This document shows positions 1 to 64,000 of a stretch of 64,000 nt of DNA, in pieces. The position numbers were made by a program, and so were the translations under genes. Within the stretch, counting starts at the first letter, position 1, and the number at the start of each line of letters is the position of its first letter. Below the pieces are notes generated by a model. The model was not told the origin of the DNA. It made no database searches and saw nothing but the letters and a program-made list of their open reading frames with translations. Where the stretch lies: contig CAIZNI010000060.1 of assembly GCA_903934295.1 (NCBI GenBank), forward strand, positions 1-64,000, read 5' to 3'. The DNA is from an uncultured beta proteobacterium (GTDB lineage Bacteria > Pseudomonadota > Gammaproteobacteria > Burkholderiales > Burkholderiaceae_E).

Positions 1-1033
1 CAGGCGCAGGGGCAGGGGCAGGGGCAGGGGCAGGGGCAGGGGCAGGGGCAGGGGCAGGCGTCGGCGTCGTTTGCGCCGCCGGAGCGGGTGCCGCCGCCGG
101 GGGCACCACCGGCACGACCGGCACCACCGGCGCCACCGGCGCCGTTACCGCCGCGACGATGAGGTTGCGATTGCCCCGGACCTGGATCGTCGACGGCAGC
201 TGGCCGCTGGCGCGGTACGGGCGCATCCGTTGATCGACCTTCGACTGGGCGCACACACGCAGTTCATCGATCGAGATCGCGCCATTTCGATTCAGGTCAC
301 CCGCATCGCCCAGCAGACACTGGCTCAGGGCGTGCGTTGCCAGCCCGCCCACTTCCTTGTCGTCCCAGCTGACCTCGTCGTGCCGCGCGGCGGCCACCTG
401 GACGAAATTCTCATCGTGCACGCCGAGCCGTTTCAGTTCGGCCATCAGGCTGCGCGTGCCCGTTTCGTTGACCGGCGCCTTGCAGGTGGCGGGGCCGGGT
501 GTCGAAAATTTCGGCGTGATCGAGTCATTTGCGCGCAAGGAGCGGGCGGCGCCCTGGATCAACGCGCCCGAGAAGCACGCATCAATGATCGCGATCACCT
601 TGTCGGCCTGGCGGCTGATCGGCTGCGTGTATTCGGCCAGTTCCGCCTCGGTCAGCATCTGGCCTTCATGGGTCGCCAGACCCTCCCGGCAGCCCTGGGG
701 GGTGTCGATTCGGGTGCCGTGCCCGCTGAAGTAGATCAGCACCCGGTCACCGGGGCGGACCCGGGCGCGAAGCGCCTGCATCTCGCTCAGGATGCGGGCG
801 CGGGTGGCCTGCCCGTCGCGCAGTTCGACGATGGCGCCCGCGTCCACACCCATGGCAGTCGCCATGCGTCGCGCGTTGACCAGATCCCTGGCCACGCCCG
901 GCAGCGGCGAGGCCGGCCACTGCGGCGCGTACTGGCCGATGCCGATGATCAGGGCGTGCCGGCCGGGTGCGCCGAATGCGGCGCCGGTAGCCAGCATCAG
1001 CAGCAGTGACAACCAGTGACGAAGGGCAGGCAA
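1..1033 (-). CDS. Secreted caspase-like (peptidase C14) protein with EF-hand-like loop and Pro-Ala tail, C-terminus outside window
   Basis: A minus-strand frame stays open from about 1033 to the window edge. It begins with a hydrophobic signal peptide (LSLLLMLATGAAFG), then a caspase fold starting HALIIGIGQY. The catalytic His lies in YFSGHGTRI (near 721) and the catalytic Cys in IIDACFSGA (near 577). Downstream is a 12-residue loop DLNRNGAISIDE (about 263-298) that matches an EF-hand calcium loop. The reading then becomes Val-Pro/Ala rich and ends in (Pro-Ala)n encoded by a hexamer repeat. The start is unsure: TTG at 1033 gives the best signal peptide, while ATG at 997 would shorten it. Neither has a clear Shine-Dalgarno. 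It is probably an exported cysteine peptidase of the metacaspase/orthocaspase type; the substrate is unknown. Confidence 0.8.
   Translation of the reverse strand, partial: MPALRHWLSLLLMLATGAAFGAPGRHALIIGIGQYAPQWPASPLPGVARDLVNARRMATAMGVDAGAIVELRDGQATRARILSEMQALRARVRPGDRVLIYFSGHGTRIDTPQGCREGLATHEGQMLTEAELAEYTQPISRQADKVIAIIDACFSGALIQGAARSLRANDSITPKFSTPGPATCKAPVNETGTRSLMAELKRLGVHDENFVQVAAARHDEVSWDDKEVGGLATHALSQCLLGDAGDLNRNGAISIDELRVCAQSKVDQRMRPYRASGQLPSTIQVRGNRNLIVAAVTAPVAPVVPVVPVVPPAAAPAPAAQTTPTPAPAPAPAPAPAPAPAPAP
7..58. repeat. Hexanucleotide tandem repeat encoding Pro-Ala repeats
   Basis: The unit CAGGGG is repeated about eight times without error. In the minus-strand frame of the caspase-like gene it is read as alternating Pro and Ala, so the repeat is coding and changes in unit number keep the frame. 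It runs close to the window edge, so its full length may not be seen. Confidence 0.9.
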
Positions 1034-1208
1034 GCGGATAGACCGTGAAAGTGTTCGGGATCCCGATGGTAGCGCGCGGCCACCGGTGCCGCACCGGGTC
1101 AACCGTTGACAAGCCGAAATCCGCCGCCGGGCGGTGCGTGCACCGTGAGGGAGCGCCCCATTCGTCGAGGCTGACGGCGCAACCGCCGCCTCGAGCCCCG
1201 AGCCCCGT

Positions 1209-2180
1209 TCAGCGTGTCTCGTCCAGCGCCCGGCCGGCGCCGATCAGCGCCGGCGAGTCACCCGTCGCAATCAAAAAGGTGGGGATTGCCGCCAGGTAGC
1301 CGCTGAAGCGCCCCTTGGACTCGAAGCGTTCGCGGAACACCGACGCTGCCAGTTCGTCCGCCATCCGGGGCACGATGCCCCCGCCCAGGAAGACGCCGCC
1401 CTGCGCCCCGAGCGTCAGCGCGAGATTGCCGGCAACGCCGCCGAGAAAGCCGCAGAACAGGTCCAGCGCCGCGGCGCTGTCGGCGTCGGAGCCGTCCCTG
1501 GCGCTGGCCAGCACCTGCGCCGGTGTGCGCTCGTCGGCGGGCTGACCGGCCAGCTCGCGGCAGGCCAGCCGCAGATTCACAAGACCGGGACCCGACAGCG
1601 CCCGCTCCGCCGACACATGGCCGAAGCGCCGCCGCAGGATGTCGATCACCGCCGCGTCCCGTTCATCGGCCGCGGCCAGGGTCACATGACCGCCTTCGCC
1701 GCTGATCGGTATCCAGCCTGCGTCACCCGACGCCAGCAGGCCCGACACGCCCAGTCCGGTGCCAGGACCCAGCACCGCCAGCGGCGAGCGGGCCATCGCC
1801 TGCCCCCCGCCGATCTGGCGCAGACCCGACAGTGGCAGGGCGGGCAGCGCCAGTGCCAGCGCGGTGAAGTCGTTGATCACGACCAGATGCGCCAGACCCA
1901 GCGACTGGCGCAGTCCGCTGATCGAGAACGACCAGTGGTGGTTGGTCATCTGCACCCGGTCGCCGGTGACCGGATTGGCGATGCCGATCGCCCCGGCGCG
2001 GGGAGCCTCACGCGAATGCGTGCTGAGGTAGTGGCGGATTGCCTGTTCGATCGACGCGTGCTGTGCGCAGGGAAGGCTCGCGACATCGACGATCGGCCGG
2101 TCGGCTGCCTGCTGCCAGGCAAAGCGCGCGTTGGTGCCGCCGATATCGCCGAGCAGGCGTGGATACAGGTGTGGGTTCAT
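1209..2180 (-). CDS. glk: Glucokinase
   Basis: 323 residues, the usual length of the proteobacterial Glk family. The N-terminus LLGDIGGTNARFAW is the phosphate-binding motif. GPGTGLGVSGL (about 135-145) and the substrate loop GEGGHV follow, and LGGGIVPRM near the C-terminus completes the ROK/Glk fold. The enzyme phosphorylates free glucose to glucose-6-phosphate in the cytoplasm. Its position beside a beta-glucan locus and the Entner-Doudoroff genes suggests it handles glucose released by the GH1 beta-glucosidase at 10776-12143. It is separated from the lipoprotein gene upstream by a terminator-like hairpin, so it is probably transcribed from its own promoter. No TGAAAGCGCTTTCA operator lies in front of it. 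Confidence 0.95.
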   Translation of the reverse strand: MNPHLYPRLLGDIGGTNARFAWQQAADRPIVDVASLPCAQHASIEQAIRHYLSTHSREAPRAGAIGIANPVTGDRVQMTNHHWSFSISGLRQSLGLAHLVVINDFTALALALPALPLSGLRQIGGGQAMARSPLAVLGPGTGLGVSGLLASGDAGWIPISGEGGHVTLAAADERDAAVIDILRRRFGHVSAERALSGPGLVNLRLACRELAGQPADERTPAQVLASARDGSDADSAAALDLFCGFLGGVAGNLALTLGAQGGVFLGGGIVPRMADELAASVFRERFESKGRFSGYLAAIPTFLIATGDSPALIGAGRALDETR

Positions 2181-2216
2181 TCGATGCGGGGCCCGTTCGT
2201 CCCCCCGGATGATAAA

Positions 2217-2244
2217 GGCCGCCAGCCCCGGGGGGGTGGCGGCC
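2217..2244 (-). terminator. Intrinsic terminator of the lipoprotein gene
   Basis: GGCCGCCA and TGGCGGCC form an 8-bp stem with a GC-rich loop. Read on the minus strand it is followed by TTTATC. It sits after the lipoprotein stop codon and before the glk start. Confidence 0.65.
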
Positions 2245-2315
2245 TGCTGTCGGCTGCGGATCAGGCGCGCTGACCGGCGAACGCGTCGCCGGGCAGCGCC
2301 CGCTGCGCCAGACGA

Positions 2316-3857
2316 TCAGTTGCTGAAGGTGATCGGGCCCACGTTCAGACCGTTCGGGAAGTTGCCCGAGCCATCGCCACCGGCGGTGTACTGCAGGTTG
2401 CTGCCGAGCACCTGGAAGTGGACTTCCTTGACGCCGGCCGCCAGGATCGCCGCGGCGTTGGCGTAGGTGCAGGCGGTCTGGATCGTGAAGGCATTGAGAG
2501 CCAGGGTGTACGACGCGACGCCCAGGGCACCCGACGCGGTCACGGTGGATTTCAGCTCGGTGGTGCAGCCGGCGGCGGTCGGCCCTTTCAGGATCACGGT
2601 GAACGTGGGTTGGCGAACGATCATCTGGTCGTTGCCCCACAGCGCGAAGGTGATTTTCGACAGGCCGGTCATCGAGGCCGAGCCATTGGCCGGTGCCTTG
2701 ACGAACGCGCCGAAGCCCCAGGGCTTGGTCGCGGTGTTGACGCCGTAGCCGAAGTAGAAGCTCGGGGTGGAGTCAGCCGACGCCACGCCATTCCACCAGA
2801 ACTGGGTCGGCACCGAGTCGTCGATGTAGGTCCCTGCATCACCGTTCTCGACGGACTTCCAGGCGTTGCCGCTGGCCGCGTAGTTGCTGGCGAACTTCAG
2901 CGAGACCGGTGCGACGGCCGTCGACGCCACGTACTTCAGTTCATCGAAGTAGTAGGTCTTGTCGACCTGGGTCATGAAGCCGGGGAACAAACTGATCCGG
3001 TTGTAGACCGCGGTCGGATCGAAAGCGCCGGCGCTGGGTGCCGCGAAGTTGAAGCTCAGCGTTTCCCAGGCGTTGGCCTTGGTGGTGAGGGCTTGGGCTT
3101 CCATGTTCTGGCCGCCGTTGGCTGCGTTTTCCACCTTGAGCATGATCTTCTCGCCCACCGCCGGCGAGTAGACGCGCAGCGTGATGACCTTGGTCGAGCT
3201 CAGGTCGATCGCGGTGACGGTCTTGGCTGTGGCATCGGAGGTGTAGATCGTGGCGCCGGCCCAGGGCTGACCCGAGGCCTGTTTGACCAGCTTGGCGACC
3301 TTGTTGGCGGCGTTCAGCGGGTCGTTGGCGACGGCTGCCGACAGCAGACCCTCGAAGGCTTCGAACTGGACGTTCGCGGCGTCGAAGGCGATGCAGGGTG
3401 CGGCGGTGCAGGTGTCGGTGCTGCCCGGAATCACCACGACCGTGTTGAAGGCCTGCTGCAGCGAGGCGGCCGCGGTGTTGTTGTTGCTGGCGAGGTCGGC
3501 GAACTTGGCCGCGGCGACGCTGACGTCGATCGTGCCGGTGGTGTCGGCCGCCGGGGTGACCACCAGCGTGGCGAGCGTGCCGCTGGTTCGCGTGAACGCG
3601 CCTTTGGTGCCGCCGGTCACGGTGATGTCATCGGTGATGAAGCTGGAGCCGACGTCTTCGCTGAAGGTGAAGGTGAAGGTGACCGGGCCGGTGGCGGTGG
3701 CTGCGCTCACATCCTTGGTGATCGCCACGGTGGGCGGCGTGGTGTCGGCCGCGGCCGGCGGGGCGCCGGCATCGCCGCCGCCGCCGCACGCCGTGACGAG
3801 CAGGGAAGCTGCCAGGGTGCCGGCGGCCAGGGATGTTTGTCTCCAGATCTTGTTCAT
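2316..3857 (-). CDS. Lipoprotein with Ig-like and carbohydrate-binding-like modules (putative surface beta-glucan-binding protein)
   Basis: 513 residues. The ATG at 3857 is preferred because it has an AGGAAGA Shine-Dalgarno and opens a lipoprotein signal peptide with lipobox LVTAC, followed by a Gly-rich spacer. Residues about 38-135 form a bacterial Ig-like domain (TPPTVAITKDV and a later TFSEDVG motif). The next module (about 145-310) has the pattern FEAFEG, NDPLNAANKVAKLVK and WAGATIY, like CBM-type modules of beta-glucan-degrading systems. A second beta-rich region ends in PITFSN. No catalytic motif is visible. The operator and promoter at 3970-4016 place it in the LacI regulon, so a role in holding glucan at the cell surface is inferred, not shown. 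Confidence 0.7.
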   Translation of the reverse strand: MNKIWRQTSLAAGTLAASLLVTACGGGGDAGAPPAAADTTPPTVAITKDVSAATATGPVTFTFTFSEDVGSSFITDDITVTGGTKGAFTRTSGTLATLVVTPAADTTGTIDVSVAAAKFADLASNNNTAAASLQQAFNTVVVIPGSTDTCTAAPCIAFDAANVQFEAFEGLLSAAVANDPLNAANKVAKLVKQASGQPWAGATIYTSDATAKTVTAIDLSSTKVITLRVYSPAVGEKIMLKVENAANGGQNMEAQALTTKANAWETLSFNFAAPSAGAFDPTAVYNRISLFPGFMTQVDKTYYFDELKYVASTAVAPVSLKFASNYAASGNAWKSVENGDAGTYIDDSVPTQFWWNGVASADSTPSFYFGYGVNTATKPWGFGAFVKAPANGSASMTGLSKITFALWGNDQMIVRQPTFTVILKGPTAAGCTTELKSTVTASGALGVASYTLALNAFTIQTACTYANAAAILAAGVKEVHFQVLGSNLQYTAGGDGSGNFPNGLNVGPITFSN

Positions 3858-3969
3858 TTCGTCTCTTCCTGACGGATGGATGTCGTTCGATGGTGCCGGG
3901 ACGGGTCGGGGCGCAAAGGGCGCTCCGGTCGATCCGGCGTTCATGAGTCCCGCTGGCCTTGTGTTTTTC

Positions 3970-4016
3970 TGAAAGCGCTTTCAGACAATGTTAAATCGAA
4001 GCCCGAAACTTCGCAA
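3970..4016 (-). promoter_or_regulatory. Promoter and LacI-type operator of the lipoprotein gene
   Basis: The perfect palindrome TGAAAGCGCTTTCA occupies 3970-3983. Upstream on the minus strand are a -10-like TAACAT (3988-3993) and a -35-like TTGCGA (4011-4016) with a 17-bp spacer. The operator would cover the transcription start, as expected for repression. Confidence 0.75.
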
Positions 4017-4057
4017 CGGGTATGACGAGCGTGTGACAGGCGCCGCGGCGAGAGGGG

Positions 4058-6331
4058 CTATTTCCCGCCCGCGCGTCCCAGGGTGCGCGGCGGGACGGTC
4101 ATCTGCGTGCCGTCGCTGAAGCGCACCGCGATCGCCGTCGGTCCCGCGTTGTAGGCCAGATAGGTGCGCCGGCCGTCGGGCCGCCGGAAAACCGAAAACA
4201 GGGGGGTGTCCGCCACCACGCTGAAGTCCGGCGGACCCATCTCGTCCAGGCTGAGCAGCCAGTGCAGCGCGTGCGTGCGGGTGTCGCCGAGTTCGACCGA
4301 TCCCCAGCGCTCCCACTGGCCCAGCGCCGCGGGCGGATCGGCCAGCGCGAGGTACTTGGCGAACAGGTCCTGCCAGATGTCGGGCGGGTCGGCGCGCTTC
4401 AGGCGCGCGCTGTAGATCTCGGTCTCGGGCTTGAGCGTCGCCAGGCTGCGCCGCACGAAGCGCGGATCGCGCCCGAGGTAGGTCGACGCGGTGGTGATCG
4501 GCAGCAGGTTGATGCCCTTGATCTGGCGCGGCTCGTCGGTCCACCAGGTGTTGTGCGAGTACTTGCCGCCGAACAGCATGCTGACCTCGGCGCTGCGGTA
4601 TTCCGGGGGCAGCACCTGGCCGTGGATGTCGAACCAGTAGTGGTTCGCCGCCTCGATCTCGGTGGTGAACAGGTAGATGCCCGCGTCGCGCAGTTCCCGG
4701 TTGCCGGTGACCTCGCCCCACAGGATCAGCGCCGCCCAGGCGTTGACCGCCTCCGAGGACGCTTCCTGGTTGTTGCCGTGATCGCCCAGGCCGATGCCGG
4801 AGGCCCAGGAATGGCCCTCGTAGGCATCGAAGGTACGCAGGAACGGGAAGTCGGCGCGGCCGCGCTGCAAGGTGGCAATGTCGGCCACCAGCAGGTCGAC
4901 CATGCCGCCCCACTGGTCGCGCGCGGCCCACGCCGGATCGCGCAGCGCGATCTCGGCCATCGCGCGGATCCAGTAGCCGTAGTGGAAGTGGTGGTCGTTG
5001 AGCTGCTGGACGCTGAAGTACTCCTCGGGGTAGGCCACCACCGTCCCCACTGCCTTGTCGTAATGGAAGTAGGTCTTGCGGCTCTCGCCCGAGAACCAGG
5101 ATTCGATGCGCCCGCGCAGCAGCTTGAGCAGTTCGTCGCGCGCCGCCAGATCGCCCTGCTGCTCGACCACATCCATCAGCTTCACGATGCGCTGCAGCCC
5201 CTTGCCCTGCCAGTAGGGGCCGGTGCCGATCTCGAGCATCATTCGCCGGGCATTGCGCAGATCGGTCTTCATCACGCTGCGCAGGTCGTCGCTGCGGGCC
5301 GACGCGCCGACCCCCGGCCAGAAGGGGACGAACCCGGTGTAGGTGGCGGTGGTGCGGAACTGTGTTCCCGCCAGCAGCTTGATCCGGCCACGCAGGGTGT
5401 CATAGCTCGCGCCCAGCCGGTCGGCGACCGATGCGTTGCCGAACCACTGGTGCGGGTACAACCCCAGCAGCGGCCGCTGCTCGTCGCCCTCCATTGCCCG
5501 GGTGGTGGCGGTGAAGGTGGTCTGGACCTGGCTCGTGGCCGGGTCATAGCGCCAATCGGCACGGGTGTCCTGCACGAAGGCGTGGGCGTGCCGGGTGAAC
5601 AGGCGCAGCGTGTCGGCCTGCTCATCGGGCAGCGCGGCCGCGCTGAAATAGCCCGCGCCGGCCGGCAAACGCCCGATCCACTCGGTGGGCGAGACCGCTT
5701 CCCAGCGAACGCCGGTCGGTCCGAACACCGCATAGGCCTTGCCCTTGAAGCGCAGCGCCAGCACGCGGGCGTCCATCGCGGCCTCGACGCGCTCGCCGGC
5801 GGCCGGCAGGCGCACGCGCACATCGCCGCGCGACAGCTGAAAATAGGCGTAGGGGCTGCCGTGTCCGACGGTGACCATCATCCGGTCGGCTCCGCGCGCC
5901 ATCTCGATGTCGATCGTCCAGTCGCTCGCCTTGGCCAGCCGGGCGGGCTCGGGGTCGAAGGCCACCGGCGAGAGCACCAGCGGGTCCTGGTGCGGGTAGT
6001 GGATCTCGACGTCGCGCCGCTCGGTGGGAACCACCAGGCGCGAGGGCAGGGCCATTTCCAGGCCGGCGGGGCCGGCCCGAACCGTCAGCGGCTGCGCATA
6101 CAGCACCGAGGGCTTCGGATCGAAGATCAGCGACGAATACCACTGGTTGGTCTGGGCGGCGGTGCCTTGCATCGCCGGCGTTCGCATCGTCGCGCGGGGC
6201 ACGGGCAGATCGCTGCCGCGCGGGCTGGCAAGATAGGCGCCTGCGCCCGTCTTGACCGGTTGCGCGAGGGTCTCGGGGGCGACCAGGAGGGCGACCAGAG
6301 CGGCAATTGCGCCGGCGTGCAGGAGCTTCAT
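4058..6331 (-). CDS. Glycoside hydrolase family 81 endo-beta-1,3-glucanase
   Basis: 757 residues with an N-terminal Sec signal peptide ending near ETLAQ. The N-terminal beta-sandwich carries NQWYSSLIF and the core has TYTGFVPFWPGVG. Residues about 444-460 (NDHHFHYGYWIRA) hold the family Asp, and about 518-531 (NNQEASSEAVNAW) hold the paired Glu residues, after the conserved HSWASG. GH81 enzymes cut internal beta-1,3 bonds of laminarin or callose with inversion. Export suggests action in the periplasm or outside the cell. It is transcribed divergently from the porin, with a LacI-type operator inside its promoter spacer. Confidence 0.9.
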   Translation of the reverse strand: MKLLHAGAIAALVALLVAPETLAQPVKTGAGAYLASPRGSDLPVPRATMRTPAMQGTAAQTNQWYSSLIFDPKPSVLYAQPLTVRAGPAGLEMALPSRLVVPTERRDVEIHYPHQDPLVLSPVAFDPEPARLAKASDWTIDIEMARGADRMMVTVGHGSPYAYFQLSRGDVRVRLPAAGERVEAAMDARVLALRFKGKAYAVFGPTGVRWEAVSPTEWIGRLPAGAGYFSAAALPDEQADTLRLFTRHAHAFVQDTRADWRYDPATSQVQTTFTATTRAMEGDEQRPLLGLYPHQWFGNASVADRLGASYDTLRGRIKLLAGTQFRTTATYTGFVPFWPGVGASARSDDLRSVMKTDLRNARRMMLEIGTGPYWQGKGLQRIVKLMDVVEQQGDLAARDELLKLLRGRIESWFSGESRKTYFHYDKAVGTVVAYPEEYFSVQQLNDHHFHYGYWIRAMAEIALRDPAWAARDQWGGMVDLLVADIATLQRGRADFPFLRTFDAYEGHSWASGIGLGDHGNNQEASSEAVNAWAALILWGEVTGNRELRDAGIYLFTTEIEAANHYWFDIHGQVLPPEYRSAEVSMLFGGKYSHNTWWTDEPRQIKGINLLPITTASTYLGRDPRFVRRSLATLKPETEIYSARLKRADPPDIWQDLFAKYLALADPPAALGQWERWGSVELGDTRTHALHWLLSLDEMGPPDFSVVADTPLFSVFRRPDGRRTYLAYNAGPTAIAVRFSDGTQMTVPPRTLGRAGGK

Positions 6332-6372
6332 GTCCGTTTCTCTTTCAAACCTGGCGGTGAGTGCGATCCGCG

Positions 6373-6401
6373 ATCATATTGAAAGCGCTTTCATGGATCA
6401 A
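6373..6401 (-). promoter_or_regulatory. GH81 promoter with LacI-type operator in the spacer
   Basis: On the minus strand TTGATC (6396-6401) and TATGAT (6373-6378) are separated by 17 bp. The palindrome TGAAAGCGCTTTCA (6380-6393) lies within that spacer. A bound repressor would block RNA polymerase. Confidence 0.8.
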
Positions 6402-6417
6402 TTCCAATTTCGGGCGG

Positions 6418-6463
6418 TTGACTGGGGTCATCACAATCGTCTACCCTTTTGAAAGCGCTTTCA
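6418..6463 (+). promoter_or_regulatory. Porin/GH17 promoter with LacI-type operator
   Basis: TTGACT (6418-6423), an 18-bp spacer and TACCCT (6442-6447) form a promoter-like pair. TGAAAGCGCTTTCA (6450-6463) follows at once and would cover the start point. This operator is 70 bp, centre to centre, from the one in the divergent GH81 promoter. Confidence 0.75.
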
Positions 6464-6480
6464 TCGTTCGACGGAACCCC

Positions 6481-7917
6481 ATGCCGACTCTCTTCTCCCT
6501 TCGCGGAATCGCGCGCGCGATTTCTCGCGATCGTTCGCCCGCGAGCGCCCCCCTGTCGAGTCCCCTGATCTCGAGCGCCCGGATGCTCCCCACGCGCCGT
6601 CTGCGGCCCTCGGGTGCGTGGCAGCGGCTTCGCGCCAGCGCTCTTTTGCGCGCCGGCCTCGCGCTGGCCGGGTTGTCCCTGACCGGTGCCAGCCAGGCGG
6701 TCGACTTCGGTCCTTTCTTCATCACGGGATTCGCGAAGGTCGAGTATCAGCGCGGCAGCAACCATTGCCCGAACTGCCAGCGCTTTCCCGGTCAGGACAA
6801 GCAGCGCCTGTGGGCCGACGAGCTCGTTCCCGGCACCCCCTACGGCACGCGCAGTACCCGCGTCACCCTGTTCCAGCCCTACCTGGGCGCCCGGTTCGAC
6901 CTGGGCCAGGGGTTCAAGGTCGAGGGCCTGCTCAGCCAGCGCTGGCGCGACGGCAAGGAAGACATCCCGGGCTTCTACTATGCCAAGAACGTGGCCCTCA
7001 GCCACGAGGATTTCGGCAGCGTGCGGGTGGGCGCGATGACCACCCGGGCCTGGAGCATTGCCGATTTCCCCTACGGCACGAACCTCGGCGTGGCCGAGTC
7101 GTGGGGATCCAGCGGTGCGGGTTACGGTCTGCTCACCAACGCGCTGCGCTACACCTCGCGCCGGCTCGACGTCGCGCAGGGCGATCTCGTGCTGGAGGCC
7201 ACCTACGACCGCGGCAACACCGACTTCCGGATCAACAAGCCCCGGTTCATCGAGCTCTTCGGGCAGTATTACCGCGGCGATCTGGTGATCGATGCCATGT
7301 ACCAGGACTCCCGCAACGGCAACCCGCAGGCCTGGGGCCATGGGCCCTTCACCGGCCTGACCCCCTCGTCCACCGACGATGCCAAGCTCGGCGGATCCGG
7401 ACAGAGCATCGCGATGGCCATGGCGCGCTACCAGGTCGATTCGAAGCTCGAGCTCACCGGGGGTGTGCGGCGCAACCGCTGGAGCGGCGCCTACGCGGTG
7501 ATCACCCAGCCGGGCGCCTCGGCCCAGTGGAACAACATGTTCAACGTTGACTGGAACGGCACGCTGGGCGGCGTCGCCAATCCGGGCTATCCGGCCACCT
7601 CGGTTGACCTGCTGCTCGGCGCCCGGTATCGCATGGGCAAGTGGATCGCGTCGACCGGCATGGTCTACCTGGGCAAGGCCAGCACCGCCAATCCCAGCGA
7701 GCGCGGCCAGAGCAATTCCGCGCTGATCAACACCGCCGTCCTGCACTACGACTTCGGCAACGGTCTGGGCTTCTACGGCCTCGCCGGCCTCGTCCATTTC
7801 GGGCAGAAGGGCCTGTCTCCGATGTCGATGCCCGGCAACTCGGCGTTCACCAATGTCGATTCGCGGGTGACGCGATCCGGCAACTGGGTCGGCGCCGGTG
7901 TGGTCTACGTGTTCTGA
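6481..7917 (+). CDS. Outer-membrane porin-like beta-barrel, putative beta-glucan oligosaccharide channel
   Basis: 478 residues from the ATG at 6481; ATG at 6583 is an alternative that starts nearer the hydrophobic signal segment (RAGLALAGLSLTGASQA). The mature part starts VDFGPFFITGFAKVEYQRG and consists of alternating amphipathic strands with many Tyr, Trp and Gly. It ends in GNWVGAGVVYVF, a terminal Phe typical of outer-membrane barrels. A CPNC pair near the mature N-terminus is unusual for a porin. The gene is 25 bp upstream of the GH17 gene and both probably share the LacI-controlled promoter. Uptake of beta-glucan fragments is inferred from context. Confidence 0.75.
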   Translation: MPTLFSLRGIARAISRDRSPASAPLSSPLISSARMLPTRRLRPSGAWQRLRASALLRAGLALAGLSLTGASQAVDFGPFFITGFAKVEYQRGSNHCPNCQRFPGQDKQRLWADELVPGTPYGTRSTRVTLFQPYLGARFDLGQGFKVEGLLSQRWRDGKEDIPGFYYAKNVALSHEDFGSVRVGAMTTRAWSIADFPYGTNLGVAESWGSSGAGYGLLTNALRYTSRRLDVAQGDLVLEATYDRGNTDFRINKPRFIELFGQYYRGDLVIDAMYQDSRNGNPQAWGHGPFTGLTPSSTDDAKLGGSGQSIAMAMARYQVDSKLELTGGVRRNRWSGAYAVITQPGASAQWNNMFNVDWNGTLGGVANPGYPATSVDLLLGARYRMGKWIASTGMVYLGKASTANPSERGQSNSALINTAVLHYDFGNGLGFYGLAGLVHFGQKGLSPMSMPGNSAFTNVDSRVTRSGNWVGAGVVYVF

Positions 7918-7942
7918 TCCGGCCAGTCTTCAGGTAATCGAC

Positions 7943-9673
7943 ATGCATCCCAATCGCAACTCCGCTGGCGCCTGGCGCCTTCTCACCGCACTGACCTCTC
8001 TGGTCGCGCTGCTGCTCGCCGGATGCGGCGGGGGCGGCGTGGTGCCGGCTACCGGCGTGCAACTGCGTCCCCTGAGCGCCGAGTTCACCAGCCGCAAGGC
8101 GGTGTCCTATTCACCGTTCCGGACCGGCAACCGCGAAACCGAGGTCATCACCGCCGCGCAGATCCGGGAGGACCTCGAACTGCTGGTCGCGGGCGATTTC
8201 CGGCTGATCCGGCTGTTCGACAGCTCGGATGCCGTCGCCCGGCAGACGCTGCAGGTCATCCGCGACAACCGGCTCGATATCAAGGTGATGCTGGGCATCT
8301 ACATCCAGGGCGGAGCCGACGCGTTCAACCGCGCTGAAGTCGATCGCGGTGTCGCGCTCGCCAACAGTTTCAGCGACATCGTCCTGGCGGTCAGCATCGG
8401 TAACGAGACGATGGTGAGCTGGTCGTTCAATCCGGTGACTCCGCGGGCGATGGCCGACTTCATCGCCGGTGTGCGCGGCCGCATCACCCAGCCGGTGACC
8501 ACCGACGACAACTGGGCGTTCTACGCCGGCGCGCCCAAGATCATCACCGACACGATTGACTTCGCCGCCATCCACACCTACCCGCTGGCCGACAGCGTGT
8601 TCAATCCCAACCTGTGGGACTGGCGTCAGGCGGGCGTGCCGGCCGCCTCGCGCGCGGTGGCGATGATGGATGCGGCGATCGCCGCGGCCGGACGCGATTA
8701 CACCGCGGTTCGCACCTACCTGGACAGTCTCGGGCTGTCCGCCATGCCGATCGTGATCGGCGAGACCGGCTGGAAGACGATCCCCTCGGGCGGCGAGACG
8801 TATCGCGCCCATCCCGTCAACCAGAAGATGTACCTCGACCGGCTGGCGGTCTGGCGCGCGGCAGGTCGCGCCGGCAGCGGTCCCAAGGCGATCTTCTACT
8901 TCGAGGCCTTCGACGAGCCCTGGAAGGGATCGGACGACAAGTGGGGCCTGTTCAACGTGTCGCGCCAGGCGCGCTACGCGATCCAGTCCCTCTACCCGCC
9001 CAGTCGGTGGGAGCCCGGTGTCTACACCGCTGCCGATGCGGTGCACTACATCGAGGTCAGCGGCAACCCCACCATCTCGGCGAACCGCTACACCGTCTAC
9101 GCCGAGACGGTGACCCCCCAGGAAGCGCGTCCGGTCGAGGCGATTGCCTGGAACGCCTGGGAGAGCGGCACCACCGCGTTCGCTCCCGAGGTGTCGGGTT
9201 CCGCCGCGCCGGGCGATCCGACGCGCAGCATCGAGATCACGCCGCGTCCGCTGGTCTGGGGCTGGGGCATGACGGCGGGCCTGCCGTCGACGTCGGACGA
9301 TCTGAGCCAGTTCGCAGCGGCTGGCCGTCTGAACTTCAGCATCCGGACCACTTATCCGGGCAAGATCGAGGTCGGCTTCTTCACCGGCTCGGCCGCCGAT
9401 GGCTCCGGCTATGACGTCTACCTGCCGATCGCCAGCGGCGAGTACGGATACGTCAACGACGGCCAGTGGCACTCGGTGTCGATCCCGCTGACCGCGATCA
9501 TTGCCCGCGGCGCCATGGCCTTCGGCATGACCGATCCGACCAAGGCGCGGCTCGACATGACCCGGGTGACCACGCCCTTCGTGATCGCCGATCGCTATGC
9601 CGTGACCGGCAAGGCGCAGGGCACGAACAACACCACCAAGATCCAGATCGACGCGATCCACTGGAGCAAGTGA
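7943..9673 (+). CDS. Glycoside hydrolase family 17-like lipoprotein with C-terminal carbohydrate-binding-like domain
   Basis: 576 residues. The start at 7943 opens a lipoprotein signal (LVALLLAGC, then GGGG). The catalytic barrel begins AVSYSPFRTG. The acid/base Glu is in VSIGNETM and the nucleophile in IVIGETGWKT, both GH17 signatures. The barrel ends near residue 355 (FNVSRQARYAIQSLYP). The remaining ~220 residues (from YTAADAVHYIEVSG) look like a beta-sandwich carbohydrate-binding module. GH17 members hydrolyse or transglycosylate beta-1,3-glucans; which of these applies cannot be told here. It probably acts on GH81 products at the cell envelope. A hairpin ends the unit. Confidence 0.85.
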   Translation: MHPNRNSAGAWRLLTALTSLVALLLAGCGGGGVVPATGVQLRPLSAEFTSRKAVSYSPFRTGNRETEVITAAQIREDLELLVAGDFRLIRLFDSSDAVARQTLQVIRDNRLDIKVMLGIYIQGGADAFNRAEVDRGVALANSFSDIVLAVSIGNETMVSWSFNPVTPRAMADFIAGVRGRITQPVTTDDNWAFYAGAPKIITDTIDFAAIHTYPLADSVFNPNLWDWRQAGVPAASRAVAMMDAAIAAAGRDYTAVRTYLDSLGLSAMPIVIGETGWKTIPSGGETYRAHPVNQKMYLDRLAVWRAAGRAGSGPKAIFYFEAFDEPWKGSDDKWGLFNVSRQARYAIQSLYPPSRWEPGVYTAADAVHYIEVSGNPTISANRYTVYAETVTPQEARPVEAIAWNAWESGTTAFAPEVSGSAAPGDPTRSIEITPRPLVWGWGMTAGLPSTSDDLSQFAAAGRLNFSIRTTYPGKIEVGFFTGSAADGSGYDVYLPIASGEYGYVNDGQWHSVSIPLTAIIARGAMAFGMTDPTKARLDMTRVTTPFVIADRYAVTGKAQGTNNTTKIQIDAIHWSK

Positions 9674-9679
9674 TCCGGT

Positions 9680-9704
9680 GCGCGCGGCCCGACGGGCCGC
9701 GCGC
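9680..9704. terminator. Perfect GC hairpin between convergent genes
   Basis: Eleven-base arms (GCGCGCGGCCC and its complement) flank a 3-nt loop between the GH17 stop and the stop of the convergent ABC ATPase gene. No T-tract follows, so it may act as a bidirectional barrier or an RNA 3'-end stabiliser. Confidence 0.6.
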
Positions 9705-9715
9705 GGTGCTCGACC

Positions 9716-10774
<1,059 letters not shown>

Positions 10775-10775
10775 G

Positions 10776-12143
10776 TCAGGCGCCCGCTGCCATCAACAGG
10801 CCCGAACCGCGTCGCGTCTTCTGCTCGCACAGAAAATCGCGATACCAGAGCGCGCTGTCCTTGAGCGTGCGTTGCTGGGTGTCGTAGTCCACGTGCACGA
10901 TGCCGAAGCGCTTTTCGTAGCCGCTGGCCCATTCGAAGTTGTCCATGAGGCTCCAGAGCATGTACCCGGCCATCGGGACGCCCTGCCTCAGGGCCTGGGC
11001 CACCGCCTCGATGTGACTGGCGGCGTAGTGCGTGCGCCGGCTGTCGTGCACGCGGCCCTCGACCATCTGGTCCTTGAAGGCCGATCCGTTCTCGGTCACA
11101 TAGAGGGGCGGCACCGGGTAGTCGCGATGCAGGCGCACCAGCAGTTCGGTGAGCCCCTCGGGGTACACCTCCCAGTCCATGTCGGTGAGTTCGAGTCCGC
11201 TGCGGTGCACATCCCAGGGGCCGTCGGCGCTCACCACCGCACGCGTGTAGTAGTTGACGCCGAGGAAATCCAGCGGGGCGGCGATCGCCGCCAGATCGCC
11301 CTCGGCGATGCGCGGGGCGGCGGGGCCAAGGAATTCGAGCACATCGGCCGGGTAGCTGCCCTTGAAGAGCGCATCCATGTACCAGCGCACCAGCCGGCCG
11401 TCTTCGAGCCGGGTCCGGTCGATGTCGGCGGGCGAATCGGTCGCCGGGTGCATCGGGGACAGGTTCAGGACGATGCCCAGCTGGCTTGGGCAGCCCTGGG
11501 CGCGCAGCGCCTGCAGCGCCAGCCCATGGCTGAGCAGCAGGTGATGCGAGACCTGCATCGCGGTCGGGAGGTCCTTGATGCCGGGCGCGAAGATGCCGGC
11601 GTCATGACCCAGCATGGCGATCACCCAGGGCTCGTTGTGGGTGGTGATCGAGGCCACGCGGTCGCCCAGCCGCCGGCCGATGCCGCAGGCGTATTCCACG
11701 AACCGGTGCACGGTGTCCCGGTTCGCCCAGCCGCCCCGGGCCTGCAGTTCCTCGGGCAGGTCCCAGTGGTTCAGGGTGAGGTAGGGGCGCAGGCCGCGGG
11801 CCAGCAGCCCGTCGACCAGACGGTCGTAGAAGTCGAGTCCCTTCTCGTTCCAGGCGCCGTCGCCGCCGGGGCGCACCCGCGGCCAGGACATCGAGAATCG
11901 GTAGGCATCGACCCCGAGGCCGGCGATCAGGTCGAGATCGCTGTCCAGGCGGTGGTAGTGATCGCAGGCGACCAGGCCGTTGCTGGCGTCCGAGACGGCG
12001 CCGGGCACCTGGCAGAAGGTGTCCCAGATCGAGGCGCCCTTGCCGTCCTCGAAAGCCGCTCCTTCGATCTGGAACGAGCTGGTGGCGACGCCCCAGGTGA
12101 AGTCGTCTGGGAAGGGGCCGAGCGGGTGAGGTGGTGTGGGCAT
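10776..12143 (-). CDS. Glycoside hydrolase family 1 beta-glucosidase
   Basis: 455 residues, normal for bacterial GH1. The N-terminus FTWGVATSSFQIEGA is the family signature. The acid/base Glu171 lies in THNEPWV and the nucleophile Glu351 in YVTENGSAF. There is no signal peptide, so it works in the cytoplasm. It would release glucose from imported beta-linked oligosaccharides such as laminaribiose, feeding Glk. It sits inside the ABC transporter operon between the inner permease gene and the ATPase gene, which supports import followed by intracellular cleavage. Substrate specificity among beta-glucosides is not readable from sequence. Confidence 0.93.
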   Translation of the reverse strand: MPTPPHPLGPFPDDFTWGVATSSFQIEGAAFEDGKGASIWDTFCQVPGAVSDASNGLVACDHYHRLDSDLDLIAGLGVDAYRFSMSWPRVRPGGDGAWNEKGLDFYDRLVDGLLARGLRPYLTLNHWDLPEELQARGGWANRDTVHRFVEYACGIGRRLGDRVASITTHNEPWVIAMLGHDAGIFAPGIKDLPTAMQVSHHLLLSHGLALQALRAQGCPSQLGIVLNLSPMHPATDSPADIDRTRLEDGRLVRWYMDALFKGSYPADVLEFLGPAAPRIAEGDLAAIAAPLDFLGVNYYTRAVVSADGPWDVHRSGLELTDMDWEVYPEGLTELLVRLHRDYPVPPLYVTENGSAFKDQMVEGRVHDSRRTHYAASHIEAVAQALRQGVPMAGYMLWSLMDNFEWASGYEKRFGIVHVDYDTQQRTLKDSALWYRDFLCEQKTRRGSGLLMAAGA

Positions 12144-12229
12144 CGGATCAGGGAATCACGAAAGGGTGGAGGAAATCAGCAGGAAATGGGTGGTCGGGCG
12201 CGGCCGGGCGCAGTGCTGTGCGGCGGCGA

Positions 12230-13057
12230 TCACTTGACCGCTCCCGCGGTCAGCCCGGAGATCAGCTGGCGCGACGACAGAACGAACAGCACCAGCAGCG
12301 GCAGGGTCGCGATCGCCGAGCCGGCCATCAGCGCACCCCACTCGGTGTCGACCGGGCTTTGCAGGCTGCGCAGCGCCAGGGGCAGCGTGTACATCTCGGG
12401 TGAGCGCATGACGACCAGCGGCCCGATGAAGTTGTTCCAGGACGCGATGAAGGTGATCAGGCCGAGCGTGCCCAGCGCCGGCGCCAGCAGCGGCAGCACG
12501 ATGCTCCAGTAGATGCGCAGCTCCTTGCAGCCATCCATGCGCGCGGCCTCGATGAGCTCGCGCGGAATCGACGACGCGGCGAACTGGCGCATCAGGAAGA
12601 TGCCGAAGGCGCTGGCCGCGCCGGGGATGTAGAGCGCGCGCGGCTGGTCGATCCAGCCGAGCGCATCCATGATCATGAAGGTCGGGATCATGTTCATGAA
12701 CGAGGGCAGCAGCATGGTCGCCATCACCAGTCCGAACAGCGCGTTCTTGCCGGGGAAGTCGAACAGTGCGAAGGCGTAGCCGCCCATCGAACAGAACAGC
12801 AGCGTGAGCGCGGTCGAGCCCAGCGCCACATACAGGCTCCAGCCCAGGTTGCGCCAGAACGGCAGCCGCGTGGTGAGGATCTCGAGGTTGCGCAGCAGGT
12901 CGTCGCCGAAGAAGACGGGCGCCGGCAGGCTGAAGATCTCGGTGCGCGAATGGGTCGCGAACACGAACATGAAGTAGAAGGGCGCCAGCATGATCAGCGC
13001 GCCCACGCCCACCAGACAGTAGGCGGCCCACGGAGCCAGACGGGAGGGTTCGTTCAT
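12230..13057 (-). CDS. Sugar ABC transporter permease (MalG-type, CUT1)
   Basis: 275 residues with six predicted membrane segments, the first AAYCLVGVGALIMLAPFYFM. The cytoplasmic EAA loop is ELIEAARMDGCKELRIYWSI, the coupling site for the ATPase. The ATG at 13057 overlaps the stop of the partner permease in an ATGA arrangement, indicating translational coupling. With 13054-14001 it forms the channel for the imported oligosaccharide. Confidence 0.9.
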   Translation of the reverse strand: MNEPSRLAPWAAYCLVGVGALIMLAPFYFMFVFATHSRTEIFSLPAPVFFGDDLLRNLEILTTRLPFWRNLGWSLYVALGSTALTLLFCSMGGYAFALFDFPGKNALFGLVMATMLLPSFMNMIPTFMIMDALGWIDQPRALYIPGAASAFGIFLMRQFAASSIPRELIEAARMDGCKELRIYWSIVLPLLAPALGTLGLITFIASWNNFIGPLVVMRSPEMYTLPLALRSLQSPVDTEWGALMAGSAIATLPLLVLFVLSSRQLISGLTAGAVK

Positions 13058-14001
13058 GCCGGATCCGGGGTCCTGCGCGGGCGCGGGCGAAACGCGCGGT
13101 TGGTGAGCCAGGTGAGCACCGCGACCACCAGGAACAGCAGCCAGGACATCGCGCTGGCCGCACCGAAGTCGTTGAAGTCGAAGGCCATCCGGTACAGGTA
13201 GATGGCGGTGGTCATGCCCGCCTGGTCCGAGCCGCCGCGTCCGCCGGTCAGGATGAAGGGCTCCTCGAACAGTTGCAGCCCGCCGATCACGCTCAGGGTG
13301 ACGCCGAAATAGATCATCGGCCGCAGACCGGGCAGGGTGATGAACCAGAACTGCTTCAGGCGCCCGGCCCCGTCCATCGTCGCGGCTTCGTAGACATCGT
13401 CGGGGATCGTCTGCAGCGCCGCCAGGTACAACACCAGGTTGAAGCCCACATAGCGCCAGAACACCAGCGTGGCGATCGCCGGCTTGATGTTCTCGGGTCG
13501 GCCCAGCCAGTCGATCGGCTCGGCCGGCGCGAGCCAGCCCAGCCCCGGCCATTGGCCGATGGCGGCCAGGCTCTGGTTGATCAGTCCGTAGTCGGTCGAG
13601 AACAGCGAACTGAACAGGATCGCGATCGCCACCGTCGAGGTGATGTAGGGCAGGAAATAGGCACCGACCACCCCGTTGCGCAGGCGCGGGAAGGCGGCGT
13701 GGATGAAGCAGGCCAGCGGGATCGCAATCAGGTGCTGCGGCACGCCCGAGGCCAGCGCCAGCCAGCCGGTGTTCCTCAGCGACTTCCAGAACCATTCGTC
13801 GCCCAGCGCGAAGACGAAGTTGTCCAGGCCGACGAACTGCATCGCCGCCAGGCCGCTGGTCGGCTCCCAGGACTGGAAGGCGATCCAGAGCGAGAACGCC
13901 AGCGGAAAGACCCCGAACACCAGGAACAGCACCACGAACGGGCTGAGCAGGACATAGGGCGTCCACCGGGGCGACAGGCGCAGGGCGTCGGGCAGCTTCA
14001 T
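13054..14001 (-). CDS. Sugar ABC transporter permease (MalF-type, CUT1)
   Basis: 315 residues. The first membrane segment is YVLLSPFVVLFLVFGVFPLA and the EAA-like loop DDVYEAATMDGAGRLKQFWF is near residue 210. It pairs with the downstream permease. The gene lies 23 bp after the solute-binding protein gene, so both belong to one operon running from the promoter at 15440-15483 to 9716. Confidence 0.9.
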   Translation of the reverse strand: MKLPDALRLSPRWTPYVLLSPFVVLFLVFGVFPLAFSLWIAFQSWEPTSGLAAMQFVGLDNFVFALGDEWFWKSLRNTGWLALASGVPQHLIAIPLACFIHAAFPRLRNGVVGAYFLPYITSTVAIAILFSSLFSTDYGLINQSLAAIGQWPGLGWLAPAEPIDWLGRPENIKPAIATLVFWRYVGFNLVLYLAALQTIPDDVYEAATMDGAGRLKQFWFITLPGLRPMIYFGVTLSVIGGLQLFEEPFILTGGRGGSDQAGMTTAIYLYRMAFDFNDFGAASAMSWLLFLVVAVLTWLTNRAFRPRPRRTPDPA

Positions 14002-14024
14002 GTCAGGGGGCGTGATCCGGGCGG

Positions 14025-15356
14025 TCAGCGGTGGGCGCGCCGCTCGAGCAGCCGCTGCGCATCGGCCAGCGCCAGGCCGATGTCCTTGCCATGATCGAGC
14101 ACCTTGTCCAGTTCGGTGTTGATGACCTCGTCGGCAAAGGCGTCCTGCTTGTGCACCGACACCGCGCTGATGTGCACGCTGGCCTCGCGCCAGAGCAGAC
14201 GCGCGGTCTGTCCGCCCAGGAACTCGATCGGCTGCCCGAAGAACGGATCGTCATGGGCCTGCAGCAGCGCGGGAAACGCGTCCTGTGACTTGAACGCGGC
14301 GAGCTGGCTGTCGCGCTCCAGCGTGAGCATGCGGATGAACTCCCAGGCCAGCATCTTGCGCTCGGGCGCGGCGCCCCGCGCGATCGCGAGAAAGGTGCCG
14401 CCATAGGCGGCCCAGGCGCCTTCGGGAAGCTGCGCCGCCCGCCAGCGGCCGCGCGTGCCGGGGGCGAGCCAGTTGTTCAGGTGACCGGCCAGCCAGGCGC
14501 CCGACATCTGGGTGGCGAGCGAGCCGCGCCGAAAACCCTCGGACCATTCATTGGACCAGGCCGACACCCGTGCGTCGAGCTTCTGGCGCCGCACCTCGCG
14601 CGCGAGCTCGAAGGCCCGCACGAAGCGCGGCGATGTGACCAGCACCCGCGACTGCTGATCGAAGTAGAGCCCCTCGCCAGGCGCGATGCCGGCGCGGATC
14701 ATGATGTCCTTGAGGTCGCGCGCATGGGCCATCAGGTAGGCGCCGGTGGTCGCCTTGATCTTCACCCCGGCGGCCACGTAGCTGTCCCAGGAGCGGGTCA
14801 GGTCGGCTTCGACGAGGCCGGCCCGTGTCAGCACATCGGTTCGATACAGCAGGGTTCCCGGACCGATGTCCATCGGCGCGGCCACCACACTGCCCGAGCG
14901 GCTGGTGGCCTGCGCGAAGGCGTAGGGCACCCACTGCGTCTGGAAGCGGGCGATCTCGAAGGGCGCACGCCGCAGGTCCTCCAGGCCGCCGCCCTGGGCG
15001 AAGCGGCCGGCGTAGCCGACCTCCAGCGCCATCACGTCGGGCAGGTGGTTGGCGGTCGACAGCGCGGTGGTCATCGCGGTGTGGTGGTCGGCGAACTGCC
15101 GGCTGATCACCCGGATGTCGATCGTCGGGTGGCGCCGCTTCCAGGCGGGTATCGCGGCGCGGACGATATCGTCGACGGCCGGGTACGCGGCGACGGTCAG
15201 GGTCTGCGCCGGCGGGGTCGCGGGTGTCGACGGTGCGCTGCCCGGCTGCGCCGCGACCGCCTGGGCGTGCACCGACCCGCCCTGCATCAGCAGCGCGATC
15301 AGGCTCAGGCCGGCCATCGCCAGGCCCGGCCACGACGATCGAGTGACTCCCCGCAT
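14025..15356 (-). CDS. Periplasmic sugar-binding protein of CUT1 ABC transporter
   Basis: 443 residues with a signal peptide (LAMAGLSLIALLMQGGSVHA, then QA). A Pro/Ala-rich linker follows and the binding fold starts TLTVAAYPAVDDIVRAAIPAW, the usual start of solute-binding family 1. LPDVMALEVGYAGRFAQGG is a typical ligand-site strand. It delivers the sugar to the permeases encoded just downstream. It is the first gene of the operon and the only one directly behind the strong operator-controlled promoter. Beta-1,3-gluco-oligosaccharide as ligand is inferred from the neighbouring GH81, GH17 and GH1 genes. Confidence 0.88.
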   Translation of the reverse strand: MRGVTRSSWPGLAMAGLSLIALLMQGGSVHAQAVAAQPGSAPSTPATPPAQTLTVAAYPAVDDIVRAAIPAWKRRHPTIDIRVISRQFADHHTAMTTALSTANHLPDVMALEVGYAGRFAQGGGLEDLRRAPFEIARFQTQWVPYAFAQATSRSGSVVAAPMDIGPGTLLYRTDVLTRAGLVEADLTRSWDSYVAAGVKIKATTGAYLMAHARDLKDIMIRAGIAPGEGLYFDQQSRVLVTSPRFVRAFELAREVRRQKLDARVSAWSNEWSEGFRRGSLATQMSGAWLAGHLNNWLAPGTRGRWRAAQLPEGAWAAYGGTFLAIARGAAPERKMLAWEFIRMLTLERDSQLAAFKSQDAFPALLQAHDDPFFGQPIEFLGGQTARLLWREASVHISAVSVHKQDAFADEVINTELDKVLDHGKDIGLALADAQRLLERRAHR

Positions 15357-15439
15357 TCCTGTCTCCGAATCGGCCGCTGGTTCGGCGTGCCGGCGTCATG
15401 GGGCGAAACGGGAGCGCACGCAGACCGCCCGCCCATTCA

Positions 15440-15483
15440 TGAAAGCGCTTTCAAACTATAGGGATGCGATGCCCGAGTGTCAA
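15440..15483 (-). promoter_or_regulatory. Strong promoter and LacI-type operator of the sugar ABC/GH1 operon
   Basis: On the minus strand a consensus -35 TTGACA (15478-15483), a 17-bp spacer and TATAGT (15455-15460) are followed by TGAAAGCGCTTTCA (15440-15453). The operator would overlap the start point. This is the best promoter match of the four operator sites. Confidence 0.88.
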
Positions 15484-15512
15484 TTGCGAACCGGGCGGCC
15501 AACGCCGCTGGC

Positions 15513-16568
15513 TCAGGTGGCGGGGCTGCGGCTGGACTGCCGTGGCATGAACACCGGCGCGGGCATTTCGACCGAGGCCGCACCCTGGCGGATCAGTTGC
15601 AGCATCGCCGAGGCGGCGAGCAACCCGAGATCGTAGACCGGCTGGTGCACCGTGCTGAGCGGGGGGATCGTGTAGAGCGACGCCGGCAGGTCGTCGAAGC
15701 CCACCAGCGACACATCGTCGGGCACGCGCAGCCCGTGCCGGTGCAGCGCGAGCGCCGCACCGTATGCCATCTGGTCGTTGGCCGAAAAGATGGCGGTGAA
15801 GCGACGCCGGCTCTGAATCAGCGCCTCGGTTGCGCGCCGGCCGCTTTCCTCGTGGAATTCACCCGGCGCCACCAGCCGTGGATCGATCGCGATGCCGGCC
15901 TCTTCGAGTGCGCTGCAGTAGCCGCGGTAACGCTCGGCGGCATCGGCGTGGCCGGGGTTGCCGGTGATGAAGGCGATCCGCCGATGACCCAGGTCGATCA
16001 GGTGACGGGTGGCCATGCGCCCGCCTTCGAAGTCATCGAAGTTCAGCGAGTACAGGCCGGGCGCGCGCAGGGTTCGGCCGGTGACCACCACCGGCAGGTT
16101 GCGCGCGCAGGCGCGCAGCGCGCGGTCGCTCAGGCGTCCGGTGAGAACGATGATGCCGTCGACCCGGCGCGAGCGCAGCGCATCGATGCAGCGCGCCTCG
16201 TCGGCGGCGTTCCAGTGTCCGCTGACGAAGAGCGGGCTGTAGCCGGCGCGGCCGAGTTCATCTTCGATCCCGCACAACGCAGCCCCGTAGAAGGGGCTGC
16301 CGATCGACTGCGTGATCACGCCGATGCTCAGCGTGCGTCCGCCGGCCAGGCCGCGCGCCATCGGGTTCGGCACGAAGCCCAGATGCGAGATGGCTTCGTC
16401 GACCGCCTTTTTCTTGGCCTCGCTCACCGCAGCCGTGCCGTTGAGGATGCGCGACACCGTACTGGCCGAGACGCCGGCGGCCTGCGCAACCATCTGCAGC
16501 GTCACCTCGGTATCGGTGCGCTGGGTCGATGGTTTCGTGCTGCCGCGTCCCCGGTTGCGGTCGGTCAT
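15513..16568 (-). CDS. LacI-family transcriptional repressor of the beta-glucan regulon
   Basis: 351 residues. The helix-turn-helix (about 22-45, VTLQMVAQAAGVSASTVSRI) and the hinge helix region FVPNPMARGLAG are classical. The rest is a periplasmic-binding-protein-like sensor domain starting TLSIGVITQSIGSPFYG. LacI-family dimers bind palindromes with a central CG; four identical TGAAAGCGCTTTCA sites lie near this gene, one in the gap just downstream of it. It is therefore the likely local regulator, probably released by a glucan-derived sugar. Nothing similar lies before its own start, so no autoregulation is visible. Confidence 0.9.
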   Translation of the reverse strand: MTDRNRGRGSTKPSTQRTDTEVTLQMVAQAAGVSASTVSRILNGTAAVSEAKKKAVDEAISHLGFVPNPMARGLAGGRTLSIGVITQSIGSPFYGAALCGIEDELGRAGYSPLFVSGHWNAADEARCIDALRSRRVDGIIVLTGRLSDRALRACARNLPVVVTGRTLRAPGLYSLNFDDFEGGRMATRHLIDLGHRRIAFITGNPGHADAAERYRGYCSALEEAGIAIDPRLVAPGEFHEESGRRATEALIQSRRRFTAIFSANDQMAYGAALALHRHGLRVPDDVSLVGFDDLPASLYTIPPLSTVHQPVYDLGLLAASAMLQLIRQGAASVEMPAPVFMPRQSSRSPAT

Positions 16569-16608
16569 GGTTGATCGCCAATCGTCATGGCGGCAGTGTA
16601 ATCGAGCC

Positions 16609-17235
16609 TCAGCCGCCGGTCAGTGTGCTGGCGGCCTTGGCCAGTTCGGTAATGCGGCTCCAGTTGCGTGCCCGGATGACGTCGGCTGGTGCGATCCACG
16701 AGCCGCCCACGCAGGGGACGTTGGGCTGCGCCAGGAATTCCCGCGCATTGGCTGCGCCGATTCCGCCGGTGGGGCAAAAGCGCACCGTCGGAAACGGGCC
16801 GGCGAGCGCGCGCAGCATGCCGATCCCGCCGGCCTGTTCGGCGGGAAAGAGCTTCATCCGATCGAAGCCTGCATCCAGTGCCGACATCACATTCGAGGCG
16901 TTGGCCACACCCGGCAGAAAGGGCAGGCCGCAGGCGCTGACCTCGGCCAGCAGCGTGGCGGTGGTGCCGGGGCTCACGATGAATTCGGCACCCGCGGCCA
17001 CCGAGCGTTCGAGGTCGCCCGCATTGAGCACGGTGCCCGCGCCGACCACCACGCCGTCGACTTCGCTGCGGATTGCGCGGATTGCCTGCAGCCCGGCGGG
17101 CGTGCGCAGGGTGATTTCGAGCACACGCACCCCGCCGGCCGCCAGCGCGCGCGCCAGGGGGACGGCGCAATCGGGTTCCTCGATCACGATGACCGGAATC
17201 ACCGGGCCCATGGCCATGATGTCCGAGATGTTCAT
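16609..17235 (-). CDS. eda: 2-dehydro-3-deoxyphosphogluconate (KDPG) aldolase
   Basis: 208 residues from ATG 17235, which has an AAAGG Shine-Dalgarno. The catalytic Glu is in VLEITLRTP and the Schiff-base Lys in FDRMKLFPAEQ; FCPTGGI binds phosphate. It splits KDPG into pyruvate and glyceraldehyde-3-phosphate, the last step of the Entner-Doudoroff pathway. It lies 32 bp after edd in the same orientation, so both probably form one operon. Confidence 0.95.
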   Translation of the reverse strand: MNISDIMAMGPVIPVIVIEEPDCAVPLARALAAGGVRVLEITLRTPAGLQAIRAIRSEVDGVVVGAGTVLNAGDLERSVAAGAEFIVSPGTTATLLAEVSACGLPFLPGVANASNVMSALDAGFDRMKLFPAEQAGGIGMLRALAGPFPTVRFCPTGGIGAANAREFLAQPNVPCVGGSWIAPADVIRARNWSRITELAKAASTLTGG

Positions 17236-17267
17236 TGCTCGACCTTTCGGGGGAGGGGGAAGGGGGG

Positions 17268-19079
<1,812 letters not shown>

Positions 19080-19138
19080 GGCGTTGTCCTGCTGCGGGTG
19101 GTTGGTCGGTCGGGCGAGCGGCGGCAGATCGGCCAATT

Positions 19139-19153
19139 TGTAGTATTGCTACA
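19139..19153. promoter_or_regulatory. HexR-like operator, edd side
   Basis: TGTAGTATTGCTACA is an almost perfect palindrome with TGTAG and CTACA half-sites. Known HexR sites have the form TGTARTwwwAYTACA. It is 60 bp upstream of the edd start. Confidence 0.75.
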
Positions 19154-19194
19154 TTAAATTCAGCGATCCCCGAGAGAGTTTGCGGGCATCTTCA

Positions 19195-19241
19195 TTGACA
19201 TGCAATGACCTATCGGTTGTAATTTTGGAGGAAAACTACAA
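19195..19241 (+). promoter_or_regulatory. zwf promoter overlapped by a second HexR-like inverted repeat
   Basis: TTGACA (19195-19200), a 17-bp spacer and TGTAAT (19218-19223) form a near-consensus promoter. The inverted repeat TTGTAATTTT (19217-19226) and AAAACTACAA (19232-19241), matching at 9 of 10 pairs around a 5-nt centre, covers the -10 element and start. Confidence 0.75.
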
Positions 19242-19290
19242 ATTGTTCGGCCAATCTGGTCGAACCGACCCTGCCCTGGAGCTGCTCTCG

Positions 19291-20742
19291 ATGACTGCTT
19301 TCGATCTCGTCCTGTTTGGGGGCACCGGCGACCTCGCGATGCGCAAGCTGCTGCCCGCGCTGTACCAGCGGCACCGCGACACCGCCGATGCCGCCGGCTG
19401 GCGGATCATCGCGGTGGGTCGTCATCCGATCACGCGCGAGCAGTTCCTGGCCCGCGCGCAGGAAAGCCTGCGGCGCTTCGTGGCGGCGACCGACTTTCAC
19501 GACGACGCCTTCGCCCGCTTCGCGCAGTGTCTGGACTACCGCGCCCTGGATGCCTCGCGCGCCGAGTCGTTCGGCGATCTGGCCGCGCTGTTCGCCGACG
19601 CGGGCGAGCGCATCCGGGTGTTCTATCTGGCCACTGCGCCGGACCTGTTCGTCAGCATCTGCGAGAGCCTGGCGGCGGCGGGCCTGGTGACGCCGCAGTC
19701 ACGGGTCGTGCTCGAGAAACCCCTCGGGCGCGATCTGGCGTCGGCCAACCGGATCAACGAGAAGGTCGGCGCCATCTTTCGCGAGGACCAGATCTACCGG
19801 ATCGATCACTACCTGGGCAAGGAGCCGGTGCAGAACCTGGTCGCGCTGCGTTTCGGCAACGCCCTGCTCGAGCCCCTTTGGAGTCGCGCGTGGGTCAGCA
19901 ACGTCCAGATCACCATTGCCGAGACCGTCGGCGTCGAGGGGCGCGGCGAGTTCTACGACCGGATCGGGGCGCTGCGCGACATGGTGCAGAACCACCTGCT
20001 GCAGCTGCTCTGCATCCTGGCGATGGAGCCGCCGACCAGCATCGATGCCGACGCGGTGCGCGATGAGAAGCTCAAGGTGCTGCGCGCGCTCAAGCCGCTC
20101 ACGCGCGAAGACATCACGACCAGCGCGGTGCGCGGTCAGTACCGGGCCGGTGCGATCGATGGCGAGGCGGTGGCCGGTTACCTGGATGAGCAGGGAATCC
20201 CGTCGACCAGCAGCACCGAGACCTTCGTGGCGCTCAAGGCCGAACTGGGCAACTGGCGCTGGGCCGGCGTGCCCTTCTATCTGCGCACCGGCAAGCGAAT
20301 GCAGGAGCGGCTGGCCGAGATCGTGGTCACCTTCCGGGACGTGCCGCATCCGATCCTGCCCACCGCGTCGGGCGCCCGCGAGGGCAACAAGCTGGTGATC
20401 CAGCTCCAGCCCGAAGAGAGCCTGAGCCTGCACATGATGGCCAAGGTGCCGGGCGACGAGATGCGGGTGCGGCCGGTGCAACTCGGCCTGGATTTCGGCG
20501 ACACCGTCCAGACCCGCAGTTGGGACGCCTATGAGCGGCTGCTGATGGACGTGATCCGCGGGCGGCTGACGCTGTTCATGCGTCGCGATGAACTCGATGC
20601 GGCCTGGCGCTGGGTCGAGCCGATTCTCGAGGCCTGGAGCCGGCCGGGCGACCGCCCCAAGAGCTACACCGCCGGTTCCTGGGGGCCGGCGGCCGCCAGT
20701 GCGCTGATCGCGCGCGATGGCTTCGGCTGGCGCGAGGAATAG
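19291..20742 (+). CDS. zwf: Glucose-6-phosphate 1-dehydrogenase
   Basis: 483 residues from ATG 19291. The Rossmann motif [15 protein letters not shown] opens the protein and the active-site block [13 protein letters not shown] is near residue 170. It oxidises glucose-6-phosphate to 6-phosphogluconolactone with NAD(P)+. The open frame continues upstream without stop, but the Rossmann motif needs this start. pgl follows 4 bp later and hexR overlaps pgl, giving a zwf-pgl-hexR unit. Confidence 0.96.
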
Positions 20743-20746
20743 GGCG

Positions 20747-21535
20747 GTGAACCCGCCGGTGCCGATGAACGAGCAGGCCGGTCTCGCCGCGCTGGCGCTG
20801 GACGCCGCACTCGAGCAGTGCCGCTTCACCGATCCGGCGACTGCGGGCGCGGCGCTGGCTGAGCGCGTGGGCCGATTGCTCGGTTCGGCGATCGCGGCGC
20901 GTGGGTCGGCGTCGCTGGCGGTGTCGGGCGGGCGCAGCCCGATCGCCTTTCTGCGCGCCCTGAGCGAGCAGCCGCTCGACTGGTCCAGGGTGTCGGTGAC
21001 CCTGGTCGATGAACGCTGGGTCGATCCGGGCAGCGCCGACAGCAACGAAGCGCTGATCCATGAGCATCTGTTGCGCGGGCCCGCGGCCGGCGCGCATTGG
21101 GTGCCGCTCAAGGGTGTCGAATCATCGCCTGCAGCCGGTCTGGTCGCGGCTCAGGCGCGGCTGCGCGCGATGCCCTGGCCCCTGGACGCGGTGGTGCTCG
21201 GCATGGGTGATGACGGCCATACCGCGTCGCTGTTTCCCGGTGCGCCGGGGCTGGCGGCGGCGCTCGATCCGCACGGCACGGCCTGGCTGGCGGCGATCGA
21301 TCCGCCCGGCGCGCCCCATGCCCGACTGAGCCTGACGCTGGCCGCGTTGCGTCAGGCGCGGCAGGTGTTCATCCTGATTGCCGGGGCAGCCAAGCGTCGG
21401 GTGATCGAGCAGGCGGCGCGCAGCGGTGATCCGGCCGTCTGGCCGATCGCGGGCGTGCTGGGTGGGTCGGGTGCGGCGGGCGGGGTCGGCGGGGTCAACG
21501 GGCCGGTGACGCTCTACTGGTCGGCCGATGTCTGA
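20747..21535 (+). CDS. pgl: 6-phosphogluconolactonase
   Basis: 262 residues if translation starts at GTG 20747, which has a purine-rich GAGGAATAGGG just upstream; ATG 20765 is an alternative. Motifs SLAVSGGRSP, VTLVDERWV and LGMGDDGHTASLFPG identify the SugarP_isomerase/DevB fold. It hydrolyses 6-phosphogluconolactone between Zwf and Edd. Its 3' end overlaps the hexR start by 8 bp. Confidence 0.93.
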   Translation: MNPPVPMNEQAGLAALALDAALEQCRFTDPATAGAALAERVGRLLGSAIAARGSASLAVSGGRSPIAFLRALSEQPLDWSRVSVTLVDERWVDPGSADSNEALIHEHLLRGPAAGAHWVPLKGVESSPAAGLVAAQARLRAMPWPLDAVVLGMGDDGHTASLFPGAPGLAAALDPHGTAWLAAIDPPGAPHARLSLTLAALRQARQVFILIAGAAKRRVIEQAARSGDPAVWPIAGVLGGSGAAGGVGGVNGPVTLYWSADV

Positions 21536-22439
21536 GCCGATGTCTGAGCCGGCCCGCAAGCGGCGGGCTGCGTCCCTGCCGCCCCCGCCCGCCGGCTCGC
21601 TTCTTGAGCGGATCGCGCGCGAGTCCGGCGATCTGCGTCCGTCGGAGCGGCGCGTCGCGGACTTCGTCGGGCGGCACCCGAACGATGTGCTCACGCTGTC
21701 GATCGCAGCACTCGCGTTGCGCGCCGGCGTCAGCCAGCCGACGGTGGCGCGCTTCGCGCTGGGTCTGGGCTTCAGCGGTTACCGCGAGTTCAAGCTGCGA
21801 CTGGCGCAAAGCCTGGCCAGCGGGATCCCGTTCGTGCACCACGATGTCGGTCCGCGCGACTCGCCGCTGGAGGTCGCCAACAAGGTGTTCGACCGCTCGA
21901 TCGCGACGCTGCTGCAGGTGCGCAACCACCTCGACCCGGCCGCGCTCCAGTCCGCCATCGCGCTGATGGTCCGGGCCCGCCGAATCGAGTTCTATGGCCT
22001 GGGCAATTCCGGCATCGTCGCGATGGACGCGCAGCACAAGTTCTTCCGGTTCGGGGTGGCCGCCGCCGCGCATGCGGATGCGCATGTGCAGGGAATGGCG
22101 GCGGTGGTGCTGGGCCGCGGCGGGCTGGTGGTGGCCATTTCGGCCAGCGGCCGCACCGCCGACCTGGTGAACAACCTGGAGATCGCCCGCCAGTCGGGCG
22201 CCAAGGCCATCGGCATCACCCGCACCGGTTCACCGGTGGCCCGGGCCTGCGATCTGGTGCTGGGCATCGATGTGCCCGAGGATCCGGATGTCTACGCGCC
22301 GATGACCTCGCGCCTGGCGCATCTGGCGGTGATCGATGTGCTGGCGGTCGGGCTGGCGGTGTCGCGCGGGTCGTCGATCGCCGGCCAGCTGGGCCGCATC
22401 AAGCAGACCATCCTGGCGCGGCGCATTCCGGAGGGCTGA
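21528..22439 (+). CDS. hexR: HexR-type (RpiR family) transcriptional regulator
   Basis: 303 residues from ATG 21528; ATG 21540 is equally possible because the first codons repeat. An RpiR helix-turn-helix (LRPSERRVADFV, then AGVSQPTVARFALGLGFSGY) is followed by FKLRLAQSLASGIPFVHHDV, a segment typical of HexR. The SIS sugar-phosphate domain covers about 125-260 (EFYGLGNSGIVA, ISASGRTADLVN). HexR normally senses KDPG and controls edd-eda and zwf. The two TGTA-type palindromes in the edd-zwf gap are its likely targets. It would be autoregulated as the third gene of the zwf unit. Confidence 0.9.
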   Translation: MSEPMSEPARKRRAASLPPPPAGSLLERIARESGDLRPSERRVADFVGRHPNDVLTLSIAALALRAGVSQPTVARFALGLGFSGYREFKLRLAQSLASGIPFVHHDVGPRDSPLEVANKVFDRSIATLLQVRNHLDPAALQSAIALMVRARRIEFYGLGNSGIVAMDAQHKFFRFGVAAAAHADAHVQGMAAVVLGRGGLVVAISASGRTADLVNNLEIARQSGAKAIGITRTGSPVARACDLVLGIDVPEDPDVYAPMTSRLAHLAVIDVLAVGLAVSRGSSIAGQLGRIKQTILARRIPEG

Positions 22440-22440
22440 A

Positions 22441-22611
22441 CTAGCGTCCGTTCGAGACCAGTCGCAGCAGCTTGTCCATGGTCTGGTCGGCCCAGTGGTC
22501 GGGTTTTTCCTGGATCCGCTGCTCGCCCAGCGCGAGCAGCTCGGCGGGCACCTTGTGCCGCGTGCAGTAGTCACGCCAGTACTGCTTGACTTCGTCGGTG
22601 GTGAGATTCAT
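22441..22611 (-). CDS. Small conserved-type hypothetical protein
   Basis: 56 residues from ATG 22611 (MNLTTDEVKQYWRDYCTRHK). It is rich in charged and aromatic residues, has no signal or membrane segment, and looks like a small helical cytoplasmic protein. It is convergent with hexR, with stop codons two bases apart. The tRNA-Lys terminator at 22717-22746 lies upstream. I do not recognise a family. Codon choice resembles the neighbouring genes, which supports it being real. Confidence 0.55.
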   Translation of the reverse strand: MNLTTDEVKQYWRDYCTRHKVPAELLALGEQRIQEKPDHWADQTMDKLLRLVSNGR

Positions 22612-22716
22612 GGCTGCTTGTTCTTCCAATGTCTGCTGGTTCGCCCGATGTCAGCTTGTTCTTCCAGTCCTGGCCGCGACCGGCGCAGTCATCGCGATGA
22701 TCTTGCCGCGCCAACG

Positions 22717-22746
22717 AAAAAGGCCTCGGCTTGCGCCAAGGCCTTT
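22717..22746 (-). terminator. Intrinsic terminator of tRNA-Lys
   Basis: On the minus strand AAAGGCCTTGGC and GCCGAGGCCTTT enclose a GCAA tetraloop and are followed by a run of T. It starts 8 bp after the tRNA 3' end. Confidence 0.9.
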
Positions 22747-22754
22747 CGAGAATT

Positions 22755-22830
22755 TGGTAGGCCGTGCGGGATTCGAACCTGCGACCAACGGATTAAAAGT
22801 CCGCTGCTCTACCAGCTGAGCTAACGACCC
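22755..22830 (-). tRNA. tRNA-Lys (anticodon TTT)
   Basis: The 76-nt minus-strand sequence folds as a cloverleaf: 5' GGGTCGT acceptor arm, D-arm AGCTCAGCTGGTAGAGC, anticodon loop CTTTTAA flanked by GCGGA and TCCGT, T-arm with GGTTCGAATCC, and an encoded 3' CCA. Two acceptor pairs are G-T wobbles. A promoter and a terminator flank it closely, so it is a single-gene unit. Confidence 0.97.
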
Positions 22831-22844
22831 AAAGTCAGCCTTCG

Positions 22845-22873
22845 ATTATACGAAAGCCTGCGTGCGAGGTCAA
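22845..22873 (-). promoter_or_regulatory. Promoter of tRNA-Lys
   Basis: Minus-strand TTGACC (22868-22873), a 17-bp spacer and a perfect TATAAT (22845-22850) lie immediately before the tRNA. Confidence 0.88.
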
Positions 22874-22905
22874 ATCGAATCATGTGTGAAGCGGTGAGCG
22901 GGCGC

Positions 22906-24021
22906 CTATTCCATGCGCCCGACGCGCCACATCTGGTATTTCAGCGCTGCGATGCCGCCGACCATGATCGCGGCCAGCGCGATGAAGGATCCGACCGACA
23001 GGGTGGAGACGCCCGACAGACCCTGGCCCACCGTGCAGCCCATCGCGGTGACGCCCCCCACGCCCATCAGCGCGGCGCCGGCCAGGTGGTTGGCGGTGTC
23101 TTCGGTGCCGCCGAAGCCTTCCCAGCGAAACTGGCGGCTGAGCATCGCGTGCATGAACGAGCCGATCACCAGGCCGAGCACCGCCACGATGCCCAGGGTC
23201 AGTACACGGCTCTTGTCGCTCCAGAGCATCAGTAACTCGAGCGTGTAGGCGACCGGCGCCACGAAGCTCAGCGACTCGATGCGTCCCGAGTTGGTGCCGA
23301 CGAATTTTTCCTCCAGCGTGTTGGGATCTTCGGCGACATAGCCGAGCGCGCCGCTGACGGCCCACACCGCGACGATGGCCGCGCCGATCGCCAGCGAGCC
23401 GATGATCGGTTCGGCGCGCCGGAATTCGCGCCCGGCCAGGGCGAAGGCGACCAGTCCCAGTCCGATGCCCAGGCCCAGCGCCAGGCGCCAGCCCGGCAGC
23501 GCCGCGGCATCGCCGCCGGCCAGCAGCCGGGGCAGGTCCTGGCCGTGCGGCAGGGTGACGCTGACGGGGTCGATGAACGTCACCCGGAAAACCCCGAACA
23601 CGCCGCGCAGGGTCATGTAGGCGAATAGGCCCAGCACGCAGAAGACCACCAGGCTCTTGAGCGAGCCGCCGCCGATGCGCAGCAGCGTCTTGCTGCCGCA
23701 GCCCGATGCCAGCACCATACCGGCGCCGAACATCAGTCCGCCGACCAGGTAGGACAGCCAGGTGAGGGCCGGCGCGGTGTAGAAGCTCTTGTTCAGGTCG
23801 ATGATGCCGGCCCAGGCCAGCATCTGGGTGCCCGCGATCGCGACTCCGATGGCGCACAGCCACATGCGCATCCGGTTCCAGTCGCCCATGTTGATGATGT
23901 CGGCCAGCGCGCCCATGGTGCAGAAGTGGCAGCGCTGCATCAGGGCGCCCAGCACCAGCGTGACAGCAAAGGTGCAGGAGATCACGGTGGCCTGGATGGC
24001 CGGTATGTCGATGGTGGGCAT
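22906..24021 (-). CDS. YeeE/YedE (TsuA-type) family membrane transporter, probable thiosulfate/sulfur-compound importer
   Basis: 371 residues with about nine to ten membrane segments. The family's conserved cysteines are seen in MQRCHFCTMG (about 28-37), LASGCGSKTL (about 104-113) and MGCTVGQGLSG near residue 330. In TsuA such cysteines line the path for thiosulfate. The gene has no obvious sulfur-metabolism neighbours (no TusA-like gene adjacent), so the exact substrate is open. It lies 34 bp upstream of the cpoB stop, on the same strand. Confidence 0.85.
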   Translation of the reverse strand: MPTIDIPAIQATVISCTFAVTLVLGALMQRCHFCTMGALADIINMGDWNRMRMWLCAIGVAIAGTQMLAWAGIIDLNKSFYTAPALTWLSYLVGGLMFGAGMVLASGCGSKTLLRIGGGSLKSLVVFCVLGLFAYMTLRGVFGVFRVTFIDPVSVTLPHGQDLPRLLAGGDAAALPGWRLALGLGIGLGLVAFALAGREFRRAEPIIGSLAIGAAIVAVWAVSGALGYVAEDPNTLEEKFVGTNSGRIESLSFVAPVAYTLELLMLWSDKSRVLTLGIVAVLGLVIGSFMHAMLSRQFRWEGFGGTEDTANHLAGAALMGVGGVTAMGCTVGQGLSGVSTLSVGSFIALAAIMVGGIAALKYQMWRVGRME

Positions 24022-24055
24022 GAAAGGGGCTAGGAGGGGGCCTGGAGGGGCGCGG

Positions 24056-24919
24056 TTATTTCAGGGTGGCCAGGCGATCGCGCGCCTGGGGGGCGGCCGC
24101 GCTGTCGGGGTAGCGTTCGAGCAGCTGCTGCAGGCTGCGTCGGGCGGCCTTCTTGTCGCCGCCTTCGATGTGGCAATAGGCCACGCTGAGCAGGGCGTCG
24201 GCGGCGCGGGGGTGGGCGGGGTGACGCGCCAGGAACAGCTGATGCGAGGCGAGTGCGCCCGGGTAGTCCTTCTGGGCGAACTGCGCGGCGCCGCTCCAGT
24301 AGAGCGCGTTGGCCGCGTAGCCGCTGGTGGGCCAGCGAGCCCTCAGGGCGGCCAGACCGTTGGCCGCCGCAGCGAAGTCGCCGGCCTGGAACGCGGTCAG
24401 CGCGGCGTCGTAGCTGCGGCGTTCATCGGCTTCCACCGTGACTGACTTGCCGTCGATCTGGACACTCACCGGTTCGAAGGGCTTGATGCGCCCGTCGACC
24501 TCGGCGGCCAGATCGCGCTGTCGGCGCTGCGTCTGGGCCAGTTCGTTGGTCTGGGTCTCGACCTGGCCGCGCAGGCGGGCGATTTCCTGCTTGAGCAGTT
24601 CGATCTGGTTCTGCAGCTCGATCTGTCCGCGGGCGAGCTGCTCAAGGCGATCGAGTCGCTGACCCAGTGCCTCGATGCTGGTGCTCAGTGCCCCAACGCT
24701 GGTGTTGAGTGCCCCGACGCTGGTGCTCAGTTCGCGCAGTCGCGCGCCGGTGTCGCGATTCTGGATCTCGAGCCGCCCGCGCAGGTCGATGATGGCCTTG
24801 CGGGCCTCGTCGTCGCCAAACAGCGCATGGGCGGGCGCGGTGGCCCCCAGCAGGAGGGCGCTCAGGACGGCGTGCCGCACGGCCGCCGTGAATCGTTCGG
24901 TGTTCGGTCGCATCGCCAT
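24056..24919 (-). CDS. cpoB: Cell division coordinator CpoB (Tol-Pal system protein YbgF)
   Basis: 287 residues from ATG 24919, which overlaps the pal stop by one base (TGATG). A signal peptide ends near APAHALFG. Residues about 40-115 form a coiled coil for trimerisation, including three near-identical heptads (LSTSVGA, LNTSVGA, LSTSIEA). The C-terminal half is a TPR domain (RSYDAALTAFQAGDFAAA onward). It is periplasmic and links peptidoglycan synthesis with Tol-Pal during constriction. Its position after pal is standard. Confidence 0.93.
   Translation of the reverse strand: MAMRPNTERFTAAVRHAVLSALLLGATAPAHALFGDDEARKAIIDLRGRLEIQNRDTGARLRELSTSVGALNTSVGALSTSIEALGQRLDRLEQLARGQIELQNQIELLKQEIARLRGQVETQTNELAQTQRRQRDLAAEVDGRIKPFEPVSVQIDGKSVTVEADERRSYDAALTAFQAGDFAAAANGLAALRARWPTSGYAANALYWSGAAQFAQKDYPGALASHQLFLARHPAHPRAADALLSVAYCHIEGGDKKAARRSLQQLLERYPDSAAAPQARDRLATLK
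24664..24732. repeat. 21-bp tandem repeat encoding CpoB coiled-coil heptads
   Basis: About three copies of a 21-bp unit (core GTGCTCAGTGCCCC) encode LSTSVGA-type heptads on the minus strand. The copies differ at a few bases. Unit gain or loss would lengthen or shorten the coiled coil by two turns. Confidence 0.75.
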
Positions 24920-25524
24920 CACTGGTAGACCAGGTCGGCGCGACGGTTTTCGGCCATCGCGGCGTCATCGGTTCCGGTGGCCTTGGGCTTCTCCTCGCCC
25001 AGGCTCACCGCCTCGAGTTGCGCGTCGGGCACCCCGACCGCCAGCAGCGCCTTGCGCACCGCTTCGGAACGCTTCTGGCCGAGCGCGAGGTTGTACTCGC
25101 GGCTGCCGCGCTCATCGGTGTTGCCCTGGATGATCACCTTGCGGTTCTTGTTGGCGATCAGGAACCGGCCATGGGCCTCGATCAGGCCCTTGAATTCATC
25201 GCGGATGGTGTACTGGTCGAAGTCGAAGTAGATGCTGCGCCGGGCCAGCACGCCGGCCGGATCGTCGAGTGCGGATTTCGATTCGGTCTGCACCGGGGTG
25301 ATCTGGCGCGAGCCGGTGCCGGTGCCGGCGGCTGGATCGGTGCCCGGGGTGCCTGGGGCACCCGACCCGGGGCTGCCCGAGCCCGGGCTGCCCGAGCCCG
25401 GGCTGCCCGAGGCGGTCCGGCTCTCGATCGGGGCGCCCTGTCCCTCATCGAGCTTGATGCTCGAACAGGCAGCCAGTGCGACGAGACTGGCGGCAGCCAG
25501 GGCAAGGCGAAGCTTTGCGTGCAT
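24919..25524 (-). CDS. pal: Peptidoglycan-associated lipoprotein Pal
   Basis: 201 residues. Signal peptide with lipobox LVALAAC, then a flexible linker of repeated Gly-Ser-Pro (about 39-56). The OmpA-like domain begins SIYFDFDQYTIRDEF, and the peptidoglycan-binding motif GNTDERGSREYNLALGQKR is complete. It anchors the outer membrane to the wall and binds TolB. Most of its length difference from E. coli Pal comes from the repetitive linker. Confidence 0.96.
   Translation of the reverse strand: MHAKLRLALAAASLVALAACSSIKLDEGQGAPIESRTASGSPGSGSPGSGSPGSGAPGTPGTDPAAGTGTGSRQITPVQTESKSALDDPAGVLARRSIYFDFDQYTIRDEFKGLIEAHGRFLIANKNRKVIIQGNTDERGSREYNLALGQKRSEAVRKALLAVGVPDAQLEAVSLGEEKPKATGTDDAAMAENRRADLVYQ
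25366..25410. repeat. Three 15-bp repeats in the Pal linker
   Basis: Two perfect copies of GCCCGGGCTGCCCGA (25381-25395 and 25396-25410) follow one variant copy. They encode a five-residue Gly-Ser-Pro-type unit of the linker. Confidence 0.85.
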
Positions 25525-25627
25525 GTTGGTTCTCCGGGTGGAACGCTGAGCGGATGACAGGTGAAAAGAGGAACGAGGTGCGGCTGAACGGCAGGCGGAC
25601 TGGTCAGCGCGGCTCGGGATGAGGGGG

Positions 25628-26962
25628 TTACTGCTGGGTGAAGGGTCCCCAGCTGGGCTCGCGGATGTCGCCCAGGCTGGAACTCAGTCGCTGCTTGACC
25701 CGGCCATCGACCGTGACCGCGACCAGCGATTCGCGGCGCCCCGACTGGGTGGCGTACAGGATCCATTTGCCGTTGGGCGAGAAACTGGGGGATTCCTCCC
25801 GGCCACCGTCGGAGAGCAACTGCTCGGCGCCGGTCGTCAGGTTTCTGAGTGCCACCAGGTAGCGGCCGTCGCGGCGGGTGATGAAGGCCAGCGAGCGGCC
25901 GTCGGGGCTGGGTCGTGCCGACACGTTGTACGGCGAATTGAAAGTGATGCGGACCGCCTCGCCCCCGTCGACCGGCATCCGGTAGATCTGGGGCGAACCG
26001 CCGCGATCGGAGGTGAAGTAGAGCCCCCGGCCGTCGGGTGAGAACGAGGGCTCGGTGTCGATGCCCGGTGAGGTGGTCAGGCGTTTGGCCGAGCCGCTGC
26101 CATCGGCATTGATCAGGAAGACCTGCGAGAGGCCTTCCCGGGTGAGCGTCACCGCCAGCGCACGTCCGTCGGGCGACCAGGCCGGTGCACTGTTGCTGCC
26201 CCGGAAATTGGCCACCGCCTTGCGTCGGCCGCTGGCCAGCTCATGGACATAGACGACCGGCTTGCCGGTTTCGAAGGACACGTAGGCGAGCCGGCCGCCG
26301 TCGGGCGACCAGGCGGGCGACATGATCGGCTCGGCGGAGTTCAGGGGCGTGACGACGTTCTCGCCGTCCCAGTCGGCCACATTGAGGCGATAGCGCTGCG
26401 CCTGGCGCGAGACGAACAGCAGCCGGGTGGCGAAGATTCCGCGTTCGCCGGTGATTTTCTGGAAGATCCAGTCGGCCATCCGGTGGGCGGCATAACGCAG
26501 GTCGGCTTCGCTCGCCAGGAAGGACTCGCCGCCGAGGCTGCGCGACTGAACCACATCGTGCAGCCGGAACCGGATGTCGAAGCGGCCGTCGGCCAGCCGG
26601 GTGATCGAACCGCCGGCCACCGCATCGGCACCGCGGCCGCGCAGATCGGCGAAGTTGGGCGTGGCGGTGTCCGAGAGCGTCGCGCCGGCCTCGACCAGCC
26701 GGAAAGTGCCGCTGCGCGCGAGGTCGGCACGCAGCACCTCGACCACTTCCTGGGGCACCTTGCCCTCGATGGCGAAGGCGGCGATCGCGATCGGGTACTG
26801 GGTGGCGCCCACGCCCGAGACATCGATGCGCATCTGCGCCTGCGCGGCGGCGGGCCACAGCATCGCCGCCACCGGCGCAACAGCGGCGGCCATCAGGGTC
26901 CGGCGCAGGGCCGATGCCGGGGGGACCGACATCGGGATCGCGGGCGAGTCGGAGTTGCGCAT
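25628..26962 (-). CDS. tolB: Tol-Pal translocation protein TolB
   Basis: 444 residues from ATG 26962; ATG 26932 (MSVPPASALRR) is an alternative and neither has a clear Shine-Dalgarno. The signal peptide ends near PAAAQA. The N-terminal domain (MRIDVSGVGATQYPIAIAAF) is followed by a six-bladed propeller with repeated SPAWSPDG-type motifs (IMSPAWSPDGGRLAY, APAWSPDGRALA, EPSFSPDGRGLYF, SPNGKWILYAT). It shuttles in the periplasm between Pal and TolA. A TATAAT lies 7-12 bp before the upstream start; with no good -35 it is not claimed as a promoter. Confidence 0.94.
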   Translation of the reverse strand: MRNSDSPAIPMSVPPASALRRTLMAAAVAPVAAMLWPAAAQAQMRIDVSGVGATQYPIAIAAFAIEGKVPQEVVEVLRADLARSGTFRLVEAGATLSDTATPNFADLRGRGADAVAGGSITRLADGRFDIRFRLHDVVQSRSLGGESFLASEADLRYAAHRMADWIFQKITGERGIFATRLLFVSRQAQRYRLNVADWDGENVVTPLNSAEPIMSPAWSPDGGRLAYVSFETGKPVVYVHELASGRRKAVANFRGSNSAPAWSPDGRALAVTLTREGLSQVFLINADGSGSAKRLTTSPGIDTEPSFSPDGRGLYFTSDRGGSPQIYRMPVDGGEAVRITFNSPYNVSARPSPDGRSLAFITRRDGRYLVALRNLTTGAEQLLSDGGREESPSFSPNGKWILYATQSGRRESLVAVTVDGRVKQRLSSSLGDIREPSWGPFTQQ

Positions 26963-27026
26963 CAACCGATTATAGCCAGCCGCCGCCACGGCTTGCGCGT
27001 CCGTGGTCGCCGGGCAGTGCCGCGGC

Positions 27027-27959
27027 TCATTCATCGCGCGGGCCCTGCACGATCGACACGTCGCGTGGCGCGCCCGCCGGCGGGCGGGGCAGGGGGTCGG
27101 AGCGGCGGATCGCCCGTTCGGCGGCCTGATCCCAGGCTGGCACGCCGCTGGATCGGGTGAGCTTGAGGTTGGCGATCGACCCGTCGGGCAACACCGAGAC
27201 GGTGAATTCCGCCTTGGGATTGCCGCGCAGGTCGGGTGCGATCTGAAAGACGGTGTTCGAGCGGATGTGCGAGGCCACCTTGGCGCCCCAGGTGCCCAGT
27301 GCCGCGCCGCTGGCACCCCCGGCCTCGGCGCCCACCGCCGCGCCCTGGCGCGGGGTGCGTTCGCCGCCGGCCTGCGCCAGGAGGCGCTTCACATGATCGG
27401 CGCGGCTGCGCTCCTGCGCCTGCTCGTCGAGTCTGGCCTGCTCCTGCTGACGCGCCTCGGCGGCTTCCCGCGCCTTGCGGGCTTCGAGCAGCTTGCGGGC
27501 TTCCAGGGCCTTCTTCGCGTCGAGCGCCTCGGCGGTCTGGCGCGCCTGCAGCGCTTTCGCCTCGGCCGCCGCCTGCGCCTGCGCCTGCCGGCGGGCCTGG
27601 GCGTCGGCCTTCTGTTTCGCCTCGGCCAGGCGGGCGGCTTCGGCCTCGCGCGCCTGGCGCTCGCGCTCCTTGCGCAAGGTCTGCAGGGTGATGTCGGCGG
27701 CCGGCTCGGTGTCGACCGGGCGGGGTGGCGGCTTGGCGGTTTCGGGCATGACCGGTGCGGGGGGCGCCGGTGCCGGCGTCTCACGCGGGGCGGGGGGCGT
27801 CCAGAGCTCCGCCTGCACCGCGACCGGCGGGTGCGTTTGCCAGCGCAGGCCGAGCAGGAACATCGCCACCAGCAGCAGGTGCATGAGCAGCGCCAGCAGG
27901 AAGGCGCCGATCCCCTGGCCGCGACCGGCGGGCGGCGGGCGCAGGGTGGACGCGTTCAT
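27027..27959 (-). CDS. tolA: TolA, inner-membrane anchored envelope-spanning protein
   Basis: 310 residues. One membrane anchor (IGAFLLALLMHLLLVAMFLL) near the N-terminus, a Pro-rich stretch, then a long Ala/Glu/Lys/Arg helix (about 95-200, no Pro) and a C-terminal TonB-like domain (VRSNT-like segment ASHIRSNTVFQIAPDLRGNP, then SVLPDGSIANLKL). It transmits energy from TolQR to TolB-Pal. The start overlaps the tolR stop by 4 bp. Confidence 0.94.
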   Translation of the reverse strand: MNASTLRPPPAGRGQGIGAFLLALLMHLLLVAMFLLGLRWQTHPPVAVQAELWTPPAPRETPAPAPPAPVMPETAKPPPRPVDTEPAADITLQTLRKERERQAREAEAARLAEAKQKADAQARRQAQAQAAAEAKALQARQTAEALDAKKALEARKLLEARKAREAAEARQQEQARLDEQAQERSRADHVKRLLAQAGGERTPRQGAAVGAEAGGASGAALGTWGAKVASHIRSNTVFQIAPDLRGNPKAEFTVSVLPDGSIANLKLTRSSGVPAWDQAAERAIRRSDPLPRPPAGAPRDVSIVQGPRDE

Positions 27960-28390
27960 GGCCCGGGTTTGACCATCAGCGCGGCGCGGATGTTCTCGCG
28001 CTGCAGCAGATCGAGGAGCTTGACCACGTCGCCGTAGGGTCGCTCCTTGTCGGCGCTGATCACCACCGGCAGGCTGGCGCCCGCGCCCATCTGGCGCACC
28101 CGCGCCACGAAGTCGCGCTCGGTGGCTTCCTGGCGGATCGACTCGCCGGCGTTCATCGTCACCAGCGCGATGCGCCCGCTCTTTTCCAGGCGCGCCTCGA
28201 TGTAGGCCTCGGACTTCTGCTGGCTGCGGCCTGCGGTCGGCAGGTCGATCGAGCCTGGCGGCAGCAGGGGCGCGGTGACCATGAAGATCACCAGCAGCAC
28301 CAGCATCACATCGATGTAGGGCACCACGTTGATCTCGTTGACGAGTCGACGGTGGCGGCCGCCGCGGCCGCGGGACTGAAGCGCTGGCAT
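27956..28390 (-). CDS. tolR: TolR, proton-channel subunit (ExbD family)
   Basis: 144 residues, one membrane helix (DVMLVLLVIFMVTAPLLPPG) preceded by INVVPYID, whose Asp is the proton-carrying residue of ExbD/TolR. The C-terminal periplasmic domain ends LLQRENIRAALMVKPGP. It follows tolQ by 30 bp and overlaps tolA by 4 bp. Confidence 0.94.
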   Translation of the reverse strand: MPALQSRGRGGRHRRLVNEINVVPYIDVMLVLLVIFMVTAPLLPPGSIDLPTAGRSQQKSEAYIEARLEKSGRIALVTMNAGESIRQEATERDFVARVRQMGAGASLPVVISADKERPYGDVVKLLDLLQRENIRAALMVKPGP

Positions 28391-28420
28391 GGGATGGGCC
28401 GGTGGTGTCGGGCGACGCGT

Positions 28421-29092
28421 CTAGCGCGCCTGGCGTTGCAGGATGTTCAGAAACTCGTCCACGAAGGTATCGAAGCGGGTGGACAGGCGATCGATGTCGT
28501 GGGCGAATCGGTTGTAGGCCACCACCGCCGGGATCGCGGCGAACAGGCCGATCGCGGTGGCCACCAGGGCCTCGGCGATGCCCGGTGCCACCGCGGCAAG
28601 CGTCGCCTGCTGCACATTGGCCAGCCCGCGAAAGGCATTCATGATGCCCCAGACGGTGCCGAACAGGCCGATGTAGGGGCTGACCGACCCGGCCGAGGCG
28701 AGAAACGCCAGGCCGCGCTCGAGCTGGTCCATCTCGCGCTGGTAGGCCGCGCGCATCGAGCGCCGGGCGCCATCGAGCATGGCCTGCACATCGCCGGGTT
28801 TCTGTTCCCGGGTCTTGATGAACTCGCCCATGCCCGATTCGAAGATCCGGGCGAGCGAGCCTGATTCGCGTCGGCCATCATGAACCAGCTGGTACAGGGT
28901 GTTGAGGTCGCGGTCTCTCCAGAAGTCGGTCTCGAAGCGCTCGGTGTCGGCGCGCGAGCGGTGAATCTGGAAGCCCTTGCGAAAGATGGTCGTCCAGGAG
29001 GCCAGCGAGATCCCCAGCAGCAGCAGCATCACCAGCTGCACCAGCACGCTGGCGTTGGTGATCAGGGACAGGATGGACAGTTCGTTGTTCAC
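28421..29092 (-). CDS. tolQ: TolQ, proton-channel subunit (ExbB family)
   Basis: 223 residues from a GTG start at 29092 with GAGG 9-12 bp upstream. Three membrane helices: VLVQLVMLLLLGISLASW, SVSPYIGLFGTVWGIMNAF and IGLFAAIPAVVAYN, in the order of the MotA/TolQ/ExbB family. It forms the proton-driven motor with TolR. The preceding gene is ybgC, 38 bp away, so the standard ybgC-tolQRAB-pal-cpoB order is kept. Confidence 0.94.
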   Translation of the reverse strand: MNNELSILSLITNASVLVQLVMLLLLGISLASWTTIFRKGFQIHRSRADTERFETDFWRDRDLNTLYQLVHDGRRESGSLARIFESGMGEFIKTREQKPGDVQAMLDGARRSMRAAYQREMDQLERGLAFLASAGSVSPYIGLFGTVWGIMNAFRGLANVQQATLAAVAPGIAEALVATAIGLFAAIPAVVAYNRFAHDIDRLSTRFDTFVDEFLNILQRQAR

Positions 29093-29130
29093 GTCGGCGG
29101 ACCTCGGTTGTGACTTGCGCGACACCGGCC

Positions 29131-29586
29131 TCAGGCCGGCATCGCCAGTTTTTCCAGCAGCCATCGCGGCAGTCCGGCGGCGCGCTGGGTTCGCGCGTCG
29201 ATGGCCGCCACCCGCAGGTCGGACTGCACCAGGATCTGCCCGTCGGGCACGGCACGCGCCTGCTGGATCAGCCGCAGGCTGGCGCGGCGGGTTTCCAGCA
29301 GTCTGACATCGATATCGAGTTCGTCGTCGAGCCGGGCCGGCAGGCGGTAGTCGATGAACAGGTCGCGCACCACCAGCAGCACCGAGTCGCGCTCGGCGAG
29401 TTCGCGATGCACCGCACCCAGCGAACGCAGCCAGTCGGTGCGTGCCCGCTCGAAAAAGCGCAGCCAGTTGGCGTGGTAGACGATGCCCCCGGCATCGGTG
29501 TCTTCGTAGTAGACGCGCAGGCGTGTCAGGAAAACCGGCTCGGGCGGGGCGGTCAGGGGGGGCGGTGTTCGCAGACCTCGGGTCAC
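29131..29586 (-). CDS. ybgC: Acyl-CoA thioesterase YbgC (hot-dog fold)
   Basis: 151 residues. The signature YYEDTDAGGIVYHANWLRFF carries the catalytic Asp31, and ERARTDWLRSLG follows. The enzyme hydrolyses acyl-CoA or acyl-ACP thioesters in the cytoplasm and is almost always the first gene of tol-pal operons. About 18 N-terminal residues precede the fold, slightly more than in E. coli. Confidence 0.92.
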   Translation of the reverse strand: MTRGLRTPPPLTAPPEPVFLTRLRVYYEDTDAGGIVYHANWLRFFERARTDWLRSLGAVHRELAERDSVLLVVRDLFIDYRLPARLDDELDIDVRLLETRRASLRLIQQARAVPDGQILVQSDLRVAAIDARTQRAAGLPRWLLEKLAMPA

Positions 29587-29632
29587 GCGAGGATTCTAGC
29601 AAGTGCGCCCGCGGCGGCGCCTGCCGGCTGGC

Positions 29633-30364
29633 TCACCGGGCTGCCGGCAGCAGGTTCCAGATCAGCACCAGCACCGCGATCGCCCCGCCGATCGCCAGCG
29701 TCGCGCGCACCAGCCCGGCCCGCCGGTATTCTTCCCAGTCGAATTTTTCGGCCATGACGGTGGCCAGCGCGAAGCCACCGATCATGCCGCCGATGTGGGC
29801 GGCGTTGTCGAGGTGGCTCGCCACGAAGCCCATCACCATCGAATAGCCCACGAAGATCAGCATCGAGGAGCGCATCGCGGCCACCAGCGCCGGGGGCAGC
29901 TTGTTGTGCTTGGTGAACAGTGCCGACAGCAGCGCCCCGACCACCCCGAAGATCGCCCCCGACGCGCCCACCGACACCGTCTTGCTGGCGGCAAAGAACA
30001 GGCTGGCCATCGAGCCGAACAGCCCCGAGAACACATAGATGACCAGGAACTGGGTGTTGCCATAGAACCGCTCGGCGATTCGGCCGGTGTCCCACAGCGC
30101 CCACATGTTGAAGCCCAGATGGATGATGCCCCCGTGCAGCAGCGTGGCCGACATCAGTCGCCAGGGCTGCTCCTGGGTGAAGGGCAGGAAGTTGCCGCCC
30201 CAGAACAGCAGCGATCGCGCATCGGGCGAGATCGGCGACATCCCGCTCAGCAGATTGAGCAGCCAGACCGCCACATTGAGTCCGACGATGAACTTGGTCA
30301 CCCACAGGCGCGGCGTCGCCTGCTGCAGGCGCCAGAGGAATTCATCGTGATCCGGATGGGCCAT
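29633..30364 (-). CDS. Rhomboid family intramembrane serine protease
   Basis: 243 residues with six or seven membrane segments. The catalytic dyad is Ser135 in GASGAIFG and His190 in AHIGGMIGG. GGIIHLGFNMWALW (about 78-91) is the conserved L1 loop/second-helix motif with the structural His and Asn. It cleaves membrane proteins within the bilayer; the substrate is not evident. It lies between ruvB and ybgC on the same strand. Confidence 0.92.
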   Translation of the reverse strand: MAHPDHDEFLWRLQQATPRLWVTKFIVGLNVAVWLLNLLSGMSPISPDARSLLFWGGNFLPFTQEQPWRLMSATLLHGGIIHLGFNMWALWDTGRIAERFYGNTQFLVIYVFSGLFGSMASLFFAASKTVSVGASGAIFGVVGALLSALFTKHNKLPPALVAAMRSSMLIFVGYSMVMGFVASHLDNAAHIGGMIGGFALATVMAEKFDWEEYRRAGLVRATLAIGGAIAVLVLIWNLLPAAR

Positions 30365-30397
30365 GGAAGATGCCGGTGCGGGATTCGGGGGCGGCGG

Positions 30398-31452
<1,055 letters not shown>

Positions 31453-31456
<4 letters not shown>

Positions 31457-32037
31457 GGCCGGGCCAGGTGGCGCAGTGCCTGGCGGATGCCTTCGGACAC
31501 ATCGATGCCGGCGGGCAACTGGCGGATGACCGTGGCGGTCTCGCGCTCGGAGTAGCCCAGCGCGAGCAGCGCCCGCAGCACATCGGTGTCGGCCGGGCCG
31601 GGTTGCCCGTCGGGCTGGCCGGCACTGGCCAACTCGGCACCCAGCTTGCCCTTGAGTTCGAGCAGCAGCCGCTCGGCGGTTTTCTTGCCGATGCCCGGGA
31701 CCCGCGTCAGCCGGGACGCTTCCTGCAGGGTGACGGCCTGGGCCAGTTCGGTCACCGACAGCCCCGACAGCAGGGCCAGCGCGATCCGCGGTCCCACGCC
31801 GGTGATGCGGACCAGCTGCCGGAAGGCCTGGCGCTCGGCCGCGGTCAGGAAGCCGTACAGCAGGTTGGCGTCCTCGCGGATGACCTGATGGATGAGCAGG
31901 ATCACCCGCTCGCCCGCCACCGGCAGGTCATAGAAGGTGCTCATCGGGACGTCGACCTCGTAGCCGACCCCGTTGACGTCGATCAGCAGGGTGGGCGGGT
32001 CCTTGTCGAGCAGGGTTCCGCAGAGGCGTCCGATCAT
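31453..32037 (-). CDS. ruvA: Holliday junction DNA helicase RuvA
   Basis: 194 residues from ATG 32037. The N-terminal OB fold starts [20 protein letters not shown]; helix-hairpin-helix motifs [14 protein letters not shown] and [16 protein letters not shown] follow, and domain III binds RuvB. It overlaps by 4 bp both the upstream acyl-CoA synthetase stop and the downstream ruvB start, so translation of all three is probably coupled. Confidence 0.96.
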
Positions 32038-33599
32038 GGCTTCGAGCTTACACCAGCGGCCCGGTAGCGATCCTTCAGCAGCCGCTTGTAGAGCTTGCCG
32101 GTCGGCAGGCGCGGCATCTGGTCGATGAAGTCGATCGAGCGCGGCACCATGTAGCGCGCCACCCGGGTGCGCACGAACTCGAGCAGCTCGGCCGCCAGCG
32201 CGTCGCTGGGCGCGATGCCGGCGGCCGGCTCGACGATCGCCTTGACCGCCTCGCCCATCTCGGCGTCGGGCACGCCGATCACCGCGACGTCGCCCACCGC
32301 CGGGTGCATCACCAGCGCGTTCTCGACCGCCTGCGGGTAGATGTTCACGCCGCCCGAGATGATCATGAATGCGCTGCGGTCGGTCAGGTGCAGGTAGCCC
32401 TGCCCGTCGACATAGCCGATGTCGCCCACCGTGGTCCAGGTGGCGTGGCGCGGGTGCTGCGCGTCGCGGGTGGCCTGCGGGGCGTTGTGGTACTGGAACG
32501 GGACCTCGTCGCGTTCGAAATACACCAGTCCGGCCTCGCCGGCCGGCACCTCGTCGCCCTGTTCGTCGCAGATGCGCAGGGTGCCGATCAGCGCACGGCC
32601 CACCGAGCCGGGATGGGCCAGCCACTCGGTGCTGCCGATCGCGGTGACGCCGTTGCCTTCGCTGGCGCCGTAGTACTCCTCGAGGATCGGACCCCACCAG
32701 TCGATCATCTGACGCTTGACGTCGACCGGGCAGGGTGCGGCCGCGTGGATCGCGATCTGGTGGCTGGACAGGTCGTGCGCGTCGCGCTCGGCGGCCGAGA
32801 GCTTGAGCATGCGCACGAACATCGTCGGCACCCACTGGCTGTGGGTGACCCGGTAGCGCTCGATCAGGCGCAGCGCCTCGAGGGGATCGAACTTGTCCAT
32901 CATGACCACCGTGCCGCCCAGGAACTGCACCGACTGGCAGTAGCCCAGCGGGGCCGCGTGATACAGCGGGGCGGGCGACAGGTAGACCGTGTCGGCGCAC
33001 AGGCCGTAGCCGGCGAGCTGGCGCCGGCGTGGCGCGTTCATGCCGTCGGCGACCCGGCCGCCCTGCTGGGCGCGGATGATGCCCTTCGGACGACCCGTCG
33101 TGCCCGAGCTGTAGAACATCGTGGCGCCCATCCATTCATCGGCCAGCCGGCTGGCCGGGTGGCGGGCCAGCGTGTCCTCGTAGGAGGTCCAGCCGTCGAT
33201 GGTGCCGTCGACCATCAGCCGCAGCTCGCACCCCGGCATCAGCGGCGTCAGGCTGGCGGCCAGGTCGCGCATCGCCAGCGAACTCACTACCACCCGGGCG
33301 GCGCTGTCGGCAATGATGTAGGCGGCCTCGTCGGCGGTCAGGAATCGGTTGACCGGCGCGATCAGCAGGCCGCTGCGCAGCGCCGCCCAGCAGACCTCCA
33401 GGTAGCGCATGTTGTTTTCCATGACGATCGCGATCCGATCGCCCTGGCGCAGCCCGAGCGCGTAAAGGCACTGTGCCAGCCGGTTGGAGCGCTCGTCGAT
33501 GTCGCGATAGGTCAGCACCGCCCCGGTCGTGCCGTTGATGAGGGCCGGCTTGTCCGGGGTGCGCAGGGCGTGATCGCCCAGGAATTGCGGTTCGGTCAT
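32034..33599 (-). CDS. AMP-forming acyl-CoA synthetase inserted between ruvC and ruvA
   Basis: 521 residues of the ANL superfamily. The P-loop is [14 protein letters not shown] (about 160-175), the adenylate motif [18 protein letters not shown] is present, and the catalytic Lys is in [14 protein letters not shown] near the C-terminus. It activates a carboxylic acid as acyl-AMP and then acyl-CoA; chain length or aromatic preference cannot be told. Its stop overlaps the ruvA start (ATGA), and ruvC lies 42 bp upstream, so it interrupts the usual ruvC-ruvA-ruvB order without breaking the operon. Confidence 0.88.
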
Positions 33600-33641
33600 G
33601 GAGGGCGCTCGCCTGGAGGGTGGAGGGTCTGGGAAGGCCGG

Positions 33642-34202
33642 TCAGCGCAGCCGACCGGCGCGCATGCGCGCGCCGCGCTGGGCGCGGGTGCCGGGGGTAC
33701 TGGCTGGGGCGCCGCTGTTGGCCGCGGCCTGCCCGGTCATCGCGCCCGCGTGGGCATGACAGATCGCGCAGGCCAGCGCATCGGCGGCGTCGGGAGAGGG
33801 CACGCCGGGCAGCGACAGCAGGCGTTGCACCATCCACTGCACCTGTTCCTTGGCCGCCCGGCCGGTGCCCACCACCGCCTGCTTGACCTGCAGCGCGGAG
33901 TATTCATGCACCGGCAGTCCGGCCGCCACCAGCGTGGTGATCGCCGCCCCGCGCGCCTGGCCCAGCAGCAGCGTCGACTGGGGGTTGACGTTGACGAACA
34001 CGATCTCGACCACCGCGAGGTCGGGGCGGTACTGGGCCAGCACCTCGCCGATGCCGTCGTGGATCACCTTCAGGCGCGGGGGCAGCGGCCCGGCGGCGAT
34101 CCGGATCACACCGCTGGCCACATAGCGCAGGCTCGAGCCCTCGACGTCGATGACCCCGAAGCCGGTGACCCGCAGGCCGGGGTCGATCCCCAGGATGCGC
34201 AA
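33642..34202 (-). CDS. ruvC: Crossover junction endodeoxyribonuclease RuvC
   Basis: 186 residues. The RNase H fold starts [19 protein letters not shown] with the first catalytic Asp. [13 protein letters not shown] holds the Glu and [16 protein letters not shown] the C-terminal acidic pair. It resolves Holliday junctions. The tail after residue 165 is low-complexity and basic ([13 protein letters not shown]). Confidence 0.95.
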
Positions 34203-34233
34203 GGGCGCTCGCTCGGGCGGGCGGCGTGTCCGG

Positions 34234-35796
34234 TCAGTGCCGGAAGTGCCGCACGCCGGTGAAGACCATCGCCACGCCGCGCTCGTCGGCAGCGGCGATC
34301 ACTTCGGCGTCGCGCACCGAGCCGCCAGGCTGGATGACCGAGGACGCACCGGCGTCGACCACCACATCGAGGCCGTCGCGAAACGGGAAGAACGCGTCGG
34401 AGGCGACCGCCGAGCCGGCCAGCGACAGGCCCGCGTGGCCGGCCTTGATCGAGGCGATGCGGGCCGAGTCGATCCGGCTCATCTGCCCGGCGCCCACGCC
34501 CAGCGTGCGGCCGTCGCCGCAGAACACGATCGCATTCGACTTCACGAACTGGGCGACCCGCCAGGCGAAAAGCAGGTCGGCCATCTGCTGCGCGGTGGGC
34601 GCCAGGCGCGAGACCACGCGCACGTCGGCCGGCGTGAGCACGTGCTCGTCGGGCGACTGCACCAGCAGCCCGCCGCCGACCCGCTTCAGGTCGTACCCGT
34701 TGCCCGAGCGGGCCACCGCGATCTCGAGCAGCCGCACATTCTGCTTGGCGGCGAAGACCGCGCGCGCGCCCGCGTCGAAGCCCGGCGCGATCAGAACCTC
34801 GACGAACTGGCGCGCCACCTCGGTGGCAGCCGCCGCATCGAGCGGATGGTTGAAGGCGATGATCCCGCCGAAGGCCGAGGTCGGGTCGGTCTGCAGCGCC
34901 TTGCGATAGGCGCCCAGGCAGTCCGCAGCGATCGCCACACCGCAAGGGTTGGCGTGCTTGACGATCACGCAGGCCGGCTCGTCGAAGCGCTTCACGCACT
35001 CCCAGGCCGCGTCGGCATCGGCGATGTTGTTGTACGACAGCTCCTTGCCCTGCAGTTGTTGGTAGTCGGCCAGGCTGCCCGGCGCCGGTGCCAGGTCGCG
35101 GTAGAACGCGGCGCTCTGGTGCGGGTTCTCGCCGTAGCGCATGTCCTGCACCTTCAGCCACTGCTGGGTGAACACCGCCGGATGCGGCTCGCGGGTGCCG
35201 TCGGGGGCCAGCGCGGTCAGCCAGTTGGCGATCGCGCCGTCGTATTGCGCGGTGTGCGCGAACACCTTGCGCGCAAGGTCGAAGCGGGTCGGTGCCGACA
35301 CGCCGCCGGTGGCGGCGATCTCGGCCAGCACCCCGGCGTAGTCGGCTGGGTCGACCAGCACCGCCACGCCGCCGTGATTCTTGGCGGCTGCCCGCAGCAT
35401 GGTCGGTCCGCCGATGTCGATGTTCTCGATCGCGTCCTCGAGCGTGCAATCGGGGTTCGCCACCGTGCGCTGGAAGGGATAGAGGTTGACCACCAGCAGG
35501 TCGATGGTCCCGATGCCGTGCTGGGCGAGCGCGCTCAGGTGCTCGGGCAGGTCGCGGCGCGCCAGCAGGCCGCCGTGGACCTTCGGGTGCAGGGTCTTGA
35601 CCCGACCGTCGAGCATTTCCGGAAAGCCGGTGTAGTCGGAGACCTCGATGACCGGCAGGCCGGCCTGCGCGAGCAGTTTCGCGGTGCCCCCGGTGGACAG
35701 CAGTTCGATGCCGCGATCGGTCAGCGTGCGCGCAAGCTCGACGATCCCGTCCTTGTCGGAGACGCTGAGCAGCGCTCTTTTCACCTGGTGAGTCAT
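34234..35796 (-). CDS. purH: Bifunctional AICAR formyltransferase/IMP cyclohydrolase
   Basis: 520 residues from ATG 35796. The N-terminal cyclohydrolase (MGS-like) domain starts [18 protein letters not shown] and includes [11 protein letters not shown] and [13 protein letters not shown]. The transformylase domain holds [11 protein letters not shown] and KHANPCGVA. It performs the last two steps of IMP synthesis. Its start overlaps the fis stop by 4 bp, giving a dusB-fis-purH unit. Confidence 0.96.
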
Positions 35797-36029
35797 AGCA
35801 TCCCGTGCAGCTGAAGCTTCTTGCGAAGCGTGTTTCGGTTGATGCCCAGCATCTCGCTGGCGCGCAGCTGGTTGCCCTGCGCCTGGCGCATGACCACCTC
35901 GAGCATCGGGCGCTCGACCGCCCGGATCACCATGTCGTAGATCGAGCCCGGGGGCGTGCCCTCGAGGTCGCGGAAATACTTTTCCAGGCTGCGCGTGACC
36001 GCTTCGTCGATCGTCTGCTGGCGGGTCAT
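35793..36029 (-). CDS. fis: Fis family DNA-binding protein
   Basis: 78 residues from ATG 36029. The C-terminal helix-turn-helix is [21 protein letters not shown], close to E. coli Fis. The protein is shorter at the N-terminus than E. coli Fis (98 residues), as is common in betaproteobacteria. Both ends overlap neighbouring genes by 4 bp (dusB, purH). Confidence 0.93.
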
Positions 36030-37054
36030 GCCACCTCCCGGTGGTCGAAAGTGTTCTGGTTGGCGGCCCCCGGCGGCGGGGCGAGGGCCGACGGATCGGC
36101 GGCGAAGAAGTGCTCCAGCGCGCTGATCTGCTCGCGCGGGCTCGACAGTGTGTTGAATGCCTGGCGGTGGGCCTGCCAGCCCGGGCTGTCCGAGAGGTAC
36201 CAGCCGACATGCTTGCGGGCGGTTCGCACACCGGTGTATTCGCCGTGGAACCGGTAATGATCCTGCAGGTGCTCGAGCAGGTGGGCCCGGATCTCGCCCA
36301 GGTCGGGGCCGGCCAGCGCCTGTCCGGTCGCGAGGAAATGCGCGATCTCGCGAAAGATCCAGGGCCGGCCCTGGGCCGCTCGTCCGATCATGACCGCGTC
36401 GGCGCCGGTGGCCAGCAGCACCGCGCGCGCCTGCTCGGGCGAGTCGATGTCGCCGTTGGCCACCACCGGCACGCCCACCGACTGCTTGACCGCGGCGATG
36501 GTGTCGTACTCGGCCTGGCCCCGATAGGCGCAGGCGCGGGTGCGCCCGTGGACGGTGATCATGTCCACGCCGAGCTGCTCGAAGCGGCGCGCCAGGTCGA
36601 CCGCATTGCGCCGCAGGGGATCGGGGCCGGTGCGCATCTTGACGGTGACCGGCACCTCGACCGCTGCGCGCACCGCGCTCACGATGGCCATGGCCAGCGC
36701 CTCGTTGGCCATCAGCGCCGAGCCGGCCTGAACGTTGCACACCTTGCGTGCCGGGCAGCCCATGTTGATGTCGATGATCTGCGCGCCGCGCTCGACGTTG
36801 TAGCGGGCGGCCTGCGCCATCATCGCCGGATCGGCGCCGGCGATCTGCACCGCGCGCGGCTCGGTCTCGCCGGCATGGTCGATGCGCCGCTGGGTCTTGA
36901 CGCTGTCGCGCAGGCTCGGGTCGGACGCGCTCATTTCCGAGACCGCGTAGCCGGCGCCCAGCGCCCGGCAGAGCGCGCGAAACGGCCGGTCGGTGACCCC
37001 GGCCATCGGTGCGACGAACACGTTGTTGGGCAGCGTGTACGGTCCGATCTTCAT
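36026..37054 (-). CDS. dusB: tRNA-dihydrouridine synthase B
   Basis: 342 residues. FMN-binding TIM barrel starts [15 protein letters not shown]. The catalytic Cys lies in [12 protein letters not shown], with TVKMRTG and TVHGRTRA later in the barrel. It reduces uridine to dihydrouridine in tRNA D-loops. The dusB-fis pairing is conserved in proteobacteria. Confidence 0.95.
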
Positions 37055-37080
37055 GGGCAGGGGGACTCCGGAATGAACGA

Positions 37081-37107
37081 CGGCGCGATGAAAAGGCCAT
37101 CGCGCCG
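37081..37107 (-). terminator. Hairpin between murU and dusB
   Basis: CGGCGCGATG and CATCGCGCCG form a perfect 10-bp stem with a 7-nt loop. There is only a weak T content downstream. A -10-like TAGAAT lies just before it (37121-37126, minus strand), so it could instead be a structure in the dusB leader. Confidence 0.45.
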
Positions 37108-37142
37108 GCAGGGGGAGGCAATTCTAGCGAAAATCCGGCTGC

Positions 37143-37829
37143 TTAAGAAATGTGCAGCGCAGCAAGCTCGGCCAGACGTTCCGGAGTGCCCACGTCGACC
37201 CACCGTCCGCCGTGGTGTTCGGCGCCGATCCGGCGCTCGTCGATCAGCGCATCGAGCACCGGGCGAAGCCGCAGCCGGGTGCCGGGCGCGATCGCCGCGA
37301 AGACCTGCGGGCGGTAGACCGCGATGCCGCTGAAGGTGCGGGTCGGCGCGTTCGCCGCCGCGCGCAGCAGCCGACCTTCGCTCAGCCGGAAGTCGCCCCC
37401 GGCGTGCTCGGCCGGATTGGCCACCATCACGCACCAGGCCGCCAGGCCGGCCGCGTCCATCTGCAGCGCGATCGTGCGGGCCCGGCCGAAATCGAAGTCG
37501 GTGAAGACATCGCCGTTGACCACCAGGAACGGATCGGGGCCCAGCAGCGCCAGCGCCTGCGCGATTCCGCCGGCCGTCTCCAGGGCCACCGGCTCGGGCG
37601 AGTAGCGGATCCGCAGCCCCCAGCGGGCGCCGTCGCCCAGGTGCCGCTCGATCTGTTCGCCCAGGTGGGCATGATTGACCACCACCTCGCGGATGCCCGC
37701 CGCGGCCAGCCCGCGCAGGTGCCATTCGATCATCGGGCGTCCGCCCACCGGCAGCAGCGGTTTGGGACAGTGGTCGGTCAGCGGTCGCAGCCGTTCGCCG
37801 CGTCCGGCCGCCAGGATCATCGCGCGCAT
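37143..37829 (-). CDS. murU: N-acetylmuramate alpha-1-phosphate uridylyltransferase
   Basis: 228 residues from ATG 37829. The nucleotidyltransferase signature AAGRGERLRPLTDHCPKPLL is at the N-terminus, with LVVNGDVFTDFDF as metal site. It converts MurNAc-1-phosphate to UDP-MurNAc. Its position 14 bp after amgK supports MurU over a generic sugar nucleotidyltransferase. Confidence 0.88.
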   Translation of the reverse strand: MRAMILAAGRGERLRPLTDHCPKPLLPVGGRPMIEWHLRGLAAAGIREVVVNHAHLGEQIERHLGDGARWGLRIRYSPEPVALETAGGIAQALALLGPDPFLVVNGDVFTDFDFGRARTIALQMDAAGLAAWCVMVANPAEHAGGDFRLSEGRLLRAAANAPTRTFSGIAVYRPQVFAAIAPGTRLRLRPVLDALIDERRIGAEHHGGRWVDVGTPERLAELAALHIS

Positions 37830-37843
37830 CCCGAGCCGCGCCG

Positions 37844-38884
37844 TTAGAAGGTGTAGCCGGTCTGGCGGGTGCGCTGCTCGACGCGCTCGATGACCTGCGC
37901 CAGTCGGCCGAAGTGGCGATAGCGCGAGGCCGTCTTGAGCACATGCTCGAGTACCGGCGGCAGGTCGGCCAGGTAGCGGTCCTTGCCGTCGCGGTGGCTC
38001 AGGCGCGCGAAGATGCCCAGCACCTTGAGGTGGCGCTGCAGGCCCATCCATTCGAACTGGCGATAGAAGTCGCCGAAGGCGTGGGGCATCGGCAGTCCGG
38101 CCTTGCGCGCGCGCTCCCAGTGACGGATCGCCAGGTCGAGCACCTGCTCCTCGGGCCAGCTCACATACGCGTCGCGCAAGAGCGAGACCAGGTCGTAGGT
38201 GTAGGGGCCGTGCACCGCGTCCTGGAAGTCGAGCACGCCCGGGTTGGACTCGCCGGGCAGCACCATCAGGTTGCGCGAGTGATAGTCGCGGTGCACGAAT
38301 ACCGCCGGCTGCGCCAGCGCGTCGGTGATCAGCAGCTCGAAGGCCTCCTGCAGCGTGTTCCGGTCGTCGTCGAGCGTCACCTGCCGATGCCGTTCCACGT
38401 ACCACTGCGGGTAGAGGTCGAGCTCGCGGGCGAGCAGCGCGCGGTCATACGCCGGAAAGACACCCGCGCGGCTGGCCACCTGCAGACGCACCAGCGCGAC
38501 GCAGGCCTCGCGGTAGAGGACCGGCGCGGTCTGCTCGTTGAGGGCCTGCAGGTAGGTGAGCGAGCCGAAATCATCGAGCAGCAGAAAGCCCTGATCGACA
38601 TCGGCGGCCAGCACGCGCGGCACGCTCAATCCGGCCTCGCCCATGACGGCGGCGGCATGGATGAAGGGCCGGCAGTCCTCCTGCGGGGGCGGGGCGTCCA
38701 TCACCACCAGGCTGGTGGCCGCCTCGTGACGGGCCGACAGCCGGAAATAACGCCGGAAGCTCGCGTCGTCGGAGGCGCTGTGCAGGCTGGCGGGCTGCAG
38801 GTTGAATTCGCCCGGCAATCCGGAGAGCCAACAGGCAAGCGCTTCCAGGCGGGGGTCTGACGAAGGGGTTTCGCGTTGGGTCAT
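37844..38884 (-). CDS. amgK: N-acetylmuramate/N-acetylglucosamine anomeric kinase
   Basis: 346 residues from ATG 38884. The aminoglycoside-phosphotransferase-like fold shows the catalytic loop VFVHRDYHSRNLMV and the metal motif GVLDFQDAVHGP. AmgK phosphorylates MurNAc at the anomeric carbon. With MurU it recycles cell-wall MurNAc directly to UDP-MurNAc, bypassing MurA, the fosfomycin target. It is divergent from lptD, with 55 bp between starts. Confidence 0.9.
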   Translation of the reverse strand: MTQRETPSSDPRLEALACWLSGLPGEFNLQPASLHSASDDASFRRYFRLSARHEAATSLVVMDAPPPQEDCRPFIHAAAVMGEAGLSVPRVLAADVDQGFLLLDDFGSLTYLQALNEQTAPVLYREACVALVRLQVASRAGVFPAYDRALLARELDLYPQWYVERHRQVTLDDDRNTLQEAFELLITDALAQPAVFVHRDYHSRNLMVLPGESNPGVLDFQDAVHGPYTYDLVSLLRDAYVSWPEEQVLDLAIRHWERARKAGLPMPHAFGDFYRQFEWMGLQRHLKVLGIFARLSHRDGKDRYLADLPPVLEHVLKTASRYRHFGRLAQVIERVEQRTRQTGYTF

Positions 38885-38920
38885 GAGGGTCGCAGACAAT
38901 GGCGTGGCGGCGCGGGTTCG

Positions 38921-38926
38921 TATAAT
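38921..38926 (+). promoter_or_regulatory. -10 element before lptD
   Basis: A perfect TATAAT lies 14 bp before the lptD ATG, and AGGG at 38928-38931 could serve as Shine-Dalgarno. No good -35 is visible at 16-18 bp, so activity is unproven. Confidence 0.4.
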
Positions 38927-38939
38927 AAGGGCACCCGCC

Positions 38940-41204
38940 ATGTCGCACCTTCGCCTTCGCTTCGCCGCGCTGCTCCTGACCGCATTCGGCCATGCGCAGG
39001 CATTCGCCGACGCGCCCCTGGTCCTGAAGCTCGATTCGCGACTTTCCGAGGCCGCCGCCGCGCTGGTCGAGGGTCGTCCGGTCTACGGCCGCGGCAACCG
39101 GATCAGCGCCCGCATGGATCGCGAGCTCACCCTGCAGGGCGACGCCGAGCTGCGCCGAGCGGGGACGGTCATCAGCGGCGACCGGATCACCTACTACGTG
39201 CCCGACGATGAGGTGGTCGCAGTGGGCAATGTCCGGGTGGTTCGCCAGGGCAATGTCTTCACCGGTCCGGCGCTGCAGCTGCGCCTGGATGGCTCCGAGG
39301 GCGTGTTCCTGTCGCCGTCTTACGCGCTGGGCCTGTTTGGCGGGCGCGGGCGGGCCGATCGCATCGAATTTCTCGACGCCGACCGGGTCGCGCTCAGCAA
39401 CGCGACCTACACCACCTGCCGCGCCGATGATCCCGACTGGTTCATGCGCACCGAGGCGATGGAGATCGACAACACGCGCGAGGAGGGCAGCGGGCGCTGG
39501 GCCTCGCTGTACTTCAAGGGCCGCCAGATCTTGTCCGCCCCGTTCTTCGAGTTTCCGCTGGGCGAGCAGCGGCGCAGCGGCCTGCTGGCGCCGAGCTTTT
39601 CCTTCACCACCGGCACCGGCCCCGAGCTGGTCGCCCCCTACTATTTCGACATCGCGCCCAATCGCGACCTGACCCTGTTCCCGCGGGTGATGGTGCGCCG
39701 CGGGCTGCAGCTCGGCGGCCAGTTCCGCTATCTCGAGCCCCGCAGTGCCGGCGACCTGCGGGTGGAATACACCCCCAACGACTCGCTGACCAGCACCAAC
39801 CGCTATTTCTGGAGCGGGCTGCACACCTACGCCAATGTCGCCGGCTGGAGCGGTTCGATCAACGCGCGCGGGGTGTCCGACGAAAACTATTTCGTCGACT
39901 ATTCGCGCTCGATCCTGGCCAGCTCCGAGCGCATCCTGCCGCGCGACGCGATAGCCACCCGGTCCTGGAACGACTGGACGCTGCTGCTGCGCACCACCCG
40001 CTACCAGAGCATTCTCGATGCCCGCCTGTCGCCGCCCTACGAGCGGGTGCCGCAGATCAGCCTGACCAACCAGCGCCGCGACCTGGGCGGCTTCGATCTC
40101 GAGACCCTGCTGGACGCGAGCCTGTTTCGCCGGCCCCTGGAGGGTTCGCCCGAGGGACTTCGCCTGGTGGCCTATCCGCGCCTGAGCTACCCGATCGTGC
40201 GTCCCGGCTGGTTCGTCGTTCCGAAGATCGGGCTGCACCTGTCGAGCTACCGTCTCGACCAGAACAACGGCCTGTCGACCTCGCTGAACCGCAATGTGCC
40301 GGTGATGTCGCTGGACGCCGGGCTGGTCTTCGAGCGCTCGGCGCAGTTCTTCGGCCGCAGCCTGACCCAGACGCTGGAGCCGCGTCTTTTCTACGTCCGA
40401 ACCCCCTATCGCGACCAGTCGGCTTTCCCGGTGTTCGACAGCGGCGTGGCCGACTTCAATTTCGCACAGCTCTTCTCCGACAACACCTTCGTGGGCAACG
40501 ACCGAATCGCCGACCAGAATCAGCTCACCACCGCGGTGGTCTCGCGTCTGGTCGAGTCCGGCTCGGGCGTCGAGTCGCTGCGCTTCGCGCTCGGGCAGCG
40601 CTGGTATTTCTCCAGCCAGCAGGTCTCGATTTCCGGGGTCGAGGCCCGTACCGACACCCGCTCCGACATCCTGGTGGCTGCGTCGGCGCTGGTCTCGCCC
40701 AGCACCAGCTTCGACGCCGGCCTGCAGTACAGCCTGCGCGATTCCTCGGTGCCGCGCCTGAACCTGCTGTGGCGCTACCTGCCCGCCGACGGGCGCATCC
40801 TGAACGCCGGTGTGCGCTACCTTCGCGATCAGCTGGGTCAGGTCGACACCTCCTGGCGCTGGCCGATTGCCGATCGCTGGGTCAGTCTGGGACGCATCAA
40901 CTATTCCTGGCTCACCCGGCGAGTCGATTCAAGCACGCTGGCGGTCGTCGATTCCAAGCCCGGCATCATCGAGGCGATCGGCGGTTTCGAGTACAACGCC
41001 GACTGCTGGACCACCCGTTTCGTCGCCCAGCGCTTCGTGACCGCGGCGGGCCGTTCGACCAGCGCGTTTTTTCTGCAGCTCGAACTGCGCGGGCTGATGC
41101 GCATCGGTTCCGACCCGTTTGATATATTGCGTCGGAACATCCCGGGTTATCGGTTGCCCAACGACCGGCCGACCCTGCCATCCCGATTTTTCGGATACGA
41201 ATGA
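38940..41204 (+). CDS. lptD: LPS-assembly protein LptD
   Basis: 754 residues from ATG 38940, signal peptide ending near AQAFADA. An OstA-type jellyroll (about 45-150) precedes a long beta-barrel (GLLAPSFSFTTGTGPELVAPYYFDIAPN onward in short blocks). It inserts LPS into the outer leaflet together with LptE. Only two cysteines exist, Cys160 (TYTTCRADD) and Cys689 (YNADCWTTR), so at most one interdomain disulfide can form, against two in E. coli. Its stop overlaps the surA start (ATGA). Confidence 0.94.
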   Translation: MSHLRLRFAALLLTAFGHAQAFADAPLVLKLDSRLSEAAAALVEGRPVYGRGNRISARMDRELTLQGDAELRRAGTVISGDRITYYVPDDEVVAVGNVRVVRQGNVFTGPALQLRLDGSEGVFLSPSYALGLFGGRGRADRIEFLDADRVALSNATYTTCRADDPDWFMRTEAMEIDNTREEGSGRWASLYFKGRQILSAPFFEFPLGEQRRSGLLAPSFSFTTGTGPELVAPYYFDIAPNRDLTLFPRVMVRRGLQLGGQFRYLEPRSAGDLRVEYTPNDSLTSTNRYFWSGLHTYANVAGWSGSINARGVSDENYFVDYSRSILASSERILPRDAIATRSWNDWTLLLRTTRYQSILDARLSPPYERVPQISLTNQRRDLGGFDLETLLDASLFRRPLEGSPEGLRLVAYPRLSYPIVRPGWFVVPKIGLHLSSYRLDQNNGLSTSLNRNVPVMSLDAGLVFERSAQFFGRSLTQTLEPRLFYVRTPYRDQSAFPVFDSGVADFNFAQLFSDNTFVGNDRIADQNQLTTAVVSRLVESGSGVESLRFALGQRWYFSSQQVSISGVEARTDTRSDILVAASALVSPSTSFDAGLQYSLRDSSVPRLNLLWRYLPADGRILNAGVRYLRDQLGQVDTSWRWPIADRWVSLGRINYSWLTRRVDSSTLAVVDSKPGIIEAIGGFEYNADCWTTRFVAQRFVTAAGRSTSAFFLQLELRGLMRIGSDPFDILRRNIPGYRLPNDRPTLPSRFFGYE

Positions 41205-42532
41205 AGCCCCTCATCCGTCTGCTGCTGCTGACCCTCGCATGGGTTGCCGCCGGCAGCTCAGCCCAGACCGCCCCGAGGTCCCTCGGCCCGTCCGCCCCGG
41301 TGACCGAGATCGATCGGGTCGTCGCGGTGGTCAACACCGACGTGATCACCTTTCTCGAGGTCGAGATGCGCCGTCGTTCGGTCGAGCGTCAGTTGCGCCA
41401 GCGGCGCATCGAGGCGCCGCCCGAGGAAGAACTGCGCAAGCAGGTGCTCGAGCGGCTGATCTCCGACCGCGCGCTGGTCCAGGCGGCCCGCGACGCCGGA
41501 TTGCGCGTCGACGATGCGCAACTCGATCGGGTGCTGGCCCGGATGGCCGAGGACAACCGCGGCACGCCGGCGCAGATGCGCGCACAGCTCGAGCGTGACG
41601 GCGTGAGCTTCACCAAGTTCCGCGAGGAAGTGCGCGAGGAGATCCTGATCAGCCGGTTGCGCGAGCGCGAGGTCGACGCCAAGCTGAACATCAGCGAGGC
41701 CGACATCGATGCCTTCCTGGCCGAGCAGCGCGACGCCGGCGCGGTGGCGCCCGAGTACGACATCGTCCAGATCCTGCTGCGCATTCCCGAGGGGGCCAGC
41801 GCCGAGCAGATCGAGCGTCAGCGCCTGCGTGGCGAGGAAATCATCAGGCAGTTGCAGCGCGGCGGCGACTTCTCCCGGCTCTCGGCGGCGCTGTCCGATG
41901 CGCCCGAGGCGATGAGCGGCGGGGCGCTGGGCTGGCGGCCGGCCGAGCGCCTGCCGCAGCTGTTCGTCGAGGCGGTGGCCCGCCTCAAACCGGGCGAACT
42001 GGCGCCGCTGCTGCGCAGTGCCAATGGTTTTCACGTGCTGCGCCTGAACGGGGCGCGCGCCGGCACCGACATTGGCCTGGGCGGCAAACCGGTTCTGCAG
42101 ACCAAGGCCCGCCACATCCTGATCCGGCTGGCCGAAGGCGCCTCGCAGGCAGACGTGCTGCGCCGCCTGCGCGACATCCGCGAGCGCGTGCTCGCCGGCT
42201 CGGCCGATTTTGCCGACATGGCGCGCCAGTACTCGACCGACGGATCCGCGACCCGGGGGGGCGATCTCGGCTGGCTCTATGCCGGCGACACCGTCCCGCC
42301 CTTCGAGCGTGCGATGGACTCGCTGCAGCCCGGCGACATCAGCGAGCCGGTGCGCACCGATTTTGGCTTTCACCTGATCCAGGTCCTGGAGCGGCGAACC
42401 GATGTCGCCTCGCCCGAGCGCCAGCGCCAAGCGGCCCGGCTCGCCCTTCGCGAGCGCCGAATCGAGGAGCAGACCCAGGACTGGCTGCGCCAGGTGCGCG
42501 ATCGCACCTACGTCGAATACCGGGAGCGTTGA
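41201..42532 (+). CDS. surA: Periplasmic chaperone and peptidyl-prolyl isomerase SurA
   Basis: 443 residues with a signal peptide ending near AGSSAQT. The SurA N-terminal domain (IDRVVAVVNTDVITFLEVEM) is followed by two parvulin domains (about 180-280 and 290-400, with ARHILIRLAEGAS and GGDLGWLYAGDTVPPFE). It assists folding of outer-membrane proteins, including LptD, its upstream partner. rsmA follows with a 4-bp overlap if TTG 42529 is used. Confidence 0.95.
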   Translation: MKPLIRLLLLTLAWVAAGSSAQTAPRSLGPSAPVTEIDRVVAVVNTDVITFLEVEMRRRSVERQLRQRRIEAPPEEELRKQVLERLISDRALVQAARDAGLRVDDAQLDRVLARMAEDNRGTPAQMRAQLERDGVSFTKFREEVREEILISRLREREVDAKLNISEADIDAFLAEQRDAGAVAPEYDIVQILLRIPEGASAEQIERQRLRGEEIIRQLQRGGDFSRLSAALSDAPEAMSGGALGWRPAERLPQLFVEAVARLKPGELAPLLRSANGFHVLRLNGARAGTDIGLGGKPVLQTKARHILIRLAEGASQADVLRRLRDIRERVLAGSADFADMARQYSTDGSATRGGDLGWLYAGDTVPPFERAMDSLQPGDISEPVRTDFGFHLIQVLERRTDVASPERQRQAARLALRERRIEEQTQDWLRQVRDRTYVEYRER

Positions 42533-43341
42533 TTGGCCCGCCTGCGGGCCGTGTCGCGGTGAAGCCGGTCGCACGCAAGCGCTTCGGCCAGCACTTCCTG
42601 GTCGACCGGGGCGTGATCGAGGCGATCGTCGCTGCGATCGCACCAATGCCGGGCGAGAACCTCATCGAGATTGGGCCGGGCGACGCGGCGCTGACCGCGG
42701 TGCTGCTGGATCGGGTGCCGCGGCTGCGCGCCATCGAGATCGACCGCGATCTGGCCGCCCGGTTGCGCCGGCGCTTCGGCGAACGGCTCGACCTCGTCGA
42801 GGCCGACGTGCTGTCGGTCGATTTTCGTGACTTCGCCGCAGCCGGGCCGCTGCGCCTGGTCGGCAACCTGCCCTACAACATCTCCACGCCGCTGCTGGTG
42901 CGTCTGATCGACTGCCGCGAGATCACCCAGGACCTGCATTTCATGCTGCAGCGCGAAGTCGTCGATCGCATCGTCGCCGGACCGGGAACCGCCGCCTATG
43001 GCCGGCTCGGCGTGCTGCTGCAGGCCTACTACGACACTGAATCGCTGATCGAGGTGGGACCGGAGGCTTTCGATCCGCCTCCCCGGGTCGACTCGGCGGT
43101 GATCCGGATGCTGCCACGCCGCGATCCCGGTTCGGTGCCGGTACCGGTGCTCTCGCAACTGCTGGCCGCCGGCTTCGGCCAGCGCCGCAAGATGCTGCGC
43201 AAGACGCTGCTGCCCTGGCTGCAGGTGCGCGGCATTGAAGACACCGGGCTGCCGCCCACCGCACGCGCCGAAGAGGTGCCGGTCGCCGACTGGATCGCGC
43301 TGGCGCGTCGGCTGGCCGCCATTCCGGTGGCGCCCGACTGA
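42529..43341 (+). CDS. rsmA: 16S rRNA dimethyladenosine transferase
   Basis: Up to 270 residues from TTG 42529; GTG 42559 (VKPVARKRFGQHFL) is a plausible shorter start. SAM-binding LIEIGPGDAALTAVLL and the catalytic NLPYNIS motif identify RsmA/KsgA. It dimethylates two adjacent adenines near the 3' end of 16S rRNA. In E. coli pdxA separates surA and rsmA; here they are directly adjacent. Confidence 0.94.
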   Translation: MIGPPAGRVAVKPVARKRFGQHFLVDRGVIEAIVAAIAPMPGENLIEIGPGDAALTAVLLDRVPRLRAIEIDRDLAARLRRRFGERLDLVEADVLSVDFRDFAAAGPLRLVGNLPYNISTPLLVRLIDCREITQDLHFMLQREVVDRIVAGPGTAAYGRLGVLLQAYYDTESLIEVGPEAFDPPPRVDSAVIRMLPRRDPGSVPVPVLSQLLAAGFGQRRKMLRKTLLPWLQVRGIEDTGLPPTARAEEVPVADWIALARRLAAIPVAPD

Positions 43342-43458
43342 ATGGGGTTCAGGCAGGGCTGAGGTCGTTTCATCGTCGCGGCGCGCGTGCCCGCGAGGCG
43401 GTGCGCCCGGACCCGCGCGGGTTACCATCGCGGCATCCTCCCACCGGTGTTCAAACCC

Positions 43459-43860
43459 ATGAAACTGCTCCACACCATGCTGCGGGTCGGCAACCTGCAA
43501 CGCTCGATCGATTTCTACACCAAGGCGGTGGGCATGACCCTGCTGCGCACCACCGATCGTCCCGATCAGAAGTACTCGCTGGCCTTCGTGGCCTTCGGCA
43601 AGGGCAACGCCGACGGTGCGGCCGAGATCGAGCTCACCTACAACTACGGCGTCGAGTCGTATGAGAGCGGCACCGCCTTCGGCCACATCGCGATCGGCGT
43701 CGACGATGTCGCGGCCACCTGCGAGCGGGTCCGCCAGGCCGGCGGGGTGATCACGCGCGAGGCCGGCCCGGTCAAGGGCGGGTCGACCATCATCGCGTTC
43801 TTCGAGGATCCCGATCACTACAAGATCGAGCTGATCCAGACCTCGACCCGCGGCCTCTAG
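43459..43860 (+). CDS. gloA: Lactoylglutathione lyase (glyoxalase I)
   Basis: 133 residues from ATG 43459, starting [20 protein letters not shown]. Two vicinal-oxygen-chelate repeats hold the metal ligands His5, Glu in [10 protein letters not shown], His in [10 protein letters not shown] and Glu in HYKIELIQ. It detoxifies methylglyoxal as its glutathione hemithioacetal. The His/Glu set suggests the Ni-dependent class. Confidence 0.95.
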
Positions 43861-43870
43861 GCGGGCAGCG

Positions 43871-43889
43871 CCCGGGCCGCTCGCCCGGG
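43871..43889. terminator. GC hairpin between convergent gloA and YgjP-type gene
   Basis: CCCGGGC and GCCCGGG pair around a 5-nt loop in the 31-bp gap between the two stop codons. No T-tract is present. Confidence 0.5.
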
Positions 43890-43891
43890 TC

Positions 43892-44698
43892 TCAGAAAGT
43901 GATGTCGTCGGGGAATCCGCGCAACCAGTCGCGGGCGCGCTGCCATTCGGGAAACAGCTCGCCCACCGCCGACCAGAATTGCGGGCCGTGGTTCATCTCG
44001 CGCAGGTGCGCCAGTTCGTGGGCGATCACGTAGTCGACGATTTCCGGCGGAAAGTGCATCAGCCGCCAGTTCAGCCGGATCGATCCGTCGGCCGCGCAGC
44101 TGCCCCAGCGGGTTCGTGCTGACGACAGCGCCCAGCGCCGTGGCGACACGCCGTGCTCGCGCGCGAAATGATCGATCCGTACCGCGAAATGTTCGCGGGC
44201 GCGCTGCTGCAGCCACGCCTGCACGACATCGCGCAGCTGGTCGTTGTCGGCCTCGGGCGCCAGCCCGACCTGCAGGGTCGACTCCACCAGCACCGGCTTG
44301 CCGCGATGGCCGGCGCACACCCGCAGCACCAGATCGCGGCCCAGGAAGGGCATGGTCGCGCCGTCCTCCCAGCGCACCGCCAGTCGGTCGCGCCGGCGGG
44401 TGTAGTCGCGCCATTCCACCAGCTTGCGCAGCACCCAGTCGGCGCGCTCGGCCAGCGCCGAGTCGATCTCGCTCTGGGCGACCCAGCGCGGGGCGGTCAC
44501 CGACAGGCCACGGTCATCGACCACGAAGCCGATGGTGCGGCGACGCGAGCGGCGCAGTTCGTATTCGACGAACTGGTCGCCCAGGCGGAGCACCCGGTGA
44601 CCGGCGCGCACCACCGCGGGCGGCGCAGCCGGTTCGAACAGCGGCAGCGTGAGCTGCAGTGCCGCATCGGCGAGCTGGCGCAGGCGCTTGAGTGCCAT
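43892..44698 (-). CDS. YgjP/SprT-like metallohydrolase (M48-type HExxH)
   Basis: 268 residues. The zinc motif IAHELAHLREMNHGPQFW supplies HELAH and a downstream His, with RTRWGSCAADGSIRLNWRL before it, as in YgjP/DUF45 proteins. There is no signal peptide. The molecular role of this family is unclear. Its start overlaps the plsC stop by one base (TGATG). Confidence 0.88.
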   Translation of the reverse strand: MALKRLRQLADAALQLTLPLFEPAAPPAVVRAGHRVLRLGDQFVEYELRRSRRRTIGFVVDDRGLSVTAPRWVAQSEIDSALAERADWVLRKLVEWRDYTRRRDRLAVRWEDGATMPFLGRDLVLRVCAGHRGKPVLVESTLQVGLAPEADNDQLRDVVQAWLQQRAREHFAVRIDHFAREHGVSPRRWALSSARTRWGSCAADGSIRLNWRLMHFPPEIVDYVIAHELAHLREMNHGPQFWSAVGELFPEWQRARDWLRGFPDDITF

Positions 44699-45474
44699 CA
44701 GGCGCGCTGTCGCTGGGTCGACTCGGCTGGCGAACCGGTCGGGGCGCCCTGGTCGGTGTAGGCCTGGGGTGTGATGCGGCGCATTTCGGCCTCGATCCAG
44801 GTTTCGACTTCGGCCAGCAGCTGTTCCGGGGTCTTGCCCGCGGACGGGATCGGCGGACCCACCGACACGGTGATCGTGCCCGGACGCTTCAAAAAAGCGC
44901 GACGGGGCCAGAAATCACCCGAGTTCATCGCGATCGGAATCACCGGCGCGCCGGTGCGGATCGCCAGCCGCGTGCCACCCGTTTTATAGCGGCCCTGCGA
45001 GCCGGCAGGGGTGCGCGTGCCTTCCGGGAACATGATGATCCAGCGGCCCTCGGCGAGTTTTCGAATGCCCTGGGTGACGACTTCCTCGAATGCGTTGCGA
45101 CTCTTGCGCCGGTCGATGTGGATCATGTCGAGCAGCCAGATGCCCCAGCCGAAGAAGGGCAGCATCAGCAGCTCGCGCTTGAACACGAAACACATCTCGC
45201 GCGGCAGGTGCGAGACATAGAACAGCGTCTCCCAGGTGGATTGGTGCTTGGAGAGCACGATGGCCGGGCCGTCGGGGAAGTTCTCGGTGCCGATCATCCG
45301 GTGATCGATCCCCAGGAGCAGGCGTGCGCCCTTGACCATCGCGCGCGGCCAGACGACGGTGACCCGATAGCGCAGCGGGCGCGGCAGTGGCGCGCACAGC
45401 AGGCAGATCGCGCTCATCGGAATGACGGTGATCACCTGCAGCAGGGTGAAGGCGATCGCTCGCAAGGCCAGCAT
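44698..45474 (-). CDS. plsC: 1-acylglycerol-3-phosphate O-acyltransferase
   Basis: 258 residues from ATG 45474, which follows an AGGAGT Shine-Dalgarno. One N-terminal membrane segment is followed by the acceptor motif SKHQSTWETLF (a His-x4-Glu form) and FPEGTRTPAG. It acylates lysophosphatidate in the inner membrane during phospholipid synthesis. Confidence 0.92.
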   Translation of the reverse strand: MLALRAIAFTLLQVITVIPMSAICLLCAPLPRPLRYRVTVVWPRAMVKGARLLLGIDHRMIGTENFPDGPAIVLSKHQSTWETLFYVSHLPREMCFVFKRELLMLPFFGWGIWLLDMIHIDRRKSRNAFEEVVTQGIRKLAEGRWIIMFPEGTRTPAGSQGRYKTGGTRLAIRTGAPVIPIAMNSGDFWPRRAFLKRPGTITVSVGPPIPSAGKTPEQLLAEVETWIEAEMRRITPQAYTDQGAPTGSPAESTQRQRA

Positions 45475-45564
45475 CGGGTACTCCTGGAAACGCCGGGCGT
45501 GCGCGCCGGCACGCGAAACCATCATGGTCGGAAGACGCGTTGCTTGTCCATGGCCCGATTGCGC

Positions 45565-46098
45565 TCAGGCCGTTCGCTCGGCGGCGAATGCCGCCAGGTT
45601 GTCGTGCACCGTCGTGCCCTCGGGCAGGCCGCCTTCCTCGAGCGTGCGCACGCCGTTGCCGGTCAGCACCAGGGCCGGCTGGCAGCCGGCCGCCTGTGCC
45701 GCCTGCAGGTCGCGCAGCGAATCGCCCACCACCGTGACGGCGCCCGGTTCGACGCCGAAGCGCCGCAGGATCTCCAGCAGCATGCCCGGCTGCGGTTTGC
45801 GGCAGACGCACGCTGCCTGCGGTGAGTGCGGGCAGAAGAAAATGCCATCGATCTGGCCGCCGGCCGCGCTCACCGCCTGAGTCATGCGGCTGTGGATCGC
45901 CGCCAGCGTGGCCATGTCGAACAGCCCCCGACCGACGCCGGCCTGGTTGGTGGCCACCGCCACCCGGTAGCCCGCCTTGCGCAGCCGGGCGATCGCCTCG
46001 AGGCTGCCCTCGATCGGACGCCATTCGTCGGGGCTCTTGATGTACGCGGCGCTGTCATGGTTGATGACGCCGTCGCGATCGAGGACCACCAGTTTCAT
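45565..46098 (-). CDS. gmhB: D-glycero-beta-D-manno-heptose 1,7-bisphosphate 7-phosphatase
   Basis: 177 residues. HAD nucleophile motif LDRDGVIN, the Thr/Asn motif VATNQAGVGRG, and the zinc loop CPHSPQAACVCRKPQPG with three Cys and one His are diagnostic for GmhB. It acts in ADP-heptose synthesis for the LPS core. The start overlaps the glyS stop by 4 bp. Confidence 0.93.
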   Translation of the reverse strand: MKLVVLDRDGVINHDSAAYIKSPDEWRPIEGSLEAIARLRKAGYRVAVATNQAGVGRGLFDMATLAAIHSRMTQAVSAAGGQIDGIFFCPHSPQAACVCRKPQPGMLLEILRRFGVEPGAVTVVGDSLRDLQAAQAAGCQPALVLTGNGVRTLEEGGLPEGTTVHDNLAAFAAERTA

Positions 46099-48188
46099 GC
46101 CGACAGCCGCGAGATGTCGGCCACGCGGTTCATCAGTTCACGAAGACGGGCCAGCAGGGCGAGCCGGTTGGCCCGGACCGCCGGGTCGTCGGCCATCACC
46201 ATGACTTCATCGAAGAAGCGGTCGACCGCCTCGCGCGACTGCGCCATCTGGGTGAGCGCACCGGTGTAATCGTGCGCCGCCATGCAGGCGTCCACCCGCG
46301 GGCCGAGTTCGGCAAGCCGCGCCGCGAGTTCGCGTTCGGCGCCTTCGACCAGCAGCGCCGGCACGGGTTCGGCGGCCGCCACATCGCCGGCCTTGCGCAA
46401 GATGTTGGTGATCCGCTTGTTGGCCGCTGCCAGCGACTGCGCCTCGGGGAGCGCCGAGAAGGTGCGCACCGCCTGCAACTGCTCGAGCACCCGCGCCAGC
46501 TCGGCCGGGCGCTGGTCGGTCACCGCCGCGACTTCCTGGCTGCTGAAGCCGCGCTCGCGCAGCCAGCCCGACAGGCGCTCGTAGACGAAGGTCTCCAGGC
46601 CCGCGCGACCCGGCGCCGCCGCGGCATCGAAGGCCGCGAACGCGGTGTCCAGCAGCGCGGGCAGCGCCAGCGGCAGCCGCTTCTCGACCAGCATCCGGAT
46701 CACCCCGAGCGCGTGGCGACGCAGCGCGAAAGGATCCTTGTCGCCGGTGGGGTGCTGACCGATGCCGAACAGTCCGGCCAGCGTCTCGAGCTTGTCGGCC
46801 AGCGCCAGCACGGTACCGGTGTCACTGGCCGGCAACTCGTCGCCGGCGAAGCGCGGCTGGTACTGCTCGGTGAGCGCCTGGGCCACCGCATCGGGCTCGC
46901 CGTCGTGGCGCGCGTAATAGGTGCCCATCACCCCCTGCAGTTCGGGGAACTCGCCCACCATGCCGGTGACCAGATCGGTCTTGGCCAGCAGCGCGGCGCG
47001 ATCGGCGTGCTCGACGTTCAGGTTCAGCGATTGCGCGATCGCACGCGCCAGGTGGCGCACCCGTTCCACACGCTGCGCCTGCGTGCCCAGCTTGGCGTGG
47101 TAGACCACGGCGGACAGTTGCGCCACCCGGTCGGCCAGAGGGGTCTTCTTGTCTTGCTCGAAGAAGAAGCGCGCATCGGCCAGGCGCGGGCGCACCACCC
47201 GCTGGTTGCCGTCGATGATGAGGGTCGGATCGTCGACCTGCATGTTCGAGACGATCAGGAAGCGCGGCAGCAACCGGCCCTGCCCGTCGAACAGCGGAAA
47301 GTATTTCTGGTTGGTGCGCATGGTGAGGATCAGGCATTCCTGGGGCACGGCCAGGAAGGCCGGTTCGAATTCACCGGCATAGACCGCCGGCCATTCGACC
47401 AGCGCGGTGACCTCGTCGAGCAGGGGCGCGACCTGTTCCGGATCGCCCAGCGAGGCATTGAGCGCCTGCGCGCGGTCATCGAGCATGGCGGCGATGCGCG
47501 CCCGCCGGGTATCGAAGTCGGGGATCACCCGGCCCTCGCGCTCGAGCACATGCACATAGGCATTGGCGTCGGGGATCACCAGTTCGCCCACACTCTGGAA
47601 CCGGTGCCCGAAGGTGCGCCGGCCCGACAGCAGGCCCAGCGCGCCGGCCGGCACCACCGCGTCGCCGTGCAGCACGATCAGCCGATGCGCGGGCCGCACG
47701 AAGCTCACGCTGGTGCGGCCGTCGGCCAGCTGGTACTCCATGACCTTGGGGATCGGCAGCCGCGACAGCGCGTACGCGATCAGCGCATCGGCGCATTCCG
47801 AGAGGTGCTGGCCCGGCACGGTGCTGGCGAAGAAGAAGCACTCCTGCTTGCCGTCCGAGCCGCGGGTCAGCTGCTCGACCGTCGCGCCCTGTTTCTGGGC
47901 CCATTTGACCAGTGCCTGCGTGGGCTCGCCCTGGGCGTCGAGCCCGACCTTGATCGAGGGGCCCTTGAGGTCGACCACCTTGTCGGGCGCGCGATGCACC
48001 ACATCCTCGACCCGCACCGCGAGCCGGCGCGGCGAGCAGAAGGTGCGCGAAGCGGCGGGCACCGGTGCCAGCCCGCGGGTCTGCAGGCCTTCCAGGATCG
48101 CGCCTGCGAAGGCCTCGCCCAGGCGCTTGAGCGCCTTCGGCGGCAGTTCTTCGGTGAACAGTTCGATCAGCAGCGGACGGGCGCTCAT
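46095..48188 (-). CDS. glyS: Glycyl-tRNA synthetase beta subunit
   Basis: 697 residues, close to the E. coli length (689). The N-terminus LLIELFTEELPPKALKRLGE and EFPELQGVMGTYYARHDGE are typical, and a DALR-like anticodon-binding region ends the protein. It forms the alpha2beta2 enzyme with GlyQ, whose gene stops one base upstream. Confidence 0.96.
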   Translation of the reverse strand: MSARPLLIELFTEELPPKALKRLGEAFAGAILEGLQTRGLAPVPAASRTFCSPRRLAVRVEDVVHRAPDKVVDLKGPSIKVGLDAQGEPTQALVKWAQKQGATVEQLTRGSDGKQECFFFASTVPGQHLSECADALIAYALSRLPIPKVMEYQLADGRTSVSFVRPAHRLIVLHGDAVVPAGALGLLSGRRTFGHRFQSVGELVIPDANAYVHVLEREGRVIPDFDTRRARIAAMLDDRAQALNASLGDPEQVAPLLDEVTALVEWPAVYAGEFEPAFLAVPQECLILTMRTNQKYFPLFDGQGRLLPRFLIVSNMQVDDPTLIIDGNQRVVRPRLADARFFFEQDKKTPLADRVAQLSAVVYHAKLGTQAQRVERVRHLARAIAQSLNLNVEHADRAALLAKTDLVTGMVGEFPELQGVMGTYYARHDGEPDAVAQALTEQYQPRFAGDELPASDTGTVLALADKLETLAGLFGIGQHPTGDKDPFALRRHALGVIRMLVEKRLPLALPALLDTAFAAFDAAAAPGRAGLETFVYERLSGWLRERGFSSQEVAAVTDQRPAELARVLEQLQAVRTFSALPEAQSLAAANKRITNILRKAGDVAAAEPVPALLVEGAERELAARLAELGPRVDACMAAHDYTGALTQMAQSREAVDRFFDEVMVMADDPAVRANRLALLARLRELMNRVADISRLSA

Positions 48189-49076
48189 TCAGGCCGCCCG
48201 GTCGAGAGAAATCGCCATCGGGAAGCCCAGCCGTTCACGCGAGTCGTAGTAGGCCTGCGCGACCGCGCGCGAGAGCTGGCGCACCCGGCCGATGTAGGCG
48301 GCACGTTCGGTGACCGAGATCGCGCCGCGGGCATCGAGCAGGTTGAAGGTGTGGGAGCACTTCATGATCATCTCGTAGGCCGGCAGCGCCAGCGGCACCT
48401 CGATCAGGCGCCGCGCCTCGGCCTCGTATTCGTTGAAGTGGCGAAACAGCATGTCGGTGTTCGAGTGCTCGAAGTTGTAGGTCGACTGCTCGACCTCGTT
48501 CTGGTGGAAGACATCGCGATAGGTGACGCCCTCGGTCCACACCAGGTCGTAGATGCTTTCGACCCGCTGCAGATACATCGCCAGCCGCTCGATGCCGTAG
48601 GTGATCTCGCCGGTGATCGGCTGGCACTTCAGCGAACCCACTTCCTGGAAGTAGGTGAACTGGGTGACTTCCATGCCGTTGAGCCAGACCTCCCAGCCCA
48701 GACCCCAGGCGCCCAGCGTGGGCGACTCCCAGTCGTCTTCGACGAAGCGGATGTCATTGACCTGGGTGTCGATGCCCAGCGCCTTCAGCGAGCCCAGGTA
48801 CAGGTCGAGGATGTTCGGCGGCGAGGGCTTGAGCACCACCTGGTACTGGTAGTAGTGCTGCAGCCGGTTCGGGTTGTCGCCGTAGCGGCCGTCCTTGGGG
48901 CGCCGCGAGGGCTGCACATAGGCGGCGCGCCAGGGCTCGGGACCGATCGCGCGCAGGAAGGTCGCGGTGTGGAAGGTGCCCGCACCGACCTCCATGTCGT
49001 AAGGCTGCAGCAGCGCGCAGCCTTGTGCGTCCCAGTATTCCTGAAGCCGCAGAATGATTTGCTGAAAGGTAAGCAT
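48189..49076 (-). CDS. glyQ: Glycyl-tRNA synthetase alpha subunit
   Basis: 295 residues. Class II catalytic motifs include [40 protein letters not shown] and [13 protein letters not shown]. It charges tRNA-Gly as the catalytic subunit. The 39-bp gap to the lnt stop upstream shows no clear promoter. Confidence 0.97.
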
Positions 49077-49115
49077 CGGAGCCTGGTTGTCGTGTGTTGG
49101 CGTGGCCGCCGGATT

Positions 49116-50744
49116 TTACTGGATCACCGAGCGCCGCCGCCCGGTCGTGCGCGCAATGATCAGCAACAGGAGGGCCAGCAGGATCACCGGCAGATTGCCG
49201 GCGCGCACATAGGGCGTCAGCCCGGTGGTGCCCTGGACCCGGATGTCGAGCACGCCTTCCTGGTGTTCGGGCAACTGCGCGAGGACGCGCGCGCGGTGGT
49301 CGATCGAGGCGGTCACGCCGGTGTTGGTGGCGCGCAGCATCGGCCGCCCGGTCTCGAGGGTGCGCATCCGCGCGATCGCCAGGTGCTGGCCGAGTGCGTG
49401 CGACTGGCCGAACCAGGCGATGTTGCTGACGTTGACCAGCACCGTCGCACCGGCCGGTTCGCGCACCGACTCGATGATCTCTTCGCCGAACAGGTCCTCG
49501 TAGCAGATGTTGATCGCGAAGCGCTGGCCGCCGACCTCGAAGGGCGCCTGGCCGAGGCTGCCGCGCGCGAAATTGCCCAGCGGGATCTGCATCAGCCGCA
49601 CGAACCACTCGAAGCCCCAGGGGATGAATTCGCCGAACGGCACCAGGTGATGCTTGTCGTAGCGGGCGCCGACCGCGCCGCCCGGGCGGCCGTCCAGCAG
49701 CACCACGCTGTTGGTGATGCGCGGCCCGCCCGCGGTGTCGTCGATCAGCGGCACGCCGATCGCGGCGGCCGACCGCCGGCTCGCCAGCGCCCCGGTGATC
49801 TCCTCGCGGATGCTCCCGGGGGTCGATGCCCAGGGCGTGACCCAGGCGGTCTCGGGCAGCACCGTGAGCTGTGCCGTGCTGGAGACGATGTGCGCCGCGT
49901 AGGCGCGCATCGCCCCCATCGCCCGCTGCGGATCGAATTTCATCTGTTGCGCGATGTTGCCCTGGACCAGTCGCACGCTGACCGGCGCGCCGGCGGGCGC
50001 GGTGAACTCGAGGCTTGCCAGCGGCGCGGCGGCGGCCAGCGACAGTGCCGCGACGCCGGTCCAGCGCAGCGCGTCGCGCCAGTGGCGACTGGCCATCGCG
50101 AGCGCGCCCAGCGCCGCCACCCAGGCGCCAGCCATGCCCACGCCATGGACGCCGGCCAGCGCCGCCAGGCCGGCGAGCGGGCCGTCGGTGTGCGCGTAGC
50201 CAATCGACAGCCAGGGAAAGCCGGTGAACAGCCACCCGCGGCTGAAGTCGGCCAGCGCCCACGCGCCGGCGGTTGCGCCCGTCCAGGTCAGGCCGATGGT
50301 CCAGGGCAGGCTGGCGGATGGTTGGCGGGAGTCCGTGGCCGGGGAGGGGGCTCCCGGCGCGCCGGGTCGCCCGACCAGTGCCATGGCCGCCGCCTGGAAC
50401 AGCGCGAGATAGGCGGCGAAGGCCAGCACCGCGAGCGCTGCCAGCGCCCACGGCATGCCGCCGAATCGGTGCATGCTGATGTGCAGCCAGCACAGGCCGG
50501 CCCCGTAGTGGCCCAGACCGAAAGCGAACAGGACGACGGCAGGTCCGGCCCAGGCCCGGCCTCGCCCGCGCTGACCGGATCGGGGTGCGGGCCGGGGAGG
50601 GGAAACGGCGCCGATCGCCAGTCGCAGCGCCAGCGCGAGCGTGATCAGCTGCAGCCACCAGGCGTCCAGCGGCGTGAACGAGGCCGCGTGCAGCACCCCG
50701 AGCAGGCCGGCTGCGAGACCCGCCCACCCTGCCGGCGCGCGCAC
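49116..50744 (-). CDS. lnt: Apolipoprotein N-acyltransferase
   Basis: 542 residues. Several N-terminal membrane segments precede a nitrilase-like periplasmic domain with the catalytic triad in LPETAW (Glu), YDKHHLVPFGEF (Lys) and NICYEDLFG (Cys). It adds the third acyl chain to lipoproteins. Its start is one base after the corC stop, in the conserved corC-lnt order. Confidence 0.94.
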   Translation of the reverse strand: MRAPAGWAGLAAGLLGVLHAASFTPLDAWWLQLITLALALRLAIGAVSPPRPAPRSGQRGRGRAWAGPAVVLFAFGLGHYGAGLCWLHISMHRFGGMPWALAALAVLAFAAYLALFQAAAMALVGRPGAPGAPSPATDSRQPSASLPWTIGLTWTGATAGAWALADFSRGWLFTGFPWLSIGYAHTDGPLAGLAALAGVHGVGMAGAWVAALGALAMASRHWRDALRWTGVAALSLAAAAPLASLEFTAPAGAPVSVRLVQGNIAQQMKFDPQRAMGAMRAYAAHIVSSTAQLTVLPETAWVTPWASTPGSIREEITGALASRRSAAAIGVPLIDDTAGGPRITNSVVLLDGRPGGAVGARYDKHHLVPFGEFIPWGFEWFVRLMQIPLGNFARGSLGQAPFEVGGQRFAINICYEDLFGEEIIESVREPAGATVLVNVSNIAWFGQSHALGQHLAIARMRTLETGRPMLRATNTGVTASIDHRARVLAQLPEHQEGVLDIRVQGTTGLTPYVRAGNLPVILLALLLLIIARTTGRRRSVIQ

Positions 50745-50745
50745 C

Positions 50746-51630
50746 TCAGCCGGCCATCGGGCGCGTGCCGTCGGCCTGGCCGGCGGGCGTGAGCCGCTCG
50801 ACCATCAGCAGATGCACCTGGCGGGCGTCGGCGCGCAGCACCTCGAAGCGCAGGCCGTCGAGCACCGCCGCATCACCGCGTCGGGGCACCCGGCCGAAAT
50901 GCTCGGTGACGAGTCCGCCGATGGTGTCGAAGTCCTCGTGCGGGAATCGGGTACCGAAGGAGCGGTTGAAGGAGTCGATCTCGGCGGCGGCACGCACGCG
51001 GAAACGCGGCCCGTGTTCGCCCGGCTCGGCGGGCAGGATGTGATCGGCCTGCTCGTCGAAGTCGAACTCGTCCTCGATGTCGCCCACGATCTGCTCGAGC
51101 ACGTCCTCGATGGTGATCAGCCCCGCCACGCCGCCGTATTCATCGACCACGATCGCGATGTGGTGGCGGTCGGCGCGAAAGTCGCGCAGCAGCACGTTGA
51201 GCCGCTTGGATTCCGGGATGAAGACCGCCGCGCGCATCAGCTCGCGCAGCGGCGGCGGATGCTCGGCGTACAGGCGCAGCAGGTCCTTGGCGTGCAGGAT
51301 GCCGATCACGTTGTCGAGTTCGCCCTCGACCACCGGAAAACGCGAGTGGGCGGTCCGGATCACATGGGGCAGCAGCTGGCTCATCGGTTCGGCGATGTCG
51401 ATCACCACCATCTGCGAGCGGGGCACCATGATGTCGCGGGCGGCGAGTTCGGCCACCTGGAGCACGCCCTCGATCATCGACAGGGCTTCCGCGTCGAGCA
51501 GTTCGCGTTCGTGCGAGGTGCGCAGCAGGCTCAGCAGTTGTTCACGGTCTTCGGGAGCGCGAAGCAGCAGCGCTGAAAGACGTTCGAGCATCGAGCGCTT
51601 CGGCTCGCCGCCCGAAGGGGCATCCGACAT
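50746..51630 (-). CDS. corC: CorC/HlyC family CBS-domain protein
   Basis: 294 residues. Two CBS domains start RDIMVPRSQMVVID and FIPESKRLNVLLRDFR; a CorC_HlyC transporter-associated domain follows from AAAEIDSFNRSFGTRFP. It lacks membrane segments, like E. coli CorC, which is linked to magnesium and cobalt efflux. It is probably cytoplasmic. Confidence 0.92.
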   Translation of the reverse strand: MSDAPSGGEPKRSMLERLSALLLRAPEDREQLLSLLRTSHERELLDAEALSMIEGVLQVAELAARDIMVPRSQMVVIDIAEPMSQLLPHVIRTAHSRFPVVEGELDNVIGILHAKDLLRLYAEHPPPLRELMRAAVFIPESKRLNVLLRDFRADRHHIAIVVDEYGGVAGLITIEDVLEQIVGDIEDEFDFDEQADHILPAEPGEHGPRFRVRAAAEIDSFNRSFGTRFPHEDFDTIGGLVTEHFGRVPRRGDAAVLDGLRFEVLRADARQVHLLMVERLTPAGQADGTRPMAG

Positions 51631-51684
51631 GGTGTCAGGAGGGAGTTTTGAGGACCCGAGGATACCCGAAGTGACCGGCGATGC

Positions 51685-52191
51685 TCAATCGGGCGCGCCG
51701 CGCCGCGCGCCCTGCGCGAGCGTGTAGGGGTCGGGCATTCGCAGGCGGGCGAGCAGCCGGGTTTCGAGCGCCTCCATCCGGTCGGCCTGTGCCGGCTCGA
51801 GGTGGTCGTGGCCCTGCGCGTGCAGCACGCCGTGGATCACCAGGTGGGCCAGGTGGTGGTCGAGCGGCTTGTGCTGACGTCGGGCCTCGTCGCGCAGCAC
51901 CGGCAGGCACAGTGCGATGTCGGCGCGGCAGGGTTCGCCGGGAATCGGCGCATAGGCGAAGGTCAGCACATTGGGCGCGTAGTCGCGCCCGCGATAGGCC
52001 CGGTTCAGCGCGATGGCCTCGCTGCGGCCGACCAGCCGCAGCGTGATCTCGGCGTCGCCGGCCAGTGCCATCCGCACCCAGCGGCGCAATCGTGTGCGCG
52101 TGACCGGCCACTCGCGGATGCGCGCGCCCAGTTGCAGCGCCAGCCCGAGCGCGGGGCCGTCAGGTCGCGCCGTCGGCCCGCTCATAGGCAT
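51685..52191 (-). CDS. ybeY: Endoribonuclease YbeY
   Basis: 168 residues from ATG 52191; ATG 52185 is also possible. The zinc motif [15 protein letters not shown] matches the family H-x3-H-x5-H pattern. It matures 16S rRNA 3' ends and takes part in ribosome quality control. Its start lies inside the phoH 3' end (overlap about 30 bp). Confidence 0.92.
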
Positions 52192-53176
52192 CGACGATGC
52201 GCGCCACCAGCGGGTGTCGGACCACATCGCTGCTGTCGAAACGGGTGAAGGCGATGCCCCGGACGTCCTGAAGAATCTTCGTGGCCTGCACCAGTCCGCA
52301 GACCTGGCCGCGCGGCAGGTCGACCTGCGTGGTGTCGCCGGTGACCACCGCCTTGGCGCCGAAGCCGATCCGGGTGAGGAACATCTTCATCTGCTCGGGG
52401 GTGGTGTTCTGGGCTTCGTCCAGGATGATGAAGGCGTTATTCAGGGTGCGCCCGCGCATGTAGGCCAGCGGCGCGATCTCGATCGCCTGCTTCTCGAACA
52501 TCCGGGCGGTGCGCTCGAAGCCGAGCAGGTCGTAGAGGGCGTCGTAGAGCGGGCGCAGGTAGGGATCGACCTTCTGGGCGAGGTCGCCCGGCAGGAAACC
52601 CAGCCGCTCGCCGGCCTCGACCGCGGGGCGGGTCAGCACGATGCGCTTGACGGTGTCGCGCTCCAGCGCGTCGACCGCGCAGGCGACCGCCAGGTAGGTC
52701 TTGCCGGTGCCTGCCGGACCGGTGCCGAAGGTGATGTCGTGCGCCATGATGTGGCGCAGGTATTCGCGCTGCCGGGGCGTGCGGCCCTGCAGGTCGGCGC
52801 GCCGGGTGTGCAGGACGGGGGAGCTGTCGTCGGCGCCGGGCGGCTGCGCCAGCGCGGTGCTCGTTGCGGTGCCTGCCGAAGCGCTTGCCGCCGTCCCCGC
52901 CGACCCGGTTCGCAACTCGACCAGCCCGAGCTGGATGTCGTCGATCGACAGGGCGCGGTTTGCAAGCGCGTGGAAGTGGGCCAGCGCAGCGCGGGCAGCG
53001 CGCGCGCCGGCGGCGCTGCCCTCGATGGTGAACTGATCGTCGCGGCGCTGGATGCGGGCGTCGCAGGCTTCCTCGATCTGGCGCAGGTTCTGGTCGAGCG
53101 CCCCGCACAGGTTGGCCAGGCGCAGGTTGTCCGCGGGCGCGGGCCGGAAGTCGAGACTTCGTGGTTTGGTGGCCAC
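52160..53176 (-). CDS. phoH: PhoH-like ATPase (YbeZ)
   Basis: 338 residues. The ATP-binding motif [19 protein letters not shown] is near residue 148, and [21 protein letters not shown] is the Walker B block. An N-terminal KH-like region of about 100 residues precedes it. YbeZ proteins bind YbeY and act in RNA metabolism, which the gene order miaB-phoH-ybeY supports. Confidence 0.94.
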
Positions 53177-53180
53177 GGGG

Positions 53181-54512
53181 TCAGTCGAGCAGCGCGGCGT
53201 CGCCGCGCAGCGAATGCGGAAACGCCGACACGATGCGCAGGTCGATCAGCTGACCGATCAGGCGCGGATCGCCGGGGAAATTCACCACCCGGTTGTTGGT
53301 GGTGCGCCCGGCGAGTTCCTGGGCGTCCTTGCGGGCCCGGCCCTCCACCAGCACCGCCTGGCGGGTGCCGACCATCGCCTGGCTGATCGCGCGCGCATTG
53401 AGGTCGATGCGCGCCTGCAGGCGCTGCAGCCGCGCGAGTTTGACCTCGGCCGGCGTGTCGTCGGGCAGGTCGGCCGCCGGCGTGCCCGGCCGCGGGCTGT
53501 AGATGAAGGAGAACGAGGCATCGAAGCCGACCTCGTCGATCAGGGTCATGGTGCGCTCGAAATCGGCGTCGGTCTCGCCGGGAAATCCGACGATGAAGTC
53601 GGAGCTGATGCACACCCCGGGACGCACCGCGCGCAGGCGCCGGATGATCGACTTGTACTCGATCGCGGTGTAGCCGCGCTTCATCGCGGCCAGGATGCGG
53701 TCCGACCCCGACTGCACCGGCAGATGCACATGATCGACCAGCTTGGGGATGCGGCCATAGGCCTCGATCAGGCGCGGCGAGAATTCCTTGGGGTGCGAGG
53801 TGGTGTAGCGGATGCGCTCGATGCCCGGCAGTTCGGCCACATAGTCGAGCAGGAGGGCGAAGTCGGCGATCTCGCCATCGCCCATCGGGCCGCGGTAGGC
53901 GTTCACGTTCTGCCCGAGCAGGGTGACCTCGCGCACGCCCTGCTCGGCCAGCCCGGCCACCTCGACCAGCACGTCGTCGAAGGGGCGCGAGACCTCTTCG
54001 CCGCGAGTGAACGGCACCACGCAGAAACTGCAGTACTTGCTGCAGCCTTCCATGATCGACACGAAGGCGCTGGCCCCGTCGACCCGGGCCGGGGGCAGGT
54101 GATCGAATTTTTCGATCTCGGGAAAGGAGATGTCGACCTGCGGGCGTCCGGTGCGCCGGCGCGCTTCGATCAGCGCCGGCAGCCGGTGCAGGGTCTGCGG
54201 ACCGAACACCACATCCACATAAGGCGCGCGGGCGACGATGTTGGCGCCTTCCTGGCTCGCCACGCAGCCGCCCACCCCGACGATCAGGTCGGGGCGCTCG
54301 CGCTTCAAGGCACGCATGCGGCCCAGGTCGGAGAACACCTTCTCCTCGGCCTTCTCGCGCACCGAGCAGGTGTTGAACAGGATGATGTCGGCCAGCGCCG
54401 GGTCGTCGGTGCTTTCGATCGTTTCGCCCTGGCCGAGCACGTCGGCCATCTTGGCCGAGTCGTATTCGTTCATCTGGCAGCCGAAGGTGCGGATGTAGAG
54501 CTTGCGTGTCAT
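53181..54512 (-). CDS. miaB: tRNA-2-methylthio-N6-dimethylallyladenosine synthase
   Basis: 443 residues from ATG 54512. The N-terminal UPF0004 domain supplies cluster cysteines in [20 protein letters not shown] and VGGCVAS. The radical-SAM cluster is [15 protein letters not shown], and a TRAM domain ends the protein. It methylthiolates i6A37 of tRNA. Its start overlaps the stop of a small secreted protein gene by 4 bp. Confidence 0.96.
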
Positions 54513-54871
54513 GAGGCAGATCCGGTGTCGCGCGCCGCGGCTTGCGCCTCGGCAGGGGTGAGCAGCCAGACTTCGATCACCTGGTTCAGCGGGTCGAGCC
54601 GGTAACGCACGATCTGTTCGGCGGCGCCCGACAGGGTCGAGGGCACCACCAGCAGGTTGTCGGTGGACAGGATCCGCACGCCGGGGGCCAGCACCACCGG
54701 CTTCCTGTCGAGCAGGGCCTGCGGAAAGCTGGTGATCGCGAAGCGTCCGGCGCGCGCGCCGGGGGGGATGCGGCGGATCTGGGCCAGCGCGGGTCGGACG
54801 GCACCCGCCAGCGCGCATGCCGCCACGATCGAAGCGGCAGCCAGCCGTCGCAATCGGAGTCGGTTGTGCAT
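54509..54871 (-). CDS. Small secreted hypothetical protein upstream of miaB
   Basis: 120 residues from ATG 54871. The signal peptide ([23 protein letters not shown]) is clear and cleavage is expected before QIRRIPPG. The ~90-residue mature part contains [25 protein letters not shown] and [13 protein letters not shown]-like text ([16 protein letters not shown]). I recognise no family or catalytic residue. The 4-bp overlap with miaB indicates co-translation. A -10-like TATACT lies at 54879-54884 on the minus strand, so it may lead the miaB-lnt unit. Confidence 0.75.
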
Positions 54872-55061
54872 GCTGCGCAGTATATCGGGCACCCGTCGGC
54901 CACAGTCGACCGGGGGCAGCGTTCCCCCACCACCGGTTCGGGTTCCATATTGCGTCGATCGAGCCTGCGGTTCGCGGCGCGCGCGAAAACCGGCTCGTCA
55001 CCACCCCCGTGCCGGGGGCGATCGGCGGTTAGGCTTGGCGAACGAACGCCGTCGATCGCCG

Positions 55062-57335
55062 ATGGCGACGGTCCGACTCGAGGTCAGTCAATTGCACCAC
55101 CCGACATCCGCCCCCCACGCCCCCCTGAGCGCTGACGAACGACTGCTGCGCGGCACCCTCCACGCGCAGCTCGACGCGGCCATCGCGCCGGCCTCGATCG
55201 CGCTGGTGGGCGCCTCCGAGCAGGCCAACAAGATCGGCGGGCGACCCCTCGTCTACCTGAAGCGCTTCGGTTACCAGGGGCGCGTCTATCCGATCAACCC
55301 GGCCCGCGAGCTGACCCAGGGGCTGCGGACCTGGGCCAGCCTGGCCAGCCTGCCCGAGGTGCCCGACATGGTGATCGTGGCGGTCGCCGGCGATGCCGCG
55401 ATCGAGGCGGTGGCGCAAGCGGCCCGGCTCGGCGTGAAGCTCGCGCTGGTGATGAGCTCCGGGTTCGGCGAGACCGATGCCGCCGGCCGGGCCCGTGAGC
55501 AGGCGATGGTCGCGATCGCGCGCCGCCACGGCTTGCGGATCGTCGGCCCCAACACCCAGGGGCTGGCCAACTTCGGCAATGGCGCGGTCGCCAGTTTTTC
55601 GACCATGTTCACCGAGACCGAGCCGGCCGACGGACCGGTGGGTATCGTGAGCCAGAGCGGCGCGCTCAGCGTGGTGCCCTATCACCTGCTGCGCACCCGC
55701 TCGGTGGGCGTGCGTCATGTGCACGCCACCGGCAACGACAGCGATGCGACCGCGTGCGAAATGGCCGCGGTGGTGGCGCGTGACCCCGATCTGCGGCTGC
55801 TGCTGCTTTATCTCGAGGGCCTGCCCGATCCCTGGAACCTGGCGCAGGCGGCGCGCATCGCCCGCCGTCGGGGGCTGCCGATCGTCGCGCTGAAGTCGGG
55901 CAGCACCCCTGCCGGCCAGCAGGCAGCGCAGTCGCACACCGGCTCGCTGGCGACCGAGGATCGGGTGGTCGATGCGTTCATGGCCCAGCACGGGATCTGG
56001 CGGGTGCGCTCGGTCAACGAGCTCGTCGATGCGGCGCCGCTCTACCTCAAGGGCTGGCGGCCCGCCGGTCGGCGGATCGTGGTCATCAGCAATTCGGGGG
56101 CGGTCTGCGTGCTGGCGGCCGATGCGGCCAGCCGCGCCGGCCTGCAGTTGCCAGCCCTGTCGGCCGACACCCGCGAGCAGCTGGGCCGCATCCTGCCGGG
56201 CTTTGCCACCACCACCAATCCGGTGGACATCACCGCGGCGCTGCTCTCCAACAGCAGCCTGTTCGGACAGATCCTGCCGGTGATCGCCGATGACCCGGCG
56301 GCTGACGCCTTCGTGATCGGCATCCCGGTGGCGGGCGCTGGCTACGACGTCGATCTGTTCGCGCGCGACGCGGCGGCCTTCGCCGAGCGCACCGGCAAGC
56401 CGGTGGTCGTCGCGGCGCCGCAGGACAGCGTGGCCGCGTGTTTCCGGGCCCGCGGACTGCCGGTGTACGTCACCGAGGATGACGCGGTGCGGGCGCTGGC
56501 GCAGTTCATCGGCCACAGCGAGCTGATGGCCCAGGTGAACGCCACCGGCGACGCCCTGGACGGTCGCTGGGCCGATGCCGGGCCGCGGCGGCTGGGCGCC
56601 GGTGCGGCATCCGCTGACGCCGGGGCCGATCCTGCCGTCGTGCCTGGCGCCGATCCGGCCGGCCAACCGAGCCCTGCCCAGACCCTGCTCAACGAGAACG
56701 ACAGTCTGCGGGTGCTGGCCGGTGCCGGTGTGCCGGTGGTGGCCCACCGGTTGTGCGGCGCCTTGTCCGAGGCGCTGGCAGCGGCGGCCGACATCGGTTA
56801 TCCGGTGGTCCTGAAGGGCTGCTCGAGCCTGATTGCTCACAAGAGCGACTTGGGCCTGGTGCAGTTGAACCTGGCTGATGCCGCGGCGCTGGGCCGCGCC
56901 CATGCGGCCATCGGCGCGGCCGCGCGCAGTGCCGGGCTGGTGCTCGACGGCATGCTGGTGGCTGCCATGGTGGGTCGCGGACGTGAACTGATGCTGGGTG
57001 CCCGGCGCGACCCGGTGTTCGGCACGGTGCTGCTGGTGGGCGATGGTGGCGCGCAGGTCGAAGTGCTGCCCGATGCCCGTCTGCTGCTGGCGCCTTTCGA
57101 CGTCGACTCGGTCCGGCAGGCGGTGTCGCAACTGCGGATCGCCCCGCTGCTCGGGGGTTTCCGGGGCTCACCGGCCCGCGACGTCGAGGCCTTCTGTGCG
57201 GCGGCGGTGCGCCTGGGGCGCTGGATGGAGGAAGGCGACCACACGGTGCTCAGCGTGGACATCAATCCGGTGATTGTCGGGCCGGTCGGGCAGGGCTGTC
57301 TGGCCGCGGATGCGGTGGTGTTCCAGGCGGTCTGA
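55062..57335 (+). CDS. NDP-forming acyl-CoA synthetase (acetate-CoA ligase family)
   Basis: 757 residues from ATG 55062; no Shine-Dalgarno is clear. A CoA-binding Rossmann domain (SIALVGASEQANKIGG, about 45-140) is followed by succinyl-CoA-ligase-like domains with the phospho-His292 in AAQSHTGSLATED, and a C-terminal ATP-grasp domain (NENDSLRVLAGAGVPV, then GYPVVLKGCSSLIAHKSDLG). It interconverts acyl-CoA plus ADP and Pi with acid plus ATP. A Pro/Ala linker (about 515-545) joins alpha- and beta-like parts. It converges on the DUF35-thiolase-IclR genes. Confidence 0.9.
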   Translation: MATVRLEVSQLHHPTSAPHAPLSADERLLRGTLHAQLDAAIAPASIALVGASEQANKIGGRPLVYLKRFGYQGRVYPINPARELTQGLRTWASLASLPEVPDMVIVAVAGDAAIEAVAQAARLGVKLALVMSSGFGETDAAGRAREQAMVAIARRHGLRIVGPNTQGLANFGNGAVASFSTMFTETEPADGPVGIVSQSGALSVVPYHLLRTRSVGVRHVHATGNDSDATACEMAAVVARDPDLRLLLLYLEGLPDPWNLAQAARIARRRGLPIVALKSGSTPAGQQAAQSHTGSLATEDRVVDAFMAQHGIWRVRSVNELVDAAPLYLKGWRPAGRRIVVISNSGAVCVLAADAASRAGLQLPALSADTREQLGRILPGFATTTNPVDITAALLSNSSLFGQILPVIADDPAADAFVIGIPVAGAGYDVDLFARDAAAFAERTGKPVVVAAPQDSVAACFRARGLPVYVTEDDAVRALAQFIGHSELMAQVNATGDALDGRWADAGPRRLGAGAASADAGADPAVVPGADPAGQPSPAQTLLNENDSLRVLAGAGVPVVAHRLCGALSEALAAAADIGYPVVLKGCSSLIAHKSDLGLVQLNLADAAALGRAHAAIGAAARSAGLVLDGMLVAAMVGRGRELMLGARRDPVFGTVLLVGDGGAQVEVLPDARLLLAPFDVDSVRQAVSQLRIAPLLGGFRGSPARDVEAFCAAAVRLGRWMEEGDHTVLSVDINPVIVGPVGQGCLAADAVVFQAV

Positions 57336-57344
57336 TGTCGGCGC

Positions 57345-57728
57345 TCAGGCGCCGGGTGTGGCCGATCGGGTGAAGCGGATCAGCGGCTGGCCGTCGAGCA
57401 CGAAAACGCCGGCCTGCACCCGGTCGCCGATCGCCAGGCCGGCCTCGGCGTGGCCCATTACCCGCGCGCCTTCGTCCAGGTCGACCAGCGCCAGGGTGTA
57501 GGGAACCAGGGCCTTGAACGCATCGGTGGGGGCGCGCCTGATTTCGGTGAGGGCGAACACCCGGCCGCCGGCCTGCGCGTCGAACCACTCGAGCGCGGTG
57601 GCGCCGCAGGCGGTACAGGCATGGCGTGCCAGGCGTTGCACCGCGCCGCAGTGCGCGCAGCGCTGGCAGCGCACCCGTCCCTGCGCGAGGCCATCGGTGA
57701 AAGGGGTCGACAGGGCTGATTGACTCAT
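57345..57728 (-). CDS. Zn-ribbon/OB-fold protein (DUF35), partner of thiolase-like protein
   Basis: 127 residues. A rubredoxin-like zinc ribbon CQRCAHCGAVQRLARHACTAC (Cys pairs, positions about 21-41) precedes an OB fold (GGRVFALTEIRRAP to PLIRFTRS). DUF35 proteins bind acyl-CoA and form complexes with thiolase or Ltp-type aldolase partners. It overlaps the thiolase-like gene stop by 4 bp, the usual arrangement. Confidence 0.9.
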   Translation of the reverse strand: MSQSALSTPFTDGLAQGRVRCQRCAHCGAVQRLARHACTACGATALEWFDAQAGGRVFALTEIRRAPTDAFKALVPYTLALVDLDEGARVMGHAEAGLAIGDRVQAGVFVLDGQPLIRFTRSATPGA

Positions 57729-58873
57729 CCGCGCCGCTCCAGGATCAGGCTGACGTGGGCCGACAGCACACCCCCGTCGGCATGCAGCAGCGCGCGCCGG
57801 CGCGGCGCGATCTGCCGGCTGCCCGCGCGGCCGGCCAGTTGCCGGTAGGCCTCGGCGATGTGGGCCATGCCGCCGGCCGCGCCCGAGTGACCGAATGACA
57901 GCAGTCCGCCATGGGTGTTCAGCGGCAGCTCTCCGTCGGTGCCGAAGGCGCCGTCGCGCACCCGCTGCGCGCTGGCGCCGCGAGCGCAGATCCCGATCTC
58001 CTCGAGCAGGATCGCCAGCGTGATGGTGAACGAGTCGTAGATCGCCAGCAGGTCGATGTCGGACAGCGCTACACCCGCCTCCTCGAGGGCGCGGCCGGCC
58101 GAGGCGGCGGCGCCGAAGTCGCGGGTGTCGGCAATGGCCGAGACATGCTGGTGATGGTGGGCCTGGCCGGCGCCGGTCAGCGCGACCGCATGGCCGTCCC
58201 GGTCGCCAGGCTCGGCGGTGATCACCAGGGCGACCGCGCCATCGGAGATCGGACAGCAGTCGAGCAGCTTCAGCGGCGAGGCAATCGGTTTGGACGCCAG
58301 CACATCGGCCACCGAGATCGGCGCGGTGAGCTGCGCGTCCGGGTGGCTGGCGGCGTGCCGTCGCATCAGCACCGCGAACTCCGCCAGGTCGGCTTCGGTG
58401 ATGCGATGCTCGTGCAGATAGCGCGAGGCCAGCAGCGCGTAATAGGCCGGTACCGAGGCGCCGTTGGGGACTTCGAAGTCGGGGTCGCCGACCTGCGCCA
58501 GCGTCTGGATCGCGCCGTCTCGCGACTGGCCGGTGGCGCGGTTCTCGCCGGCCACCACCAGCACCTGGCGGCAGCGCCCGGCGCGCACCAGTTCGCGGGC
58601 CAGCATGACCATGCCCGCCCCGGTGGCCCCGCCCATCTGCATGCCGTGGGCATACAGCGGGCGCAACGCCAGGCGCTCGCTGACCAGGCTGGCCAGCATC
58701 AGGTGGGGCAGGGTGGTCGCGTAGCCGCAGAGCACGCCATCGATCGACTGGCGCGACACGCCGGCCTGGGCGAGGGCCTGGTCGGCGGCCTCGGCCATCA
58801 GGTCGATCGGACCACGCCCCTCATGACGCCCGAAGCGGGTGTTGCCGACACCGGCGATGTAGGCGTCGATCAA
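57725..58873 (-). CDS. Thiolase-like protein (SCP2/Ltp type), nucleophile Cys apparently replaced
   Basis: 382 residues. The thiolase fold starts AYIAGVGNTRFGRH and ends with NTHGGLLSFGHSGAAGGMAH, which keeps the C-terminal His motif. At the usual nucleophile position (about residue 80) the sequence reads YAHGMQMGGATGAG, with no Cys. This is seen in thiolase-like lipid-transfer/aldolase proteins that work with DUF35. The activity (thiolase or retro-aldolase) is therefore open. It probably acts on an acyl-CoA together with the co-encoded DUF35 protein. Confidence 0.82.
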   Translation of the reverse strand: MIDAYIAGVGNTRFGRHEGRGPIDLMAEAADQALAQAGVSRQSIDGVLCGYATTLPHLMLASLVSERLALRPLYAHGMQMGGATGAGMVMLARELVRAGRCRQVLVVAGENRATGQSRDGAIQTLAQVGDPDFEVPNGASVPAYYALLASRYLHEHRITEADLAEFAVLMRRHAASHPDAQLTAPISVADVLASKPIASPLKLLDCCPISDGAVALVITAEPGDRDGHAVALTGAGQAHHHQHVSAIADTRDFGAAASAGRALEEAGVALSDIDLLAIYDSFTITLAILLEEIGICARGASAQRVRDGAFGTDGELPLNTHGGLLSFGHSGAAGGMAHIAEAYRQLAGRAGSRQIAPRRRALLHADGGVLSAHVSLILERRG

Positions 58874-58913
58874 GCCGCGCTCCGCCGCGATGACGGATCG
58901 AAAGGGGGCACCA

Positions 58914-59705
58914 TCAGAGCCCGCCCTGGCGCCAGTAGGCGCGACACGCCGCGGCCTCGCGATGCAGCGCCTCGGCCAGCGCCGCTTCGCGCCCGCTGAT
59001 CCGCTCGCTCAGTGCGGCGATGCTGATCGAGGCGAAGGGCCGGCCGTCTTCGGAGAGGATCGGCACCGCGATGCCGCCCATGCGTGGCACCACCACGTCG
59101 AGCAGCATTGCATAGCTGCGCCGGCGCGAGTCCTCGATGGAGCGGCGCAGCATCGCCGGGCTGAGCAGCGGATAGCTGGCGAGGCGGTCGGAGATGAAGG
59201 GCATCAGCGCGTCGATCTCCTCATCGGGCAGCCAGGCCAGCAGTGCGAGGCTGCCGGCGCCCACCCCGAGCGGCCGGCGGCTGCCGACCTCCAGGTAGTT
59301 GGCGCGGATCGCGAAGCTGCCCACCTGCACATCGACGCACACCGATTCGGCGCCGCGCGGCACCGACAGGATCGCGGTGTCCTCGAAGCTGCGCACCAGC
59401 TGGATCAGGCTGGGCCGCACCCGCGCTCGGGGGTCGCTGCGCGCCATCGCGGCGGCGCCGAGCGTGAAGATCTCGGGGCCCAGGCTGTAGCGTTTGCTCT
59501 CGGCGTCGCGGTTGACGAAGCCGTGGCGCGTCAGCACCTCGAGCAGCCGCAAGGTGGTGGCCTTGTCCTGGCCGGCCGCCTGCGCGATGTCGGTCAGGCG
59601 GACGTTGCGGGTATCAGACATGGCGCGAAGGATCAGGCACGCCTTCTGCACTGAAGAGGGCGCGTTACCGCTCTCCGGACCGCTGGCACGTACACCCCTG
59701 GGCAT
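58914..59705 (-). CDS. IclR-family transcriptional regulator
   Basis: 263 residues. The N-terminal winged helix (SVQKACLILRAMSDTRNVRLTDIAQAAGQDKATTLRLLEVL in short blocks) precedes the IclR effector domain (LGVGAGSLALLAWLPDEEI, then GGIAVPILSEDGRPFASISI). It lies 40 bp upstream of the thiolase-like gene on the same strand and probably controls this small operon. The ligand is unknown. Confidence 0.9.
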   Translation of the reverse strand: MPRGVRASGPESGNAPSSVQKACLILRAMSDTRNVRLTDIAQAAGQDKATTLRLLEVLTRHGFVNRDAESKRYSLGPEIFTLGAAAMARSDPRARVRPSLIQLVRSFEDTAILSVPRGAESVCVDVQVGSFAIRANYLEVGSRRPLGVGAGSLALLAWLPDEEIDALMPFISDRLASYPLLSPAMLRRSIEDSRRRSYAMLLDVVVPRMGGIAVPILSEDGRPFASISIAALSERISGREAALAEALHREAAACRAYWRQGGL

Positions 59706-59741
59706 GATGAGAATTTCTGCTCTTGAAATTGATAGAAGGCG

Positions 59742-59770
59742 ATCCTAGGTTGCCAGTCAAGGGTCGTCAA
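59742..59770 (-). promoter_or_regulatory. Promoter of the IclR-thiolase-DUF35 operon
   Basis: Minus-strand TTGACG (59765-59770), a 17-bp spacer and TAGGAT (59742-59747) lie 37 bp before the IclR start, in locally AT-rich DNA. Confidence 0.55.
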
Positions 59771-59875
59771 GAATTCTTTCGATCAGTATTTCACTGGTCA
59801 AACTCGCCGACAGGGGGCATCACTGGCCCCGGTGAAGCGCGCGCGCGGCGCGCTTGCGCGGCCTCAATCGCCGCC

Positions 59876-60139
59876 TCAAGACTCGTCGAGGTAGGGCGGC
59901 GTTGCCTCCCGGTCCGGATCACCGGCTGGCTCGATGAAGCCGGCCGCGCCGGGCGGTGCCGGTTCGGCGCAGGGCAGCGCCTCGATCGAACCGGGCTCGT
60001 CGTGCGCCGGCCGCTCGATGTCCATGCGGTGCGGCCGAGGTGCCGACGCGGGCTCGGAGGGCGCTGGGGTGGCTTGTCCGGCTTCTTTTTCGGCGGACCC
60101 GGTGCGGCGGGGTCCGGGGTGTTTGCGCTGGCGATTCAT
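59876..60139 (-). CDS. Doubtful Pro-rich small protein
   Basis: 87 residues, rich in Pro, Ala, Glu and Arg, with no signal peptide, membrane segment or family resemblance. The upstream region has no good Shine-Dalgarno. In this GC-rich DNA a frame of this size can be accidental. It is listed because it is the only start-to-stop frame of note in the gap with an ordinary-looking hydrophilic composition. Confidence 0.25.
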   Translation of the reverse strand: MNRQRKHPGPRRTGSAEKEAGQATPAPSEPASAPRPHRMDIERPAHDEPGSIEALPCAEPAPPGAAGFIEPAGDPDREATPPYLDES

Positions 60140-60253
60140 GGATGGCCTGTGGGTGCGGTCCTCTCGGCATCACGGGCGTCAGCCTCGCATCGGCTGGCGC
60201 CGGGCAGATCGCCCGCCTGCTCAGTTTGCCCGCGCTGCGCGGCCGGCGGATTG

Positions 60254-60468
60254 ACGTCACTCAAGCCGGCGCTGCGCCTGCTCAACCGGCCCCGCGACCG
60301 CCCCGAGCATCCGACGCTGCTGATCGACACCGACGACACCGAGGCGGCGGCCTTCAAGGTGGCCGGGCTCGCGCCGCTGCTCGCCACCGGCGCGCCGATC
60401 GACGGCTTCGGGGTGGGTACTGCGCTGGGCACCTCCAGCGATGTACCCGCGCTCGACGTCAGGGTTGG
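60254..60468 (+). pseudogene. Remnant of nicotinate phosphoribosyltransferase (pncB-like)
   Basis: The plus-strand frame reads TLLIDTDDTEAAAFKVAGL, then GAPIDGFGVGTALGTSSDVPALD. The latter is the conserved phosphate-binding loop of nicotinate phosphoribosyltransferase. Only some 70 residues are recognisable. The sequence before it (TSLKPALRLLNRPRDRPEHP) does not continue the family, the part after it (VRVGSRRGACVDRC) diverges, and no family-like start is present. It is thus a truncated relic, not a working enzyme (normally above 390 residues). Confidence 0.75.
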
Positions 60469-60606
60469 GTCGCGCCGCGGGGCGTGCGTCGATCGATGCT
60501 GGGGGCTTGTGGCGCGGGCTTGCTTGAGCCGACTCAATCAGCGGCCGACGGCGCTGCCTATTCTGGTGTCGAGGCCCCGTCGGGGCAGCCAACCAAGGGG
60601 GATGCG

Positions 60607-61959
60607 ATGAAACGGCAGTCAGGCAAGGCAAGGACGACCGGAGACTCCGGCGGGGTGGGGCAATCGGCGGGCGCCGCACCGCGCCTGCGGCCCGGGCCGC
60701 TGGCGCTTCTGCTCGGCGGGATCTTCGGCGCCGCGGTGGCGCCGGCGTGGTCGGCCGGCTTTCAGATCCAGGAGCAAAGCGCCAGCGGCCTGGGGGTGGC
60801 CTATTCCGGGCAGGCGGCTGCGGTCCATGACGCGGGTACCGTGTTCTGGAATCCGGCCGGGCAGTCGCTGCTGAAAGGGTCGCAGCTGATGGCATCGATC
60901 GCCTACATCGCGCCGCGCACGCGCTTCCACAACGACGGCACGTCAACCTACGGGGCGCTGGGCAATGGCGGCCAGGGCGGCGTCTCGGCCTGGGTGCCCG
61001 CCGTCTACGCGAGCTGGGCGCTCGATCCCCGCTGGTCGCTGGGTCTGGCAGTGAACGCGCCCTATGGGCTGTCCACTGAATGGGACACCGCCTGGGCAGG
61101 ACAGTTCCACGCCATCAAGTCCGAGATCAAGACGCTGAACCTGAATCCGACCGTGGCCTACCGGGTCAGCGATGCGCTGTCACTGGGCGCCGGGTTGAGC
61201 TATCAGCAGATCAAGGCCACGCTCACCAACGGTGCGGTGCTGGCGCCGCCGTTTCCGTCGAGCCTGGTCGGGCTGGGCAAGGTGGAAGGCGATGACTGGG
61301 GCTGGGGCTACAACCTGGGCGCCCTGATCGACCTGCGCCAGGGAACCCGGGTCGGCGCCACCTACCGCTCGCGGATCAAGTACCGGATCGAGGGCGACCT
61401 GAGCTTCTCCGGGTTTCCCGCCGCGATACCCGACCGCCCGATCGACGCGCGGGTGACGCTGCCCGACACCTTCTCCCTGGGGGTGTCGCACCAGTTCAAT
61501 CCCAGCACCCGCCTGCTGGCCGACTGGACCTGGACCGGCTGGAGTTCGATCCCCGAGCTCAAGGTGGTGGACACCTCGAGCGGCGGCGAGGTCAGCAGCA
61601 CAAACCTGAGCTTTCGCAACAGCTGGCGACTGGGGCTCGGCGTCGAGTACCGGGTGAGCGAACCCTGGCTGCTGCGCGCCGGCATGGCCTTCGACAAGAC
61701 GCCGGTGCGTGACGCCTATCGCACGCCGCGTCTGCCCGATGCGGACAAGACGTGGTTCTCGCTCGGCATGCGTTACACGCCGACCGGCGGCGCGCCGTGG
61801 TGGGTCGATGTCGGCTACACCTACATCCTGCTCAAGGACGGGTCGAGTTCCCTGCCGGCTCCCGACGCGACGGCGGCCGAAGCGGCGCGCGGGGCGCTTT
61901 CGGGAACCTACAAGGGCAGTGTGAACATCCTGGCGGCGCAGGCGGGCTGGCGGTTCTGA
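60607..61959 (+). CDS. FadL/TodX-family outer-membrane channel
   Basis: 450 residues from ATG 60607, with AAGGGGG just upstream. After a ~49-residue signal region the mature protein starts AGFQIQEQSASGLGVAYSG, the N-terminal plug motif of FadL, followed by GTVFWNPAGQSLL. The barrel ends NILAAQAGWRF. Such channels admit fatty acids or other hydrophobic compounds. Its place near the acyl-CoA synthetase and thiolase-like genes suggests uptake of a hydrophobic acid, but no shared promoter is visible. Confidence 0.92.
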   Translation: MKRQSGKARTTGDSGGVGQSAGAAPRLRPGPLALLLGGIFGAAVAPAWSAGFQIQEQSASGLGVAYSGQAAAVHDAGTVFWNPAGQSLLKGSQLMASIAYIAPRTRFHNDGTSTYGALGNGGQGGVSAWVPAVYASWALDPRWSLGLAVNAPYGLSTEWDTAWAGQFHAIKSEIKTLNLNPTVAYRVSDALSLGAGLSYQQIKATLTNGAVLAPPFPSSLVGLGKVEGDDWGWGYNLGALIDLRQGTRVGATYRSRIKYRIEGDLSFSGFPAAIPDRPIDARVTLPDTFSLGVSHQFNPSTRLLADWTWTGWSSIPELKVVDTSSGGEVSSTNLSFRNSWRLGLGVEYRVSEPWLLRAGMAFDKTPVRDAYRTPRLPDADKTWFSLGMRYTPTGGAPWWVDVGYTYILLKDGSSSLPAPDATAAEAARGALSGTYKGSVNILAAQAGWRF

Positions 61960-61968
61960 AACGAGAAC

Positions 61969-62000
61969 GCGCCGGCGCTTCGACTCCGAAGCGCCGGCGC
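61969..62000. terminator. Long perfect hairpin after the FadL-type gene
   Basis: Fourteen-base arms (GCGCCGGCGCTTCG and its complement) enclose the loop ACTC. It begins 10 bp after the FadL-type stop, between convergent genes. Only a short TCT follows. Confidence 0.7.
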
Positions 62001-62030
62001 TCTGCGCCGGGTCAGTGATGCAGTCGTCGA

Positions 62031-62471
62031 TTACTTGGACTTGGGCCGCGCGGGGGCGTTCTCGTGATACGAGCCGGTTTCCTCATCGAAATGATGGGTG
62101 CGCATGAACGCCTGGGCTTCCTTGCGCATTTCGGCGCGCGAGAGCTTGCCGATGTCGCGCGGCGGCCCCTTGATCGGCTCCCAGCGGCCGAGCACTTCAT
62201 CCCACCGGTTGCCGCGCATGAAGCTGTCACGTTCCGCACGGATTTCCTCGCGCGACTTGATACCCTCCGGCGGCTTGGCGCCCGCTTTCAGGACCCACTG
62301 GCCGGTTTCCTCGTCCCACTTGAAGTTTTTCTTGAACGAATCACACTCGGCCCGAACCTCGGCGCGCGTGCGAGCGCAGACACCAGACTCGCTGCTCTGA
62401 GCCTGCACGGTGCCGCTCAACAGCACCGCACAGGTCGTCAACGTCAGCGCGGACCACTGCTTTTTCCACAT
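62031..62471 (-). CDS. Secreted protein of three tandem ~35-residue repeats
   Basis: 146 residues from ATG 62471 with an AAGGAGAT Shine-Dalgarno. A signal peptide (ALTLTTCAVLLSGTVQA) is followed by three copies of one motif: RAEVRAECDSFKKNFKWDEE, REEIRAERDSFMRGNRWDEV and RAEMRKEAQAFMRTHHFDEE, each continuing with a Gly and an aromatic residue (TGQWVL, LGRWEP, TGSYHE). The pattern is Arg-x-Glu-x-Arg-x-Glu-x3-Phe-x6-Asp-Glu. A mature N-terminal Cys (GVCART) and one further Cys could form a disulfide. I do not recognise a family. The leader can fold over the Shine-Dalgarno. Confidence 0.8.
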   Translation of the reverse strand: MWKKQWSALTLTTCAVLLSGTVQAQSSESGVCARTRAEVRAECDSFKKNFKWDEETGQWVLKAGAKPPEGIKSREEIRAERDSFMRGNRWDEVLGRWEPIKGPPRDIGKLSRAEMRKEAQAFMRTHHFDEETGSYHENAPARPKSK

Positions 62472-62475
62472 ACTC

Positions 62476-62536
62476 GATCTCCTTGGATAACAATTGGCCG
62501 GTGTCTCCACCGGTGCCCAATTCATTGTCTCCAAGG
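62476..62536 (-). promoter_or_regulatory. Leader hairpin pairing with the Shine-Dalgarno of the repeat protein
   Basis: In the minus-strand leader CCTTGGA (62530-62536) can pair with TCCAAGG (62481-62487), which overlaps the Shine-Dalgarno AAGGAG. Inside it AATTGG pairs with CCAATT, and CCGGTG with CACCGG around a GAGA loop. Bulges and mismatches separate the helices. It could limit translation or respond to temperature or a ligand; this is inference from base pairing alone. Confidence 0.5.
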
Positions 62537-62755
62537 GGACGGCGGGCGGTTTGAGCAGGGTCAAGCGGGTGCGAGGCGGGTGCGAGGTGTGCGCGGCAAC
62601 CGCGATTCCGATGGCGTGGCGCAGGCTTCGCAAGGCATCATCGGCCCCTCCTTTCACCCTCGCCGCACAGGGATAAAAAGCGCCCTGCGGCCGGTTCGTC
62701 GAGAATCCGCGCTGGAATCCAAAACAAGACCCAACCTGAGAACGGAGACATCCCC

Positions 62756-63739
62756 ATGACCGATTCAATCCGCCGTCAATGGCTGCTGGCCGGCGCCGGC
62801 CTGGCCACCGTGCCGCTGTCGGGCGCGTTTGCCCAGACGCCCGCCTATCCGAACAAGACGCTGAAGATCATCGTCGGTGCGGCGCCGGGCGGCCTGAGCG
62901 ACGCCTATGCGCGGCTCTTTGCCGAGCAGTTCACTGCGCGCTTCAACCTGCCCGCGGTGGTCGAGAACCGTCCGGGTGCCAGCGGCATCATCGCCACCGA
63001 GGCGATGCTCAAGTCGCCGCCCGACGGTTACACCCTGCTGTCGACCACCACCGGCATGCTCTGGCAGACGCGCGTCCTGTATCGCAAGCTGCCCTTCGAT
63101 CTGGCGCGCGACATCGCCCCGATCACCGTGTTCCCCTCGGGCCCGCTGGTGGTCGCGGTTCCCGAGAAGATCGGTGTGCGCAATTTCAACGAACTGGTCG
63201 AGTACGCCCGCAAGACGCCGTGCTCGATGGGCTCTTATGCGGTGGCTTCCTATCCGCATGTGCTGGCCGAGACGATCAACCGCGAGTTCGGCGGCAAGAT
63301 CCAGTCGATCCAGTACAAGGGCGAGGGCCCGATGTGGATCGAGATGGGGTCGGGCCAGCTGCAGATCGCGGTCGGCAGCTTCCAGGCGTTCGCGACGGTG
63401 CGCGACAAGGGCATCCGCCCGATCGCGGTGAGCGGCCAGATCCGCAGCCCGAAGCTGCCGGACGTGCCGACCCTGATCGAGCAGGGCCTGAAGGCGCCGA
63501 TCGCACGGCTCGAGGGCGGTCTGGCGCTGAGCGCGAATTCGGCGGTGGCGCCCGAGATTCTGGAGCTGCTGGCCAAGGTGGCGGTCGATGGCAACGACAC
63601 GCCGCGCGCGCGCGCGCTGCGGGAGAATTTCGCGATTCCCGACGCGACCAAGGGCCGCGCCGATGCGCTGCGTCAGTGGCGCGAAGACGGCCCGGCGTGG
63701 ATCAAGGAGGTCGAGGCGCTGGGCGTGAAGCTCGACTGA
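62756..63739 (+). CDS. Bug-family periplasmic solute-binding protein (tripartite tricarboxylate transporter type)
   Basis: 327 residues from ATG 62756, with CGGAGA 8 bp upstream. The signal peptide ends near LSGAFAQ. The mature start YPNKTLKIIVGAAPGGLSDAYAR and the later ENRPGASGIIATEAML are the Bug signatures. Such proteins bind carboxylates or other small acids and are very numerous in Burkholderiales. No TctA/TctB membrane genes are adjacent, so the ligand and partner are unknown. Confidence 0.93.
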   Translation: MTDSIRRQWLLAGAGLATVPLSGAFAQTPAYPNKTLKIIVGAAPGGLSDAYARLFAEQFTARFNLPAVVENRPGASGIIATEAMLKSPPDGYTLLSTTTGMLWQTRVLYRKLPFDLARDIAPITVFPSGPLVVAVPEKIGVRNFNELVEYARKTPCSMGSYAVASYPHVLAETINREFGGKIQSIQYKGEGPMWIEMGSGQLQIAVGSFQAFATVRDKGIRPIAVSGQIRSPKLPDVPTLIEQGLKAPIARLEGGLALSANSAVAPEILELLAKVAVDGNDTPRARALRENFAIPDATKGRADALRQWREDGPAWIKEVEALGVKLD

Positions 63740-63753
63740 TCGCCTGAGTCACC

Positions 63754-63804
63754 GGTCAGCTTGACGCTGACCGATGCGGGGGGCGGCTCCCTGGGGCCGC
63801 CCCC
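63754..63804. terminator. Two hairpins between convergent Bug and metY genes
   Basis: GGTCAGC and GCTGACC (63754-63772) form one stem. GGGGGCGGC and GCCGCCCCC (63779-63804) form a second, stronger one. They fill the gap between the two stop codons. Confidence 0.65.
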
Positions 63805-63822
63805 GCGCGCCCCGGTGCAGCG

Positions 63823-64000
63823 TCAGACGGCGTCCAGCGCCTGCGCCAGATCCGCCTTCAGATCCTCGATGTGCTCGATGCCCAGCGACAGGCGCACCAT
63901 GCCCTCGCTGACACCGGCGCGGGCCAGTTCGGCGGCGTCGAGCTGGCGGTGGGTGGTCGAGGCCGGGTGGGTCGCCAGCGACTTGGCGTCACCGATGTTG
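63823..64000 (-). CDS. metY: O-acetylhomoserine aminocarboxypropyltransferase, C-terminal fragment at window edge
   Basis: The last 58 residues are visible: [20 protein letters not shown], then [20 protein letters not shown] up to the stop at 63823. This is the conserved C-terminus of Cys/Met-metabolism PLP enzymes. NIGDAKSL with HPASTTH favours MetY (O-acetylhomoserine sulfhydrylase) over MetZ. The rest of the gene lies beyond the window, so the PLP lysine cannot be checked. Confidence 0.82.

Follow-up and report, generated by a model that had tools for sequence, protein, structure and literature searches.

DUF4148 (PF13663) is a family of small Burkholderiales proteins with a signal-like N terminus and tandem helix repeats, features that it has in common with the locus analyzed here. 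The helix repeats of its canonical members follow the pattern [ST]R-x-[EQ]-V-x-A-E. At least two units are present in nine of 14 distinct canonical proteins, and at least three in four of them (L048, L053, L037 and L038). The Pfam model of the family covers mainly the N-terminal stretch, including the signal peptide. DUF4148 proteins can be numerous per genome, with up to 19 matches in one. In a sample of 120 genomes of the order, eight have matches at E <= 0.001, and seven of these eight have matches over the gathering cut-off.

BPSS1996, a DUF4148 protein of Burkholderia pseudomallei, has 113 residues and a signal peptide and is reported to be associated with the surface (PMC7549894). Like the protein predicted here, BPSS1996 is an exported protein of DUF4148 type. 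It differs in having a single DUF4148 domain at the N terminus, followed by a C-terminal portion that resembles no known domain, and in adjoining a two-component system (PMC7549894), whereas none is found among the three scanned neighbors of our gene. DUF proteins such as BPSS1996 are described there as having no known biochemical activity (PMC7549894). In other papers, a DUF4148 operon of Achromobacter is reported as one of those most strongly induced by As(III)/Sb(III) (PMC11719878), the DUF4148 domain of BCAS0158 is putatively essential (PMC8770471), and PMC13037405 has DUF4148 in a citation only. CopQ/PrsQ, small periplasmic proteins of Cupriavidus, were considered as DUF4148 relatives and set aside, as no link was found in the passages covered of PMC7380067. 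Within the passages covered, this literature yielded no description of the aromatic-hairpin branch that is the subject of the present analysis.

The locus lies in a 64,000-nucleotide stretch of DNA from an uncultured beta proteobacterium, referred to below as the window. On the minus strand, a reading frame at 62034-62471 (start ATG at 62469-62471, stop codon at 62031-62033) appears in the list of open reading frames and translates into a protein of 146 residues. An earlier inspection of the letters, the original prediction, had proposed that this gene encodes an unrecognized secreted protein with three repeats, and that its leader may hide the Shine-Dalgarno (SD) sequence in a hairpin. The explanation that we find reasonably probable as a whole is that of a small exported envelope protein from a divergent branch of DUF4148, with a leader hairpin that is local to the species.

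The proposed protein architecture is borne out. The strict pattern R-x-E-x-R-x-E-x3-F-x6-D-E-x2-G-x-aromatic matches all three repeats, at residues 36, 74 and 112, with a period of exactly 38 residues. As had been suggested, the repeats form nearly the whole mature protein, extending over residues 34-137 of 146 in a mature chain of about 121 residues. Ungapped self-alignment of the mature protein gives a score of 99 at an offset of 38 and 60 at an offset of 76, compared with a best self-score of 46 (mean -9.2) from 5000 residue shuffles over offsets 10-84. A likely signal peptide occupies approximately residues 1-25 (MWKKQWSALTLTTCAVLLSGTVQAQ; 62397-62471, minus strand). Judged by eye, this N terminus has a charged n-region, a hydrophobic core and a VQAQ end, and those of the relatives are similar. 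The mature window protein also has cysteines at residues 32 and 43, which are missing at the aligned positions in ten relatives; a species-specific disulfide between them is possible.

An AlphaFold2 model built from three sequences predicts three alpha-beta-beta units, each made of a helix with a two-stranded hairpin after it. Repeat 1 (RTRAEVRAECDSFKKNFKWDEETGQWVL; 62289-62372, minus strand) is modeled as a helix at residues 36-49 with strands at 50-53 and 58-61. Repeat 2 (KSREEIRAERDSFMRGNRWDEVLGRWEP; 62175-62258, minus strand) would have its helix at 74-87 and strands at 88-91 and 96-99, and repeat 3 (LSRAEMRKEAQAFMRTHHFDEETGSYHE; 62061-62144, minus strand) a helix at 112-125 and strands at 126-129 and 134-137. 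Mean pLDDT is 66.8 and pTM 0.48, with pLDDT values of 82-90 in the ten-residue blocks across residues 81-130. A Foldseek search of PDB and BFVD returned no known fold at E <= 0.001 for this model, and a second look with VIA-align gave two rows with Z values of 2.6 and 2.4. This negative result says little about the fold because the model is weak.

The sole Pfam match of the window protein is DUF4148, with 21.2 bits and an E value of 0.00039 at a cut-off of 27. The window protein is one of 11 members with three repeats (the others are L002, L003, L007, L028 and L066-L071). Nine of these match DUF4148 at E <= 1, the best at 3.9e-7, and the next-best Pfam family is matched by three of the 11 with a best E of 0.018. 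One member, L003, exceeds the gathering cut-off with 30.8 bits. Eight others score below it: besides the window protein these are L002 (25.5), L028 (15.7), L066 (23.9), L067 (22.2), L068 (25.8), L069 (18.7) and L070 (22.1). L007 and L071 are not matched by DUF4148 with E limits of 10 and 1, and a protein with a single repeat scores 19.8. No DUF4148 match above the cut-off is found in the window's own genome, where the repeat gene is the best of three weak ones.

With ten of the 11 members missing the cut-off, and with the score of the window protein dropping to 14.2 bits once its signal peptide is removed, these proteins could be viewed as an independent family whose only resemblance to DUF4148 is the charged helix that comes after the signal peptide. 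Since the signal peptide supplies part of the DUF4148 scores, mature regions were compared with each other. Profile-profile alignment with hhalign, in which a profile of five members was set against one of five multi-repeat DUF4148 proteins, yields a score of 43.0 and a probability of 91.5, with the three repeats in register. Column-shuffled controls that keep composition reach 9.0 +- 1.6 with a maximum of 14.9, and none of 200 attains 43.0. Repeats alone (15 against 18) score 28.5, versus 6.5 +- 1.6 and a maximum of 14.2 in column shuffles, again with none of 200 reaching the observed value. The repeat-only alignment is limited to the helix half (columns 1-16), and the part common to both sets is the helix [ST]R-x-x-V-x-x-E. 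This restriction of the likeness to one half of the repeat speaks for separate origins, as does the lack of the hairpin motif F-x5-[FWY]-[DN] in all 18 canonical repeats, nine of which carry Tyr-Pro in their second half. The shuffled profiles falling so far short, the shared architecture of signal-like N terminus and tandem repeats within the same order, and the one member over the Pfam cut-off stand against it, and we regard an independent family as unlikely.

Because the mature-region comparison far exceeds 200 shuffles, the window protein is assigned, by sequence comparison, to a divergent and unnamed branch of DUF4148. The second half of the repeat in this branch is unlike that of the 18 canonical repeats, with an aromatic-acidic hairpin motif instead (33/33 units versus 0/18) and a period of 38 or 37 residues. 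Neither Pfam nor NCBIfam has a family model for the branch itself. NCBIfam has no match for the window protein, and the 11 members together give one chance-level lipoprotein match, to one member, at E 0.097. The best E value for the window protein is 0.34 in a sequence search of PDB, where the 11-member profile finds nothing at E <= 1, and 0.035 in PHROGs. The original term 'unrecognized' is apt in that the protein falls below the Pfam cut-off and its branch lacks a model of its own, but the repeat is homologous to DUF4148 (PF13663). Similarly, the word 'undescribed' suits the branch within the limits of these searches, but is wrong for the DUF4148 family. The profile search that had been suggested as a check has matched a known family of uncharacterized activity, from which the repeat is divergent.

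The gene, its repeats, their homology to DUF4148 and the absence of a similar structure from nine other folded leaders are shown here. What we infer about the export, fold, transcription unit and function of the repeat protein can be put as follows. After removal of the signal peptide, three 38-residue alpha-beta-beta units would make up almost all of the chain. In each unit, an Arg/Glu-rich helix ([ST]R-x-x-V-[RK]-x-E) is the portion common to DUF4148; where ordinary DUF4148 repeats have a second half with Gly, a paired-aromatic beta-hairpin (F-x5-W-D-x5-W) would take its place. The most likely role of the product would be that of a periplasmic or surface-associated stress accessory protein, whose repeated acidic-aromatic hairpins may bind an envelope ligand or ion. 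This stress and ligand role is carried over by analogy from distant DUF4148 relatives, for which the literature hints at one. The leader hairpin would be a local feature of the window species that at most lowers translation there.

The gene itself appears well maintained. Its NG86 estimates are dN 0.43 and dS 1.05 against the congener locus L002, and dN 0.44 and dS 1.27 against the other congener, L003; the two congeners differ from each other by dN 0.053 and dS 0.225. With dN well below dS against both congeners, the window repeat gene is under purifying selection. Just past its stop codon, at 61969-62000 on the minus strand, there is a terminator-like hairpin of 14 pairs with a loop of four and a T-rich tail. 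One such site was found in the region and shuffles average 0.9 (sd 1.0), so that the count is no evidence for a terminator and only the position is. The hairpin sits between two convergent genes. It probably ends the repeat-gene transcript, and the repeat gene probably forms a transcription unit by itself.

The convergent neighbor is a FadL/TodX-type outer-membrane gene (Toluene_X, 340 bits), and at 62756 a gene for a TctC-type receptor (117 bits) diverges from the repeat gene. An IclR-type regulator is located further downstream at 58917-59705. No metal or stress genes were found among these three scanned neighbors. In the congeners, a protein resembling the IclR-type regulator is encoded approximately 0.4 kb downstream on the same strand, which suggests that the repeat locus is vertically inherited. 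The divergent neighbor in the two congeners is, judged by eye, a different gene from the TctC-type gene of the window. Two farther relatives whose surroundings were examined also have neighbors that differ from those in the window.

RNA thermometers and SD-sequestering leaders form a general class of hairpins that cover the SD. The window leader resembles them in that a predicted hairpin covers its SD, but it differs in that the structure is absent in nine other leaders of the family and Rfam matches stay below the gathering score. The hairpin named in the original prediction is present. It is built on an inverted repeat at 62481-62536 (minus strand), in which CCTTGGA (complement of 62530-62536) pairs with TCCAAGG (complement of 62481-62487); this outer arm overlaps the SD, AAGGAG, at 62479-62484. 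Within it lies an inner hairpin, CCGGTG-GAGA-CACCGG (62498-62513, minus strand), whose helix is the one best kept in two congeners. The inverted repeat was also considered as a dispersed repeat, a reading that was rejected on finding only one full copy in the genome, with the six other matches at E <= 10 being 14-22 nt pieces.

The leader has a predicted minimum free energy of -33.5 kcal/mol (z -3.63), and none of 200 shuffles is as stable. For an 87-nt stretch z is -4.27 (200 shuffles), and for an 84-nt stretch -4.87 with only 25 shuffles. When 509 minus-strand stretches of 84 nt from the window (508 tiled ones plus the leader stretch) are evaluated with 25 shuffles each, six have z <= -3.6, the leader among them. 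At approximately the top 1% of window stretches, the stability of this leader is unusual and not unique. Its SD accessibility of 0.20 is the lowest among 14 SD-like sites ahead of window frames of at least 100 amino acids. Values of 0.28 or less occur at six of the 14 sites, the repeat gene included, and many of these frames may not be genes.

Such stability is what would be expected of a cis-regulatory RNA similar to a thermometer, in which the SD stays buried until heat or envelope stress opens the hairpin, limiting synthesis of the protein to those conditions. With at least 68 nt upstream of the ATG included, the first four SD bases (AAGG) have an unpaired probability of 0.00, in keeping with such a switch. 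However, for the hairpin to pair with the SD, the transcript must begin no further downstream than approximately 62536. No consensus sigma-70 promoter was found in the region. The conserved block GACAATG is within the 5' portion of the hairpin, and should it be a -10 element, the CCTTGGA arm would be left out of the transcript; a leader of 45-60 nt leaves most of the window SD open. A described thermometer or riboswitch family is not matched in Rfam, where the region 61900-62900 of the window has seven matches at E <= 10, all far below gathering scores.

Comparison with relatives also bears on this proposal. Leaders of ten of 12 proteins were folded with shuffles; L028, whose start is uncertain, and L069, which lacks an ATG start in the frame read, were left out. 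The nine leaders other than that of the window have z values from -1.28 to +1.48, compared with -4.27 for the window, and none contains such a structure. Three genus leaders can be aligned (window 62472-62600, minus strand; L002 1369-1491; L003 1918-2040). When the window pairs are imposed on them, 71.2% of cells are paired and two pairs are changed on both sides. This register is better than all six slid versions (24-44%), as a conserved switch would predict, although its advantage is partly expected because the structure was taken from one of the rows. The inner stem is paired in 88.9% of cells, the outer helix in 71.8% and the middle helix in 33.3%. Covariation over the three leaders is equaled by 56 of 500 shuffles and is not above chance.

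The congeners may occlude their SD by another route, a prediction that again favors control at the RNA level. With 45-75 nt upstream, the two G residues of the congener SD are mostly paired (unpaired 0.10-0.34), and in longer leaders the whole SD is predicted to be mostly paired, at 100-130 nt in L002 and at 130 nt in L003. A consensus fold pairs the congener SD with a conserved CTTGACC block, the columns of which are either invariant or broken; alternatively, this block may belong to a promoter or operator. The Eleftheria terrae leader (L028), in a single fold without shuffles, shows partial SD pairing and no long hairpin as in the window.

Taken across the family, control by the leader finds no support: nine leaders lack a comparable structure, and covariation does not rise above shuffles. 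The folding and covariation analysis that the original prediction had called for turns up compensatory changes no more often than shuffling does, which is close to the outcome it had named as telling against the idea. A conserved family switch operating through the window hairpin is unlikely. The leader structure is species-specific or incidental and is not a family trait. Regulation by the leader in the window species is possible but unsupported, three alignable leaders being too small a set to decide against it, and if the leader is regulatory at all this looks like a feature of one species. As an explanation of the locus, the stress-opened switch is in our estimate distinctly improbable. 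A reading that combines both unusual features, with the unnamed exported family and its paired-aromatic hairpins as a new DUF4148-derived envelope-binding scaffold and the leader as an SD-based RNA switch of a single species, is very doubtful.

The same letters can also be read as DNA. The long interrupted palindrome is within a 284-bp divergent intergenic region, and could be the inverted repeat bound by a dimeric regulator of the repeat gene, of the divergent TctC-type gene at 62756, or of both. It is close to two blocks conserved in the congeners, CTTGACCC-x-GCTCA and GACAATG, which, together with CCAAGGAGA, are the blocks conserved in the three genus leaders. The first two are candidate elements of a promoter or operator. 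The palindrome with its CCTTGGA arm, however, is not conserved in the two congeners, where the divergent neighbor is, by eye, a different gene. The genome has no second full copy of it, only the short pieces mentioned above. We consider an operator here to be distinctly improbable, and retain the account of a local leader hairpin upstream of a DUF4148-type gene. A coding function for the leader, where the frame stays open upstream to a TTG at 62768, was examined and rejected; the signal-like N terminus begins at 62471, and the leader is taken to be non-coding because in the congeners the stretch from the conserved ATG of GACAATG to the start codon contains a gap of 1 nt.

The branch is sparsely distributed, and its relatives are within the order of the window, Burkholderiales, with Eleftheria as the named one. 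Counting the window genome, the gene is present in three of ten genomes of the genus and four of 74 of the family. A full-length profile from three rows finds it in three of 399 sampled genomes of the order, the window included and one through a single-repeat protein. A first repeat profile finds four of 399, one of them a fragment that was dismissed: this match, in G385, covers only 13 of 28 positions with 22 bits. A larger repeat profile identifies seven of 299 genomes in the family of G330, and one of 369 sampled genomes of the class, which is the window genome, with none elsewhere in that sample. A scan of the named genome collection gives two loci, those of the two congeners (an uncultured bacterium bin and a 'Betaproteobacteria bacterium' bin). 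No relative was found in viral contigs, and a phage match at E 0.3 was set aside.

Among 72,556 plasmid records, one has a relative. This is WP_301260553.1 from Eleftheria terrae, annotated as 'hypothetical protein'. Its three repeats have the period and linkers seen in the window protein, to which it is 39% identical over 88% of the latter. Unlike the window gene, it is on a plasmid record and has other neighbors. At 2950-3010 (plus strand) of this locus, L028, a stop codon occurs just before a signal-peptide-like frame, and no ATG follows that stop. The annotated start lies further downstream.

Across the 11 three-repeat members, the unit spacing is 38 residues, or 37 at some junctions. A broad hairpin motif, [FIY]-x5-[WFYR]-[DN]-x4-5-[WY], is present in all 33 units, and the narrow form F-x5-[WF]-[DN]-x5-[WY] in 25 of them. 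Invariant or nearly invariant in the alignment are the Trp-Asp of unit 1, the second Trp of units 1 and 2, the Phe of units 2 and 3, and the linker Pro and Leu-x-Arg before unit 3. This linker, PR[DE][MI]-x2-L[ST]R, precedes unit 3 in nine of the 11 members and is absent in L007 and L070. The branch may be more tractable for structural and ligand studies than canonical DUF4148 members, because it has three units in 11/11 proteins, a nearly fixed period and sharper aromatic and acidic motifs.

One single-repeat member was found in addition to the 11 proteins with three repeats. It has a signal-like N terminus and one unit (L013 1483-1728, minus strand; also L016), and it comes from another family of the order. 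Among the three-repeat members, L069 (1480-1929, minus strand) has a signal sequence that by eye ends in the lipobox-like LSVGC, and from this motif L069 may be a lipoprotein.
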